Shown piece after piece: positions 1-64,000 of a DNA stretch of 64,000 nt; within the stretch, counting starts at the first letter, position 1; each line of letters begins with the position of its first letter. The position numbers were made by a program, and so were the translations under genes. The stretch comes from an uncultured bacterium (lineage in GTDB: Bacteria; Nitrospirota; Thermodesulfovibrionia; Thermodesulfovibrionales; Dissulfurispiraceae). The stretch is from contig CALEDV010000017.1 of assembly GCA_937949555.1 (NCBI GenBank), forward strand, positions 1 to 64,000. The letters are read 5' to 3'. The notes below the pieces were generated by a model. It worked only from the letters and a program-made list of their open reading frames with translations. It was not told where the DNA came from and ran no database searches.

Positions 1-901
1 GTATGTCGCTTACAATCACAGGCTTACCGCAGGCAGCAGCCTCAATGATGCTCACTGGCGCAGACTCATGCCGTGAGGGCAATACAAAAAGCCGTGCCCC
101 CGACAAGAGCCTGACCTTTTCATCACCACTGACAAAACCAGCATAGTGTATCCTCTGTTTGACCCCTTCAGCAAGCCCTGACAGTAACTGACCGATGGGG
201 TTAAACTCATACCCTGCAAGGATAAGCCGCAGGTCCTTGTATTCCTTATAAATGTCCTCAAAGGCCCTTATCAGTATGTCAAGCCCCTTGGTATAGATGT
301 CTATCCTGCTAAAAAAAAGTATGTAGTCCCCCTCTGAGGGCTCAATCTCTAAGAGGGCACTGTCTATACCATTAGGTATCACAGGAGAGGTCATTCCTCT
401 GCCTGAGCACCTTGAAAGCACCTTTTGCCTCGTAACCTCTGAGACAAAGATAAAATGCCTGTAGATATGTGGGTAATACCTCTCCACCAAATACATAGGT
501 ATACCATAGAGTGGATTAAACTTGCTGAGTGCATGGATAGCCATGATGCCCTGCACCTGCAGTATTACAGGCCTATCGGTCAGTAACCTTGTAAAAAAGG
601 GGGTAGCTGGCAAGAAGTTTTCTATTATTACATCGTAAGTATGGCTGTATCGCTTGACATAGTCCCAGACCTTGAGGGTATATGCCATTACACTTACAGT
701 GAGGTTATTGCTTTTTGTACCCACAAATACATGCCTGAGCCCCTCTATCTCACCGTCCCTTGCCCCTGGATAACGCATACAAAGGAGCGTGATCTCATGC
801 CTGTCCTTGAGCCTCTTGTAGATCTCATAGGCCCTCACACCCGCCCCTCCAAAACCAAAGGGGCTACCATAGCTCTCATATATAAGTTGGAGTATCTTCA
901 C
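1..901 (-). CDS. glycosyltransferase family 4 (partial, C-terminus runs off left edge)
   Basis: Not in ORF track because the stop lies outside the window; reverse-strand translation from GTG at 901 gives MKILQLIYESYGSPFGFGGAGVRAYEIYKRLKDRHEITLLCMRYPGARDGEIEGLRHVFVGT...VIPNGID...LFVLPSRHESAPVSIIEAAACGKPVIVSDI, with GT4 motifs. Confidence 0.88.
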   Translation of the reverse strand, partial: MKILQLIYESYGSPFGFGGAGVRAYEIYKRLKDRHEITLLCMRYPGARDGEIEGLRHVFVGTKSNNLTVSVMAYTLKVWDYVKRYSHTYDVIIENFLPATPFFTRLLTDRPVILQVQGIMAIHALSKFNPLYGIPMYLVERYYPHIYRHFIFVSEVTRQKVLSRCSGRGMTSPVIPNGIDSALLEIEPSEGDYILFFSRIDIYTKGLDILIRAFEDIYKEYKDLRLILAGYEFNPIGQLLSGLAEGVKQRIHYAGFVSGDEKVRLLSGARLFVLPSRHESAPVSIIEAAACGKPVIVSDI

Positions 902-1145
902 CTAAGACCTCAGCCTTGTCTTTTCTCGCTGCCAATAATATGCCTATCCATAATGCCGACAGAAATATGCCGAAAAGGCCTTTAATGCTAAACCCATTGT
1001 AAGACCTTTTGAGCTCTTCAAATAATTAATCCTCATGTCTTGACCCTTTGGTGACTTAAGACCTGGGGGTATTTTTGTAGCAGTATAAGGGCTCTGAGTG
1101 ATGCCCTTTTATAACAATCTTGGGGTGTCTAATGACCCTTGCAAG

Positions 1146-2120
1146 TTAACACCTTCTAAGTTCCCATTGCCACACCGTCTCTACAATAAGCCTAAGGTCC
1201 TTAAATTTCGGTGTCCAGTTGAGCACTGATTTAATCTTTGTATTGTCTGCAATCACTATGGGGACATCTCCTGATCTCCTGCTGGCCAACTCCACCTTGA
1301 AGTCTACACCTGTGACCTCTTTTACGATGTCTATTACCTCTTTTACTGAAAACCCTATCCCATAGCCACAATTAAAAACATCGCTCCTGCCTCCATCCTG
1401 TAGATACTCTAAGGCAAGGTAATGCGCCATAGCAATGTCATCGACATGTACAAAGTCCCTTATGCACGTGCCGTCTACTGTGGGATAATCAGTGCCAAAG
1501 ACCTGAAGCCTATCCTGTTCGCCCTTGGCTGCCTTCAGCGCCATTTTCATAAGATGAGTTGACTCATTATTGTACTGTCCTAATCTCATATCCCTACTGG
1601 CACCTGCCACATTGAAATATCTAAGAGAGACATACCTAAAGGCCGGGTCCGATGTAGCAAGCTCCCTAAGCATTATCTCCACAGTTGCCTTAGAACTCCC
1701 ATAGGGTGATAGGGGTTGCATCGGTGCATCTTCCATGATTGGGACACTTACTGGGTTTCCATACACTGCGGCAGTAGAGGAGAAGATCAGGTTTTTTACA
1801 TTATTGTCAGCCATTGCCTCAAGGAGGTTTATGGTATTGATGACATTGTTTCTATAGTATTGCAGTGGTTTTGTTAGGCTCTCATCTACCCTCACTGAGG
1901 CAGCAAGGTGCATCACTGCATCAGGCTTAAATCTATTGATTATCATGCCTATCGCATCCTTGTCAGACAAGTCAGCCACAACAAGATCGCCAAACAGCAC
2001 GGCCTCTCTGTAGCCCGTAGATAAATTATCAATGATCAATATGTTGTAGCCTGACTCACCTAAGACCTTAACCACATGGCTACCCACATAACCAGCCCCA
2101 CCTGTTATCAACACTTTCAC
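1146..2120 (-). CDS. galE: UDP-glucose 4-epimerase
   Basis: Extended SDR: GGAGYVGSHV, YGSSK, GTCIRDFVHVDD motifs. Confidence 0.93.
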   Translation of the reverse strand: MKVLITGGAGYVGSHVVKVLGESGYNILIIDNLSTGYREAVLFGDLVVADLSDKDAIGMIINRFKPDAVMHLAASVRVDESLTKPLQYYRNNVINTINLLEAMADNNVKNLIFSSTAAVYGNPVSVPIMEDAPMQPLSPYGSSKATVEIMLRELATSDPAFRYVSLRYFNVAGASRDMRLGQYNNESTHLMKMALKAAKGEQDRLQVFGTDYPTVDGTCIRDFVHVDDIAMAHYLALEYLQDGGRSDVFNCGYGIGFSVKEVIDIVKEVTGVDFKVELASRRSGDVPIVIADNTKIKSVLNWTPKFKDLRLIVETVWQWELRRC

Positions 2121-3253
2121 TGGCTACCCCTATGGCGTTTTATGACTTTCAATAGAAAGTCCTCATACTTCAGTGCAATATCTTCCCAGGCAAAGGACTT
2201 GACCCAACTCCTGCCTTTGTCTCCCATTACCTGACGATTGTTGCTTGACAACACTTGTTTCATCTTCATGAAGAGGTCCTCTGGGTCTTCAGACTCAAAA
2301 GACACCCCTGCACCAGCTTCTACTACATATTGCAGCTCAGGGATGTTGCTCACTATCAGAGGCTTGGCAGATGCCATGGCCTCAAGGGCCACAATGCCCT
2401 GGGTCTCATGCCTTGATGGGACCACTACCATCATAGCATCCCTTAAGAGCTCAACCTTTTCCTTACCGCCTACCCACCCAGTCATCTTTATGTTATTCCT
2501 CACCCCTTCTGGTAATGAATCAATAAGCCTCATAACTGGACCACTGTCCCTGAAGTCTCCAGCTATGACTAAGGGCAATCTATCAATTTCCTTGCACAGC
2601 TTGCTGTAGGCTTGAAGCAACAAGTCAATGCCCTTGTTGTATAGATCCAATCTGCCAAGATAAAGGATATAGTCACCGCTGACTATTGGTAGGGTCAACA
2701 GTTCACCAGCTATCCCATTGGGTATTACCCGAACTAAGGCACCCTTTTTAAGGCTATAGCGTTTGAGTGTTGTATCAGATACAGATATCACTGCCTTATA
2801 CATCCTTGGAAACAACCTCTCAAACCAGGCTAATACCATTGCCTTAGGGAATAGATATTTTTTAAAGTACTTGCTGCCTGTGTAGCCTTGTATTTGCAAT
2901 ACCAAGGGCCTTTTTTTATAAAAAAAGAGCAGTGTAGGGATAGCTGGAGAGAACTCTTCGACAATTATATCGTATTGCTCACCCCATCGATGGACAAAGC
3001 GTGCTGCCTCAAGGCTGTAAGATATAAGAGAACGGGTAAAACTCCTCCCCTCAGATCCCACAAAGATGTGCCTTAGTCCTTCAATCTCACTGTCCATGGC
3101 ACCTGGATATCTCTTGCACAAAAGGGTAACATCCATGCGTCCCTTTAGTCTACTGTATATCTCGTAGGCCCTCACTCCTACGCCACCTAAGCCAAAGTAA
3201 TCGCCCTTGCTTTCATACAATAGATGAAGAACCCTCATCACCCTTTCCTGCAT
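2117..3253 (-). CDS. glycosyltransferase family 4
   Basis: RVIPNGI, YLGRLDLYNKGIDLLLQAY, VVPSRHETQGIVALEAMA motifs; overlaps galE by 4 bp. Confidence 0.9.
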   Translation of the reverse strand: MQERVMRVLHLLYESKGDYFGLGGVGVRAYEIYSRLKGRMDVTLLCKRYPGAMDSEIEGLRHIFVGSEGRSFTRSLISYSLEAARFVHRWGEQYDIIVEEFSPAIPTLLFFYKKRPLVLQIQGYTGSKYFKKYLFPKAMVLAWFERLFPRMYKAVISVSDTTLKRYSLKKGALVRVIPNGIAGELLTLPIVSGDYILYLGRLDLYNKGIDLLLQAYSKLCKEIDRLPLVIAGDFRDSGPVMRLIDSLPEGVRNNIKMTGWVGGKEKVELLRDAMMVVVPSRHETQGIVALEAMASAKPLIVSNIPELQYVVEAGAGVSFESEDPEDLFMKMKQVLSSNNRQVMGDKGRSWVKSFAWEDIALKYEDFLLKVIKRHRGSQ

Positions 3254-4329
3254 GCCTCCTCACAGATCTCTTGTATCTCTGAGGCAGCCCTGTCCCAGGA
3301 AAACCTCTTTACATTCTCCAACCCCTTATCGACCATCTCACTGCGCAATGCCTTATCTGACAAGACCCTTAGGAGTATCTCCGCTAATTCGTCATCTCTA
3401 TAAGGATTAAAATAGATGGCTGCATCGCCACCCACCTCAGGAAGTGACCCTCCCCTTGAGGATATTACTGGCACTCCACAGGCCATAGCCTCAAGTAACG
3501 TGATCCCAAAGCCTTCAAAAAAAGAGGGGTGGACATACACATCAGCACAGGAGTAATAAAGGGGCAGTAAGTCGAGGTCCACATAATCAAGATATCGAAT
3601 ACGGTCATCAGTCACCAGGCCCCTTTGTGCCAATGCCTTTTTGCCTATTACAACCAGCATATGGGGGATCCTGTCCTTTATCCTCAAAAAGGCGCTCACA
3701 AGGGTCTTGACATTCTTATATTCAAACAGGCTCCCTACAAAGAGGATGTAGGGCCTGTCAATGGATAATTCGCTCTCACAAAGCCCCCTTTCGACTATCC
3801 CATAGGTATAAAGCCCTTCATTATAGCCATTGTATACCACCCTTATCTTCTTGTCATCTAAAGTACAGACCCTCAATAGTTCTCTTTTTACAAACTCTGA
3901 GGGCACTATTATCCTCTTTGACATATAGGACAATGCCTTGAGAGAACATCTAAAATACTGCGCTGATAATCCGAACTGCTCTGGAAAGTATAGGGGATGT
4001 AAGTCATGGAGGCTTACAACCAAGACTCCTGAAATCGGGACAAAGGGGAATTCTAAGATAGGACAGTACAAGACATCAATGCCCTCTCTCCTTATCAACA
4101 GAGGCAAAAGGGAGTTGATATAGAAAAAACGCCTTAGATTGTTTATAAATCGCTCAGAACCTTCCATGGACAAGGGCGTTTTTACAGTCTTACAGTTACC
4201 AACACTTTGGGAACTAAAGACCACCACATCATCACCCAAGTCACAGAGCCTCCTTGCTATATCTGTTGTGAAGTTTCCTATGCCTGTTGGCCTGCTGTTT
4301 AAGAAGGTAGCATTGATACCTATACGCAT
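3238..4329 (-). CDS. glycosyltransferase family 4 (mannosyltransferase-like)
   Basis: [45 protein letters not shown]. Confidence 0.9.
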
Positions 4330-4378
4330 TACAATGGTGCCTTGCTATTTAACTACCGGTGCCCTGGTGGCATTCACC

Positions 4379-4861
4379 CTATACCACCACATCCCAGCCC
4401 ACTATCTGACGCTTGACCCTCGAAAACTCTATACCTATCTGTATAACCTCAGTCTTGCTATCCCTGTATTTAGAAGCATAGCCCTTTGAGATTAGCTGCT
4501 TGATCGCCTCCCCTGTGGCCTCTTCTCCCTCAATTACCTTGAACTCAAAGAGATACACCCTATTGCCATATCTTATGGCTAAATCACATTGCCCATGACT
4601 CGTCACATCCTCTGGTGTGATGTCCAATCCCAAGGCCGCTAGAAGATAAAGCCCCTTGAAGAGTTCTCTGTTGCCAGAAAAGGCCTCTGCAAGGGTGTCT
4701 AAGAACAGGGACTTGCCAAACCTGCGGGGCCTTGAGAGGAAGTAATACTTTCCCCCTTCGGCAAGCCTCTTAATTATAGGGGTCTTTTCCACATAGTAAT
4801 AACCCCCTTGGCTTATTTCCTTGAAGGTCTGTATGCCTATGGGGAGTCTTCTACGATTCAA
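4379..4861 (-). pseudogene. AAA-ATPase-like / PD-(D/E)XK nuclease family protein with internal deletion
   Basis: N-terminus FKEISQGGYYYVEKTPIIKRLAEGGKYYFLSRPRRFGKSLFLDTL (AAA-ATPase_like) joins directly to DLAIRYGNRVYLFEFKVIEGEEATGEAIKQLISKGYASKY (PDDEXK_9); usual middle portion absent. Confidence 0.75.
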
Positions 4862-5345
4862 TAGATATACCTCGTCTGGGTAGTTTTGCTTAATTATACA
4901 TTACTGTAAAAATATAAGGACAGCCCAGACAGGTCTTCTCTAAGTGAGTTCCTCAGCAACATCATTACAAATTATTTTATTAGGATTGGCACATAGTGTC
5001 TCCATTTTGATTCAATATCACAAATTAGTCTAAATATTATGAGTCCCAAAATCGCCCATAGAAACCTGTAGGAGCAAGAGGGCATGCCTGAAAGCCTTTA
5101 TACTGCCACAGGGTTTATTTAAAAATAGCCATAGCTCATTCAGTCCCCAAGAGGTGATTAGTTTGGCATTGTCTGTGAAGGTCCAGAGGTCTCGTAAAAA
5201 GGTGTGGCAATAAGGCCTTTTCAGCACACTTTCTAACTCCTATCGGCAATTTAAGGTAGGGTTGTTTGAGATCAAAGATATTGTCAAGCATAGAATGAAA
5301 TGGAGCCCTTTGTACATCTATTGAATTTTTTCAAAACCTGACACA

Positions 5346-5385
5346 GTTTAATCTGTTCTTAATCATTTCTTAATAATTCTGTAAC
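5346..5385 (+). promoter_or_regulatory. putative Pho box array upstream of pstS
   Basis: Four 7-mers at exact 11-bp period: GTTTAAT, TCTTAAT, TCTTAAT, CTGTAAC; TATTCT -10-like hexamer 11 bp downstream. Confidence 0.7.
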
Positions 5386-5598
5386 AAACAGTCTGTTATT
5401 CTTACTATCTGTGTAGGAAAAAGATAAACAAATAATATTTTATATACCTTGCTTAACCAGCCATATACTCAATTCAATTCTATGGTAGTAGTGAAACATG
5501 CAAAGGCAACAAGGAGGTGAGAGACAAAGAGACATTGTAATTAGTGAGTATGTAATGGATCTTGTAAAAATCTAAAAATCAAAATTAAGGAGGAAGGG

Positions 5599-6594
5599 AT
5601 GTTGAAAAGATTACTATCAGTAGTTTTAGTAATTGTGGTGGCAATGACTTTTGCAAAGGCAGTTTCAGCAGCAGAAAAGATCGTAAAGATCGACGGTTCA
5701 AGCACCGTTTATCCAGTTACTGAGGCAGTGGCTGAGGAGTTTCAAAAGGCCAAAAAGGGCGCTATTAAGGTTACTGTGGGTATCTCAGGTACAGGCGGGG
5801 GTTTTAAAAAGTTCTGCCGTGGTGAGACTGACATCTCCGATGCATCAAGGCCTATTTTAGAGAAAGAGATGCAGCTTTGCAAGGAAAATGGTATTCAGTA
5901 CATTGAATTACCAGTGGCTTATGACGGCCTTGCCGTAATGGTCAACCCAAAGAACAACTGGGTTACCTCAATGACGGTTGCTGAGCTTAAGATGCTGTGG
6001 GAGCCTGCTGCCCAGGGCAAAATCACAAAGTGGAACCAGATAAGAAAAGAATGGCCTGATAAAAAGATAAACCTCTATGGAGCAGGCGCTGACTCAGGGA
6101 CCTTTGATTACTTCACTGAGGCCATTACTGGCAAGTCAAAGTCAAGCCGCGGTGATTTTACTGCAAGTGAAGATGACAATGTATTGGTTCAGGGTATTGC
6201 TGGTGACTTATATAGCCTCGGGTTCTTTGGTCTTGCCTATTACGAAGAAAATCATGACAAGCTAAAACTCGTAGCCATTGACAATGGTAAGGGCCCTGTC
6301 ATTCCCTCTGAAAAGACCGTTAAAGACGGCACTTATCAGCCGCTTTCAAGGCCTATCTTTATTTATGTAAACGCAAAGTCGGCAGAAAAGCCAGAGGTCA
6401 AGGAGTTTGTAGAATTTTACATGAAAAACGCTGCTAAGCTTGTAAGGCAGGTAAAGTACATAGCCCTACCAGATGCCATCTACAAAAAGGGTCTTGATAG
6501 GTTCCAAAAGAAAGAAATAGGCACTGTATTTGGTGGAGATGCCAAGATCGGTGCTACTATAGACGACCTCTTTAAGACAAAACCAAAGATATAG
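5599..6594 (+). CDS. pstS: phosphate ABC transporter substrate-binding protein PstS
   Basis: [17 protein letters not shown]...[26 protein letters not shown]; followed by pstCAB. Confidence 0.95.
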
Positions 6595-6604
6595 CAATAA
6601 AAAC

Positions 6605-6641
6605 CCACATGCGTTGTGTATCTACAGCACAACGCATGTGG
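6605..6641 (+). other. perfect 14-bp inverted repeat (hairpin) after pstS
   Basis: CCACATGCGTTGTG-tatctacag-CACAACGCATGTGG; no T-tract directly after. Confidence 0.85.
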
Positions 6642-6678
6642 TAACGGTTTTGTAACTGTATTGCAATATTAATTTAAC
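6639..6678 (+). promoter_or_regulatory. second putative Pho box array, upstream of pstC
   Basis: Four 7-mers at exact 11-bp period: TGGTAAC, TTGTAAC, TTGCAAT, ATTTAAC; TATAAC -10-like hexamer at 6692. Confidence 0.6.
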
Positions 6679-7094
6679 AATCCATGTTTATTATAACTGT
6701 CTAAAAAACAATAAGGGTTATGGTTATAACAGCCTTTGCCTTAAAAAATCTAAAAAGGTATATACGCCCTATAAATGGACGAACTAATACAAGAGGAAGC
6801 CGTAAGGGACATCCTTTGTTCTTTGGGTTGGGGTATAAAGGACAAGAGGCCCTCAATACCTCAGTATTACCAGAGAGACAGGATGTGAAGGTAACAAACA
6901 TAGCATTACTTAAAGGGAAACCAATTTAATTTTTGTAAAAAATCTGCTCCACTGCTCGTATTAAGGTTTTGCTATGAGGCCTTTTTTCAGCAATGCCTCA
7001 CTGTCCCTTTAGGCAATTTTGGCAATTCAGGATATCGTAGATATGTATTTTTTTTGATTAGCAAACAACTTTTTAAAATATAGAGGTATCTTAG

Positions 7095-7991
7095 GTGAAA
7101 AAGAAGATATTTAGTAAAAGGTACATTATCGAGACTATGATTGAAGGCAGCCTGATGTTGTCGGCTGTATTTTCCATTTTTATTACCCTAGGGATTATCT
7201 TCGTTTTGTGTTATGAATCCCTTGAATTCTTTAAAGAGATCCCAATAAAGGACTTTTTAACGGGCACAGTATGGACGCCCTTATTTGCAAATCCACAGTT
7301 TGGCATACTGCCTCTTGTGGCTGGCACCCTACTTACTACGGCTGTTGCCGTTAGTGTAGCCTTGCCGATTGGATTAATAACAGCTATATATCTTAGTGAG
7401 TATGCCCCTCATAAGTTCCGAGAGACCGTAAAACCTATATTAGAACTCCTTGAGGCAGTTCCTACGGTTGTTTATGGGTATTTTGCCCTATTATTCTTGA
7501 CGCCCCTACTTCAAAAGGTCTTTGAAAATCTCTCAGGATTTAATGCCTTAAGCCCAGGTCTGATAATGGGTATAATGATAGTACCCTATGTAGGCTCGGT
7601 AAGTGAAGACGCCTTAAAGGCTGTTCCAATGCATATACGAGAGGGTTCATACGCCATGGGTGCCACAAAGCTGCAAACAGCCTTTAAGGTATTGATACCC
7701 TCAGCCTTTTCAGGTATAGCAGCAGCATTCATTATGGGTATCTCAAGGGCCATAGGTGAGACCATGATCGTAGCAATAGCCGCCGGCATGATGCCTAATT
7801 TTACTGCCAATCCTATGGAACCCATTCAGACATTGACCTCATATATTGTACAAGTAAGCCTTGGAGACCTACCACACGGAACTATTGAGTACAAGACCAT
7901 ATTTGCCGCTGGTATAGTGCTTTTTATAATGACCCTTTCTTTTAATATCATAGGGTTTTGGCTCAAAAAAAGGATTAGGGAGGCATATTAA
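7095..7991 (+). CDS. pstC: phosphate ABC transporter permease PstC
   Basis: Membrane permease with AVPTVVYGYFAL and MGISRAIGETMIVAIAAG motifs. Confidence 0.94.
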   Translation: MKKKIFSKRYIIETMIEGSLMLSAVFSIFITLGIIFVLCYESLEFFKEIPIKDFLTGTVWTPLFANPQFGILPLVAGTLLTTAVAVSVALPIGLITAIYLSEYAPHKFRETVKPILELLEAVPTVVYGYFALLFLTPLLQKVFENLSGFNALSPGLIMGIMIVPYVGSVSEDALKAVPMHIREGSYAMGATKLQTAFKVLIPSAFSGIAAAFIMGISRAIGETMIVAIAAGMMPNFTANPMEPIQTLTSYIVQVSLGDLPHGTIEYKTIFAAGIVLFIMTLSFNIIGFWLKKRIREAY

Positions 7992-7996
7992 AATCA

Positions 7997-8917
7997 ATGA
8001 AAGAAACCCTTCAGGAACTCAAAAAAAAGATAGCAAAACGCAAGTTTTATAACAAGATTTTTGCCTTTATCGGTTTTATATCTACAACAGTTGGCATAAT
8101 TTTACTTGCCGTATTATTCATTGATCTTGCCATTGATGGTGCACAAAGGATCAGTTATAAATTCTTTACCTCCTTTCCTTCCCGTTTCCCAGAAGAGGCA
8201 GGGATACTATCTGCATGGGTAGGCACATGTCTTGTGATGATTGTAACTGCTGCTGCTGCTGTACCCCTCGGTGTGGGGGCAGGGATATACCTTGAGGAAT
8301 ACGCTAAAAAGAACTGGTTTACAAACCTCATAGAGATAAACATAAACAACCTTGCAGGGGTGCCTTCAATAATCTATGGACTCTTGGCCCTCGGGCTCTT
8401 TGTGTATTTCTTTAATTTTGGCGAGAGCGTGCTAACAGGAGGTCTTGCACTGGCGCTTTTGATCCTGCCCATCGTCATTATGGCAACAAGGGAGGCCATC
8501 AGGGCAATCCCTAATTCCATGCGGGAGGCTGCATATGCCTTAGGGGCTACAAAATGGCAGACTGTTAAAGACCACATTATACCTTATTCAATAGGCGGTA
8601 TACTTACTGGGATAATTATAGGCATGTCAAGGGCTATTGGCGAGACCGCACCTATCATTACAGTAGGCGCCCTCACATTTATCGCATTCTTGCCACCCTC
8701 TCCCATTGAACCAGAGTTTCCATTTTTAAATTTTAAATGGCTTATGGCGCCCTTTACAGTGATGCCTATACAAATGTTTAACTGGGTATCAAGACCCCAG
8801 CAGGCCTTTCATCTAAATGCCGCTGCAGCAGGCATAGTGCTTCTGGTTATGACCCTTTTAATGAATGCATTAGCAATATACATAAGATATAAATTTAGAA
8901 AAAAAATAAAGTGGTAG
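7997..8917 (+). CDS. pstA: phosphate ABC transporter permease PstA
   Basis: [29 protein letters not shown] motifs. Confidence 0.94.
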
Positions 8918-8925
8918 AGGTAAAA

Positions 8926-9714
8926 ATGTCAACAAAGACAAAACAATTCAATGAGATTATCAAGGCAGAGGCTAAAAATCTAAACTTTTATTACGGTGAC
9001 TTTCATGCCCTAAAGGGTTTAGACTTCAAAGTATCAGAAAAAAAAGTGACTGCCCTTATAGGGCCCTCTGGATGTGGTAAGACCACCTTTCTGAGGTGTT
9101 TTAATCGTATGCATGACCTTTATCCGAACAACAGATATGAGGGCGAGATACTGATGTATCCTGATGAGATAAACATAGTCGGTGATAACATAGACCCTAT
9201 AGAGGTTAGGATGCGTATCAGTATGGTCTTTCAAAAACCAAACCCCTTTCCAAAGACTATTTATGAAAATGTGGCTTATGGTCTTCGTGTAAGGGGCATA
9301 CGGGGAAAAGACATTATTGATGAAAGGGTTGAGAAATCCCTGCGGGGTGCTGCGTTATGGGATGAGGTAAAAGACAGACTACACGAACACGCCTTTAATA
9401 TGTCTGGTGGTCAGCAACAGAGGTTATGTATAGCAAGGGCACTGGCAACAGACCCAGAGATTCTCCTTTTTGACGAGCCTACCTCTGCCCTTGACCCAAT
9501 TGCAACCTCAAAGGTAGAAGAACTGATAGTGGAACTCAAAAAAGTCCTCACCATACTTATTGTGACCCACAATATGCAACAGGCAGCGAGGATCTCTGAT
9601 TATACCGCCTTTATGTATGTGGGAGAGTTGGTCGAATTTGGTGATACTGACACAATATTTACAGCCCCTACCCAAAAACTCACAGAAGAATACATAACCG
9701 GCAGATTTGGGTAA
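8926..9714 (+). CDS. pstB: phosphate ABC transporter ATP-binding protein PstB
   Basis: Walker [21 protein letters not shown], signature [18 protein letters not shown] at 8926 (ORF track starts at 8911 GTG). Confidence 0.95.
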
Positions 9715-10490
9715 AATAGGGTAAAATAGGGACACGTCCCATATTATTCCCTCATATCCTTCTTTGGGCGACCGCCCTTCTTAGGGAAAAGTTCACGCTT
9801 CAATACCACCTCCAGTTTCTTTATGAATCCCTCGCTTCCAAGGGGCCTGCCGGTGGATGTTGCTTTTCTGATTAATGTATTTATTTCGTTGTCCTGCTCC
9901 CTTAAAAAGGTTCTGTAGGATTCGATATCCTTTTCATCAAAATAGCCTTCTGTTGAAAGTATATCATCTTCTGCGCCCAAGATATGCGCCTTTGCGCTCG
10001 ACCATTGATACTCCTCCGCTACATCAACTATCTTTGCCCTTACAGGGTTCTGCTCTATGTATCTCATCACTGCCCATAAGTATGGATCTTCTTCCACTAC
10101 CGAGGAAAAGAATCGGTTCTGCCATAGCCTCCCACTTCTGTTATATTTACGGTTTATGTACTGAGTATAGATAAGGTTTGTCCCGCCGATGCCTCTGGCC
10201 AATGATGTTGCCCTTTCAGGCACTGCAAGGATGTGGACATGGTCTTGCATAAGACAATATGCAAGGATTTTTATTTTGTATTTATCTTTGTATCCCTTAA
10301 GGGCATTAAGATAAAACCCCTTGTCTTCATCATCAAAAAAGGCTTTGTCTTTATTGTTCCCCCTTTGAGTTATATGATGGGGATATCCTTCAGCACAGAC
10401 CCTGGCAATCCTCGGCATGGGTATTATGCTATCGGAAACATTATAATTTGTCAAGAAATATGGGAAGTGGAGTTTTCCCCCTGTAAATTT
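9715..10490 (-). mobile_element. RAYT-type element: REP-associated tyrosine transposase flanked by REP-like hairpins
   Basis: Tnp gene flanked by aataGGGACACGTCCCatatt (9729-9740) and inverted GGGAAgtggagttTTCCCC (10462-10480); both read CCCATATT towards the gene. Confidence 0.7.
9744..10454 (-). CDS. REP-associated tyrosine transposase (Y1_Tnp)
   Basis: MPRIARVCAEGYPHHITQRGNNKDKAFF...CLMQDHVHILAVP...YIEQNPVRA (HUH plus C-terminal Tyr region); start probably MPRIAR. Confidence 0.92.
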   Translation of the reverse strand: MTNYNVSDSIIPMPRIARVCAEGYPHHITQRGNNKDKAFFDDEDKGFYLNALKGYKDKYKIKILAYCLMQDHVHILAVPERATSLARGIGGTNLIYTQYINRKYNRSGRLWQNRFFSSVVEEDPYLWAVMRYIEQNPVRAKIVDVAEEYQWSSAKAHILGAEDDILSTEGYFDEKDIESYRTFLREQDNEINTLIRKATSTGRPLGSEGFIKKLEVVLKRELFPKKGGRPKKDMRE

Positions 10491-10653
10491 AAATATTAGA
10501 GATATGCCTGTCCATTACAGTGGTTCGATCATTATATGCAAGCAAAAGAAAAATAAATGTCAGACTAAGTTTAGAATTTTACACATAAAAAATTATATCC
10601 CATAGGGCATAACATTTTTGTCTAAAAATATCGGAATATTGATATAATTACTT

Positions 10654-11415
10654 ATGTGCTTATTCAGAAAATACAACCGCTTCAAGCTGAACTTAAGCAC
10701 TAAGCTTATTATGAGCTGCAGCCTGACATTGATTATCGCCCTCGGCATTTCCTTCTATTTTATTGATCAGCGACAGGAAAGACTCATCATGGGACAGGTG
10801 GAGAATGAAGCCCGTGTCATATTCAAGCAGATAGTGATCACAAGAAAATGGATAGCAGACCACGGAGGGATATTCGTAGAAAAACTTCCGTGGATAAAGC
10901 CGACTCCCTATATAGAGAATTCCGAGGTCAGGGATGCACAGGGGAAGAGGTACATAAGGGAAACGCCTGCAATGGTTACAAAGGAGCTATCCAGGTATGC
11001 AAAGGACAAAGAACTCTACTGGTTTCACATAACAAGCCTGAAACTCACCAATCCTGAAAATGCACCGGATGAGTTCGAAAAAAAGGCGCTGCAGCAATTT
11101 AAAAAAGCATCCATAAAAGAGCTTATCTCTATAGAACAAATCGATAACTCCAAATATCTCAGGTACATATCGCCTCTCTATGTTGAAGAGGTATGCCTTA
11201 GCTGCCACGCAAAGCAGGGCTACAAAGTCGGCGATGTCAGGGGCGCTATAAGCGTCACAATACCAATGGATAAAACATTTGCAGAGATTGCCGAAAACAG
11301 GCAGCGCATGTTAATCGCTGCTGTCCTTACTGTCCTGACGCTTATGGCCGCCATGTTTTTTTATGATGAAGAAGATTGTACTAACCCCGATGAAAAGGCT
11401 CAGATCCGCGATTAA
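10654..11415 (+). CDS. sensor histidine kinase, N-terminal part: TM helix plus DUF3365/Tll0287-like c-heme sensor domain (frame-disrupted)
   Basis: ETPAMVTKELSRYAKDKELYWFHITSLK...VCLSCHAKQGYKVGDVRGAISVTIPM; continues in the +1 frame at 11363. Confidence 0.8.
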   Translation: MCLFRKYNRFKLNLSTKLIMSCSLTLIIALGISFYFIDQRQERLIMGQVENEARVIFKQIVITRKWIADHGGIFVEKLPWIKPTPYIENSEVRDAQGKRYIRETPAMVTKELSRYAKDKELYWFHITSLKLTNPENAPDEFEKKALQQFKKASIKELISIEQIDNSKYLRYISPLYVEEVCLSCHAKQGYKVGDVRGAISVTIPMDKTFAEIAENRQRMLIAAVLTVLTLMAAMFFYDEEDCTNPDEKAQIRD

Positions 11416-12409
11416 TGAATTCTCGGAGGGCACGTACTGTCCGTCAAAGGGGTTAAAGACAGGAGATGAATTCGAGGACCTCTACAGGGCATTCTCCCAA
11501 ATGGCAGGCACACTCACCGATTATCACAGCTGCCTGAACAATAAGATAAAGGATGCAACAAAAGGCCTCGAAGAAACAAACAGGAAATTAATCGAAACCA
11601 ACCGTCTTCTTAACGAGGCGAACATAAGAAAATCCGACTTCATAGCACGAGCATCCCATGAATTACGGACGCCTCTGACATCGATCAAAGGCGCAATGGA
11701 TTACATATCGGCAAAACTCTCGTCCTATTTGCAAACTCATCATGAAGAAACGACCCTCGATGACCTTCATATATTCTTTGAGGTAATAAAGAAAAACTCC
11801 GAGAGATTGATACGCATGGTTAACACCATGCTGGACATCGAGAGGATAGAGATGGGGACCTCTGAATTGCGCTTTGCCGATGTAAATCTTTCCTATCTTA
11901 TTGCAGAAGCACTGACGTATCTCCAGATAAATGCCGACGAAAAAGGCATATACTTCAATGCAAACATACCCAACAATATTACGGTCCACATCGATGAAGA
12001 CAGGATAAAGCAGGTCATTATCAATCTCCTGTCAAATGCCATAAAGTTCGCCCCGGAGGAATCTGAGATACTTATCTTTGTATATCCTGAGAAAGATCAT
12101 GCGGTTGTAGAAATATGGGATGACGGCCCAGGTATCCCGCCGTCGGAGCATGAAAGGGTTTTTGAAAAATTCTACAAAAACGGAAAAAATAAGGAAGGCA
12201 CAGGGCTTGGTCTTGCCATATGCAAAAGCATAATAGAAGCGCATGATGGTATAATTGGTGTAAACAGCGACGGTAAAAACGGAAGCTGTTTCTATTTTAA
12301 ACTGCCTTACACAAAGGGACATCATGAAAGCCTTTCACAGGAAGGTTTCAATAGGACAGAACAGCATAAACTGCTGGAAATAGCAAAAAAGATAACAGCA
12401 CCATGCTAA
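11363..12409 (+). CDS. sensor histidine kinase, C-terminal part: HAMP, HisKA, HATPase_c
   Basis: FIARASHELRTPLTSIKGAM, NLLSNAIKFAPEE, GTGLGLAICKSII; frame offset from the upstream half at a T7 tract. Confidence 0.85.
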   Translation: MMKKIVLTPMKRLRSAINEFSEGTYCPSKGLKTGDEFEDLYRAFSQMAGTLTDYHSCLNNKIKDATKGLEETNRKLIETNRLLNEANIRKSDFIARASHELRTPLTSIKGAMDYISAKLSSYLQTHHEETTLDDLHIFFEVIKKNSERLIRMVNTMLDIERIEMGTSELRFADVNLSYLIAEALTYLQINADEKGIYFNANIPNNITVHIDEDRIKQVIINLLSNAIKFAPEESEILIFVYPEKDHAVVEIWDDGPGIPPSEHERVFEKFYKNGKNKEGTGLGLAICKSIIEAHDGIIGVNSDGKNGSCFYFKLPYTKGHHESLSQEGFNRTEQHKLLEIAKKITAPC

Positions 12410-13101
12410 GAGAGGGTAAAAACCATACAATACTGGTAATCGATGACGACAGGGACATCCTGAAGGTCTTAAAGGCAAACCTCGAGCTTCATAAATACAA
12501 TGTCACTACTGCAGAATCATGGACAGAAGGACAAAAGATAATCTCTGCAAGAAAACCTGACCTCCTGATTCTTGATCTAATGCTCCCTGACGGAGATGGT
12601 GTTGAAATATGCCGTACATTGACAAAACAGTATTCCTCTTTGCCGATAATAATGCTTACCGCAAAGGATAAGATTTCCGATAAGGTAATAGGACTCGAAA
12701 GCGGCGCTGACGACTATGTGGTAAAACCCTTTGAAACCCTTGAGTTGATAGCAAGGATAAAGGCTTGCATGAGGAGGGCAAAACCATCGGAGGAAGAACA
12801 GGCAACAATAGGAAAAATAAACATCGACTATAAGAGAAGAATAGTAAAGGTCAAGAACAAAGAGATAATCCTGACGCCAAAGGAATACGACCTTTTGTGC
12901 CTCCTGATTTCCAGCAGGGGTTCTGTTCTGAGCAGGGAGGAGATAAAAAATCATCTCTGGAAAGAATCAAAGTTATATTCATGGAGCAGGGTTATAGATG
13001 TCCACATCCAGCATCTGAGACAGAAAATAGAGGACAATCCTTCTGAGCCCGAATATATACTCACCGTTTCCGGAATAGGATACCGTTTTAAGCCAGAATA
13101 A
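12403..13101 (+). CDS. OmpR/PhoB-family response regulator
   Basis: VIDDDRDILKVLK, LLILDLMLPDGDGVEIC, GADDYVVKPFE; winged-helix C-terminus. Confidence 0.92.
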   Translation: MLREGKNHTILVIDDDRDILKVLKANLELHKYNVTTAESWTEGQKIISARKPDLLILDLMLPDGDGVEICRTLTKQYSSLPIIMLTAKDKISDKVIGLESGADDYVVKPFETLELIARIKACMRRAKPSEEEQATIGKINIDYKRRIVKVKNKEIILTPKEYDLLCLLISSRGSVLSREEIKNHLWKESKLYSWSRVIDVHIQHLRQKIEDNPSEPEYILTVSGIGYRFKPE

Positions 13102-13234
13102 AGATTTGGGCATGATGATAATATACCGCCGCAAAACATTATTTTTCATTATAAACTCCTTTTCTTTTCATTGACGTGATTAAGATGCTTGATCTGTAAG
13201 GGTACGAGGCTATTTCCGTAATATGGCTACAAAC

Positions 13235-13340
13235 AGAGCGGAAGTACGGAAAGGCGGAAGTGCAGAAGTGTAAAAGGAATAACATGTTTTAAAATAAAAA
13301 TTTTCTCCTTCAGTTCTTCCGAGCTTCCGTTCTTCTTTTT
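13235..13340. repeat. long imperfect inverted repeat built of CGGAAG words
   Basis: gagCGGAAGtaCGGAAaggCGGAAGtgcagaag ... cttcagttCTTCCGagCTTCCGttcttctt. Confidence 0.65.
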
Positions 13341-13361
13341 CTAATTGTAACTGTGAAAAAA

Positions 13362-13443
13362 TGCCGAAGGCGGGACTCGAACCCGCACAGGTTGCCCCAC
13401 ACGCCCCTCAAACGTGCGTGTCTACCAGTTCCACCACTTCGGC
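13362..13443 (-). tRNA. tRNA-Leu(GAG)
   Basis: GCCGAAGTGGTGGAACTGGTAGACACGCACGTTTGAGGGGCGTGTGGGGCAACCTGTGCGGGTTCGAGTCCCGCCTTCGGCA; long variable arm; anticodon loop TTGAGGG; CCA not encoded. Confidence 0.93.
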
Positions 13444-14116
13444 TGTCGCTAATATAACACTTAAATCAGAGGATTTTCAAACATCCCTAAATTACCGTTA
13501 GAAAAAAAGGGGAGTATGCCGAATAGGCTTTATTGCGAAACCTATTTGTAAGAACTCTTACACCCTAAAAACGATGCAAAGGCATTCACCCAAGGGTAAT
13601 CTAAAACCAAGGCCCATTTAGATAGTTTTGTCGCAGTATAAAGGCCTTGAGGCATACCCCCCTTTCTTTGTTATAAATCGGCAATTTTGGGTGAATTCCT
13701 ATGTTTATTCACAGAGCAAAGGGAACAAGATAGCATGAAGTGGTATTCTAATAAAGGCGCCTGAGCACAATGGAGAACAATGATAAGGCATCAAGGAGGC
13801 ATCTATACACTGAAAAGGGGTTTGAGATAGTAAAGGAGACAATAATGGGCAAGATTCCTAACCCTTTGAAGGAAGCAAGACACCTCTACAAACTCAAGGC
13901 ATAAAATTTGTCTTTACAAATGGGTGCAGCACAGAAGGGACCTCAAACAATGGATAGGTCTAAAATTTACAGATAATTTAGATAAATTAACATTTCCTTA
14001 ACTCTAGATTTGTGTATATTGAATATGCAAGCATGAGTTGAGCAAAATGTTACACAAAAAAGGGGGGGTGATAAATTTATTTTCTTTGGTTTTAAAAAAT
14101 AAAAAGGAGGTAGCAA

Positions 14117-15763
14117 ATGAGAAAGAAGACACTCATTATAGCACTATTGGTTGTTGCATCATTGGTGTTTTTAACAGCGATTCAGGATTCAGCGGATGCA
14201 CAAAAGGCAAAACCTGCAGTAAATACCGTGACTGCTGATACCTGCTATGGATGTCACAGCAATATCAAGGACTTTCATAAGTCAGGCAAGCATGCGAAGG
14301 TAAACTGCACTACCTGCCATGATGGAACAGACAAACATCTCAAAGATGCCTCGGCAAAACCGGTCACAAAGATGGACCTTGCCACTTGTGGAAGCTGCCA
14401 TAAGGAACAGTATGAATCCTTTGTGGCAACTAATCTCCACTCCAAGGCAAGGGTTGAAAAGGCAAACTACAAGAGCAGATCTCCCTTATTTGACAAGCTG
14501 ATGATGCCCCATGGTTTTACAAAGGAGCATGCAGAGCCAAGGAGCCATGTGTTTATGTTAGTTGACCACCTGCTTGTAGACAGGGCTTATGGGGGAAGAT
14601 TTCAATTAAAGGACTGGACTAAAATATCGGACGCTAAAGGCGCCGAGAAGGATGCATGGAGCCTCATAACCGATAAAGACCCCTCATCCTCAGATCAGAA
14701 GACATTCATCCCTCAGACCTTTACAGCGGCAAATCCTGTGTGCTTCCAATGTAAAACACAGGATATGATCCTTGACTGGGCTTATATGGGTGATAAAAAC
14801 CCCAAAGCAAAATGGGATAGAACCTCTAAGGTTGTTGACTTTGCACGTTCTATGAAACATCCAGTGAACTGCTTTGCCTGTCATGACCCCCATTCAACAC
14901 AACCCAGGGTTGTCAGAGATGGACTCATTGAGGCAGTAGTTGACAGGGGCGAAGGAACATATCCATATGACAAGGAAAAGAGCAAGCAGATCACCATGAA
15001 AAAGGTTATGTTCAGGGATTATAGGGCAATAGGTCTGCTTAATAAATCTGATTCCAATCTCATGTGTGCACAGTGCCATGTGGAATACAACTGCAACCCA
15101 GGCCACAACCCAGAGACTGGGGAGGCGGTAGGTATGGCCGACAGGCGCACGAACCTCTTTCAGTGGGTCAACGTCTTTGATTACAACAAGGTCATGGCAG
15201 AGAAGTATAAATTCAAGGACTTTAAGCATGCCATCACTGGTGCCTCTTTGTCAAAAATTCAGCACCCAGAGACTGAGACCTTCTGGGGTAGCAAGCATGA
15301 GAGGGCAGGCGTAGAGTGCAAAGACTGCCATATGCCAAAGGTTAAGACCAAGGATAGAAAAAAAACCTATACTTGGCATGGACAGAGAAGCGCAAGGTAT
15401 ATGCTTAAAGACACCTGCGTAAAATGCCATAAAGGATGGACTCCTGAAGAGGCTGAGTATCAGGTTGAGGCAGTTCAAAATTACATCCGCGGAAAGATGT
15501 CTAAGGCTGAGTTCTGGTTAGCGCAGTTTATAGACACCTTTGCTAAGGCTAAATCAAGGGGTGTCAGTGAGGATGTATTGAAAGAGGCAAGAAAAATTCA
15601 TGACACTGCCCATACTTATTGGGAGTGGTGGACTGCTGAAAATTCCGACGGTTTTCACAATCCTGAGGCTGCCCGCCAATCGCTCACGCTCTCTATCGAT
15701 GCCTCTCAGAAGGGAATCAAGCTCCTAAACGAAGCTATGGATCCTAAGACAACGAGTAAGTAG
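14117..15763 (+). CDS. octaheme cytochrome c nitrite reductase (ONR/TvNiR-type, NrfA superfamily)
   Basis: Signal peptide; 7 CxxCH plus one CFQCK catalytic-type heme site; CAQCHVEYNC and VECKDCHMPKV NrfA-like motifs. Confidence 0.88.
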   Translation: MRKKTLIIALLVVASLVFLTAIQDSADAQKAKPAVNTVTADTCYGCHSNIKDFHKSGKHAKVNCTTCHDGTDKHLKDASAKPVTKMDLATCGSCHKEQYESFVATNLHSKARVEKANYKSRSPLFDKLMMPHGFTKEHAEPRSHVFMLVDHLLVDRAYGGRFQLKDWTKISDAKGAEKDAWSLITDKDPSSSDQKTFIPQTFTAANPVCFQCKTQDMILDWAYMGDKNPKAKWDRTSKVVDFARSMKHPVNCFACHDPHSTQPRVVRDGLIEAVVDRGEGTYPYDKEKSKQITMKKVMFRDYRAIGLLNKSDSNLMCAQCHVEYNCNPGHNPETGEAVGMADRRTNLFQWVNVFDYNKVMAEKYKFKDFKHAITGASLSKIQHPETETFWGSKHERAGVECKDCHMPKVKTKDRKKTYTWHGQRSARYMLKDTCVKCHKGWTPEEAEYQVEAVQNYIRGKMSKAEFWLAQFIDTFAKAKSRGVSEDVLKEARKIHDTAHTYWEWWTAENSDGFHNPEAARQSLTLSIDASQKGIKLLNEAMDPKTTSK

Positions 15764-15778
15764 GTTTACTGCATAATT

Positions 15779-15806
15779 GGGCGGGTTTATACCCGCCCTT
15801 ATTTTT
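15779..15806 (+). terminator. rho-independent terminator after octaheme nitrite reductase
   Basis: GGGCGGGTttataCCCGCCCttattttt. Confidence 0.85.
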
Positions 15807-15858
15807 GGGAGGCATTAAAGTGGTTTTTGGTAAAGAGAGGGTGCAGCAGATTTACAAT

Positions 15859-15940
15859 AAATGAACCACAGAGACAGGGGGGCACAAGAACTAAGGGAGG
15901 TTAAGAGTCTTTTGTATGTCTCGATGTCTCTATGATCAGA
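15859..15940. repeat. imperfect inverted repeat of CAGAGACA words upstream of cytochrome gene
   Basis: aaccaCAGAGACAgggggg ... gTCTCgatgTCTCTatgatcAGAGAC. Confidence 0.4.
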
Positions 15941-15981
15941 GACAAATCAGGTTATTAAAACCAAAAAAGGAGGCAGTGTAT

Positions 15982-16476
15982 ATGAAAAGTATATTCCTAA
16001 TTTGTTTGATCTGCATCGTTGCATCAACCTTCATCTATATCAAAGAATCCTTAAGTCATTCAAACAGCGCCCCAATAATGGACTGTATGAGTTGTCATCA
16101 GGGCGATCTAAAAAGCGATCTGTTAACAGTAATTGGCATGCCAAAGACTTATACCCCAGGAAAATCTTACAGTATAAAGATCTCGGTCAAAAGCGAATTA
16201 CAGGCTCAAGGGGAACCTCAAGGCGGCTTTGCCTTAGAGGCCTCTGGTGGGAAGATAGTTGTTTCTGACAAGAAAAACACCCAAATAATTGGCAGCTTTC
16301 TCACCCACACCCTCCAGGGGGCACAAAAGAGAGACTGGAGTTTTACATGGCAGGCTCCCAAGGGAAAAGAGGATGTTACAATCACAATAATGGCAGTAGC
16401 TTCAAATGGCGACTACTCACCTTTTGGAGAGGAAATAGGGGCTCAGAGCTTTACAATCAAAGCCTCAGCTAAATAA
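15982..16476 (+). CDS. monoheme cytochrome with Reeler/choice-of-anchor-V-like domain
   Basis: Signal peptide; MDCMSCHQGD; GMPKTYTPGKSYSIKISV...GGFALEASGGK; RBS AAAGGAGG supports ATG at 15982 rather than 15916. Confidence 0.65.
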   Translation: MKSIFLICLICIVASTFIYIKESLSHSNSAPIMDCMSCHQGDLKSDLLTVIGMPKTYTPGKSYSIKISVKSELQAQGEPQGGFALEASGGKIVVSDKKNTQIIGSFLTHTLQGAQKRDWSFTWQAPKGKEDVTITIMAVASNGDYSPFGEEIGAQSFTIKASAK

Positions 16477-16489
16477 GGAGGGGAAAGAG

Positions 16490-19400
16490 ATGGATATACA
16501 TAGAAGAGAGTTCTTAAAGGCCTGCGCTATAGCATCAGCTGCGGCTGCTGTAGGCATTTCTTTGCCTGAGTCATTGCTTGCAGCAAACAATGTAAAGACC
16601 TTACCAGTTGGGCAATGCCGCTACTGTGCAGTGGGGTGCACTATTTTAGCAGACTGTGAGCTGGATAGTGCAAATAAGGTGACCAAAGTGCTTGCACTAA
16701 AGGGAGACCTTAAGAGTCCGGTAAACCGAGGGGTTCTCTGTACAAAGGGCTTTTACCTCCACAAGGCCCTACAGTATAAAGACAGACCTAAAGGGGCCCT
16801 CATTAGAAAGGAGTGGATAAACCCGAAGACAGGCAAACCAGACCTTTACAACTCTCCAAGGGTCTTAGAGGGTAAGACAACAAAGGATCCTAAGGGCATA
16901 AAGGCCTCTGAGATAGATATGAAGGAGAACTTTGTCCAGGTCCCTTGGGAAGAGGCTATTGAGTTTGTGACAGAGGCGGTAGTTAAGACAATTAGGGAGA
17001 ATGGTAAGCACAGTGTGGCCTATTATGGAAGTGGACAGCTTGGCACTGAAGAGACCCACATAATGAATAAGGTCTTCAAGGGCGGGGGTATGCTTGCCAA
17101 TAATGCCATTGAGGGACAGCCACGCACCTGTATGGCTTCTGCAGTGGTGGGTTATCTTTACGCCTTTGGCAAAGACGAACCCTATGGTTGCCTTGATGAT
17201 ATCGATGTACCAGACCCAGACTTCAGAAAGACTGCAGATACGCTATTTATTATAGGCAATAACACTGCAGAGGCCCATCCAATACTATTTAACAGGATGG
17301 CCGCACAGAAGTCTAAGAACCCTGATATGAAGGTCATCCTTGCTGACCCACGCAAAACAAGATCTGGAACTATAGCTGATCTATGGCTCCCCTTTGCCTC
17401 AGGCCGAGACATATTGCTTTTAAACTCCATGGCTTATGTCATAACCCATGAGTTAGATAAGGCAAAATATGATATTGAAAAAGGTACTGTAGAGGCAAGC
17501 TGGAAGTATCTTGACAAGAAGTTCATTGAGCGTCATGTGAGCTTTGGCATCCATGAGGATGTAAAGAAGACATGGATAAAGACGGTATACGGTGGCACAA
17601 GGGATACGGCCTGGGATTTGACATATAGTGCCACACCAAGAAAGACCTATCCTTCCCTCAAGACACAATATGATAGCGAGGAGGCAATAATCAAAGACCT
17701 TTATAAGGGTTTTGCAATATTCTTAACGTTCCTTGAGGACTACAAACCTGAAAAGGTCTCTGAACTAATCTTTGAGGGTGAGTCACCTCTAATTTATGAA
17801 AAGACCACAAGGACATGGAAGATTCTATCAGGCCCTGAGGCCATAAGGTTGGCAGCCAAGTGGTTTGTTGAAGGGTATACCCTATCGGCATGGTGTATGG
17901 GAGTAAACCAAAAGCTTCAAGGTACCTGGGTAAATGCCACACTTCACATGCTCCATCTGATTACAGGAAAGGCCGTAAAGCCAGGTAGACACTCCTTCAG
18001 CTTCACAGGTCAACCTAATGCCTGTGGTGGCATAAGGGCACCTGGTGCACTTTGCCACGCATTGCCCTATGGTCGATTAGTGGCAAATCCCCTACACAGG
18101 GCAGCAGTAGAGAAGATATGGAAAGACAGGTCAGCAGAATATCTCAAAAAGATCGGCATAGATGAGGGTAATATAAAAAAAGAGATAGAAAAGATAAAGA
18201 TACATGACAAACCTGGTCCACACACCGTTGAGATGTTCAGACGCCTTGGGGCAGGCCAGATAAAGGTACAATTCATTTCCACAGTCAATGCTGGTCAATC
18301 ACTACCCTATGCCTGGCCCTACAGACTTGCAATGGGTGGTGCACAAAAAGGTACACCTTGGCCTTTGGTCGTTACCCTCGAGGCATTTCCAAATGCAACG
18401 ACTATGGTATCTGATGTGGTACTCGGTGCCTCCAGTTGGTATGAAAAGGAGTTCGTCTTCGGTAACCTTGAAAGGCGCTATCAGGTTATAAAGCAGACCA
18501 TCGAGCCCTACGGCAATACTATGCCAGACCACACCATCTTTGCATGCATTATGAGGAGGCTCGAGGAGAAGGGCATTGTCCCCAAAGGCCATATCTCCCA
18601 ATTCTGGCCAAAGGAGTATGATGGTGCTGATTGGCTCAAAAAGACCATAACAGCAGCAAAGACAAAGGAGTGGAACAGGGAGTTTTCTTCAAACATCTGG
18701 AGCGAGCTTATGGCCCTCTCAAAAGGCACAGGCTATGACTTCAGTGGTATGAACCGCAAGATGCTCCTCGATCAAAACCATGGATACAGGATACCGCTAC
18801 CAGCAGAGTATCATACCAATGCAGACATAAAAGCCAGATATGACAAGTATAACTCGAGGATACAGTATGCGTACCCCTATGATCCCCATATAGAAAAACT
18901 TACAGCCGCTTATCTGAAAAACATGAAGGAATTCAACCCCGTATATGGGGCATGGCTTGAGAAAAACATCGAGGCCATGAAGAAAGACGAGGAATACCAC
19001 AAAAGAGAGAATCTACCTCAAAACTGGTATGCCAGCTTCTACAATTCCAATGCATTTATAAACGGGATGATAGACATCCCTACCCCTGATGGCAAGACCA
19101 GAAAGGCACCTGGTTGGGATGGTAGGGCTATTGCATGGGCAAACCCATGGTGGGCCTGTAAGTTTGATGGTAAATCCTTTGTGAAATACAAGACCGTAGA
19201 GATAATCGAGCGCCTATTTAATCCACAGAAGGTAAATGAAGATAGCACCCTACCCTTCGATGTGACAACAAAACACACAGTAAATGTCATAGGAGACCCT
19301 GATAAAGACCCAAATGCCCTAAAGAACATTGCCTTGAGTCCTGCTGAGTTTCCAAGTCTTAGGCATGAGTATGTAAAGGCCGATGGGACAAAGCTTCTGA

Positions 19401-19825
19401 TAATAGATACAACACAATATCCTTATGGTGCCTGTACAGGCAGGGTTGTTGAACACTGGCATTCAGGTAGCATGACTACGAGGGTCTCAGAGCTCAATCG
19501 TGCAGTGCCTGGGGCCTATGTTGAGATTAGCGAGGCCCTTGGCAAAAGACTGGGGATCAAAAATGGCGACCCCGTTATTGTTGAATCCCCAAGGGGCAAG
19601 ATCGAGTTGCCTGCCAAACTCCTTGATGTTACCAAAGCAACTGGTGGGCCAAGATATGACTATATCTTTGTCCCATGGTTTGATGAATACAAACTCATCA
19701 ACATGATTATGCGAGATGCCTTTGATCCTTTTAGTTTCCAGCCTGACTACAAGATGTTTGCCGTAAAGATATACAAAGGCAAGACAAGAGGTAGGCAGGC
19801 AGAGGCAGGGAAGGTCATCGCCTAA
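16490..19825 (+). CDS. napA: periplasmic nitrate reductase-like molybdopterin oxidoreductase (extended NapA, Tat-exported)
   Basis: RREFLKACAIASAA Tat signal; CRYCAVGC...GVLCTKGF [4Fe-4S]; GQPRTCMASAVVGYLYAFGKDEPYGCLDDI; GRVVEHWHSGSMTTRVSELNRAVPGAYVE; C-terminal VPWFDEYKLIN...FQPDYKMFAVKI. Confidence 0.85.
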   Translation: MDIHRREFLKACAIASAAAAVGISLPESLLAANNVKTLPVGQCRYCAVGCTILADCELDSANKVTKVLALKGDLKSPVNRGVLCTKGFYLHKALQYKDRPKGALIRKEWINPKTGKPDLYNSPRVLEGKTTKDPKGIKASEIDMKENFVQVPWEEAIEFVTEAVVKTIRENGKHSVAYYGSGQLGTEETHIMNKVFKGGGMLANNAIEGQPRTCMASAVVGYLYAFGKDEPYGCLDDIDVPDPDFRKTADTLFIIGNNTAEAHPILFNRMAAQKSKNPDMKVILADPRKTRSGTIADLWLPFASGRDILLLNSMAYVITHELDKAKYDIEKGTVEASWKYLDKKFIERHVSFGIHEDVKKTWIKTVYGGTRDTAWDLTYSATPRKTYPSLKTQYDSEEAIIKDLYKGFAIFLTFLEDYKPEKVSELIFEGESPLIYEKTTRTWKILSGPEAIRLAAKWFVEGYTLSAWCMGVNQKLQGTWVNATLHMLHLITGKAVKPGRHSFSFTGQPNACGGIRAPGALCHALPYGRLVANPLHRAAVEKIWKDRSAEYLKKIGIDEGNIKKEIEKIKIHDKPGPHTVEMFRRLGAGQIKVQFISTVNAGQSLPYAWPYRLAMGGAQKGTPWPLVVTLEAFPNATTMVSDVVLGASSWYEKEFVFGNLERRYQVIKQTIEPYGNTMPDHTIFACIMRRLEEKGIVPKGHISQFWPKEYDGADWLKKTITAAKTKEWNREFSSNIWSELMALSKGTGYDFSGMNRKMLLDQNHGYRIPLPAEYHTNADIKARYDKYNSRIQYAYPYDPHIEKLTAAYLKNMKEFNPVYGAWLEKNIEAMKKDEEYHKRENLPQNWYASFYNSNAFINGMIDIPTPDGKTRKAPGWDGRAIAWANPWWACKFDGKSFVKYKTVEIIERLFNPQKVNEDSTLPFDVTTKHTVNVIGDPDKDPNALKNIALSPAEFPSLRHEYVKADGTKLLIIDTTQYPYGACTGRVVEHWHSGSMTTRVSELNRAVPGAYVEISEALGKRLGIKNGDPVIVESPRGKIELPAKLLDVTKATGGPRYDYIFVPWFDEYKLINMIMRDAFDPFSFQPDYKMFAVKIYKGKTRGRQAEAGKVIA

Positions 19826-19860
19826 TTTAGGGGGGCTGTAAATGCCCCCTACATGTTCCA

Positions 19861-20625
19861 ATGAACCGTAGAGAATTTATATTAAAGACACTCCTTGCTA
19901 CAACCACCTTGTCATTTAGCCTTCTTGGGGGTTGTGTCAATAAAACCACCACAGGGTCAGATAAAGAAGGCCTCTTAGAGCCCCTGCCAGATATAAGGGT
20001 TGAAGGTTATATCAGACCACCCGGTGCAGTTCAGGAGCCCTTATTTAGGGCCAGGTGCACTGGTTGTGGGGTATGTATTAATCTTTGTCACATCGCGAAG
20101 TACGATGCCCTTACTGCCTCGGGCCTCAAGCATGGTCTTTCAGATCTTGCTCTACCTTACATCAAAGACTTCAGGGATCATCCATGTGCACTATGCATGG
20201 AGTGTCCCAGACATTGCCCTACTGGTGCCTTAGTAAACTTGCAAAAGGAAGATGTCAAGATGGGTATGGCCCTAATAGATTTTTCGCTTTGCTTTGGATA
20301 CAATGGCGATGTGTGTCTGAGTTGTAGCAAGGCATGTCCCCTTGGTGCCAAGGTATTTGACTTCTACAACAGTGAATGGGGCAATCAGCCATATATAAAT
20401 GAAAACTGTGTGGGCTGCGGGCTTTGTGTCAAGTACTGTCCCTTGGGAGGTTCTGCCATCAAGGTAGTTACAAAGGGTCAGTATGAAAAGATAAAAGGCA
20501 CCTATATTTATCAATTCAAAAACCTCATGGCCTTAAGTAACGAAGAACGGTACAACATGGTTTATGGCCAGAACCTGCCCAGTATCATGTCCAGAGGAAG
20601 GATAATAGAGAGGGAGTACCGTTGA
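19861..20625 (+). CDS. napG: NapG-like ferredoxin-type protein (4x[4Fe-4S])
   Basis: CTGCGVCINLC, CALCMECPRHCPTGAL, CVGCGLCVKYCPLGG; precedes NapH-like gene. Confidence 0.85.
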   Translation: MNRREFILKTLLATTTLSFSLLGGCVNKTTTGSDKEGLLEPLPDIRVEGYIRPPGAVQEPLFRARCTGCGVCINLCHIAKYDALTASGLKHGLSDLALPYIKDFRDHPCALCMECPRHCPTGALVNLQKEDVKMGMALIDFSLCFGYNGDVCLSCSKACPLGAKVFDFYNSEWGNQPYINENCVGCGLCVKYCPLGGSAIKVVTKGQYEKIKGTYIYQFKNLMALSNEERYNMVYGQNLPSIMSRGRIIEREYR

Positions 20626-21482
20626 AGACATACACAAAGGCCCGGAGGGGAGTAATGTTGGTCTTTTTATTGTTCTTTATCCTCCAGCTGGCCAAGATCA
20701 ACATTGTAGCAGGAAGCCTGACTGGCTCTGTTGCCTTTTCATATATCAGGTTCTTAGACCCCTTTGCATACCTTGAGAGCCTCTTGGCCTCAAGAGATCT
20801 TGTAGCCCATGCCCTATGGTCAGTGATGCTTGTGGTCATGTTGTATTTAATCCTTGGTAGAGCCTTCTGTGGATGGCTCTGTCCAATGGATTATGCCTTT
20901 GGGTTAATGAATAGTATAAGGTCGTCTTTCAAGAGCAGATTCAAAAACAATGTAGAGGGCACAGTCCCAGAGACCCATAAAAAAGGCATCTATCAATGGC
21001 TTAGTTACAAAAAGACAGGATACCTCTTGGCCCTTTTGTTTTTGTTAACATCGGCTATGTTAGGGGTGCCCTTTTTTACAAACTATATGTCGCACCTTAC
21101 AAACCTCTACAGAGGTATTACGGCAGGCTACTTCGCCCTATCATCCTTGCCAGTAGATATAGACCTTATTGTATATTCCCTGTCGGCCTTAACGCTTTTA
21201 ATTGTTTTGGAGTCATTGTATCCCCGTCTATGGTGTAGGGGTCTTTGTCCAGTGGGGAGGACCTATGGTCTCTTCAACAAACTCAGCCTGTTGAGATTGA
21301 CATCAAAAAAGGATACCTGTATCCATTGTGAGGCCTGCGATAAGGAGTGTTATATGGGTGTAGACGTATCAAGACATACAGAACAGGCCGCCATTAGGGA
21401 TACTAACTGTATCTTATGTGGCAGATGCATAGAGGCCTGTGCCCAAAAGGGTAAAACACTTAAATTAACCTTCAGGAGGTAG
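20622..21482 (+). CDS. napH: NapH-like quinol dehydrogenase membrane component
   Basis: TM helices, FCGWLCPMDYAFG, WCRGLCPVGRTYGL, CIHCEACDKEC, CILCGRCIEAC. Confidence 0.88.
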   Translation: MKTYTKARRGVMLVFLLFFILQLAKINIVAGSLTGSVAFSYIRFLDPFAYLESLLASRDLVAHALWSVMLVVMLYLILGRAFCGWLCPMDYAFGLMNSIRSSFKSRFKNNVEGTVPETHKKGIYQWLSYKKTGYLLALLFLLTSAMLGVPFFTNYMSHLTNLYRGITAGYFALSSLPVDIDLIVYSLSALTLLIVLESLYPRLWCRGLCPVGRTYGLFNKLSLLRLTSKKDTCIHCEACDKECYMGVDVSRHTEQAAIRDTNCILCGRCIEACAQKGKTLKLTFRR

Positions 21483-21487
21483 TTCTT

Positions 21488-21715
21488 ATGGTCTTTGCGA
21501 GTGGATTCATAGAGGTTGATAGCACGGAGGTAATTGGAAAGGTTGAATGTGCTGTTAGAGTCTCAGATATTGAAGTGCCTGCAATACATCAAGATAGGAT
21601 ATTGTATCTCATAGAGAGAGAGACCTCCGCAGAGGCTAAAAAGGTCATTGAGTCTCTAAAGGAGATAGAAGGGGTAAAAAATGTATATCTCGCCTACTTT
21701 AGCCTTGAGGAATAG
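21488..21715 (+). CDS. napD: NapD-like chaperone
   Basis: 75 aa small protein at end of nap cluster; layout consistent with NapD. Confidence 0.55.
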   Translation: MVFASGFIEVDSTEVIGKVECAVRVSDIEVPAIHQDRILYLIERETSAEAKKVIESLKEIEGVKNVYLAYFSLEE

Positions 21716-21731
21716 GTGTAATTTCCTTGAA

Positions 21732-23642
21732 TCAGAGCTTCAAGGGATCAACCTCAATGGTTGTTTTTATACCCTTTATGGCTTGAAGTCGTCTTTGAGC
21801 ATCCCTTACAAAGCCATCCATTGTACCCTTGTTTGTGGCTCTAAATATCAATCTCAAAGCCCTATCATAGGGTTTGTTGTTAATATCCAACTCTAAGGGA
21901 CCAAGCAATTCAATGCCTTCAGCTAAATCCCCTATCACTTTCAATGTGTCAGCATCAGTGAAGGTTCCTGATATATATACATCCATGGCTATCAGCTTTT
22001 TAAAGGGCGGATAACCAGCAGAGCGTCTAAGTGATAGCTCATATTCATAAAAAAGATTGTAATCATAGGACTTTAGGGATTTTACTAATATAGAAGAAGG
22101 ATTATTTGTTTGTATAAAACAGGTTCCCTTAGGTTTAACTATTGAGGCAATCTTTAAGGCATCTTGAAATGCCCTCTCTTGGGCTCTGAAACCAAACCTA
22201 TGGATAAGATAATCAAAGTCTATTATTGCCGCACCATCAATATCCACATCAAGCCTCTTAAGGGGCTCGGCTCCCTTTTTTATAATTAAGGATTCTAAGG
22301 ATTGACCAATATCTGGAACTTCTGTCTTGTTGTATGTCCTGAAAAGGGATTCCATCTCGCCTTTTATCCTTTCAATGCCTCCGCCTATTGGTGAGATGTT
22401 AAAGCCATTACAGTATTCGCAGGCTGCAGGAACACAATCCTTTTTATTACAGTGATTACAAAGAAGTATTTTTGATTCTTGGGAAAAAATAAGGCTGCTT
22501 CCACAATTTTTACATCGGGCAACATTCCCACAATCGGTGCAGTACAGGAGGGAATAACCTTCCCTTGGAACTAGGAATAGAAAAAACCCTCCGGATTCAA
22601 TTATCCTCTTAGCCTCAGATAGCACCTCTTTAGAGAGGGCTGATTTGAGTTGTCTTTTAAAGTTGTGCAGCACAGGTATGATCTTACATCGAGATTTATT
22701 TGACAACACATAATAGTTATACTTCTTGATCTTCCCATTATAAACCGATTCTATTGAAGGACTTATGGAAGAGAGCACTACTGGACAGTTATGCATATAT
22801 CCAAGCATTACCGATGCGTCTCTTGCATTGTACCTTAACCCCTCTTCTGCCTTGTATGAATCACTATGTTCGCTTATAACGACGATAAGGGCAATCCCCT
22901 TGAGGGGGGCAAACAGGACAGATCTTGTTCCTACTAAGATGTCAATATCTCCTCTTAAAATCCCCTCTAAGGTATTTCTCCTATCAGAGGCCCTCATATT
23001 ACTGTGAAACATACCAATTCGGTTAGCAAAGATGGATACGAGGGTTTTATAAAGTGATTTGACCTCATTGATTTCAGGAGCTATTACTATTATCCCCCTT
23101 CTATAAACGCCTGTCCTTTTTATGACCTCTAAAAGTAATTCTTGCTCAATAGAACCCTTTTCACTTTGAACAAGTATTGTCTTATAGGATACTTCTGATA
23201 CAAGCCTGAAAATTTCCGATATGAGAGCACCACAGGCTGGATCGTTGGAAAAGGAATTGTTGCTTGTGAGTGCTACATCCACTGAGGCACGAGGATTGTG
23301 CAAGTTTGTTGGTAGGTAAACCTTCTTCTTATTAATTAATTCGACAGCCTCTTTGAAAAAAGATGACCTTAGGGCAATACCCTCAGAAGAAAGATAGTAT
23401 TTAGACATCCAGAGCAGAAATTCGATTAATGTTTTGCTTGCAAAATTACAAGCTATCTCATTGATGTGTTGTATGTTTTTTGTCTCAATGTAATCATCTC
23501 TCAAGGAGAATACAAGTCCATAATTCAGTTTACCCTGTAAAGGAGCCTTTACTATGCATCCGGGCTTGCAGTCTTTGAGATTGTCGGGTACCTTGTATGT
23601 GAGTGGCTTTAGGCGAACAGGGAACACTACATCTGCATACAT
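21732..23642 (-). CDS. priA: PriA-like primosomal protein N' with degenerate helicase motifs
   Basis: N-terminal 3'BD-like region, VGTRSVLFAPLKG, eight-Cys zinc region CTDCGNVARCKNCG...CNHCNKKDCVPAACEYC, YPPFKKL; Walker A/B and motif VI not conserved. Confidence 0.85.
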   Translation of the reverse strand: MYADVVFPVRLKPLTYKVPDNLKDCKPGCIVKAPLQGKLNYGLVFSLRDDYIETKNIQHINEIACNFASKTLIEFLLWMSKYYLSSEGIALRSSFFKEAVELINKKKVYLPTNLHNPRASVDVALTSNNSFSNDPACGALISEIFRLVSEVSYKTILVQSEKGSIEQELLLEVIKRTGVYRRGIIVIAPEINEVKSLYKTLVSIFANRIGMFHSNMRASDRRNTLEGILRGDIDILVGTRSVLFAPLKGIALIVVISEHSDSYKAEEGLRYNARDASVMLGYMHNCPVVLSSISPSIESVYNGKIKKYNYYVLSNKSRCKIIPVLHNFKRQLKSALSKEVLSEAKRIIESGGFFLFLVPREGYSLLYCTDCGNVARCKNCGSSLIFSQESKILLCNHCNKKDCVPAACEYCNGFNISPIGGGIERIKGEMESLFRTYNKTEVPDIGQSLESLIIKKGAEPLKRLDVDIDGAAIIDFDYLIHRFGFRAQERAFQDALKIASIVKPKGTCFIQTNNPSSILVKSLKSYDYNLFYEYELSLRRSAGYPPFKKLIAMDVYISGTFTDADTLKVIGDLAEGIELLGPLELDINNKPYDRALRLIFRATNKGTMDGFVRDAQRRLQAIKGIKTTIEVDPLKL

Positions 23643-23672
23643 AAATCAGTGATTATTGCCCTGCAATTTTTG

Positions 23673-24392
23673 CTATCCCGTTAACATCTCTATGGAGACC
23701 AGTTCCACTGCCTTTAAGGGCTCTGGATGTCTTAGTATTCCCCGCCCCATAACAAGATAATCTGCCCCTTGTCTTATGGCCTCCCTGGGGGTCGCTGTCC
23801 TCTGCTGGTCATCAGGCGGTGTCCATGAAGGCCTTATTCCTGGTGTTACAACAATAAAATCAGCGCCACAGGCCTTTTTTATCAGACCTATCTCATGGCA
23901 TGATGCCACAACCCCATCAAGACCTGCCCTTTTGGCAAGGCTTGCAAGGGTCTTTACATGGCCCTTTACACCATGGGCTATTGACAGTTCCTCCTTTAAG
24001 ATCTCACTTGTAAGGCTTGTCAGTACTGTTACTGCAATTATCTTTGGCACAGGTATACCTATTTTCTCAGAGGTGTTTATAGCCGCCTCCCTGCATCTTA
24101 ACATCATCTCAATGCCGCCACTGGCATGGAGATTAAACATATAAACCCCAAGTTGAGTTATGAGTGATGCAGCCCTTGAGACTGTATTTGGTATATCATG
24201 AAATTTGAGATCCAAAAATACCCTCTTTCCACGCTTGTGTATCTTCTCAATCACAGAAAAACCAGCTCCAGAGAAGAGTTCAAAACCAACCTTGAAGATA
24301 TCCACATAGTCAGATAACATATCAACTATCTCTAAGGCTCTGTCCTCGGAGGACACATCAAGGGCAAGGATTAGTTTTTTTCTGTAGGACAT
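23673..24392 (-). CDS. pyrF: orotidine 5'-phosphate decarboxylase
   Basis: LALDVSSEDRAL, VFLDLKFHDIPNTV, VTPGIRPSW. Confidence 0.95.
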   Translation of the reverse strand: MSYRKKLILALDVSSEDRALEIVDMLSDYVDIFKVGFELFSGAGFSVIEKIHKRGKRVFLDLKFHDIPNTVSRAASLITQLGVYMFNLHASGGIEMMLRCREAAINTSEKIGIPVPKIIAVTVLTSLTSEILKEELSIAHGVKGHVKTLASLAKRAGLDGVVASCHEIGLIKKACGADFIVVTPGIRPSWTPPDDQQRTATPREAIRQGADYLVMGRGILRHPEPLKAVELVSIEMLTG

Positions 24393-24393
24393 A

Positions 24394-24972
24394 CTATAAC
24401 CTCGGCAGGGTAATGCCCTTTTGTGCTTGGTATTTGCCCGCCCTATCCCTATAGGACACCTCGCACAATTCAGAAGCCTGAAGAAATATCAACTGTGCTA
24501 TGCCTTCATTGGCGTAGATCTTCGCAGGCAGGGGTGTAGTATTGGATATTTCCATTGTGATATGGCCCTCCCACTCTGGTTCGAGGGGGGTAACATTAAC
24601 GACCAAACCACATCGGGCATAGGTTGACTTACCAAGACATATTACAAGCACATCTCTGGGTATCCTGAAGTATTCGAGGGATGAGGCAAGGACAAAGGAA
24701 TTTGGCGGTATGATACACTCTAAGCCTTTAAAATCAACAAAGCACTTTTGATCAAAGGCCTTTGGATCGACCAGGGTGCTGTTTATATTCGTGAATATCT
24801 TAAACTCCTCCCCTACCCTAACATCATATCCATAAGAACTCACCCCATAGGATATGACACCCTCCTTCTTTAAACACTCACTGAAGGGCTCGATCATGCC
24901 CTTTCGAGCCATCTCCCTTATCCACTTATCGTTTTTTACCACGATACCTCCTAATGAAGCTAATGAATCCAT
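24394..24972 (-). CDS. dcd: dCTP deaminase
   Basis: [47 protein letters not shown]; start may be downstream of annotated Met. Confidence 0.93.
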
Positions 24973-25091
24973 GAGTTCATTTGATAACGGTAAATTGACA
25001 ATAGTTTAATATGTTGACGTTCTTTTCTGCCACTGTCTGAATTTTGTCTGACTTAATTGCTTGATACCAAACTCTCATTATAATACCCCGT

Positions 25092-25490
25092 TTATTTTCT
25101 CTCAGTGACAATGCTATAGTTTTTCACCCCTGCAAGTCTTACCTCGTCTATTACGCTGACAAGCACGCCGACATCAGATTCCTTGTCTGCCTTAATCTTT
25201 ACAAAATCATGCCCATCGTCTTTTAAAGCACCCTTAACCAGGGACTGTAAGTCCTTTAGATTAACCTTGACATCCCTAAAGAATACATCGCCCTCTTTTG
25301 AGATATAAATGGTCTTAATCTCCTCTTTTTGGTATTCTGCTGTCTTGGACTCTGGTAGTTTTATCTTTATTGCGGGTTCTTGCATGAGGTGAGATGTGAG
25401 CATGAAAAATAGAAGTAGCAGAAACACTACATCTACAAGGGCTGCAATATTCACGTGAGAGTGATCATGACGCCTTCTTTCAAATTCCAC
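25092..25490 (-). CDS. exbD: biopolymer transporter ExbD/TolR
   Basis: VNIAALVDVVFLLLLFFMLTS. Confidence 0.9.
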   Translation of the reverse strand: MEFERRRHDHSHVNIAALVDVVFLLLLFFMLTSHLMQEPAIKIKLPESKTAEYQKEEIKTIYISKEGDVFFRDVKVNLKDLQSLVKGALKDDGHDFVKIKADKESDVGVLVSVIDEVRLAGVKNYSIVTERK

Positions 25491-26022
25491 CTTTACACCT
25501 CATGTATAAACTTATTGTTAACTCCTTCATCAAAAAGGCAATGTCATCGGCCTGTTTTTCAAGATAGTGATGCCCTACATGAACGGGGATTGCCACCAGA
25601 AGCCCTGCCGCAGTTGTAATCAATGCCTCCCAAATACCCCCTGCAAGCATTGATGGGTTTACACTGGAGCTCTCTGCTATCACCATAAACGCCTTTATCA
25701 TGCCCGTAACAGTGCCTGTTAATCCCAATAGCGGTGTGATTGTTGCGATTAATCCAAGCCAGCTTAGCCCACCTTCAATCTCTCTGACCTGACGAGTGCC
25801 GATTACCGAAAGCTCCTTTTCGTTGCACCCCTCTTTGAGTGCGTTTATTAATTGTATCATTATTGCTGGTTTTTGCTTTAGTATCTCATCAGCAGATACA
25901 TCTAATGATTTCAGTAACATACGATACTGGATAGCCTTGTTAATCAATATCGCAAGCCCTATGAATGAACATAGGGCAATGGGATACATCAAAAAACCGC
26001 CTTTAATGAAAAGGTCAATCAT
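25480..26022 (-). CDS. exbB: MotA/TolQ/ExbB proton channel family protein
   Basis: GLSWLGLIATITPLLGLTGTVTGMIKAF, ALITTAAGLLVAIPVHVGHHYLE. Confidence 0.9.
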   Translation of the reverse strand: MIDLFIKGGFLMYPIALCSFIGLAILINKAIQYRMLLKSLDVSADEILKQKPAIMIQLINALKEGCNEKELSVIGTRQVREIEGGLSWLGLIATITPLLGLTGTVTGMIKAFMVIAESSSVNPSMLAGGIWEALITTAAGLLVAIPVHVGHHYLEKQADDIAFLMKELTISLYMRCKGGI

Positions 26023-26117
26023 CTATGCCTCCTGTGTGATATATCCTAATTGATGTTTAATTGTGACCGAAAAAACGGCACTTGCCTTGGTGCTTATAGA
26101 TGCAATCCAAAATCCCA

Positions 26118-26762
26118 TTAATCCCTCCTCAAGTTAAATCTAATTGGCAGTAGTGCCTTTGACATGACTGCTTTACCATCCTGCATGGCTGGTCTAAATG
26201 TTGATTTTCTCACTGCCTCTACTGCTGAATCAGTAAAACCATAACCAGGGTCTTCAATGACCTCTATATTTAAGAGCTTGCCCTTTTCATCGATTGTAAG
26301 TCTTAACAATACCTTCCCCTCCTTGCCTAACCTCCTTGCAATGAGTGGATACACAGGCATCTCTCTGTGTAAAAATGCTGGGGCATTGGGTGAGCCAAAT
26401 TCCACATCAAGCATAGGCTTTGGTGCAGGTGCGGGCGGTGTAACAACCCTTGGTGTTTCAGGGGCTGGTTTGGGTGCAGGCAATGAAACTTGCGCATCCT
26501 GCCTTGTAGTGGGGATGGAGGGCTCAATTATCTGGGGTTCAGGCTCAATAAGAGGTTGAGGTTGAGGTTGAATCGCAAGTGGTTTAGGTGGAGGCGTTGG
26601 CTTGGGCTTTTTCTCTTTTACTTGAGCTTTTGGTGGTTCATCGATCACAAGGAGCTCAACCTCTTTAAAGTGCCTTGATACAATCATTGAAAAGGGTATC
26701 GCAAGGATTAGTATATGCACCAAAAATGATATTATAAGACCGTAGTTCTTCCTTTTTGTCAT
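26118..26762 (-). CDS. tonB: TonB family protein
   Basis: Pro-rich linker; C-terminal YPLIARRLGKEGKVLLRLTIDEKGKL...AVRKSTFRPA. Confidence 0.9.
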   Translation of the reverse strand: MTKRKNYGLIISFLVHILILAIPFSMIVSRHFKEVELLVIDEPPKAQVKEKKPKPTPPPKPLAIQPQPQPLIEPEPQIIEPSIPTTRQDAQVSLPAPKPAPETPRVVTPPAPAPKPMLDVEFGSPNAPAFLHREMPVYPLIARRLGKEGKVLLRLTIDEKGKLLNIEVIEDPGYGFTDSAVEAVRKSTFRPAMQDGKAVMSKALLPIRFNLRRD

Positions 26763-26840
26763 ATTATGGAAAGGGCATAAGGGTTTTGAAGGTCTTCACA
26801 AGCCCTTAGTTTATCACAATTTATTGCATACAATTAAATT

Positions 26841-29084
26841 TTAAAACCCCGCTGACAATGTCATCATCACCGTAAAGGGCATACCTTGTAAATAGCTCGT
26901 TGCACCCTGACGGGCATCGTCAGAGGATGTTATCACAGCCACATATTTTTTGTTGAAGAGATTGTTCATATCTAATGAAATCTTCACCTCTTTGGCAATA
27001 GACCTTAATGGTTGGGTGTAACTTACCCTTAAGTCAGCAAGCCATGCAGGGTCTATCCTTTCAAGGTTTGTGGCATCGCCATACCTTGTGCCGAGATATC
27101 TCAAAGAAGGCATTATCTCAAGCCCTTTATGGTTGTATAAAACACCTGTCTTTACCTGTAGTTTGGGCGTATCAACAACCTGATTGCCCTTTGTGGCAAG
27201 TCTATTACCTGCAAATACCATATCCTCATCATATCTCATAAGCACATAAGAGGGATTAATGAAGAATTTAAAGGCACCAGATAGCACTATATTTGAGTCG
27301 ATCTGAATGCCATAGCTCGTTGCCTTACCGATATTTTGCTGATAATTGAGGCTTACCCTTGGATCGTATATGGTGGTAAGTAGCTTTCGGTGCTTTGCAT
27401 AAAATATTGTTGGTGATAGGTCAAAGTGAGACACCCTGAACCTTACCCCTAAATCAACGCTGTCAGACTCCTCCATGTCGTAGCCTTTGAATAGGTCATT
27501 GAGCGTGATGCCCCTTGAGATAAAGGTCTGACGATTAGCGTTGTAAAGAGACACTAATGGCAGATATGAATAGGGTCTGATGAAGTTTTTGCCATAACTA
27601 CTATATATCTGTACGCTTTGGGTAAAATCATAGGATACCCCAACCGATGGTAGCCAAATCTTGTATGTCTCGCCCTCTCTGTCTAAGTCCGATGCCCTAA
27701 GGGGTTTATAATCTGGTGCAGGACCTGTCACAAAGCCCTCACTTGAAGAGTCCTTAAAGGCAAAATACTTCACCCCTGCCTGCCAGTTAAATTTGCCATG
27801 AGTACCTGCAACCTTTATATATGGGCTATTTATGTATGTAGAGCCAGTAGTTGCAAATACACCCCTCCCTCTGTATTGAAGCCCTCCTGTAGTAATGGTA
27901 TAGTTTTCTGTAGATATGTTCATATCTGACCGTTCAAACTGATAGCCCAATCCTGCCCTTACTTCCTCACTAAAGGCATAGGTTATATCTGCAATAACAC
28001 CCAATCGGTCGATATCTCTAAGTCTTTTTTGCACCTGACCACCACCTACTGTGACGCCCTGAAGTATCTCGGAGTCCTCTTTGCTATAGTAGGGCTTTAG
28101 GGTAATCTTCAAATCATAAGAGGGCTTTGCTGTGAGGATTGCAAAGAGGTCTGTGTTTTTTAAGTCAGACTTGTTGTAGTCATAATAATTGATGTCCTGT
28201 GCAGGAGTGCCTGTGAGATTGTTATTGTAATCAACAGGGTAATTATCTGATAGCCTGACAACCTGAGCATAGCTTAAAGGTCTATACAGGTGCTGCTTTT
28301 GATGGTTGTGATTAAACCACAGCTTTAAATCAATGTCCTTTGTTAAGGCATTGGTCAATGTAAGGTTAAAATTATTTCTTGGTCCTAACTTACCAGGTCC
28401 ACGCCATTTATCTGCATTTGTGTAAGAGTATGAGCCTGATAAGGCAGTGCCTATGGGTTTTATCTCACCTGCGTCAATCCTCAAAAGGGTTCTTAAATAT
28501 TTATCTGATCCAATCGTACCTGATAGGTTAGCGCCAAAGTCCTTTCTTGCCCAACGGGGCCTTAGCTCAATGGCACCACCTCTTGAACCTACCCCAACAC
28601 CCAAATCGGCAGAGACCGCCCCCATATAAACTGCAATGGAGTCAAAGTTTTCCATGTCGTAGAGGTAGTCCCTCGGACCAATAGGATTACCGCCATAATT
28701 AGGCACACCTAACACAGTCAGTCCGCCTAAATAGCCCCTGACACCACGCATCCTGATTGTCCTCTGTTCTGCAGCAAGCCCTCTGCTATCGGCGCTTTCT
28801 ACACTCACTGAGGGCAGTATCCTAAGGCTCTCATAGACACTGGTGCTTGTAGATGCCCCCTGTATCTCTATGCCCTTTTTAGTAATCTCTGTCCCAGTAT
28901 AGACGGTGTCCTCTGTCTCTTTGGTAGGTGTGGTTATCTTATCAGCAACCACTGATATCTCCTCCATCTTCATAGGGTCCTCTGAAGGTTGCGTATAAGC
29001 AACCTGACAAAACAGAATAACTAGGATTAAGATGCAAAATCTTACAGTCCACATAGATAAATCCTCCTCGCTCTGTTTATTCAA
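26841..29084 (-). CDS. TonB-dependent outer membrane receptor
   Basis: Plug domain EISVVADKITTPTKETEDTVYTGTEITKKGIEIQGASTSTSVYESLRILPSVSV; beta-barrel C-terminus. Confidence 0.9.
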   Translation of the reverse strand: MNKQSEEDLSMWTVRFCILILVILFCQVAYTQPSEDPMKMEEISVVADKITTPTKETEDTVYTGTEITKKGIEIQGASTSTSVYESLRILPSVSVESADSRGLAAEQRTIRMRGVRGYLGGLTVLGVPNYGGNPIGPRDYLYDMENFDSIAVYMGAVSADLGVGVGSRGGAIELRPRWARKDFGANLSGTIGSDKYLRTLLRIDAGEIKPIGTALSGSYSYTNADKWRGPGKLGPRNNFNLTLTNALTKDIDLKLWFNHNHQKQHLYRPLSYAQVVRLSDNYPVDYNNNLTGTPAQDINYYDYNKSDLKNTDLFAILTAKPSYDLKITLKPYYSKEDSEILQGVTVGGGQVQKRLRDIDRLGVIADITYAFSEEVRAGLGYQFERSDMNISTENYTITTGGLQYRGRGVFATTGSTYINSPYIKVAGTHGKFNWQAGVKYFAFKDSSSEGFVTGPAPDYKPLRASDLDREGETYKIWLPSVGVSYDFTQSVQIYSSYGKNFIRPYSYLPLVSLYNANRQTFISRGITLNDLFKGYDMEESDSVDLGVRFRVSHFDLSPTIFYAKHRKLLTTIYDPRVSLNYQQNIGKATSYGIQIDSNIVLSGAFKFFINPSYVLMRYDEDMVFAGNRLATKGNQVVDTPKLQVKTGVLYNHKGLEIMPSLRYLGTRYGDATNLERIDPAWLADLRVSYTQPLRSIAKEVKISLDMNNLFNKKYVAVITSSDDARQGATSYLQGMPFTVMMTLSAGF

Positions 29085-29208
29085 TAATCATCTCTTTACC
29101 TTTAAATCTCAATTGCCTGAAACCCTTAGACTGATTAAGGACATCAAAAAAACATCTCTGCCTACAAAATACTGAACCACCTCCTCTCTTTTATGAGCAT
29201 TGATCAAC

Positions 29209-29290
29209 AAAAAAAGCCACGAAATAATCTGCCTTCGTGGCCTTTTTGGTTATTCTTTATAAATCAGTCTAAAAACCCTTCTTGGGTCTA
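29209..29290 (-). promoter_or_regulatory. structured leader / bidirectional terminator-like hairpin, copy 1 (upstream of TonB-dependent receptor)
   Basis: Minus strand: gACCCaagaaGGGTttttag...AAAGAATAACCAAAAAG GCCACGAAggcagattatTTCGTGGC TTTTTTTG. Confidence 0.65.
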
Positions 29291-29327
29291 AAGACACTAT
29301 CAGTCAAATGAGTCTTAAGAGAGTTTC

Positions 29328-30413
29328 TTACTCATACCCCTTGAATGCCCTTGTAAGCCCTGCAATGTCTCTAATTACGCCCTTACCTATCATAAACCTT
29401 ACAATCTCGTCGGTTTTTTTCATTATGTCTATATCCTTAAACCTATCAGGATATATGGTCTTACCAATAAAGTAGCCATTACACAGGGCATATTCAATGT
29501 TTGTGTAATAACTATTAAAAGGCAAAGTCACAAATACTTTTTTATCCTGAAATGCCTTGAGAGCTTTAAAAAGGCTCTGCTGTTTTTTTTCATTTTCTAT
29601 TATGTTAAGCCCGCCACTATCAAGAAAGATTAAATCTGGATTCCAGCTTATCAGTTGTTCCTTATCTATGAAGTATGCACCCTTTTTATCTACCACCGAT
29701 GCCACATTAATGGCGTTTACCCACTCAATGGGTAGATAAAGTCCCTGGGTGCTTTTAATACCCTGTGAGCCTCTAAAGCTAACACCACCAACATAGACCC
29801 TCTTTTTGTCCTCTATGTCCACTGTCCTTTTTTTGAGGTCAGATAATATTTTGTCAATATATGTTCGGACATCCTCAGCCCTTTTGGGTTTGTCAAGCAC
29901 CTTGCCCAATAGTCTAATTGATTCCTTTATCTTTCCTGCATCAAGAGAACCAATGTCTCCATAGGAAACTAAAAGTACAGGTATGTTTGTCTTTTTTTGA
30001 ATGATCTCTGCGTTTGCTACATTTGGGTCAGCGGTGATGATCAATTGAGGTCTTACCCTTATTAGCGCCTCAAAATCAGGGAGTTTCCCTGGCCCACCTT
30101 CACTGATAACAGGCAGATGATCTATCCTATCTTTGACAACAAGGCTATAAGGTCTCATAGCTGTATGTTCCATCCTTTTTTCAATCCCTTCAAGCCCCAC
30201 TACTTTATCAGTAGCATCTAAATACACTATCAACCTCAATGCCCCACTGATTGCCACAATGCGGTCAATTTTCTCAGGCACTGTCACCTTTCTGCCTGCC
30301 ATGTCTGTTACTACAGGGCCAGCAATAGCAAAACAAGGCATGAGCAATAGGGCAACAAACCACAGAGAAAAAGAGACGATACTGTAGCGCCTTGAAAACT
30401 TTAAGTAGTTCAT
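29328..30413 (-). CDS. ABC-type periplasmic binding protein (iron/cobalamin TroA-like family)
   Basis: VVTDMAGRKVTVPEKIDRIVAISGALRLIVYLDATDKVVGLE, DFEALIRVRPQLIITADPNVANAE; signal peptide. Confidence 0.85.
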   Translation of the reverse strand: MNYLKFSRRYSIVSFSLWFVALLLMPCFAIAGPVVTDMAGRKVTVPEKIDRIVAISGALRLIVYLDATDKVVGLEGIEKRMEHTAMRPYSLVVKDRIDHLPVISEGGPGKLPDFEALIRVRPQLIITADPNVANAEIIQKKTNIPVLLVSYGDIGSLDAGKIKESIRLLGKVLDKPKRAEDVRTYIDKILSDLKKRTVDIEDKKRVYVGGVSFRGSQGIKSTQGLYLPIEWVNAINVASVVDKKGAYFIDKEQLISWNPDLIFLDSGGLNIIENEKKQQSLFKALKAFQDKKVFVTLPFNSYYTNIEYALCNGYFIGKTIYPDRFKDIDIMKKTDEIVRFMIGKGVIRDIAGLTRAFKGYE

Positions 30414-30439
30414 CTTATCACCACCACCTCCTTTTTATA

Positions 30440-30540
30440 AACAAAAAGCCACGAAAGAACCTGTCTTCATGACCGTTGCCTTCGTGGCTTTTGGTTATTC
30501 TTTAAATAAAAATGAATCTAAGACCCTTCGTGGGCTTTAG
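30440..30540 (-). promoter_or_regulatory. structured leader / attenuator-like hairpin, copy 2 (upstream of periplasmic binding protein)
   Basis: Minus strand: aaagCCCacgaaGGGtctta...AAAGAATAACCAAAA GCCACGAAggcaacggtcatgaagacaggttctTTCGTGGC TTTTTGTTTATAAAAAGGAGG. Confidence 0.65.
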
Positions 30541-30737
30541 TGTAAATAACGGCTATGGATATAACATTTAATGCCTGATACTGTCAAGCCCCTCTAAACC
30601 CCAATAGCCCTTAGGTATTTGTAACGAGCAAGAGGTATGCGACAAAAAGACTGCTTGAAGGATTTAACCTATTTCCACTGGCATGAAAATAAGGACCCTT
30701 CGGCATACCCCCTTACTTATGGCAATTTTATATGATA

Positions 30738-33194
30738 TCAATCCATTGACAACCTTACTGCCACAAGGGGCACCCCTTGACCAATAGATGGATAGGTGAG
30801 TGTATTTAGCCTTGCATGGATAAAGTGTAAGGGTGCAAATACACAGCCCTGAGGCACCTCATTTGTAATAAGGGGCTTTATAAAGACATCACCCCTTCTT
30901 GATGTAACCCTTATTGGTCTGCCCTCCTTGATATCAAACCTCTCGGCATCAATGTTGTTTACGAGTAAAAAGGCATCAGGGACAAAGGCAGAGAGATTCT
31001 TTGATAGACCCGAGAGGGCCCCTGAGTGTTGCAACACATTGGCAGTTACCAAGGTTAAAGGATACTCACTGTCTGTAGATTCAAGGATCACATTTTCCAC
31101 TGGGTTAAATGCCTTAAAGTACTCACGCCCTTTTATAGAAAGCCCTATCTTTTCCTTTGACTTTACCCCTATCTCCTCAAGGGTCATGGGGACTGGCGCA
31201 GTCGTCATTGCCCTTGCCACATTCCTTAGTATCATCCAATCGGGCATGGACTGCCCAACCACAGAAGAGATCTTTGATATACCCTGTATCAATCCTGATG
31301 CAGATAAGAAATTACCATCCTTTTCGGCCCAACTGCATGCAGGCAAGACTACATCAGCTATCTTGGCGGTGTCAGTCATGAAGATGTCTTGGACTGCCAA
31401 GAATTCAAGCCCCCTCAGCCTTTTCTCCACAGCCTTTAGGTTTGGAAAGACCACGAGAGGGTTCTCACCGAGAATATAGAGAGCCTTCAATTCAGTACTC
31501 TCATACATCATCTGGTAGCCGTTTAAGCCATTGTCCTGAGGTCTGACACCGCTAAAGTATGTACCAAGGGTATTGCAGAGCTCTGCAGGTGATTGGAGTT
31601 GGTCAGGAGAGTCACCCATGAGGAGTATAAGATTTGCCGCTGCGAGCAATATATTGACATCCTTTGTATTCTCTGAAAAGCTCGAGGTAATGGCAATGAG
31701 CCTCTTCTGTGCCCGAGCGTAGTCTTCAGCAATGCTGACTATTATTTGTTCATCGACCCCAACTTCAGAGGCAGCCTTTGAGAGGGAGAAATTGTCTAAA
31801 AAGTGCACCATCTTGTCGTGATTCTGTATCCCAGAGAGGGCCTCTCTGTTGTAAAGCCCCCTGTCATAGATCACCTTCATAAGGGAGTTTATAAAGGTAG
31901 TGCCATGACCTGGCCTGATCCTTATCCAGTCTGCTGTATTCCTTGCAAGCTTGGTCTCCTTTGAATCTACCACCACGAGCCTTGAGCCAGCGTTCTTGCT
32001 GTGTATGAAATTAAGTCCCCAGACGGGCAATGTGGATGTGATGTCAGACTCGATGATGAGCATAAAGTCTGAGTATAATGGTTTGTCCCACTGAATAGGT
32101 AAGTAGTCAATACCAAATGCCGCCTTGAAGGCCTGTAAGGCCTTTGCGTAACCAAATCTGGCAGCAGAGTCTATAGAGTCTGTGCCTATAACATCCCTGA
32201 GTAAGAATTGGAGCATATAGTTGTCTTCTATAGTGCACCTCTGTGAGCCAATCCCACCAATAGATGCAGGGCCATATTTGTCCTTAATGTCTGTTAGTCT
32301 TTTAACGATGTAATCAATCGCCTCATCCCAAGTTACTGGCTCGTGGGTTCCATCTTTCCTTATCATTGGTTGAGTGAGTCTATTTTCGGAGTAAATAAAA
32401 TCAAAACCAAACCTACCCCTCCCACATAGATTACCGTCGTTAATACCAGTGCCCTCTTTCCCCCTCGAGCGTATTATCTTGTTCTCTCTGGTATTGACAG
32501 CGATTGTGCACCCACAGCCACAGAAAGGACAGATGATTGTATGCTCATCCATATACCATATCCTTGATTTATGCCTGTAGTCTTTGCTGCCCAACGCCCC
32601 TACGGGACATGCGTCTATACACTGCCCACAAAACTCACAGTCAAGGGTCTCTTCAAAGGCTGGGCTTATGTTGGTGCGAAAGCCCCTACCTATAAAATTA
32701 AGGGCCCCTACCCCCTGGTGTTCATTGCATATACCAACACATATGCCACAGAGCACACAACGATTTGGATTGCGCTCCACAAAGGGCGCCTCGAGCCTCT
32801 CCTTGTCCTTCCTCCTGACTGCTGTAAACCTGTTTCCGTGCCCTCCGTAACGGAATGCAATATCCTGAAGCTTACACTCCCCTGCCTTATCACATATGGG
32901 GCAGTCCAGAGGGTGATACAAAAGCAGGAACTCTAAGACAGTCTTCCTTGCCTCAGCAATGGTATCACTTTCGGTGATTACTACCATGCCATCTCTAATC
33001 TGTGTCGCACAGGCCGCCGATAATTCCCTTTGCCCCTCAATCTCCACAAGACATAGCCTACAACCCGCATAGGGTTTTAGCCTCTTGTCGTAACAGAGGT
33101 TGGGTATGTATATGCCGTTTTCTAAGGCCGTAGCCAACACTGTGGCACCTTTTTCGCCCTTCACCTTTTTATTGTTGATGGTCAGTTCTATCAT
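30738..33194 (-). CDS. NuoG/FdhA-like NADH-dehydrogenase/molybdopterin oxidoreductase subunit
   Basis: [2Fe-2S] CYDKRLKPYAGCRLCLVEIEG; HPLDCPICDKAGECKLQ; 2x[4Fe-4S]; CPFCGCGC...GNLCGRGRFGFDF; Mopterin domain. FDH Sec/Cys position appears to be Gly (ARFGYAKA). Confidence 0.85.
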   Translation of the reverse strand: MIELTINNKKVKGEKGATVLATALENGIYIPNLCYDKRLKPYAGCRLCLVEIEGQRELSAACATQIRDGMVVITESDTIAEARKTVLEFLLLYHPLDCPICDKAGECKLQDIAFRYGGHGNRFTAVRRKDKERLEAPFVERNPNRCVLCGICVGICNEHQGVGALNFIGRGFRTNISPAFEETLDCEFCGQCIDACPVGALGSKDYRHKSRIWYMDEHTIICPFCGCGCTIAVNTRENKIIRSRGKEGTGINDGNLCGRGRFGFDFIYSENRLTQPMIRKDGTHEPVTWDEAIDYIVKRLTDIKDKYGPASIGGIGSQRCTIEDNYMLQFLLRDVIGTDSIDSAARFGYAKALQAFKAAFGIDYLPIQWDKPLYSDFMLIIESDITSTLPVWGLNFIHSKNAGSRLVVVDSKETKLARNTADWIRIRPGHGTTFINSLMKVIYDRGLYNREALSGIQNHDKMVHFLDNFSLSKAASEVGVDEQIIVSIAEDYARAQKRLIAITSSFSENTKDVNILLAAANLILLMGDSPDQLQSPAELCNTLGTYFSGVRPQDNGLNGYQMMYESTELKALYILGENPLVVFPNLKAVEKRLRGLEFLAVQDIFMTDTAKIADVVLPACSWAEKDGNFLSASGLIQGISKISSVVGQSMPDWMILRNVARAMTTAPVPMTLEEIGVKSKEKIGLSIKGREYFKAFNPVENVILESTDSEYPLTLVTANVLQHSGALSGLSKNLSAFVPDAFLLVNNIDAERFDIKEGRPIRVTSRRGDVFIKPLITNEVPQGCVFAPLHFIHARLNTLTYPSIGQGVPLVAVRLSMD

Positions 33195-35062
33195 TGCCCT
33201 GCCTCCTTATCCGCAATATCTCCCTTTGGCGCCTCTGTATTTGACAATATACTTTCCCTCATTGCACGAGGACCTATCTTTATGCTGTAAAAATTGCACT
33301 TTAAATAGCATGACCTACATTGGATACACAGAGACTGGTCAATGTGATGGGGCTTTTTCCTTTCTCCACTTATTGCCTTCTTAGGACATACCCTTGCACA
33401 GGCCCCGCAACCAACACATTTAGTCTCATCAATATAGAAGGTGCACAATTCTTTACAAACACCAGTCTTACACCACTTTTGCTCCACATGTTCTATAAAC
33501 TCATCCTTAAAGTATCTAAGGCTGGTCAATACAGGGTTTGGAGAGGTCTTTCCCAATCCACAGAGCGATGCATTGATTATCTGTTTACTTATATTTTCAA
33601 TCAATTCAATGTCTTGCTTCTCTCCTCTACCTTCTGTAATCTTGCACAATAGGTCAAGCAGTACCGTATTACCTATCCTGCAGGGAGTGCATTTGCCACA
33701 GGACTCCTCAGTGGAGAACTCCAGGAAAAACTTAGACACACTGACCATGCAGTTTAGGTCATCCATGACAACCATACCGCCTGAACCCACTATGGCACCG
33801 GTCTTCTGTATATCCTCAAAGGTCACTGGCGTATCAAGTAGGGACTCAGGGATGCAACCACCAGAGGGACCACCTAACTGAACGGCCTTAAACTTTCTAC
33901 CCTTTGGGATACCCCCACCTATGTCAAATATTATCTTTCTAAGGGGGGTACCCATTGGTACCTCTACAAGACCTATGTTCTTTATGGATCCGCTTAAGGC
34001 AAATACCTTTGTGCCTGTGGATCTCTCTGTACCGAGGCCCCTATACCAGTCTCCACCTCTCAGTATTATTTGAGGGATGTTGGCAAGGGTCTCTACATTG
34101 TTAAGGACTGTAGGCCTATCCCAGAGCCCCTTTACTGCAGAACGCCAGAACTTGGGCCTCGGCATACCTCTCTTGCCCTCGATAGAACGCATGAGGGCCG
34201 AGGCCTCACCACAGACAAAGGCCCCTGCACCCTGACTGATCTCTATATCGAAGTCAAAACCACTGTTAAGGATATTGTCACCTAACAATCCATATTCTTT
34301 TGCCTGAGCTATGGCGATCTTGAGCCGACTAACTGCAAGGGGATACTCGGCCCTCACATATATGTATCCCTTATTTGCCCCTATTGCCTTTGCCCCAATC
34401 AACATCCCCTCAAGGACTGCATGGGGGTCACCTTCCATAATACTCCTGTCCATAAAGGCCCCTGGATCACCCTCATCTCCGTTACAAATTATATACTTAA
34501 GTGGGGCGTCTACCTTTGCGCTCAACTCCCACTTTAGGCCTGTGGGAAAACCAGCGCCCCCCCTACCTCTGATGCCTGACTTCTTTACCTCTTCTATGAT
34601 CTCTTGTGGTGTCATCTCAAAAAGGGCCTTTGCTGCTGCAAGGTATCCCTCCCTGGCAATGTACTCCTCCATCTTCTCAGGGTCTATAAGCCCCTTGTTC
34701 CTTAGTGCCCAGGTTGTTTGATACTTAAAAAAGGGTATCTCATCCATGAGGGCAATAGGGTGTTTTGTGGTGGAGTCCTTATGCATCAACCTCTCAACCG
34801 GCATGCCCTTTATGAAGTGTTCCTCCACTATCTCTGGTATATCCTTTAGCATAAACTTTTCATAGAAGATTCCCTCAGGATACACCGTCATCACAGGCCC
34901 TTGGGCACAAAAGCCATTACAACCTGTAAATACCACATTGACCTCATTCTCAAGTCCCCTGTTTAAGAGCTCCTCCTCAAGGGCCTCTTTGATCTTAAGG
35001 CTACCGCTGGCCATACAACCCGTCCCCCCGCAAAGCATTATGCTCGATCTGTATAGATTCAT
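33191..35062 (-). CDS. NuoF/HndC-like NADH-binding flavoprotein with C-terminal ferredoxin domain
   Basis: GRGGAGFPTGLKWE, CNGDEGDPGAFMDR, ESCGKCTPCRIG, C-terminal CVGCGACARVCP...CIQCRSCYLKC. Confidence 0.93.
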   Translation of the reverse strand: MNLYRSSIMLCGGTGCMASGSLKIKEALEEELLNRGLENEVNVVFTGCNGFCAQGPVMTVYPEGIFYEKFMLKDIPEIVEEHFIKGMPVERLMHKDSTTKHPIALMDEIPFFKYQTTWALRNKGLIDPEKMEEYIAREGYLAAAKALFEMTPQEIIEEVKKSGIRGRGGAGFPTGLKWELSAKVDAPLKYIICNGDEGDPGAFMDRSIMEGDPHAVLEGMLIGAKAIGANKGYIYVRAEYPLAVSRLKIAIAQAKEYGLLGDNILNSGFDFDIEISQGAGAFVCGEASALMRSIEGKRGMPRPKFWRSAVKGLWDRPTVLNNVETLANIPQIILRGGDWYRGLGTERSTGTKVFALSGSIKNIGLVEVPMGTPLRKIIFDIGGGIPKGRKFKAVQLGGPSGGCIPESLLDTPVTFEDIQKTGAIVGSGGMVVMDDLNCMVSVSKFFLEFSTEESCGKCTPCRIGNTVLLDLLCKITEGRGEKQDIELIENISKQIINASLCGLGKTSPNPVLTSLRYFKDEFIEHVEQKWCKTGVCKELCTFYIDETKCVGCGACARVCPKKAISGERKKPHHIDQSLCIQCRSCYLKCNFYSIKIGPRAMRESILSNTEAPKGDIADKEAGQ

Positions 35063-35074
35063 CCTTATTCCCCC

Positions 35075-35935
35075 CTATTCATACTGTTTTACAATGTGCA
35101 TTATATTGACAGGAGTAACCGAGCCATGGGTGTCTTTGTCAACGACTACCACTGGCGCCAAACCGCAGGCCCCAAGGCATCGAACCGTATCAACGGAATA
35201 CTTACGGTCCTCTGTCATCCCACTTGCCCCAATCCTCAGTCCAGCCTTCAGATTGTTCATAATCTCTTCAGCGCCCTTGACATAACAGGCCGTGCCCAGA
35301 CAGACCTTTATGTTGTGCTTGCCCTTTGGTTTCATGGTAAAGAAGGAATAGAAAGAGACAACACCGTGTACCTCACTCACAGGCACCCTCAGCCCTCGTG
35401 CAATATGCTTTTGTATAACAGGCGGCAGATAGCCAAATAACTCCTGTGCCTCCTGTAACACTGGTATCAAGGCGCCTGGCTTATTCTTGTAAGCATCTAT
35501 TATCTCATCAAGTCTCTGGACCATCTCGTCGGTATACTCTGCAGGCCTCGATTCTGAAGCCGTTACCTTTGACTTCATCTCCATGGTCTTTGTAACAACC
35601 TCGAGCAATATTGAAGGGGAGAAGGGCTTTGGCAGATAATCAAGGACCTTGAGGCTAAGAGACTCTTTGAGGGTTTCCTGAGATGGGTACCCTGTGATTA
35701 TCAATATACTGACTTCTTGGTTACTTTTGCGGACCTCTTTGATAAACTCCATACCGTCCATTTCGGGCATCTTTAGGTCTGTTATAATAATGTCAAATCT
35801 ATTGAGGTCCTCTCGCTTCAGTGCCCTTATGGGTGAGGTCTCAGTCTCTACATCAAACCCCTCAGGTACCAATGTCTTCTCACAACTCCGCAAGATGATA
35901 GGCTCGTCATCTACTATAAGTATATTCCCCCTCAT
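35075..35935 (-). CDS. response-regulator receiver domain fused to NuoE/HndA-like [2Fe-2S] subunit
   Basis: N-terminus NILIVDDEPIILRSCEKTL...DIIITDLKMPEMDGMEF...LPKPF; C-terminus ALIPVLQEAQELFGYLPPVIQKHIARGLRVPVSEVHGVVSFYSFF...CLGTACYVKGA...CLGACGLAPVVVV. Confidence 0.93.
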   Translation of the reverse strand: MRGNILIVDDEPIILRSCEKTLVPEGFDVETETSPIRALKREDLNRFDIIITDLKMPEMDGMEFIKEVRKSNQEVSILIITGYPSQETLKESLSLKVLDYLPKPFSPSILLEVVTKTMEMKSKVTASESRPAEYTDEMVQRLDEIIDAYKNKPGALIPVLQEAQELFGYLPPVIQKHIARGLRVPVSEVHGVVSFYSFFTMKPKGKHNIKVCLGTACYVKGAEEIMNNLKAGLRIGASGMTEDRKYSVDTVRCLGACGLAPVVVVDKDTHGSVTPVNIMHIVKQYE

Positions 35936-36091
35936 AATAAACCTCCATGTTTTTTATAAGCTAATCCTTATAGCCCCTTGAGGACAATGAAAACCTAATC
36001 TGTTTGTTTTTTTATGTCTGAGCTTTTAAGACCTTGAGCACCTATTTTACACCACCAAGCATCTTTATAAACACCTTAAGTGAAGATATGT

Positions 36092-36315
36092 GGGGTCAGG
36101 TCTTGAATCATCAGTTTTTAAGGCAATTCTCCCTTAACGCCTTGCTTGTGTAATGTAGCCCGAGATATTTCGCAATCTCCTTTAGTGTATAACCGTATAA
36201 TGAGCTAAGATAGCCGCTCCATGCCTTGAGATGTTACATGATATACCGACCCTGTGTATTCGCCCTTTGGATTAGCTATATTAGCGTTTTAGATCATATT
36301 TCAAGACCTGACCCC
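36092..36315 (-). mobile_element. transposon remnant with 16-bp perfect terminal inverted repeats, residual transposase C-terminus
   Basis: GGGGTCAGGTCTTGAA (36092-36107) and TTCAAGACCTGACCCC (36300-36315); interior minus strand encodes GYTLKEIAKYLGLHYTSKALREN, resembling the C-terminal HTH of Y1_Tnp-type transposases. Confidence 0.72.
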
Positions 36316-37448
36316 CATCCAAACCTATCTATTCTAAACCAAAGGAGACATTCAACAAAGTCCTTTGAAAGTATGGGATTATCGTTGAATCCAAAGAGAT
36401 GACCCTTGCAACCGCAATCTGAGGCTCCAAAGTTGGCGATAGTCCATTCACAGATTTCGTGCATTTTATCGGCAATCTGACATTCAATCCTCTCCGATGT
36501 TCTTATGGCAAAGGCATTTATGTATTGCCCATGCCCTGTTAGATAATCGATATGCCAAAACTTATTTTTTAGCTTTCTTTTGTGTCTCTCAATACGAGAG
36601 CAAAGGTTTTTCATTGCAGAACCCGTATAGATGTAATAGCCCCTTTTAAATCTAACTCTGCCAAGGGAACCTGTGTCTATATCTTGGTCATTATTTATTT
36701 TAAATAGTATCATGTAACTGCCTCTGTCCTGAGCTTCCTGCTCAATTATGTCTATGGGTATTTGAAGTTCTTTAATTGAGTCCTCAATCTGAAGGTCCTT
36801 GTTCCATTTTATGCCCACTGCCCTGATACTGATATTCTTGTAAACTTCTAAAAAGGTTTTTGAAAAATCAATATCTGTATGGTAATCAGGCATAAAAAAA
36901 GAGGGCTTCTGAGAATGAACAATAAATAAGACATGCCCCTTAAAGCCCTTGGCTGACAGTTCAGATAGTTCTTTTAGGTGTTTTATCCCTCTTTTAGTAG
37001 GTGCATCTGGGAAAAGGGCAATATCTCTCCCGAAAAGGGTGCAGGACTTTACCTCTAAATAGTGATGTTTATCCTTGTGAGCTGTAAGCATAAAGTCAAA
37101 TCTGCTCTGTCCAACCTTTACCTCGTTTTTAATAGCATCAAAATTATCCAAACCCTTTATAAGACCTCTCTGAAGCAGTGTCTTTGCAACGAGATTATTC
37201 AGATGGGTGTCAAGGAGCACTGGGCTGTCTCCTTTAAGTACAGCTATGACTTTGTATCTGAGGCTGCCCTTGTGAGAATTGACAAGATATAATGTTGCTC
37301 CCTTAATTAGTAACTCTATAAGCCTGCCAGGATTGGGTAGATATGCAGATGTAATCTCAGAGCCCACCTTGCACTGTATTACAAACCTATTTAGTCTTGT
37401 AATAAATTCCGCTTGGAGATAATCCTCTTTAAGTATTTTTATCGCCAT
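36294..37448 (-). CDS. sfsA: SfsA nuclease-like protein fused to C-terminal DUF123/GIY-YIG-like domain
   Basis: SfsA: YLPNPGRLIELL...SRFDFMLT...HYLEVKSCTLF...ALFPDAPTKRGIKHLKEL; DUF123: GSYMILFKINND...GRVRFKRGYYIYTGSAMKNLCSRIERHKRKLKNKFWHIDYL. Confidence 0.88.
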   Translation of the reverse strand: MAIKILKEDYLQAEFITRLNRFVIQCKVGSEITSAYLPNPGRLIELLIKGATLYLVNSHKGSLRYKVIAVLKGDSPVLLDTHLNNLVAKTLLQRGLIKGLDNFDAIKNEVKVGQSRFDFMLTAHKDKHHYLEVKSCTLFGRDIALFPDAPTKRGIKHLKELSELSAKGFKGHVLFIVHSQKPSFFMPDYHTDIDFSKTFLEVYKNISIRAVGIKWNKDLQIEDSIKELQIPIDIIEQEAQDRGSYMILFKINNDQDIDTGSLGRVRFKRGYYIYTGSAMKNLCSRIERHKRKLKNKFWHIDYLTGHGQYINAFAIRTSERIECQIADKMHEICEWTIANFGASDCGCKGHLFGFNDNPILSKDFVECLLWFRIDRFGWGSGLEI

Positions 37449-37478
37449 TGTCTTTTTAGAAATGATACAATATTTTGT

Positions 37479-40400
37479 ATGAAAAAAGGACTAAGGTTGT
37501 TTGAAACTAAAAAGACAAAGCCTATAGATTCCTTAATGGAACGATACAAGTATTTTCGATCCTTGCTTGGTCATAATCACAGGGCTTTGAGCCTAATAGC
37601 AGGTATGGAGCAGCTCTATTTTAGCGGACGCCCCTTTACCCTTAACCAGATTAGGATAACCTATGAAGAGTTGCTTGAGTCAATTACAGGGCTTGCCTAT
37701 TGCCTTGAATCAATGACAGGAGAGAGATTTCCAGAGCTTATAAGAAGGATTGAGGAGATAGATGAGAAATTATTCGCCAGTTTTTCCCCCTCCTGTTTAC
37801 TGCCCTCAAAGACCTTAACGATTTCAATGCAGGACATAGAGGCTAATATGCAAAAACTGGTTGGTTCAAAGGCGCTAAACCTTGCAATGCTACGAAACCA
37901 GCTTGGTCTTAAGACCCCCTCAGGATTTGTTATTACATCCTATGCCTTTAATAGATTTTTAGAACACAATAACCTTAATCGCACGATTGAGAATGGCTTA
38001 TCCACTTTATCGGTAGATGATTATGAGGCTATAGAGAGAGAAAGCAAGTCAATAAGGAGCAAGATCCTTGAGGGTGAGATGCCTGAGGATATTGAATATG
38101 CCATATTTAAAGGCTTTGAGGAATTGCAGAGGCATTCCAATGATGAAGTTATGGTTGCCGTAAGAAGCAGCGCTGTAGGGGAGGATACTGAGGCGACCTT
38201 TGCAGGCCAGTATGATTCTGTCTTGAATGTGCCTAAGGACAGGCTTATAGAGGCATACAAAGAGGTAATTGCAAGCAAGTATTCAGCCCGTTCCATTAAT
38301 TACAGGCTTCTTTACGGTCTCGATGATAAGGATACACCAATGGCAGTTATTATTCTTGAGATGGTAAAGGCAAAGACAAGCGGGGTCTTATATACTGTTG
38401 ACCCTGCTATTAGACCTCACTGCCCCCTTAAGGTAACGGCCATCCTTGGACTTGGAGAGCATCTTGTGGGCGGAAGTTCCACACCCGATGTATTCTTGCT
38501 TGATAGGTTGGAAGATAAGGTTGTTGACTCTGTTATCGCATCAAAGGACTTTAGGATGGTAGCCAATGAGGGAGGAGGTGTCTCTGTTAATCCGGTGGAA
38601 GATGCAATAAGGCACAAACCTTCGTTGCAACATAACATGCTGATGAGACTTAGACAGGTAGGTTTGATGATTGAGGAATACTTTGAGTCTCCTCAGGATA
38701 TTGAATGGGCAATTGATGATAAAGAGGACCTATTTTTGCTTCAGACAAGACTTCTCAATGTTCCAAAAATGCATCCAGAGGACCCTTTGGAGCATAGAGA
38801 TGTTGTTAGCGCAAGACCAGTTATAACTGGCGGAGAGACTGCCTCTTCAGGTGTATGTACAGGACAGGTTGTTCATTACAATGATATTACTACAATAATG
38901 GACAACAGGGAGGACATCGTTTTAATTGCGAAAAATGCAACCCCTGAATTGGCGAGGTTTATTGGAAAGGTCAAGGGTATTGTCACAGAGTTTGGCAGCG
39001 CCTCAAGCCATCTTGCCTCAGTGGCACGTGAATTTGGGGTGCCCGCTGTATTTGGTATGAAAGGGGCCCTATCTATATTGACACAAGGACAGTATATAAC
39101 CCTCTGGGCTGATAAGGCTATGGTATATGAGGGCATAATAGAGGAACTTCTACAGAATATGAGCCCCTCAAGAAAGGTGATTTACAATAGCGCAGTACAT
39201 AAGAGGATGCGTGATGTGCTTGATCTCATATCACCTCTTAATATGACTGACCCTAATTCGCCAGAATTTATTCCCTCAAAGGCACAGACCTTTCATGACA
39301 TCATAAGATATACCCATGAGATAGCTGTAAGGCAGATGTTTGGCATAGGAGATATACAGAGGAGCAAAACATATAAGGCGAGACTCCTGAGGACAAAATT
39401 GCCTCTGAATATCTGGATAGTTGATTTATCAGAAGGGGGCAGAGAAAATAAAGGAAGGGACATTGAGTATCAGGATATAAAGTCAGTCCCTTTCATGGCT
39501 ATTTGGCGAGGTTTTATCCATCCTGGAGTTAATTGGGAAGGAACAATGAGTCTAAAGACCTCAAAGATATCCTCTCTTTTTGCTGTTGCAGCCACCTCAG
39601 AACTTGGAGAGCAGCCTGGTGGAGAAAGCTATGCGATATTGGCAGAGGACTATATGAATCTAAGCATTAAGTTTGCTTATCATTTTGCAACCGTTGATGC
39701 GCTCTGCGGAGATAAGGAATCACAAAACTATATCTCCTTGCAATTTTCAGGCGGTGCAGGCAGTTATTACGGCAAAACGCTCAGGGTGCAATTAATGGGA
39801 GCAGTTTTGAGCAAATTAGGTTTTAGGGTTGAATTAAAGGGAGACCTAATTGAGGCTGTTTATGCAAGATACGATAGGGAGTCAACCATGGATACCCTTG
39901 ATAATTTAGGAAGGCTTCTTGGGTCATGCAGACTTCTTGATATAACTATCTCTAATCAGGATGACATAGAGTTTTATTGCCAACAGTTTTTCAAGGGCAA
40001 TTATGACTTTATAAATGTGAGAAATTATGAGGTAATGCCCTCTTTTTATATAAAAGGTGGGCTTTGGAAGATTATTGCCGATGAGCAAGGCAGATTTTGT
40101 ATGTATGATGGTTCTCATAACAGTGGCGGTGCGATAAGAGGCATTGCCAATATATTTAATAGATTCCTAAACATTCAAAATAGGATTTTCGTGGAGTCCA
40201 TAGAAAGTCGCCACCACTTTCCCCTTGCCATTGTAAAGGGAAATTATAATAGGGACTGCGCAATTAATCTAAAGTTAAAACTATTGGGCGGAAAGGTTGA
40301 CAAAACAGGAGGCATAGCCTTTGGTATAGGAGATGTTGAAAACTATCTCGCCCTTGCTTTAGATGCCCATGAGGGGGCTATTACTTTCTATAGGGTTTCA

Positions 40401-40646
40401 AAGGGGAGAACAGCAGTTTTGGAACGAAGAAATAAGAAGATTGACCTTGGTCTGTGGCACAACCTTACAGTAGAGATAACAGGCTCAATGGCAAGGGGTT
40501 ACCTTAACAATATCTTAATGATTCAATGCAGCATAGATAAACCTATTACAGGATATTGTGGTCTTTGGGCAAAGGGAGACTCAGTTATCCTTTTTGAAAG
40601 GATTATTATAAAGACACATGTAGAGGAAGTATCAGTGGATATATAG
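37479..40646 (+). CDS. PEP-synthase/PPDK-like protein (ATP-grasp plus phosphohistidine swivelling domain) with novel C-terminal region and LamG/concanavalin-like end
   Basis: VAVRSSAVGEDTEATFAGQYDSVLNV; GVLYTVDP; GIVTEFGSASSHLASVAREFGVPAVFG; no recognisable PEP-binding TIM barrel. ORF track starts at 37413; ATG at 37479 avoids overlap with the divergent gene. Confidence 0.75.
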   Translation: MKKGLRLFETKKTKPIDSLMERYKYFRSLLGHNHRALSLIAGMEQLYFSGRPFTLNQIRITYEELLESITGLAYCLESMTGERFPELIRRIEEIDEKLFASFSPSCLLPSKTLTISMQDIEANMQKLVGSKALNLAMLRNQLGLKTPSGFVITSYAFNRFLEHNNLNRTIENGLSTLSVDDYEAIERESKSIRSKILEGEMPEDIEYAIFKGFEELQRHSNDEVMVAVRSSAVGEDTEATFAGQYDSVLNVPKDRLIEAYKEVIASKYSARSINYRLLYGLDDKDTPMAVIILEMVKAKTSGVLYTVDPAIRPHCPLKVTAILGLGEHLVGGSSTPDVFLLDRLEDKVVDSVIASKDFRMVANEGGGVSVNPVEDAIRHKPSLQHNMLMRLRQVGLMIEEYFESPQDIEWAIDDKEDLFLLQTRLLNVPKMHPEDPLEHRDVVSARPVITGGETASSGVCTGQVVHYNDITTIMDNREDIVLIAKNATPELARFIGKVKGIVTEFGSASSHLASVAREFGVPAVFGMKGALSILTQGQYITLWADKAMVYEGIIEELLQNMSPSRKVIYNSAVHKRMRDVLDLISPLNMTDPNSPEFIPSKAQTFHDIIRYTHEIAVRQMFGIGDIQRSKTYKARLLRTKLPLNIWIVDLSEGGRENKGRDIEYQDIKSVPFMAIWRGFIHPGVNWEGTMSLKTSKISSLFAVAATSELGEQPGGESYAILAEDYMNLSIKFAYHFATVDALCGDKESQNYISLQFSGGAGSYYGKTLRVQLMGAVLSKLGFRVELKGDLIEAVYARYDRESTMDTLDNLGRLLGSCRLLDITISNQDDIEFYCQQFFKGNYDFINVRNYEVMPSFYIKGGLWKIIADEQGRFCMYDGSHNSGGAIRGIANIFNRFLNIQNRIFVESIESRHHFPLAIVKGNYNRDCAINLKLKLLGGKVDKTGGIAFGIGDVENYLALALDAHEGAITFYRVSKGRTAVLERRNKKIDLGLWHNLTVEITGSMARGYLNNILMIQCSIDKPITGYCGLWAKGDSVILFERIIIKTHVEEVSVDI

Positions 40647-40654
40647 AAGAATTT

Positions 40655-41119
40655 TTATAATTGTGACAATTTGAAGGCCCCAACATAAGGACAATCGTCG
40701 TAAATTTGCTCAAAAAGTTCATTGTTGTAATTACCTAATAGGTACATTTGGTTGAAATTTGACTGATAAGTATTTTCACTTACAAGAAAGGCAAAGATAT
40801 TATTGCCTCTAAATAATAGTTGAGTAGTGAACTTACCTGTTTTGAATTCTTTTTTCGCAATTACCAATGCTTCAAGGCAAAACCCTGCATCCAATGGGTT
40901 AGATACCCTCCATGACAGCACATAGCGACATTACCGCGATTAGACACAGAAATCCCTAAACCCCTACCCTATCCTGATATATGTAATATCCGCACACCAG
41001 AGTAGATATGTTCTGTCTATTTTAAAAGTCCTCGCACTTGCGAGTTGACCTATCGTCTTTGCTCCTCTTGCAGCTTCAAAGGCTATCTTTGCCTTCAATG
41101 CAGCGTTCCGTGCTTTCAT
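40655..41119 (-). mobile_element. degenerate IS3-family insertion sequence remnant
   Basis: Minus strand: MKARNAALKAKIAFEAARGAKTIGQLAS (OrfA-like) ... WCADITYIRIG*GF ... CRYVLSWRVSNPLDAGFCLEAL (OrfB DDE-like) with stops and deletions. Confidence 0.78.
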
Positions 41120-41296
41120 TTTCTTTCACATCCTGTTTTCCCTTATAGAGTTCCTACAGGCTCTATTATCCACTAAATAAAACCCTATTCAGTTTTTGAC
41201 GATGATGTGATGAATCACAAACCAATTAGCACAAAATGAACACAATTTGGGAGTTGAGCTGAGTGGGTGATACTGGTAAGTCATTGATTTTTAGAG

Positions 41297-41368
41297 TAGG
41301 CGATGTAGGGATTGAACCTACGACCTCTCCCGTGTGAAGGGAGCGCTCTCCCACTGAGCTAATCGCCC
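41297..41368 (-). tRNA. tRNA-Val(CAC)
   Basis: GGGCGATTAGCTCAGTGGGAGAGCGCTCCCTTCACACGGGAGAGGTCGTAGGTTCAATCCCTACATCGCCTA; anticodon loop TTCACAC. Confidence 0.93.
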
Positions 41369-41551
41369 TAAGAAATTGAATTGTAAAGATAAATTCAGTG
41401 AGTTGTCAAGTAGTATCTCTCTATTGTTTCTATAATCAATGGCTAATAATAACATTTTTTTAAAAGTATAAACATTGTTACTGTAGACTGCAAATTTAAT
41501 CTAAACAATATCTCTTTGTTATAGTGTGTTGAATGAGTATAATATCAGATA

Positions 41552-43333
41552 ATGCATTGGATAAAACTAATCATTATTGTACTGATAGCAGCGCTGGTTG
41601 GAGGATTAGCAGGATTTCTTTCTTGGACTATCTCTGATCTGCCTGAGATAAGAACCCTTGAATCTTATCGTCCCGTTGAATCCACTCTGCTGTACTCCTC
41701 CGATGGTAAGGTGCTTGCTGAGTTTTATCTTGAACGAAGAAGGTATATCCCCCATTATCAGATCCCTGATTTAATAAAAAAGGCCTTTATTGCTATTGAA
41801 GATCAGCGTTTCTACCACCACCCAGGGATTGACCTTATTGGGATACTAAGGGCACTTTACAGGAACATCAAGGCAAAGGGCATCGAGGAAGGGGGAAGCA
41901 CTATTACCCAACAGCTCACAAAGATGCTCTTTCTGAAGCCAGAGAAAAACATCATGAGAAAGATAAAGGAGGCTGTTATATCGGCGCAGATAGAAAAGCG
42001 CTACACAAAGGATGAGATAATAGGTATGTATCTTAACCAATCCTATTTCGGCACCAGGGCCTATGGCATTGAGGCTGCCGCTGAGACATACTTTGCCAAG
42101 GGCGTAAATGAATTGAATGTAGCCGAGGCTGCCCTACTTGCAGGACTACAGAAGGCGCCCTCTGCCTACTCCCCCTTCAGGAATCCAGAGAAGGCATTGA
42201 TGAGGAGAAATACCGTATTAAGCAAGATGCTCGAGAACCGATTCATCACAAAGGAGCAGTACGAGCAGGCGATTAATGAACCATTGCCTGCAAAACCTAA
42301 TTATCGTCGGTATGAGGCACCCTATTTCGTAGAATACCTAAGGCAGCAACTCGAACGACGATATGGCGATGCCTTGTACACAGGAGGTTTGAGAATCTAT
42401 ACAACCCTTGACTATTCGATGCAGAAGAAGGCAGAAGAGGCACTTCTTAAGGGCATTTTAGATATTGAAAAAAGGGTTAAAAAGGGGGTGCAGGCTGCAA
42501 TAATTGCCATAGACCTCAAAGAGGGGAATATAAAGGCTATGGTTGGTGGTACTGATTTCTGGGAGACCCAGTTCAACAGGGCTACGATGGCACTAAGACA
42601 ACCCGGTTCAGCCTTTAAGCCCTTTGTATATGCAGCCGCTATAAAGGAGGGCTTAGGCAGCACCGATGAGGTGTTAGATGAGCCTGTAAATTTTCCAGGA
42701 TCAAAACCTAACTCTGTCTGGTCCCCAAGAAATTACGACAATGAGTATCGAGGGTATGTATCTTTGAGGACTGCTATGGCACTTTCCTTAAATACTGCTA
42801 CCGTACGTCTCGCTCACAATATTGGAATAAAAAAGATTATAGAGACGGCACAGGAATGCGGTATCAAAACTACACTTCAGCCCTATCTGCCCATAGCCCT
42901 TGGTGCCTCTGATGTGACTCCACTGGAATTGACCGCAGCCTATGGCGCCTTTGCTACAGGCAAAAGATTAGAGATCAAGGCATATGACAGGATCACAAAT
43001 AATAAGGGCATGGTGATCGAAGAGCCTATTTGGTCTCCCTTTTCACAAAAGGTTGTATTCACTGAGGAAGAGACCCTGGAGATTCGTGAATTGTTGAAGG
43101 CTGTGGTTGTATCAGGGACTGCCCAGAAGGCTAAAGAATTAAAGAAAGAGGTGTTTGGCAAGACTGGGACAACCAATGACTTCTCTGATGCCTGGTTTGT
43201 AGGATTTGATGATTCTTTGGTCGTAGGTGTTTGGGTTGGCAGAGACAATCACAAACCCATTGGGGGAAAAGAGGCTGGTGCAAGGGCTGCATTGCCTATA
43301 TGGATTGATTTCATGAAAAAGATAGGTCCTTAA
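41552..43333 (+). CDS. mrcA: penicillin-binding protein 1A (transglycosylase/transpeptidase)
   Basis: AIEDQRFYHHPGID, EGGSTITQQLTKMLFL, RQPGSAFKPFVYAAAI, FGKTGTTNDFSDAWFVGF. Confidence 0.95.
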   Translation: MHWIKLIIIVLIAALVGGLAGFLSWTISDLPEIRTLESYRPVESTLLYSSDGKVLAEFYLERRRYIPHYQIPDLIKKAFIAIEDQRFYHHPGIDLIGILRALYRNIKAKGIEEGGSTITQQLTKMLFLKPEKNIMRKIKEAVISAQIEKRYTKDEIIGMYLNQSYFGTRAYGIEAAAETYFAKGVNELNVAEAALLAGLQKAPSAYSPFRNPEKALMRRNTVLSKMLENRFITKEQYEQAINEPLPAKPNYRRYEAPYFVEYLRQQLERRYGDALYTGGLRIYTTLDYSMQKKAEEALLKGILDIEKRVKKGVQAAIIAIDLKEGNIKAMVGGTDFWETQFNRATMALRQPGSAFKPFVYAAAIKEGLGSTDEVLDEPVNFPGSKPNSVWSPRNYDNEYRGYVSLRTAMALSLNTATVRLAHNIGIKKIIETAQECGIKTTLQPYLPIALGASDVTPLELTAAYGAFATGKRLEIKAYDRITNNKGMVIEEPIWSPFSQKVVFTEEETLEIRELLKAVVVSGTAQKAKELKKEVFGKTGTTNDFSDAWFVGFDDSLVVGVWVGRDNHKPIGGKEAGARAALPIWIDFMKKIGP

Positions 43334-43594
43334 ACTCAATGCCTATATTTATAAGGCTCCTGACTTTGCGTTGTCTGTGAGAAGCGCCCCCAGTTCCTCA
43401 TAGAGAGACGCAACTTATAGTTCTCGATGATCGACAAGGCCGAGTGGTGGCAGTAGCACAGCCCTTCCTTGCCAGGATTAGGGTTTAGTTGGTCATGAAA
43501 TCGAGGGCATTTGCATCCCCAAGGGTGAACACCCGCCTCAATAAAAGAGACTTATCCTTATCACTGAAATTTAGGGCATTTTTGATCTGGCCTA

Positions 43595-44581
43595 TCAACC
43601 GCCTATCTTTGACATGGGCTTTAGGAGGGTCATGCTCCTCTGGTGCTCCATCTCATGGCCCTGTGGTTTGACCTCGATAGACAACCTCAAGAGCCTTTCC
43701 AGCTCGCTATCGTCACTGTTACTGCGAAGGGCAGACTTTAGGTCTATCTCGGTATCTGAAAAGAGGCAGGGTCTTAAAAGGCCATTGGAGGTCAGTCTCA
43801 ACCGGTTACAGTTACTGCAGAAATGATGGGTAATGGGGCTGATAAATCCAATAACCCCCCTTGCCTCTCTGAATTTATAATATCTGGCTGGTCCTGATTT
43901 TCTGGCCTTAACCGCTTCTAATGGGGCAATAGTTGAGACCCTCTGTTTTATCTCATCGGTGCCTATATACCTGTCTACACTCCAGAGGTCCTTTGATCCA
44001 AAGGGCATGAACTCAATAAACCTGATGTGGTTTTCAGAGGTCATGGTGGCCCTTGCAAAGTCCTCTATCTCATCATCATTGATCCCCCTTATAGGGACCA
44101 TGTTTATCTTGATAGGTCTCAAACCCTGCATCTCAGCCTCCCTAATACCATCAAGGACATCCGCTATATTTCCACCCCTTGTGATCTCCCTGTATCGATC
44201 AGACCTAAAGGAATCAAGGCTTATATTTATCCTATTTAGTCCTGCCTCTTTTAATTGCAAGGCCTTTTGCTTGAGCAATAGGCCATTGGTTGTGAGGCTA
44301 ATGTCTTCAATTCCCTCTATTGCCTTTATCGAAGATATAAGGAATGGGAGGTCTCTTTTGATAAGTGGCTCGCCACCGGTAATCCTTATCTTTTTAACAC
44401 CCAGTCCTGCAGCAACCCTGACAATCCTGACGATCTCCTCATAGGTAAGCACCTCAGAGTGTTCGAACAGCTTTATACCATCCTTGGGCATACAGTAGAT
44501 GCATCTCAAGTTACACTTGTCGGTAATAGAGATACGCATGTAGTCAATAATCCTTTTATATCTGTCTGTTATATGGTGCAT
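43595..44581 (-). CDS. moaA: GTP 3',8-cyclase MoaA
   Basis: DYMRISITDKCNLRCIYCMP, KKIRITGGEPL, HHFCSNCNRLRLTSNGLLRPCLF, C-terminal MSKIGG. Confidence 0.95.
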   Translation of the reverse strand: MHHITDRYKRIIDYMRISITDKCNLRCIYCMPKDGIKLFEHSEVLTYEEIVRIVRVAAGLGVKKIRITGGEPLIKRDLPFLISSIKAIEGIEDISLTTNGLLLKQKALQLKEAGLNRINISLDSFRSDRYREITRGGNIADVLDGIREAEMQGLRPIKINMVPIRGINDDEIEDFARATMTSENHIRFIEFMPFGSKDLWSVDRYIGTDEIKQRVSTIAPLEAVKARKSGPARYYKFREARGVIGFISPITHHFCSNCNRLRLTSNGLLRPCLFSDTEIDLKSALRSNSDDSELERLLRLSIEVKPQGHEMEHQRSMTLLKPMSKIGG

Positions 44582-44746
44582 TTTCTAAAGGGATCAACAG
44601 TAAGAAGAGTTGATTTGTCCTAAAAAGGGGAATTTATAAAAAACCTAAGGGACAATAATAATAAAGGTAATTAATCGATGTATATAAAGCCCTTTGTTTT
44701 TTCAGAGGTCTTCTGCAAGATTTTGTCCTGGCATAAAAAGCCTGCA

Positions 44747-45667
44747 TTATTGTTTCTTCTTTGTGGTCTTGGGTGTAGCCTTTTTGTTTTGAGATAGTAT
44801 CTCTGCAATCTTTTTCTCAGCCAGATCGGCTTCGCTGGTCCTTGGATACCTCTCTATTATCCGTTCTAATATGACCTTGCCTGTCTTTTTATCACCGAGC
44901 TCAAGAAAACTGTAACCTTGCTTGAGCATAGCAGCCCTTACCTTGTCATGCTTAGGATACTTCTTTATAAAGGTCTCGTATGCAAGTATTGCTTCCTCAT
45001 ATTTCTTTTCGTTGTAATATATCTCTCCAATCCAGTACTGTGAGTTTGATGCAAGCTTGTGGTCTGGATTCTCTTTTATGAATTTCTCAAATTTCTGCCG
45101 AGCAGCAGGATATTTTTTGTCCTTAAAGTCTATCTGCGCATCATCATATAACCTCTGGTCTTTAATGGTTTCCTCATGCTCTGTTGTTGGCATTTCACTT
45201 GTTTTGCCTCTGTCAATCTCTGGCTTTTTGTCCTCTGAGGATAATCTTGATTTTATTTCATGTATTTCTTTTTCCAAGGCAGCAATCTTTGCCTGCTGAA
45301 GTTCTCTGTCTGAGGCAATATCTTTGAGGGTTTTGTCTAGAAAGTATTTGTTTTCATCAAATCTCCCCTTCATTATCTGCAATTCCTTAGAGAAGTCTGA
45401 GGTTTGAGACAAAAGATTAGTTTGACTTTCTCTCAGGGCATAGACGCTCTCAAATCTTTCCTTCAACCGTGCCGTCTCTCTGGATTGTTCTTCGGAACGG
45501 ATGCGTAGATCTTCTATCTCCTTTTTTTGAGTGAGATTTTGCACCTGAAGGTGTGCAACGGTACTTTTAAGGCTGTCCATCTCTGAGGTGCTTACACAAC
45601 CAAAATTTATTAACAGTGCAAATACAAGGGCAATTTTAAAGGTTGCATTGAACGGCAGAGCAATCAT
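44747..45667 (-). CDS. cpoB: Tol-Pal system protein YbgF/CpoB (TPR)
   Basis: Coiled-coil N-terminus; LYDDAQIDFKDKKYPAARQKFEKFIKENPDHKLASNSQYWIGEIYYNEKKYEEAI; next to pal. Confidence 0.9.
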   Translation of the reverse strand: MIALPFNATFKIALVFALLINFGCVSTSEMDSLKSTVAHLQVQNLTQKKEIEDLRIRSEEQSRETARLKERFESVYALRESQTNLLSQTSDFSKELQIMKGRFDENKYFLDKTLKDIASDRELQQAKIAALEKEIHEIKSRLSSEDKKPEIDRGKTSEMPTTEHEETIKDQRLYDDAQIDFKDKKYPAARQKFEKFIKENPDHKLASNSQYWIGEIYYNEKKYEEAILAYETFIKKYPKHDKVRAAMLKQGYSFLELGDKKTGKVILERIIERYPRTSEADLAEKKIAEILSQNKKATPKTTKKKQ

Positions 45668-46251
45668 TCTGTATCCTCCAAAAATACAAAGTGAGCCCTT
45701 CTGTTTTTAGCCCAACAGGCCTCGCTCTTTTCGGAACACTGTGGTTTTTCCTTACCATAGCTTATTGTGTCAATCCTTTTTGATGGTATGCCAAGGGATA
45801 TCAAGTATTCTTTTACTGCATTAGCCCTTCTTTCGCCAAGACCAAGATTGTATTCTCTTGTCCCCCTCTCATCACAATGCCCTTCAATAATTACCTTTAC
45901 CTTGCGATTGTTGGATAGTATCTCAGAGACCTGTTTTAGCATAACCTTAGCCGATTCCTCTATGTTATAACTGTCAAAACCAAAGTATATATCCTTGACC
46001 TTTGTCTGAAGTTCTCTTAAAGCAATCTTGAAATCCTCCTGTTGCGCCCTTTGATGTTGTCTTTCGCTAATTGTTTCCTGTGGCATCCTGTCTCTATCTA
46101 TATCTGACTTTGTTTCTGACGTCTTCTTAGAAGCATCATCGGACATTGAGATCGCCTGTTGGTCCTGAATTGGCGGAGATTGTTTTTGTGAACACCCAAT
46201 GTTTATAAACAAACAAAGCGATAAGGTAAACATAAATAAAGACAGTTTCAT
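45664..46251 (-). CDS. pal: peptidoglycan-associated lipoprotein (OmpA family)
   Basis: Lipobox INIGC; IYFGFDSYNIEESAKVMLKQV...VIIEGHCDERGTREYNLGLGERRANAVKEYLISLGI. Confidence 0.93.
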   Translation of the reverse strand: MKLSLFMFTLSLCLFINIGCSQKQSPPIQDQQAISMSDDASKKTSETKSDIDRDRMPQETISERQHQRAQQEDFKIALRELQTKVKDIYFGFDSYNIEESAKVMLKQVSEILSNNRKVKVIIEGHCDERGTREYNLGLGERRANAVKEYLISLGIPSKRIDTISYGKEKPQCSEKSEACWAKNRRAHFVFLEDTE

Positions 46252-46717
46252 CTTGTTTCCCCCTTTTTATTAAAATTTACTCTATTATATGGAATTGACT
46301 CTGTTAAATCAATCAATGCAATACCAAAGACATTCAATATCACCAGAAGAGGGTTTCTATGTTATCATTATAAGCTTTTAGTAAAAATAGCAGAATTGCA
46401 AAAATATTTGTGACAGGCGCTTAACTTAAAATGCAATGGTGTTGTTTGCTTAGAATCCCAAGAGAGAGCTTATTTTTTATTGTAATGGATTAAATTGAAC
46501 AGGAAGATACTTCTAATAAGATGATATATTGAAAAACAAAAACATTGATAATAGCGGGATAAAGGCAAAAAATATCTCTTGAATAAATTTACTTAACCAT
46601 ATAAAATTTATGCGGCATAGAAAGTGTGTGAAGTATGATTTAACTTAATGTAGGGCATCCATTAAATCTATCTTCAAAGGTCATTTTTTATCTAAAAAGC
46701 AAATCACATAAGGAGGA

Positions 46718-47974
46718 TTGGATATGGAGAAGGAACCCAAACCAATTAAGGTTTCGGGCATTATGGGGGATATGGCGAGGTCCCTTAACGCATCCTTTGT
46801 AGAAAACTGGTTTTCTACACTAGTAGGTTTTCTATCAGGCACAAAGACTTATTATTTCTTTGTATTCCTATTTGGCCTTTTAGTATTCGGTGCTGCAATG
46901 ACAGGGCTCGATGCAATGAGGATTGGGTATAGGCACGCCTATGGGGTTACCAGAGAGGTAGCCTGGGGTCTGCTGATATCTACCTACATATTCTTTGTGG
47001 TTACCTCAACTGGACTTTGTATAGTATCTTCCATAGGACATGTGTTCGGGGTTAAGGACCTTATGCCTATAGCTAAAAGGGCCGTGTTTCTATCTATAGT
47101 AACAATCATGGCAGGCTTTACAGTTATCTTCTTTGAGATTGAAAATCCCTTCAGGATGGCTATCTACAATGCAATCTCCCCAAACCTGACATCCAATATA
47201 TGGTGGATGGGAACGCTTTATGGGGCATATATGGTCTTTATGATAATTGAATTTATATGTATCCTGCTGCACCAGCATAAGATTGCTACCATTGCGGGTC
47301 TTGCTGGTCTTATATCAGGTATTGTGGCACACAGCAACCTTGGAGCTATCTTTGCGATGCTTCATGGCAGGGAATACTGGTATGGGCCCTATCTTCCCAT
47401 TTATTTTATAGCCTCAGCAATGATGTCTGGCTGTGCTGCCATCATATTTTTCTCATGGATTGGCTATAAGGTAAACAATGAGCAGATGGACAGACCAATG
47501 CAGAGGGCTATGGAGGTGGTTGGAAAGCTGTGTACACTGATGATCACAGTAATCATATTCTTTACCTCATGGAAACTCATCACTGGTTCCGTTGGAGGTC
47601 CTGGCAAGGTTGAGGCTATAAGGGCATTGATATCTGGTCCCTATGCCTTCAATTTCTGGGTCTTAGAGGTAACCATAGGGATGCTCATACCCTTTTTCTT
47701 ATTCCTAATGTCAAAGTGGAAGAATATCAACCTCATGTTTATAGCCACCATGTTTATGATATTCTCGATCTTCTTTATGAGGTTTGACCTGGTGGTGATT
47801 GGACAGTTAGTGCCATCCTTCCATGAGCTTCATGTAACTGATTATCCAGGGTTACTTCCCTATAAACCCAGCTTCCATGAGATAGTTATATCTATAGGCG
47901 GAATAGCCCTTGCCTCATTAACATTCCTCCTGGGAGAGAAGGTCTTTCAGGGACACAAGACTGAGATCCATTGA
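46718..47974 (+). CDS. NrfD/PsrC-family membrane quinol oxidoreductase subunit
   Basis: Polytopic membrane protein with NrfD-type topology; next to FeS and multiheme subunits. Confidence 0.8.
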   Translation: MDMEKEPKPIKVSGIMGDMARSLNASFVENWFSTLVGFLSGTKTYYFFVFLFGLLVFGAAMTGLDAMRIGYRHAYGVTREVAWGLLISTYIFFVVTSTGLCIVSSIGHVFGVKDLMPIAKRAVFLSIVTIMAGFTVIFFEIENPFRMAIYNAISPNLTSNIWWMGTLYGAYMVFMIIEFICILLHQHKIATIAGLAGLISGIVAHSNLGAIFAMLHGREYWYGPYLPIYFIASAMMSGCAAIIFFSWIGYKVNNEQMDRPMQRAMEVVGKLCTLMITVIIFFTSWKLITGSVGGPGKVEAIRALISGPYAFNFWVLEVTIGMLIPFFLFLMSKWKNINLMFIATMFMIFSIFFMRFDLVVIGQLVPSFHELHVTDYPGLLPYKPSFHEIVISIGGIALASLTFLLGEKVFQGHKTEIH

Positions 47975-48738
47975 AAGGAGAAAAAAACATGAAACACATA
48001 GACCTCAATAACCTAAGAAAAGAAAACCTTGATACACTACCAGAAATGGAGAGAAGACAATTCCTAAAGATTGGTCTTGTTGTCACTGGCATATTTGCTG
48101 GAGGCAGTGTGCTATCCCTCATGTCCAACATCGATAAGGTCTTTGCATCAAAGGAAGACCTCAAGCAGAGATACCCCTACAAACCCCATTATAGCATGGT
48201 CATGAGGCAGGATAGGTGCGTTGATTGTGAGCTCTGCAAAGAGGCCTGCATTATAACTAACAATGTGCCTGATTATGGTTACAGGACTACAATACTTGAG
48301 AAGGTAACCCCAGATGCCATTGGGCAAAAGCGGGAGTTTATCCCAGTGCTTTGTAATCAATGTAACAATCCGCCTTGTGTAAGGGCATGCCCTACAAAGG
48401 CAACTTATAAGGACCCGACAAATGGTATTGTAATGATGGAGGACAGGAAGTGCATTGGATGTAAGAGTTGTGTGCTTGCTTGTCCCTACAATGCGAGGTA
48501 TTTCAGTGAAGAAAAACATGCAATAGATAAGTGTAATTTCTGCATAGACACAAGACTTCAAAAGGGACACAAACTCACCGCCTGTGCTGAGGCATGTCCA
48601 GCTGATGTTAGGGTATTTGGGGACCTATCGGATCCAGAGAGCAGGGTATTTAAGATGGTACATCAGATAGAGAAACCTGTATGGGTACTCAGAGAAGAGA
48701 CAGGCGTAAAACCAAATGTATTCTATACAAAGGGGTAG
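47971..48738 (+). CDS. Tat-exported 4x[4Fe-4S] ferredoxin subunit (NrfC/PsrB/DmsB-like)
   Basis: ERRQFLKIGLVVTGIFAGG; CVDCELCKEAC, CNQCNNPPCVRACPTKAT, CIGCKSCVLACPYNAR. Confidence 0.9.
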   Translation: MKGEKNMKHIDLNNLRKENLDTLPEMERRQFLKIGLVVTGIFAGGSVLSLMSNIDKVFASKEDLKQRYPYKPHYSMVMRQDRCVDCELCKEACIITNNVPDYGYRTTILEKVTPDAIGQKREFIPVLCNQCNNPPCVRACPTKATYKDPTNGIVMMEDRKCIGCKSCVLACPYNARYFSEEKHAIDKCNFCIDTRLQKGHKLTACAEACPADVRVFGDLSDPESRVFKMVHQIEKPVWVLREETGVKPNVFYTKG

Positions 48739-48744
48739 CACGAA

Positions 48745-49824
48745 ATGAAAAAAACAATATTGATAACTATAATGCTTTCTGTTTTTGTAGTTGTTGGGGC
48801 AATTACTATCTATGCCTCAGGTGGCGATATCCTATACACAAAGCCTGTTAAATCGGTTCTTTTCAGCCATAAGGCACACGAGAATATCGGTTGTGGCAGT
48901 TGCCACTCGGGGCTCTTTGAGATGAAGGCCTTAGCTGCCCAGGGCTATACAGATTTTAATATGGATGCGCTTTATAAGGGGAAATACTGCGGTGCTTGCC
49001 ATAACGGCAAACAGGCCTTTGCATCGAACACCCAATGTGCCCGTTGTCATGGAGGCGTAAAAGAGTATGTTGCCATGAAGACGAGACCTAAGCAGAAATC
49101 CACGGCCCAAGGCCCTCAGCAGGCCATCAATATTGGCTCTGGAGATACCTCTGTGCCATTCAATCACACAAGCCATGCATCAATGGCCTGTGGGGACTGC
49201 CACACCAAGCTTTTTCAGATGAAAAAGGGTACCACAAAGATCACCTTTGCAGATCACAACTCAGATAAGTATTGTTATAGCTGCCATAACGGGACCAAGG
49301 CATTTTCATTTCAGGATTGCAACAAGTGTCACGCAAAGCTGACAATACCTGGACAAATTACAATTGGCAAGGGTGATTCTGCAGTGAAGTTTAACCATGA
49401 TTCTCACACAAAGAATACAAAGTGCAATGACTGTCATAACAAACTTTTTGCAGCAAAGAAAGGCTCCTCCAAGATTACCTTTGCAGAACATAGCTCCAAT
49501 AAGTATTGTTATGCCTGCCACAATGGCAAGAGGTCCTTTGGCTCTGATAACTGTGCTGCCTGTCACTCAAAGATACCAGCACCAAAAGGGACACTGACTT
49601 ATAAAGTCAATGGCCTTGATACTGCACACTTCAGCCATGACTTCCACGGCAAAATATTCGGGTGCAATGATTGTCATACAAAGATATTCTCAATGAAAAT
49701 GGGTGCAACGAAGATGAACATGCAAGGCATGTATGAGGGCAAATATTGCGGAGCCTGTCATAATAGCAACCTTGCCTTTCCCTCAACGGATTGTGCAAAG
49801 TGTCATTATAGCAAGAAGAAATAA
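48745..49824 (+). CDS. dodecaheme cytochrome c built of four triheme c7-type modules
   Basis: Signal peptide; 12 CxxCH motifs in four repeats of F.H..H...C..CH ... YC.ACHNG ... C..CH. Confidence 0.9.
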   Translation: MKKTILITIMLSVFVVVGAITIYASGGDILYTKPVKSVLFSHKAHENIGCGSCHSGLFEMKALAAQGYTDFNMDALYKGKYCGACHNGKQAFASNTQCARCHGGVKEYVAMKTRPKQKSTAQGPQQAINIGSGDTSVPFNHTSHASMACGDCHTKLFQMKKGTTKITFADHNSDKYCYSCHNGTKAFSFQDCNKCHAKLTIPGQITIGKGDSAVKFNHDSHTKNTKCNDCHNKLFAAKKGSSKITFAEHSSNKYCYACHNGKRSFGSDNCAACHSKIPAPKGTLTYKVNGLDTAHFSHDFHGKIFGCNDCHTKIFSMKMGATKMNMQGMYEGKYCGACHNSNLAFPSTDCAKCHYSKKK

Positions 49825-49849
49825 TAAACCGATAGATCTGTTAAGTGTA

Positions 49850-49882
49850 AAGGGGACTGACTGGCTTGGTCAGTCCCTTTAG
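49850..49882 (+). terminator. rho-independent terminator after dodecaheme cytochrome
   Basis: gGGGACTGACtggcttgGTCAGTCCCtttagtt. Confidence 0.8.
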
Positions 49883-50047
49883 TTATTATCAATAAAGATT
49901 CCGTGAACAATTAATACAATATCCTGTCCCTGCTTTATTGTTCTGCTTCTCTTTTGTAAGGATATGTTAAGCCAATACCTTGGAAGCAGATAAGTGATTT
50001 AGGGATACTTAGAACTGAATATGATAGACTGCAAAGGAGTATACAAC

Positions 50048-50332
50048 ATGAATCTTAAAATCTTCAGTCCCTTTTTGTTGTCTTTTGCTATAGTTGTTTT
50101 TGCCACTGCCTGTAGTAAATCAGATGACCTGTGGCTTATGAAACAAAATTGTATTGGCTGTCACAATCTTGTTCCAGTATGTGTAAGTCTCGGGACTAAA
50201 AATGCCAAGGACTGGAAAATAACCATCGAGTCTATGAAAAGGGCTGGTGCAAAGATTCAAAATCCAGACATAGACAAGATAGCCGATTTTTTGTCAAGAC
50301 AAAAACCTGATTCAGCAGATTTCTGCAAGTAA
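50048..50332 (+). CDS. small monoheme cytochrome lipoprotein
   Basis: Lipobox FATAC; CIGCHNL; ORF track start at 50021, ATG at 50048 likely. Confidence 0.65.
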   Translation: MNLKIFSPFLLSFAIVVFATACSKSDDLWLMKQNCIGCHNLVPVCVSLGTKNAKDWKITIESMKRAGAKIQNPDIDKIADFLSRQKPDSADFCK

Positions 50333-50454
50333 TTAAAGCTGAAGCACCTGATTATTTGATCCTTTTTTTAAGGGCAAATACCACTGCTTTAAGCTGATAG
50401 GGTTTGACAAAGAAATAATAGAGCATATAGACTCTGTGTTTAAAATTTAAATTT

Positions 50455-51747
50455 ATGGAGGGTGAATTGCTGAAGACTGTTGAGGATATATCGTCAACCA
50501 AAAAAAGAATGCTTATTGAGATACCTGCTGATAAGATACAAGCAGAGATGAAGGGTGCCTTTGCGAAGGCTCAGAGGGAGGCAAGATTGCCTGGATTTAG
50601 ACCTGGCAAGGTGCCTATGAGCATGATTGTAAAAAGATATGGTAGTGCTATTGAGGCAGAAGTGCTGGAAAAACTTGTGCCTGAATTCTATAAAAGTTCT
50701 GTGCAGGATTCAGGGTTAACCCCTGTATCTGCCCCTATTTTGGAAGAAAAGTATGAATACAAGCCAAATGAGCCAATACTCCTTAAGATAAAGATTGATG
50801 TGCGCCCTAAGGTTGAACCACTAAACTATAAGGGCATAGTAATAAAGGATGTGCCAGTAACAGTAACCGATGAGGATGTGCAGAGGATGTTGAATGCCTT
50901 TTCCAATGAAAGGGCAAATTATGAGGTGTCCGAGGGAGAGATTCAAGAGGGTGATCTCGTGTCCTTTGACTGTTCCTTAGATAATAGACAGGAAAAGGAC
51001 CTGATAGTTCGTGCAGGCGCCTCTTCACCCTATCCAGAGGAATTTACCAAGTCCTTTATTGGGAAAAAGACCGATGATGTATTTCAGTGGGATGCTGATT
51101 TTAAAGATAATGACAAACTGCCTTTGCATGGGATGAAGGGTCTATTGTCAATAAAAATCAATTCTGTTAAGAAAAAAATATCTCCACCCTTAGATGATGA
51201 ATTTGCAAAGGATTTAGGTTATGAAACCCTTGAGGAACTGAAGGATAAAATCCGGGAAAACCTCCTGTCTTCTCGAGAAAATCAGGCAAGAAATCAAAAG
51301 ATTGGTCAGATATTGGATAAGTTAATTGAAACACACAACTTTGAACTTCCTGAAAGTCTCCTTGAGAATGAGCTTACAACCCTAATACAGGAAATAAAAT
51401 CTACCCAGAAAGACAATAGAGGCGAAGAGCAATTGAGAAAAGAGATGTTACCCATTGCTGAAAAGAATGTGAAGATTGGTATATTGCTTGAGCTGATAGG
51501 CATAGAGGAGGGCATTAAGGTTACGAAAGATGAGCTTGAGCAGGAACTTTACGCCACTGCAAATCAACTGAACGTGCCTCCTGAGGAGCTTTTAAAATAC
51601 TACATGGAGCAGGATGGGTCCTTATTGAGGATTCATAATAAGGCATATACAAGAAGTGTATTCTCTAAGCTACTTGATTATGCCGTAATTGATAATGCTG
51701 ATGAGCAGGTGGCTTCTGAAAATTCGAAATCTTCAAAGGAGGACTAA
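50455..51747 (+). CDS. tig: trigger factor
   Basis: [42 protein letters not shown]; upstream of clpP-clpX. Confidence 0.95.
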
Positions 51748-51754
51748 TAGACTT

Positions 51755-52351
51755 ATGAGCATTGTTCCTATAGTTATAGAACAGACTGGACGCACCGAGA
51801 GGGCATACGATATTTATTCAAGACTTCTAAAGGACAGGATAATTTTTATTGGTACTGCTATCGATGATCATGTGGCCAATGTTGTGGTTGCTCAGTTACT
51901 TTTTTTGCAGACCGAAGACCCAGATAAAGACATACATATATACATAAATTCACCTGGGGGTTCTGTAACAGCAGGACTTGCTATTTATGACACTATGCAG
52001 TATTTAAAACCTGCTATAGCAACTTATTGTATTGGTCAGGCAGCAAGTTTTGGGGCGCTTCTGCTTGCTGCAGGGACAAAGGGCAAGAGATTCGGACTCC
52101 CCAATGCAAGGATAATGATCCATCAACCTATAGGCGGTTTTTATGGTCAGGCAACGGATATAGAGATACATGCACGAGAGATACTAAAGGTCAAAGAGAC
52201 ACTAAATACAATACTGTCAAACCATACAGGACAACCTATTGATAAAATAAGAACTGATGCAGAAAGGGATTTTTTTATGTCTAGTGAGGATGCAAGATCC
52301 TACGGTATAATTGATGAGGTAATAACCACAATCAAGGATGTAAAAAGCTAA
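51755..52351 (+). CDS. clpP: ATP-dependent Clp protease proteolytic subunit
   Basis: [67 protein letters not shown]; start MSIVP at 51755 rather than 51689. Confidence 0.96.
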
Positions 52352-52372
52352 TTTATTTTCATGGAGGCTTAA

Positions 52373-53614
52373 ATGGGGAAAAAGATATTAGATATGACGC
52401 TCCAATGTTCTTTTTGTAATAAACAACAGGAGGAGGTTAAAAAACTCATTGCAGGACCTAATGTATATATTTGCGATGAGTGTGTGAGCCTGTGCAATGA
52501 TATTCTTATGGAAGATATAAATCTTCAGTACAAGAGGAGCCATAAGAAACTGCCTTCCCCTGTGGAGATACACAACTTCTTAAATGATTTTGTCATTGGT
52601 CAGGAAAGGGCAAAGAAGATACTTTCTGTGGCTGTTCATAATCACTACAAGAGGATTAATTTCAATAAAAAATCTGATGTGGAACTTCAAAAGAGCAACA
52701 TACTGCTTATTGGACCAACGGGTACAGGCAAGACATTGCTTGCCCAGACCCTTGCAAGATTTCTTGATGTGCCTTTTACTATTGCCGATGCTACAACCTT
52801 AACTGAGGCGGGATATGTTGGAGAGGATGTTGAGAATGTGCTTGTTAAGCTCCTTCAAGCTGCCGATTACGACCCTGAAAAATCGCAGAGGGGTATTATA
52901 TATATTGATGAGATTGACAAGATAAGCAGAAAGTCCGATAGCCCCTCAATAACAAGAGATGTCTCTGGTGAAGGAGTCCAGCAGGCATTGCTCAAGATTG
53001 TAGAGGGGACCATTGCAAACATACCTCCCCAGGGAGGGAGAAAACACCCTCAACAGGAATACATACAGATTGATACCAGAAATATACTTTTTATCTGCGG
53101 TGGTGCCTTTGTTGGACTTGAAGCAATTATTGAAAAGAGGATTGGCCGCTCCAGTATAGGTTTCGGTCATGAACTCAAGGGTTCTAAGGAAAAACGTAGA
53201 GAGGAACTTCTAAAACAGACTGAACCTGAGGACCTTATCAAATACGGTCTTATCCCAGAATTTGTAGGAAGGATGCCTGTAGTGGCAACCCTTGAGGACC
53301 TTGATGAGGCAGCGCTGACAAGGATACTGACGGAGCCCAAAAATGCCCTTATAAAGCAGTATCAGAAGCTTCTTTCCTTTGATAAGGTGAATCTAAAGTT
53401 TACGGAACCTTCCATTGCAGCCATAGCAAAGAAGGCAATGAATCGCAAGGCAGGAGCCCGCGGTTTAAGGGCGATTCTTGAGGAGATAATGCTTGATGTG
53501 ATGTATGAGGTGCCCTCAAAGACAGGCATTTTAGAATGCATTATCAATGAAGATACAGTAAACAATAATGAGAAACCTATACTCATCTATGAGCAAAAGG
53601 CGGAGTCAGCATAG
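52373..53614 (+). CDS. clpX: ATP-dependent Clp protease ATP-binding subunit ClpX
   Basis: [64 protein letters not shown]. Confidence 0.96.
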
Positions 53615-53802
53615 CAGGTAAAATATTTAAAGATCTAACTCATGCCAAAATGCAGGCAGGAGATCTCATAGGGTTTGGTAGGTATATGGCTATAACCCTT
53701 TATTAGCCCTATGAGGTAATCTTATAAAAGTGTTTACAAAAAACATCATAGAGGGCAAGGAACACCTTTTAACAGGCTTCAGACAGCAGAATTTTACTTG
53801 CT

Positions 53803-54600
53803 TTAGGGCATATTCATTAGTATCGCGGATACGGTCATCTCCACGGAGAATTTCTTTGATTCCTTCCCTAAAGGCACAAGCTCCCAAACCCAATGTCTGT
53901 AAGGCTTGATATTTTGCAGCAATGGGGCAGTAAGTTGCCTCTCTATCTCATTGCCCTTTTTATCAATATATACTATTTGCCAGTCAGAGATGAGACATAC
54001 AGGACAACTCAAGGCTGCAAGCCCTTTATAATGATTCTTCATTATCTCATTTTCCCAAAGAATCAATCTTTCTGAATCCTTCCATTTGAGTTTATCCCGA
54101 AGGTATTGCCCTGGAATGTATGGCAACTGGGATAGGAGATTAAGGGAAATCACAAGACTACAATCCTCACCACATTCAGGGAAAAAATACTCTGGTGCAG
54201 GTAGGATTGACTCAGGGATTGGTTTGTTTGTATAAATCTTTTCTGCTACTCCCGTCACATCTGCACTAATTAGGCTAACATTGTTAAACAGCGATGCAAC
54301 CATCTGCATTGAAGGCATCTGCACAATATCAACAAGCACAACCCTTTTAAAAGACAATGCAAGTTCCCTGAGGGGTAAGTCAATCAAAGAACCTGAACCA
54401 ATCACCACTACCTTTTCCCTATCAGGAATTCTTTCTACTACTTCAAGGATTGTCTCCTTTGTGTTATCAATATGCCTCTGCCAACCTTCCCTGCATCGCT
54501 GATGCCTTGATTCTATAGATATTGCCTCCTTAAGGTAGCCCATCTTCTTTACATATTCCGGGGCAGAGATAGTAAGGTATTTAAATAATTCATTTATCAT
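53803..54600 (-). CDS. uncharacterised Rossmann-like protein
   Basis: KVVVIGSGSLIDLPLRELALSFKRVVLVDIV resembles a nucleotide/SAM-binding fold; no family recognised. Confidence 0.6.
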   Translation of the reverse strand: MINELFKYLTISAPEYVKKMGYLKEAISIESRHQRCREGWQRHIDNTKETILEVVERIPDREKVVVIGSGSLIDLPLRELALSFKRVVLVDIVQMPSMQMVASLFNNVSLISADVTGVAEKIYTNKPIPESILPAPEYFFPECGEDCSLVISLNLLSQLPYIPGQYLRDKLKWKDSERLILWENEIMKNHYKGLAALSCPVCLISDWQIVYIDKKGNEIERQLTAPLLQNIKPYRHWVWELVPLGKESKKFSVEMTVSAILMNMP

Positions 54601-54637
54601 AACTTAGCTTAATCCCGATGAAACTGCCTTGCTTCCT

Positions 54638-55975
54638 TCAAAGGGAAGCAAGACAAAAGGCATCGTTATACTCCTTTACCTCAAGTCTCAGTTTGCTAAG
54701 GCACTCTGAATCAATACCACTTAATAGTTCAGTAAAAACAGTGTTGTTTGTCATTATTGGGTCCAGATTGTCTGATATAATTCCACAGTTTATAAGTTCC
54801 TGCCATGCCTTTGTGCCCCTTATAGGTGAAAATTCTGTTAATTTAATAATCACCCTCTGTCTTTTAAGGTACTCTACCCCTTCCCTTACCTCCTCTAAAT
54901 CCTGACCAGGAAGTCCATACATAAGATAAACTCCAATGTCTTCATCAGCAAAACCTGCAGACCTCAGAGAATGCAGCGCCCTATGGAGATCTTCCACAGT
55001 AGTTTTCCCCCCAGTCATAGATTGTCTTTCACTATCAAGGGTCTCAAAACCTATACGTATAGTTTTAAAGCCACTTCTTTTCATAAGCATCGAAACCTCT
55101 TCGTCTATGAATCGGGCATGTAATCCGTTGGGGGTGTGAAATCTCAGGGGCAGTTTTCTTCTTATCACCTCTCTGAGGATTGGCTTTATATGAGACTCTG
55201 CATCATAAAGCAGGGCATCATCGTAAAAGGCAATATCTGATATGCCCCTTTTAGAGAGACCCTTTATTTCTTCAATAACCTCTATAAAGTTCCTCCTTTG
55301 GTATCCTCCATTTATTATGCTTGATGCGCAATAGGAGCATCTAAAGGGGCATCCAGTAGAAGTCAATAGAGCGGCATAACTGTGTTTATGCAGACCCATA
55401 TCATAATATGGAATTGGTGTTTGCCTTATTTGTTTGAGTTTGAAGCCAAAGGTTTTTATGATAACCTGTAATGCATCTTCAGCCCTGCCTAAGCACAGGG
55501 CATCAGCCCCTGAAAAGGAGGAGGCATGTTCTGTATAGAGTTTCGGATAAAGCCCTCCAAGGATCACTGGCACATCCCCTTTAGATTCTCTAATTAATTC
55601 AATTGATTGCTGCACACCAGGGTACCAGTAAGCCATACTTGATGTAATAAGCACAGCATCTATAAATCCCGCATTAGTTAGGGATTTATGAAATTCATCA
55701 ATGCCTATTCCATATCTCTTATAATGTCTATTAAGAGGAGAGAGGCAATCAGGCTTTTCTACCACTTCGTAATTATACTTCCCCGCGCCAAACCTCTTAG
55801 GTATGTATGCCTCAAGACAATCTATATATTTAATGGAGACATCAAAAAGGCTGAGATATTCTGCGCATCTATATAGTCCGAGGGGGACAGACCAAAGATT
55901 GTAGGCTGCAAAATCGTAGATCCATGGATTAATTAAAAGTAGATTTATTTTCATCAGTATAATAAATTTTAACAC
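54638..55975 (-). CDS. radical SAM protein with B12-binding-like N-terminal domain
   Basis: TSTGCPFRCSYCASS (CxxxCxxC), IRIGFETLDSERQSMTGGKTT, GVYLMYGLPGQDLEEV. Confidence 0.87.
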   Translation of the reverse strand: MLKFIILMKINLLLINPWIYDFAAYNLWSVPLGLYRCAEYLSLFDVSIKYIDCLEAYIPKRFGAGKYNYEVVEKPDCLSPLNRHYKRYGIGIDEFHKSLTNAGFIDAVLITSSMAYWYPGVQQSIELIRESKGDVPVILGGLYPKLYTEHASSFSGADALCLGRAEDALQVIIKTFGFKLKQIRQTPIPYYDMGLHKHSYAALLTSTGCPFRCSYCASSIINGGYQRRNFIEVIEEIKGLSKRGISDIAFYDDALLYDAESHIKPILREVIRRKLPLRFHTPNGLHARFIDEEVSMLMKRSGFKTIRIGFETLDSERQSMTGGKTTVEDLHRALHSLRSAGFADEDIGVYLMYGLPGQDLEEVREGVEYLKRQRVIIKLTEFSPIRGTKAWQELINCGIISDNLDPIMTNNTVFTELLSGIDSECLSKLRLEVKEYNDAFCLASL

Positions 55976-56029
55976 TAACGGTAGGGGGAAAAGGATACAA
56001 ATTAACTTTCATTTTTGTTAAAATCCAAT

Positions 56030-56932
56030 ATGATTTTACAACAGATAATAAACGGGCTAACACTGGGGAGCGTCTATTCCCTTATAGCCCTTGGCTATAC
56101 TATGGTTTATGGAATATTAGAATTCATTAATTTTGCCCACGGCGAAATATACATGTTAGGCGCCTATTTGGGCATAATATTCCTTGCCTTCTTTACTGCT
56201 ATTGGACTAACTACATCCAACCTATGGCTGTCCTTAGTGCTTACATCACTTTTAACCATAGCCTTTTGCGCCTGCTATGGTTTTTTTATAGAACGTTTCG
56301 CTTATAAACCCCTCAGAGACGCCCCAAGATTAAGTCCGCTGATAAGCGCAATTGGTGTTTCCATTTTCCTCCAGAACTTTGTGATGCTAACCCAAGGAGC
56401 AACGGACTTGGTATTTAGGATAGATGCCTTTGAAGGCTCTATAAACCTCTACGGTGCCCAGATAACATATTTTCAGGCTGTAATACTAGGCTCCTGTTTT
56501 CTAATAATGATTGGACTCAGCCTTTTTGTAAATAAGACTTCAATAGGAAAGGCAATGAGGGCAACAGCACAGGACAAGGTCATGGCGTCACTTTTAGGCA
56601 TAAATGTGGATTTGGTAATATCTATAACCTTTGTAATCGGTGCATCCCTGGCTGCTGTGGCTGGACTTATGGTGGCTGGATACTATGGCATAGTTAATTA
56701 CCATATAGGTTATATTGCAGGATTAAAGGCCTTTACTGCTGCAGTGCTTGGGGGCATAGGCAGCATCTCAGGGGCAATGATGGGAGGAATGGCTTTGGGA
56801 CTGGTGGAGTCCCTTGGGGCAGCTTACATATCAAGTGATTATAAAGATGTATATGCCTTTTTGATGCTCCTATTGATACTGCTCATAAGACCTCAGGGTA
56901 TAATGGGCAGAAGGATTGAACAAAAGGTATGA
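56030..56932 (+). CDS. livH: branched-chain amino acid ABC transporter permease LivH
   Basis: QQIINGLTLGSVYSLIALGYTMVYGILEFINFAHGEIYMLGAY; ATG at 56030. Confidence 0.93.
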   Translation: MILQQIINGLTLGSVYSLIALGYTMVYGILEFINFAHGEIYMLGAYLGIIFLAFFTAIGLTTSNLWLSLVLTSLLTIAFCACYGFFIERFAYKPLRDAPRLSPLISAIGVSIFLQNFVMLTQGATDLVFRIDAFEGSINLYGAQITYFQAVILGSCFLIMIGLSLFVNKTSIGKAMRATAQDKVMASLLGINVDLVISITFVIGASLAAVAGLMVAGYYGIVNYHIGYIAGLKAFTAAVLGGIGSISGAMMGGMALGLVESLGAAYISSDYKDVYAFLMLLLILLIRPQGIMGRRIEQKV

Positions 56933-58089
56933 GCGTTGAAACAAAAAGGATAAAACCACTTCTACAAAATATCTTCTCTCGCCCATTATTCAATGCACTT
57001 CTGTTATCCCTGCTTGTCCTACCCTTTACTGGACCTAAGACCGCAGTCCTTTTATTGTTTGCCTCTTTATTATTGCTGCTTTCTGCAAAGCTATCAAGGA
57101 AATTGTCCTCAGGATTTACCCACATAAAGGGCATCTCTTCTTTAATCTCTCTGATTTCCAGATATAGATCACAGATGTTGTTTTTACTGGCTTTACTGTT
57201 GTGCATAACGCCAGTGCTTCACAATTCTCCCTATACAGTGGATGTGCTCACTTTATGCCTCATATATTCCATACTTGCCTTAGGATTAAATGTCATAGTA
57301 GGCATGACAGGACTTTTGCATCTTGGTTTTGCTGCCTTTTATGCAATAGGGGCATACACTTACGCCTTGTTTTCTATTAATGTGGGGATCTCCTTCTGGC
57401 TTGCTGCAACACTGTCGGCAATCATTGCAGCGCTATCTGGATTCATACTCGCCTTCCCTGCTCTCAGGCTCAAGGGCGATTATTTAGCCATAGTAACCCT
57501 TGGATTTGGAGAGATCCTTAGGATTATACTGAATAATTGGAAAGAGGTGACAAATGGACCAAACGGCATCAGCAAAATACCTCCTCCCTCGATATTTGGA
57601 TATTCCTTAGATAACCTAGGACATTTTTTTTATCTATCCCTTGCGGTAGCAATACTGGTCTTTGTTGTTATAGGCAGGGTAGAACAATCAGCGATTGGCA
57701 GGGCATGGGTGGCAATAAGAGAGGATGAAATCGCAGCCTCCTCTTTAGGTATTGATGTAACAAGATACAAACTAATGTCCTTTGCCTTTGGCTCCTTCTG
57801 GGCAGGACTTGCAGGTGCATTATTTGCTTCAAAAATGGGTTTCATCTCTCCTGAAAGTTTTACATTCCTTGAGTCAGCGCTAATCCTCTGCATGGTTATC
57901 CTTGGTGGGCTTGGCAGCAGATATGGTGCTGTAGCAGGGGCTTTTATATTAATAGGGATTCCAGAACTCCTGAGAGATGTTCAGACATACCGAATGCTGT
58001 TTTTAGGCATTACTCTAATCATACTGATGCTATTTATGCCTGGAGGCATTGGCGGTAAAAGGGCAGTAAGTGTCTATATTAAAGGTTGA
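56929..58089 (+). CDS. livM: branched-chain amino acid ABC transporter permease LivM
   Basis: SILALGLNVIVGMTGLLHLGFAAFYAIGAYTYAL, GDYLAIVTLGFGEILRI. Confidence 0.93.
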   Translation: MSVETKRIKPLLQNIFSRPLFNALLLSLLVLPFTGPKTAVLLLFASLLLLLSAKLSRKLSSGFTHIKGISSLISLISRYRSQMLFLLALLLCITPVLHNSPYTVDVLTLCLIYSILALGLNVIVGMTGLLHLGFAAFYAIGAYTYALFSINVGISFWLAATLSAIIAALSGFILAFPALRLKGDYLAIVTLGFGEILRIILNNWKEVTNGPNGISKIPPPSIFGYSLDNLGHFFYLSLAVAILVFVVIGRVEQSAIGRAWVAIREDEIAASSLGIDVTRYKLMSFAFGSFWAGLAGALFASKMGFISPESFTFLESALILCMVILGGLGSRYGAVAGAFILIGIPELLRDVQTYRMLFLGITLIILMLFMPGGIGGKRAVSVYIKG

Positions 58090-58840
58090 AAACCTAAGCA
58101 AAAGTTTCGACGGTTTAAGGGCATTAAAGGACATTACCCTGTCTATAAAGCAGGGCGCTATTGCAAGCATAATAGGTCCTAACGGTGCAGGAAAAACAAC
58201 CCTCTTTAACTGTCTGACTGGCTTTTCAAAACCATCCTCTGGTGCCGTTTTCTATAAGGGGAGAGAAATAACAGGAATGAGCCCCCATAAAATCGCAGGT
58301 ATAGGTATTGCCAGAACCTTCCAAAACATCAGACTATTTGGAGCCTTAAGTGTAATAGAAAATATGCTTATAGGGTGCCATATTAGTAAAGGCTATGGTT
58401 TCTTTAGTGCCCTGATGAGAGGGCGCAGATTTAGTTCCCTGGAAAAATCAAACTTTCATAGGTCTATGGGTATTCTCGATATGCTTGAACTGTCTAAATA
58501 CGCCAAACACCTTGCAAGCTCATTACCCTATGGACTGCAGAGGAGGCTTGAGATTGCCCGTGCAATGGCTATGAATCCTAAGCTGCTCCTTCTTGACGAA
58601 CCGAGCGCTGGGATGAATCCCTCGGAGACCCTTGAACTGATGAGACAACTCATTAGACTTAGAGAAGAAGGGGTTACACTGCTGATAATTGAGCACGACA
58701 TGACACTCGTAATGGGGCTGTCAGAGCAGATAACGGTACTAAATTATGGGACAAAGATAGCTGAAGGCACCCCTGACCAGATAAGAAACAACAGCGAAGT
58801 AATAGAGGCTTATCTTGGCTCTGCCAATGGCCAATTCTAA
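58070..58840 (+). CDS. livG: branched-chain amino acid ABC transporter ATPase LivG
   Basis: VENLSKSFDGLRALKDI, GPNGAGKTTLFNCLTGF, DEPSAGMNPSE. Confidence 0.94.
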   Translation: MSILKVENLSKSFDGLRALKDITLSIKQGAIASIIGPNGAGKTTLFNCLTGFSKPSSGAVFYKGREITGMSPHKIAGIGIARTFQNIRLFGALSVIENMLIGCHISKGYGFFSALMRGRRFSSLEKSNFHRSMGILDMLELSKYAKHLASSLPYGLQRRLEIARAMAMNPKLLLLDEPSAGMNPSETLELMRQLIRLREEGVTLLIIEHDMTLVMGLSEQITVLNYGTKIAEGTPDQIRNNSEVIEAYLGSANGQF

Positions 58841-58842
58841 CA

Positions 58843-59547
58843 ATGCTTGAGATAATTGACATAAGTACTTATTATGGCGATGTCAGGGCTTTAGATGGAT
58901 TGACAATTAAGGTAAATAAAGGGGAAATCGTATCATTATTAGGCAGCAATGGCGCAGGAAAGACTACTGCTTTAATGACAATATCCGGCGTGCTAAAGGC
59001 AAGATCTGGTAGGGTCCTTTTTATGAATGAAGACATTACAAATATTAAACCTCACCTAATCATAGAAAAAGGTCTGAGTCATTGTCCCGAAGGGAGAAGA
59101 ATCTTCCCCAGAATGACAGTGGCTGAGAATCTTGAACTTGGGGCATTCAGGAGGGGATTAAAAAAGGAAAACCTTGAGATGTCCTATTGGCTCTTCCCAG
59201 TGTTAAAGGAAAGGGCAAAGCAAAAGGCGGGCACCCTTAGCGGAGGAGAACAACAGATGCTTGCCCTTGCAAGGGCTCTTATGTGCAATCCTGAGCTTCT
59301 TATGCTCGATGAACCTTCTTTAGGCATAGCTCCGATGCTTACTGAAAAGATATTTGACTCCCTCAGAACCATCAATGAAAAGGGGATCACAATCCTGCTT
59401 GTTGAACAAAACGCCTATGCAGCCCTGAGACTCTCCCATAGGGCTTATGTTATAGAGAATGGAAGCGTAAAACTTCAGGGACTCAGCAGCGACTTGCTGC
59501 TCAATGAGGGAGTAAAAAACGTCTATCTGGGAGGACATAGGACTTAA
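58843..59547 (+). CDS. livF: branched-chain amino acid ABC transporter ATPase LivF
   Basis: GSNGAGKTTALMTISG, LSGGEQQMLALARALM, DEPSLGIAPMLTEKIF. Confidence 0.95.
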   Translation: MLEIIDISTYYGDVRALDGLTIKVNKGEIVSLLGSNGAGKTTALMTISGVLKARSGRVLFMNEDITNIKPHLIIEKGLSHCPEGRRIFPRMTVAENLELGAFRRGLKKENLEMSYWLFPVLKERAKQKAGTLSGGEQQMLALARALMCNPELLMLDEPSLGIAPMLTEKIFDSLRTINEKGITILLVEQNAYAALRLSHRAYVIENGSVKLQGLSSDLLLNEGVKNVYLGGHRT

Positions 59548-59654
59548 AGAATGTCTTGCTTGAAAGTCAATTGAGTTTTTTTAACTATTATAATCACTAC
59601 CTTTTTAGTATGGAATATGTTATTATTTCGAAAAATCAAAAGGGAGGACATGAC

Positions 59655-60044
59655 ATGAAAAAGATTTTATTAGTTTTGATTACGTTTTTATTGGTTTCTC
59701 CAGTAGTAAGTGCGGCAAACTTAGAGTTAAAGAAGAAGGTAGGTGATTATGATGTAATTGCCCTTTTGGATAAAAATCCCCCTGTCATTGGCAAAAACAA
59801 CCTATCCATTGAGATTAAGGACAAATCTGGCAAGGCTGTTTCAGATGCAAAGGTAACCGTTGAATACGGTATGCCCGCAATGCCAGGAATGCCTCCTCAC
59901 AACGCAAAGAAAAATACTGAATTCAAAAATGGTAAGTACTTTGCTTTGATAGAATTCTCTATGAGAGGAGCATGGAATATTGATCTGAAGATTGACAGAG
60001 GATCAAAGATAAGCACCGCTAAATTCACTGTTGATGTGCAATAG
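59655..60044 (+). CDS. YtkA/FixH-like periplasmic protein adjacent to metal efflux genes
   Basis: Signal peptide; VGDYDVIALLDKNPPVIGKNNLSIEIKDKSGKAVSDAKVTVEYGMPAMPGMPPHN; RBS GGGAGG before ATG at 59655. Confidence 0.75.
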   Translation: MKKILLVLITFLLVSPVVSAANLELKKKVGDYDVIALLDKNPPVIGKNNLSIEIKDKSGKAVSDAKVTVEYGMPAMPGMPPHNAKKNTEFKNGKYFALIEFSMRGAWNIDLKIDRGSKISTAKFTVDVQ

Positions 60045-60055
60045 TATTTAGTGCC

Positions 60056-61330
60056 ATGGGAACTTGCCTTAAATGCCTCACCTTTGAAGTGCTTGCAATC
60101 TTCTGTGTAATAATATGCACTTCAGCCTTTACAGAGGCAGCGGAGCAACAGTTTAATGAATTACTCTCTGCTGCCCTAAAGAAAAATCCTGAGATTCTAA
60201 TGAATGCCCATAAGGCGCAAGGAGCCAGACACAGGATATACCTTTCAAGTGCCCTTCCAGACCCAATGTTTATGTTTGGGTATCAAAACGAGGGTTGGAG
60301 TCGCTTCACCTATGGGGAGATGCAGGGAGCCCAGTGGATGTTCTCTGTATCACAGATGGTCCCATTCCCGGGGAAACTTACCCTAAAGACAGACATTGCA
60401 ACTAAGGAGTCAGAGGCAATAAATAACTCCCTTGAAGATTTAAGAATTAAGATAGCCCTCAGGGTATATGAACTGTATTACGACCTATTTCTTGCTCGAA
60501 AAACCCTTGAATTCTTAAGGAACAACAAAGACCTCTTCGAGCAGATGGAGGAGGCCGCACTATCCAGACTATCAACAGGCGTGCTGATGCAAGAGGATGT
60601 CCTTTCAGTGCAGAGAGAGAAATACATGCTCCTTGAAAGAGAGTTAATGCTCGGTCAACGCATCGTAAGCCTTGAAGGGATGCTCAACTCCTTAGCCAAC
60701 AGGGATATTGATGCACAGATCGGAGCTATTCCTGATCTTAACAAGTCGGATTTCCCTATTACACTCAGTGAGGCATTAAAGACTGCCCAGGGACATTCCT
60801 TTGAACTCAAGGCTAAGGGCAAGGCAATAGACGCATGGAAATCAAGAATTGAACTTGCAAAGAAGGAGTATCTTCCTGATTTTACGGTTAATGCAAGCAT
60901 ATATCCAAGGTCTGGTCCATTTTTGGATATGTGGAGTCTGTCACTGTCAATGAACATTCCCCTTTTTTATAAAACAAAACAGAGACAGGGAGTGCATGAG
61001 TCAGAGGCAATGACAGAGGAGGCAAAATATGATCTTGAGGCCTCAAGGTCAATGATTGCATCATCTATAAGAGAAAACATGGCAATGATAGGCTCCTCTG
61101 AGAGGATTATGGATCTGTATAAACAAGCCCTTGTACCTAAAAACTATCAGGACTTCGAAAATGCCCTTGCCTATTACAGGATAGGTAGGCTCAGCACTCT
61201 GTCACTTATTGAAAAAGCAAAATACATCATTGACGCAGAAACCGCCTACTGGACTCAGCTTGTTCAGAGAGAGAAGGCAATAGTTAGGGTGAAGGCATTG
61301 ATGGGCACATTGCTTCAGGATAATAACTAA
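60056..61330 (+). CDS. outer membrane efflux protein (TolC/CusC/CzcC family)
   Basis: FNELLSAALKKNPEILMNAHKAQGARHRIYLSSALPDPMFMFGYQNEG; MVPFPGKL. Confidence 0.87.
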   Translation: MGTCLKCLTFEVLAIFCVIICTSAFTEAAEQQFNELLSAALKKNPEILMNAHKAQGARHRIYLSSALPDPMFMFGYQNEGWSRFTYGEMQGAQWMFSVSQMVPFPGKLTLKTDIATKESEAINNSLEDLRIKIALRVYELYYDLFLARKTLEFLRNNKDLFEQMEEAALSRLSTGVLMQEDVLSVQREKYMLLERELMLGQRIVSLEGMLNSLANRDIDAQIGAIPDLNKSDFPITLSEALKTAQGHSFELKAKGKAIDAWKSRIELAKKEYLPDFTVNASIYPRSGPFLDMWSLSLSMNIPLFYKTKQRQGVHESEAMTEEAKYDLEASRSMIASSIRENMAMIGSSERIMDLYKQALVPKNYQDFENALAYYRIGRLSTLSLIEKAKYIIDAETAYWTQLVQREKAIVRVKALMGTLLQDNN

Positions 61331-61353
61331 CACTTAATCCGAGAGGTGATTCC

Positions 61354-62475
61354 TTGAAATATTTTAAACCTGTAATCAATTGTTTGTTGTTTACCTTGCT
61401 GCTTTTAACAGCTTTCGCTCTGACCACTTACTCTGAGTCATCTCAAAAGGAGGCGGAGTCATCTCCACAGATAGAAATCCCCTTAGACAAACAGAGGTTA
61501 ATAGGGGTCAAAATTGGAAAGGTTCAGGTAATAGACCTACGAAAGACTATCAGGACAACAGGCAAATTAGACTTTGACGAGCGCAGTAATGTAGTTATCA
61601 CATCAAAGATAGGAGGTTGGGTAGAGAGGCTTTATGTAGATTACACAGGCAAGTATGTAAAAAAGGGAGAACCCCTACTTGAGATATATAGCCAAGAATT
61701 GCTCGCTGCGCAACAAGAGTATATTAACCTCATTAGATGGGAGTCAAAATATGAGGGCAGGGAGTCAAAGTCAGAAATAGAAACCCTGTTTAGAAAGGAC
61801 CAGAGGGCTCTTGCCGAGGCTGCACATGCAAGACTCAAGACCTGGCACATGACCGATGATCAGATAAAGTCCCTCAGGGATTCGGGTAAACCCTATAGGA
61901 CCTTTACCCTTTACAGTGAACATGAGGGATATACAACGAGAAAGGATGTAACCTTAGGAATGCGAATAAATGCTGGAGAACGGCTCTTTACCATCACAGA
62001 CACCAAAAACCTATGGGTTATTGCAGATATCTATGAGTACGACATACCCTATGTGAAGACTGGTATGCCCGTTGTCATAAGGCTGAGTTATATGCCTGAA
62101 AGAGAATTCAGAACAGTTATAGAGTTTATACATCCCCTTATCGCAGGCGACACAAGGACATCCAAGGCTAGGATGACCATAAAGAATCCTACAGGGGATA
62201 TATTAAAGGCACAGATGCTCACAGAGGTAGAAATAAGGATTGACCTTGGCAAAAGACTTACCGTTCCAGAGGATGCACTCATTGACACAGGCAAAAGGAG
62301 GGTTGTATATGTTGATAAGGGCAATGGGTACTTTGAGCCAAGGACAGTAATTACTGGTATAAAGACCGACGGAATGGTAGAGATATTAAAGGGACTTAAG
62401 GCTGGTGATAGGATTGCCCTTTCCGCCAACTTCCTCATAGACTCTGAATCGAAGCTCAAGGGAATCGCTCAATAG
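61354..62475 (+). CDS. cusB: RND efflux periplasmic adaptor (CusB family)
   Basis: GVKIGKVQVIDLRKTIRTTGKLDFDERSNVVITSKIGGWVERLYVDYTGKYVKKGEPLLEIYSQEL. Confidence 0.9.
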   Translation: MKYFKPVINCLLFTLLLLTAFALTTYSESSQKEAESSPQIEIPLDKQRLIGVKIGKVQVIDLRKTIRTTGKLDFDERSNVVITSKIGGWVERLYVDYTGKYVKKGEPLLEIYSQELLAAQQEYINLIRWESKYEGRESKSEIETLFRKDQRALAEAAHARLKTWHMTDDQIKSLRDSGKPYRTFTLYSEHEGYTTRKDVTLGMRINAGERLFTITDTKNLWVIADIYEYDIPYVKTGMPVVIRLSYMPEREFRTVIEFIHPLIAGDTRTSKARMTIKNPTGDILKAQMLTEVEIRIDLGKRLTVPEDALIDTGKRRVVYVDKGNGYFEPRTVITGIKTDGMVEILKGLKAGDRIALSANFLIDSESKLKGIAQ

Positions 62476-64000
62476 ATGATTCCAGCTATTATCGACTGGA
62501 GCGCAAGAAACAGATTCATAATCTCTCTCCTGGTATTATTTCTCTTTCTTTGGGGTTACTGGTCGCTAAAGAATGTCCCCTTAGATGCAATACCTGACCT
62601 GAGTGATACTCAGGTTATCATTTATGCCGAGTGGACTGGCAGGAGCCCAGATCTTGTAGAAGATCAAATAACCTATCCTATCAGCTCCACCCTCCTTGCC
62701 TCACCAAAGGTACAGGCGGTAAGGGGATTCTCATTTCTTGGCAGTTCTTTTATCTATGTAATCTTTCAGGAAGGCACTGACATATACTGGGCAAGAAGCA
62801 GAGTTCTTGAGTCCCTACAGTCTGTTAGAAGCAAACTCCCAGCAGAGGTCAACCCCGTTCTGGGTCCAGATGCTACAAGTCTCGGCTGGGGATTTAGCTA
62901 CGCCCTTGTGGATGAATCAGGACGTTACGACCTATCAGAGTTGAGAAGTCTGCAGGATTACAGCCTAAAACTTGCCCTTGAGAGCGTAGAGGGCGTATCT
63001 CAAGTAGCGAGCATTGGCGGGTTTGTAAGGCAATATCAAATCAATATTGATCCCTTGAGGTTAAAGGCTTATAACCTTTCACTGAGTACTGTAATGGAGG
63101 CAATAAGAAGAAGCAACAGAGATGTGGAAGGCAGGGTAATGGAATTTTCTGGCATCGAATACATGGTCAGAGGAAGAGGTTATATCAAGGCAAAGGCCGA
63201 TATTGAGACTATCTCTGTAGGCGCCAATCAGTCTGGTACACCCATATTGATTAAAGACATAGCAAAGGTACAGTTAGGTCCTGAAATAAGGAGGGGCATA
63301 GCAGACCTTGATGGCAGAGGCGAGGTTACAGGCGGTATAGTGATAGTGAGATTTGGAGAAAATGTGCTCAATGTTATTGAGCGGGTTAAGGAAAAGCTAA
63401 ACAGAGACATTAAACCAGGGCTCCCAGAGGGGGTGACGGTTATAACCACCTATGACCGTTCAGACCTGATTTATCGTAGCATTGAAACCCTCAAAGATGA
63501 AATCATCAAACTTTCCATAGCCGTTAGTGTAGTATGCATAGTCTTTCTCTTCCATTTGCCCAGCGCCTTGGTAATAATACTGACCCTTCCCCTTGCAATC
63601 ATCATATCTTTTATATGTATGCACTATTTAGGAGTCACCTCAAATATAATGAGTCTAAGCGGCATTGCCATAGCAATAGGCGCAATGGTAGATGCCTCAA
63701 TTATAATGGTTGAGAATGCCCATAAAAGACTGGAAGAATGGGAACAAGGTGATATGCAGACACCAAGAACAGAGGTAATTATAAATGCAGCAAAAGAGGT
63801 AGGCCCTTCCTTATTCTTTTCACTCCTTGTCATTACAGTGGCATTCTTGCCGGTCTTTAGCCTTCAAGCACAGGCAGGAAGACTATTTAAACCCCTCGCT
63901 TATACAAAGACCTTTGCTATGCTCTTTGCCTCTTTCCTCGCAATCACTCTCACCCCTACACTTATGACCCTGCTTATAAAAGGAAAGATAATAGCAGAGG
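62476..64000 (+). CDS. cusA: heavy-metal efflux RND transporter CusA/CzcA (partial, runs off right edge)
   Basis: MIPAIIDWSARNRFIISLLVLFLFLWGYWSLKNVPLDAIPDLSDTQVIIYAEWTGRSPDLVEDQITYPI...MVDASIIMVENAHKRLEEWE; open to window end. Confidence 0.93.
   Translation, partial: MIPAIIDWSARNRFIISLLVLFLFLWGYWSLKNVPLDAIPDLSDTQVIIYAEWTGRSPDLVEDQITYPISSTLLASPKVQAVRGFSFLGSSFIYVIFQEGTDIYWARSRVLESLQSVRSKLPAEVNPVLGPDATSLGWGFSYALVDESGRYDLSELRSLQDYSLKLALESVEGVSQVASIGGFVRQYQINIDPLRLKAYNLSLSTVMEAIRRSNRDVEGRVMEFSGIEYMVRGRGYIKAKADIETISVGANQSGTPILIKDIAKVQLGPEIRRGIADLDGRGEVTGGIVIVRFGENVLNVIERVKEKLNRDIKPGLPEGVTVITTYDRSDLIYRSIETLKDEIIKLSIAVSVVCIVFLFHLPSALVIILTLPLAIIISFICMHYLGVTSNIMSLSGIAIAIGAMVDASIIMVENAHKRLEEWEQGDMQTPRTEVIINAAKEVGPSLFFSLLVITVAFLPVFSLQAQAGRLFKPLAYTKTFAMLFASFLAITLTPTLMTLLIKGKIIAE

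Follow-up and report, generated by a model that had tools for sequence, protein, structure and literature searches.

A phospho-receiver domain fused to the NuoE-type subunit of a HydB-type NuoEFG complex in Nitrospirota, and a candidate haem-motif kinase partner

A receiver fused to a NuoE-type subunit

The window, by which we mean the whole stretch of 64,000 nucleotides analysed here, carries on its minus strand a run of three closely packed genes. The first, a 286-aa open reading frame with an ATG start, encodes an intact response-regulator receiver (REC) joined to an intact NuoE-type [2Fe-2S] domain; nuoF begins 12 bp 3′ of it, and the start of nuoG overlaps the nuoF stop by 4 bp. The features are:

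35075–35935, minus strand: REC-NuoE fusion, 286 aa; REC residues 1 to ~122, linker ~124–133, NuoE/BfuC [2Fe-2S] domain ~136–286
35594–35923, minus strand: REC (PF00072, Response_reg), residues 5–114, Pfam E 1e-24
35081–35509, minus strand: NuoE/HydC-type 2Fe-2S thioredoxin-like domain (PF01257, 2Fe-2S_thioredx), residues 143–285, Pfam E 8e-49
33191–35062, minus strand: NuoF of HydB/BfuB type, 623 aa; N-terminal thioredoxin-like [2Fe-2S], FMN/NADH domain, C-terminal 2x[4Fe-4S]
30738–33194, minus strand: NuoG-like subunit, 818 aa; [2Fe-2S] and [4Fe-4S] domains, molybdopterin-type domain

The residues that mark the receiver family (PF00072), namely an acidic pair, the phospho-acceptor Asp, a Thr/Ser and a Lys, are all present in the fusion as D9/D10 (with E11), D53, T81 and K103, and the NuoE half has its cluster cysteines as C212-x4-C217 and C253-x3-C257. 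An earlier note on this DNA had read a complete REC and a complete NuoE-like domain in this single frame, and had placed it at the head of NuoF- and NuoG-like genes; the residues, the Pfam domains and the gene order bear out both statements. An AlphaFold2 model of REC-NuoE (pLDDT 76.6, pTM 0.52), of moderate quality and, as that of a single protein, silent on the complex, consists of REC, a low-pLDDT linker (124–133) that is predicted to be flexible, and the NuoE domain. A fold search with the protein matched only the two known halves; the best solved matches of the NuoE half are HydC-type subunits, and by its sequence this domain can be assigned to the HydC-type C subunits of BfuABC/HydABC.

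Further genes in the window are recorded here in their own right. At 10654–13101, an open reading frame for a Tll0287-like haem sensor overlaps a kinase reading frame in a different frame, possibly as the result of a frameshift inside one kinase gene, and is followed by an OmpR-type regulator; a cluster at 14117–21482 encodes a cytochrome c552-like multihaem protein, an 1111-aa molybdopterin oxidoreductase and ferredoxin-type proteins; and 36294–37448 encodes an SfsA-DUF123 fusion.

The partner subunits and the type of enzyme

Residues 4–594 of NuoF align full-length to HydB (7q4v_B, E 6.5e-236), from the thioredoxin-like N-terminal portion to the 2x[4Fe-4S] C-terminal one, and its best solved matches over the full length are HydB subunits of electron-bifurcating hydrogenases. 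On this alignment NuoF can be classed as HydB/BfuB type rather than as a plain complex I NuoF, with the N-terminal [2Fe-2S], NuoF core and C-terminal 2x[4Fe-4S] of the BfuABC/HydABC B subunit, and the three genes therefore probably encode a soluble NuoEFG complex of the electron-bifurcating type, which may itself bifurcate electrons. The earlier designation of an NADH/ferredoxin diaphorase is thus better replaced by that of a HydB/BfuB-type, probably bifurcating, NuoEFG complex.

Several related enzymes were considered and rejected. The neighbouring FdhD in some relatives prompted a formate dehydrogenase reading, which is ruled out as NuoG has no Mo ligand: in the aligned NuoG homologues, the molybdopterin-type domain lacks the Mo-ligand Cys/Sec and adjacent His that an NAD-dependent formate dehydrogenase of the FdsGBA type would carry, these being replaced by SAARFGY or similar. 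A bidirectional hydrogenase (HoxEFU) is not indicated, the NCBIfam HoxE equivalog scoring 171.5 bits against a cut-off of 224, and no hydrogenase subunit gene adjoins the operon. Nor is respiratory complex I (NuoA-N), no nuoA-D/H-N being seen at the locus alongside nuoEFG. Downstream of nuoEFG lie genes for a periplasmic binding protein (assigned by Pfam) and a TonB-receptor-like protein (read from sequence).

Distribution, conservation and origin of the fusion

A fusion-profile search found REC-NuoE in ~112 of 396 Nitrospirota genomes, all of the window's class, with two further fusions interrupted by contig ends; in nine genomes of the sister class (f25) this NuoE stands without a REC. In one contig scan, full-length relatives numbered in the dozens at 53–66% identity, nearly all of them from Nitrospirota or Thermodesulfovibrionales. 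When two other phyla were searched (395 genomes from that of G398 and 398 from that of G408), scoring the top candidates per genome, no listed match above the strict E-value limits had REC on NuoE, and among the matches listed for 14 selected genomes of other phyla NuoE and REC occurred only as separate proteins. The fused proteins group in a single clade (98/91) of the NuoE tree, with unfused NuoE of f25 and of G398's phylum beside it, so that one fusion event is the simplest reading of their history.

Active-site residues are conserved almost throughout. Of 97 distinct fusions, 96 retain D9, 95 D10, 94 D53, 94 T81 and 95 K103, and all 97 retain the four [2Fe-2S] cysteines; degeneration of the phospho-acceptor site among homologues, which the earlier note had named as grounds for abandoning its reading, is confined to three genomes (G144, G172 and G174). 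The degenerate receivers fall in two lineages, G144 and G172 being of one genus.

Operon neighbourhood and receiver ancestry

NuoF and NuoG lie downstream of REC-NuoE at 84 of 86 loci. Upstream, in the 73 loci with at least 7 kb of sequence on that side of the fusion, signalling genes (histidine kinase, HATPase, REC or REC-GcvH) stand on the same strand in 65: REC-GcvH-like in 53, a HATPase protein in 32, a lone REC in 29, a PHP protein in 27, a histidine kinase in 26 and REC-sigma54 in 10. The window's genome has 45 kinase-like matches in 2.4 Mb, and a same-strand kinase at such a distance is therefore expected in far fewer than one-tenth of loci; the search of conserved neighbourhoods for a histidine kinase that the earlier note had proposed thus came out positive. 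The order at one locus (L190) is kinase, DRTGG-like, HATPase, DRTGG-like, PHP, HATPase, REC, REC-sigma54, REC-NuoE, thioredoxin-like [2Fe-2S], NuoF and NuoG, where the DRTGG labels, assigned by Pfam on the copies in the window's own genome, are carried over by position and size. The unfused f25 loci (L162, L163) run HATPase, a gene of 113–116 aa, PHP, HATPase, NuoE, Trx and NuoF, without receivers.

The arrangement is variable. The fusion operon occurs without a nearby kinase in f6 and other genomes, and f6 genomes have second REC-NuoE/NuoF/NuoG copies with no signalling genes close by (L125, L126, L128, L131, L132). The REC-GcvH-like fusion (L009, 9222–9989, and about 70 relatives) usually lies directly upstream of REC-NuoE; its GCV_H Pfam match is slightly under the curated cut-off, its GcvH-like domain appears to be without the lipoyl lysine, and its predicted structure, of low overall confidence, was left out of the argument.

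In a tree of 135 RECs, among them others sampled from the window's genome and from other phyla, the receivers of REC-NuoE (98/83), of REC-GcvH (100/99), of REC-sigma54 and of the operon lone REC fall in one clade (94/90; 72 rows), with those of REC-NuoE and REC-GcvH as sisters (97/87); REC being a short domain, many of the forks have weak support. The other RECs sampled from that genome and from other phyla lie beyond the clade; the only comparison-set row inside it (L049) is itself a Nitrospirota REC. The lone REC on contig C10 of the window's genome falls inside, and two lone RECs of these loci (L152 and window 12403) fall outside. These groupings indicate that the four kinds of receiver share an origin.

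A haem-motif kinase co-occurs with the intact receiver

The operon kinases are proteins of 520–540 aa with HAMP, HisKA and HATPase domains; their alignment suggests two membrane segments, between which nearly all carry CxxCH and CX4CHxH motifs; from these motifs we infer that the kinase would bind c-type haem in the periplasm. Of 396 genomes, 110 have both fusion and kinase, four the fusion only, 13 the kinase only and 269 neither, an association that tracks class phylogeny, so that its p-value overstates independence and few loss events decouple the two traits. The four with the fusion only are G144, G172 and G174, in which the REC is degenerate, and G358, which is 87% complete; put otherwise, the same haem-motif kinase is found in 110 of the 111 genomes with an intact fusion REC and in none of the three with a degenerate one. 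A recheck of 12 genomes with more candidates scored again found it absent only from G144, G172 and G174. This joint loss of kinase and REC active site, with the NuoE cysteines retained, is what is predicted for a kinase–receiver pair. G219, which has NuoE without REC, likewise has no kinase at the search threshold. The kinase is also present alongside a lone REC and REC-GcvH in the absence of REC-NuoE (G004, L248); the signalling module can therefore stand alone.

Possibly altered wiring in the window's own genome

In the genome from which the window derives, the kinase module (histidine kinase, DRTGG, HATPase, DRTGG, PHP, HATPase and REC) lies on another contig, C10 (L176, 3385–9675), apart from the NuoEFG genes. 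Its kinase, at 392 aa, is missing the periplasmic part with the haem motifs, a feature shared by G014 and several other relatives. No REC-GcvH was found in this genome, which is 88.9% complete. As the kinase is unlinked, its sensor region lost and REC-GcvH not found, the wiring here may differ from that of the typical operon. A second REC-NuoE (contig C63; L089, 7523–8452) immediately follows a 1123-aa PAS-hybrid kinase and precedes ubiE, at a locus (L089, 4089–8452) with no nuoF or nuoG, and the REC-NuoE–ubiE order recurs in the same genus (L136). Both the C10 kinase and the C63 hybrid kinase could be participants. Since the C63 copy and the REC-NuoE of G160 have no NuoF/NuoG neighbour, REC-NuoE may also act outside the complex.

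A proposed mechanism and its alternatives

In the Bfu family the C1 cluster of the C subunit has been proposed as the gate of electron flow (Schut et al., 2022; PMC9304861). We propose that REC-NuoE would take the place of this small [2Fe-2S] subunit (the BfuC/HydC/NuoE position) in a soluble HydB-type NuoEFG complex, bearing a working N-terminal phospho-receiver of the same origin as the receivers of a two-component system of haem kinase, lone REC, often REC-sigma54, and REC-GcvH-like protein. The haem kinase would sense a haem ligand or the redox conditions of the periplasm, and would phosphorylate Asp53 of REC-NuoE; the switched REC, held on its short flexible linker beside the C1 [2Fe-2S] cluster, would then alter the conformation of the subunit or dock a partner, whether REC-GcvH-like or another acceptor or donor, and so adjust electron flow among NADH, ferredoxin and a third acceptor. 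That the haem kinase phosphorylates REC-NuoE within the complex and thereby adjusts the enzyme or its partners seems to us fairly probable. The fuller version, in which a c-haem kinase controls a bifurcating enzyme in real time through the gate-subunit receiver and its GcvH-like sister receiver, in parallel with transcription through REC-sigma54, is offered tentatively, at a little under an even chance. The earlier idea of signalling wired into an electron-transfer complex is thus upheld by receiver conservation, kinase linkage and co-occurrence, with phosphorylation and a catalytic effect as its conjectural parts. The joint inheritance of the fusion and one particular haem-type sensor kinase suggests that outside signals can tune the enzyme itself, and not just the expression of its genes.

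Information could also flow in the opposite direction, with the NuoE [2Fe-2S] cluster as sensor: the redox state of the complex would set whether REC accepts or retains phosphate, and REC-NuoE would be a phosphate sink or redox-gated competitor reporting the NADH/ferredoxin state to the kinase/REC-sigma54 arm. Receivers of the same clade may have a common kinase, the operon contains REC-sigma54 and a lone REC, and the paralogue without NuoF/NuoG adjoins a hybrid kinase, all of which would suit such a scheme. We nevertheless regard it as unlikely, as nearly all copies (84/86) head nuoF and nuoG, the NuoE domain has the cluster residues expected of a normal functioning subunit, and the kinase-less genomes have a degenerate REC yet intact NuoE cysteines. 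A role for REC as a phosphorylation-independent docking or dimerisation module, for assembly of the complex or its tethering to the membrane kinase, would account for the conserved surface stretches GYPSQ and DYLPKPFSP and for the retention of a REC-like domain with a lost active site in three genomes, but 94–96 of 97 fusions retain the acidic pair, Asp, Thr and Lys, which are lost exactly where the kinase is absent, and we think this role improbable. That two separate genes were joined by mis-assembly or chance has no supporting point and is a negligible prospect, the same REC/NuoE junction being present in 97 distinct homologues from many independent assemblies and in the paralogue on contig C63 of the same genome; the assembly artefact against which the earlier note had cautioned is excluded.

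Relation to known systems and significance

Bfu complexes are already known, as are receivers with enzymatic outputs. REC-NuoE resembles response regulators with enzymatic output (PorX; c-di-GMP enzymes) in carrying REC on a non-DNA-binding output, but that output is here a subunit for electron transfer within a redox enzyme of several subunits. As in NtrBC-type systems (histidine kinase plus REC-sigma54), the operon has a kinase, a lone REC and REC-sigma54; unlike them, it has two further same-clade receivers, each joined to a metabolic domain (NuoE or GcvH-like). The likeness to BfuABC/HydABC lies in the full-length HydB/BfuB-type NuoF, the HydC/BfuC-type NuoE and the NuoG-like third subunit, whereas the C subunit here has an N-terminal REC and the operon is without a hydrogenase or an active Mo site; the terms ‘response regulator’, ‘receiver’ and ‘histidine kinase’ are absent from the main text describing the Bfu family (Schut et al., 2022; PMC9304861). 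Among experimental precedents the nearest is Rv3143/MSMEG_2064, a stand-alone orphan REC that binds mycobacterial complex I, whose activity it has been proposed to modulate (PMC9274095); it too is a receiver tied to an NADH dehydrogenase, but it is a separate protein with NuoD as partner, unfused and without a cognate kinase, from an unrelated lineage and on another type of complex (PMC9274095).

In the literature searched, outside which most subscription journals lay, we found no description of a REC-NuoE fusion, Rv3143 being the sole related idea; a Planctomycetes paper containing both terms concerned unrelated genes. Nor did that literature yield a receiver inside a bifurcation-type subunit with a linked kinase, although domain databases may list the REC plus NuoE architecture. 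How electron bifurcation is regulated in cells is largely open, and a bifurcation-type subunit that covalently bears a phospho-receiver, together with a candidate kinase from genomic linkage and co-loss, makes that question directly testable in a little-studied class of Nitrospirota. If true, our proposal would add the direct control of a central redox enzyme to the outputs of two-component systems, beyond gene expression and motility.
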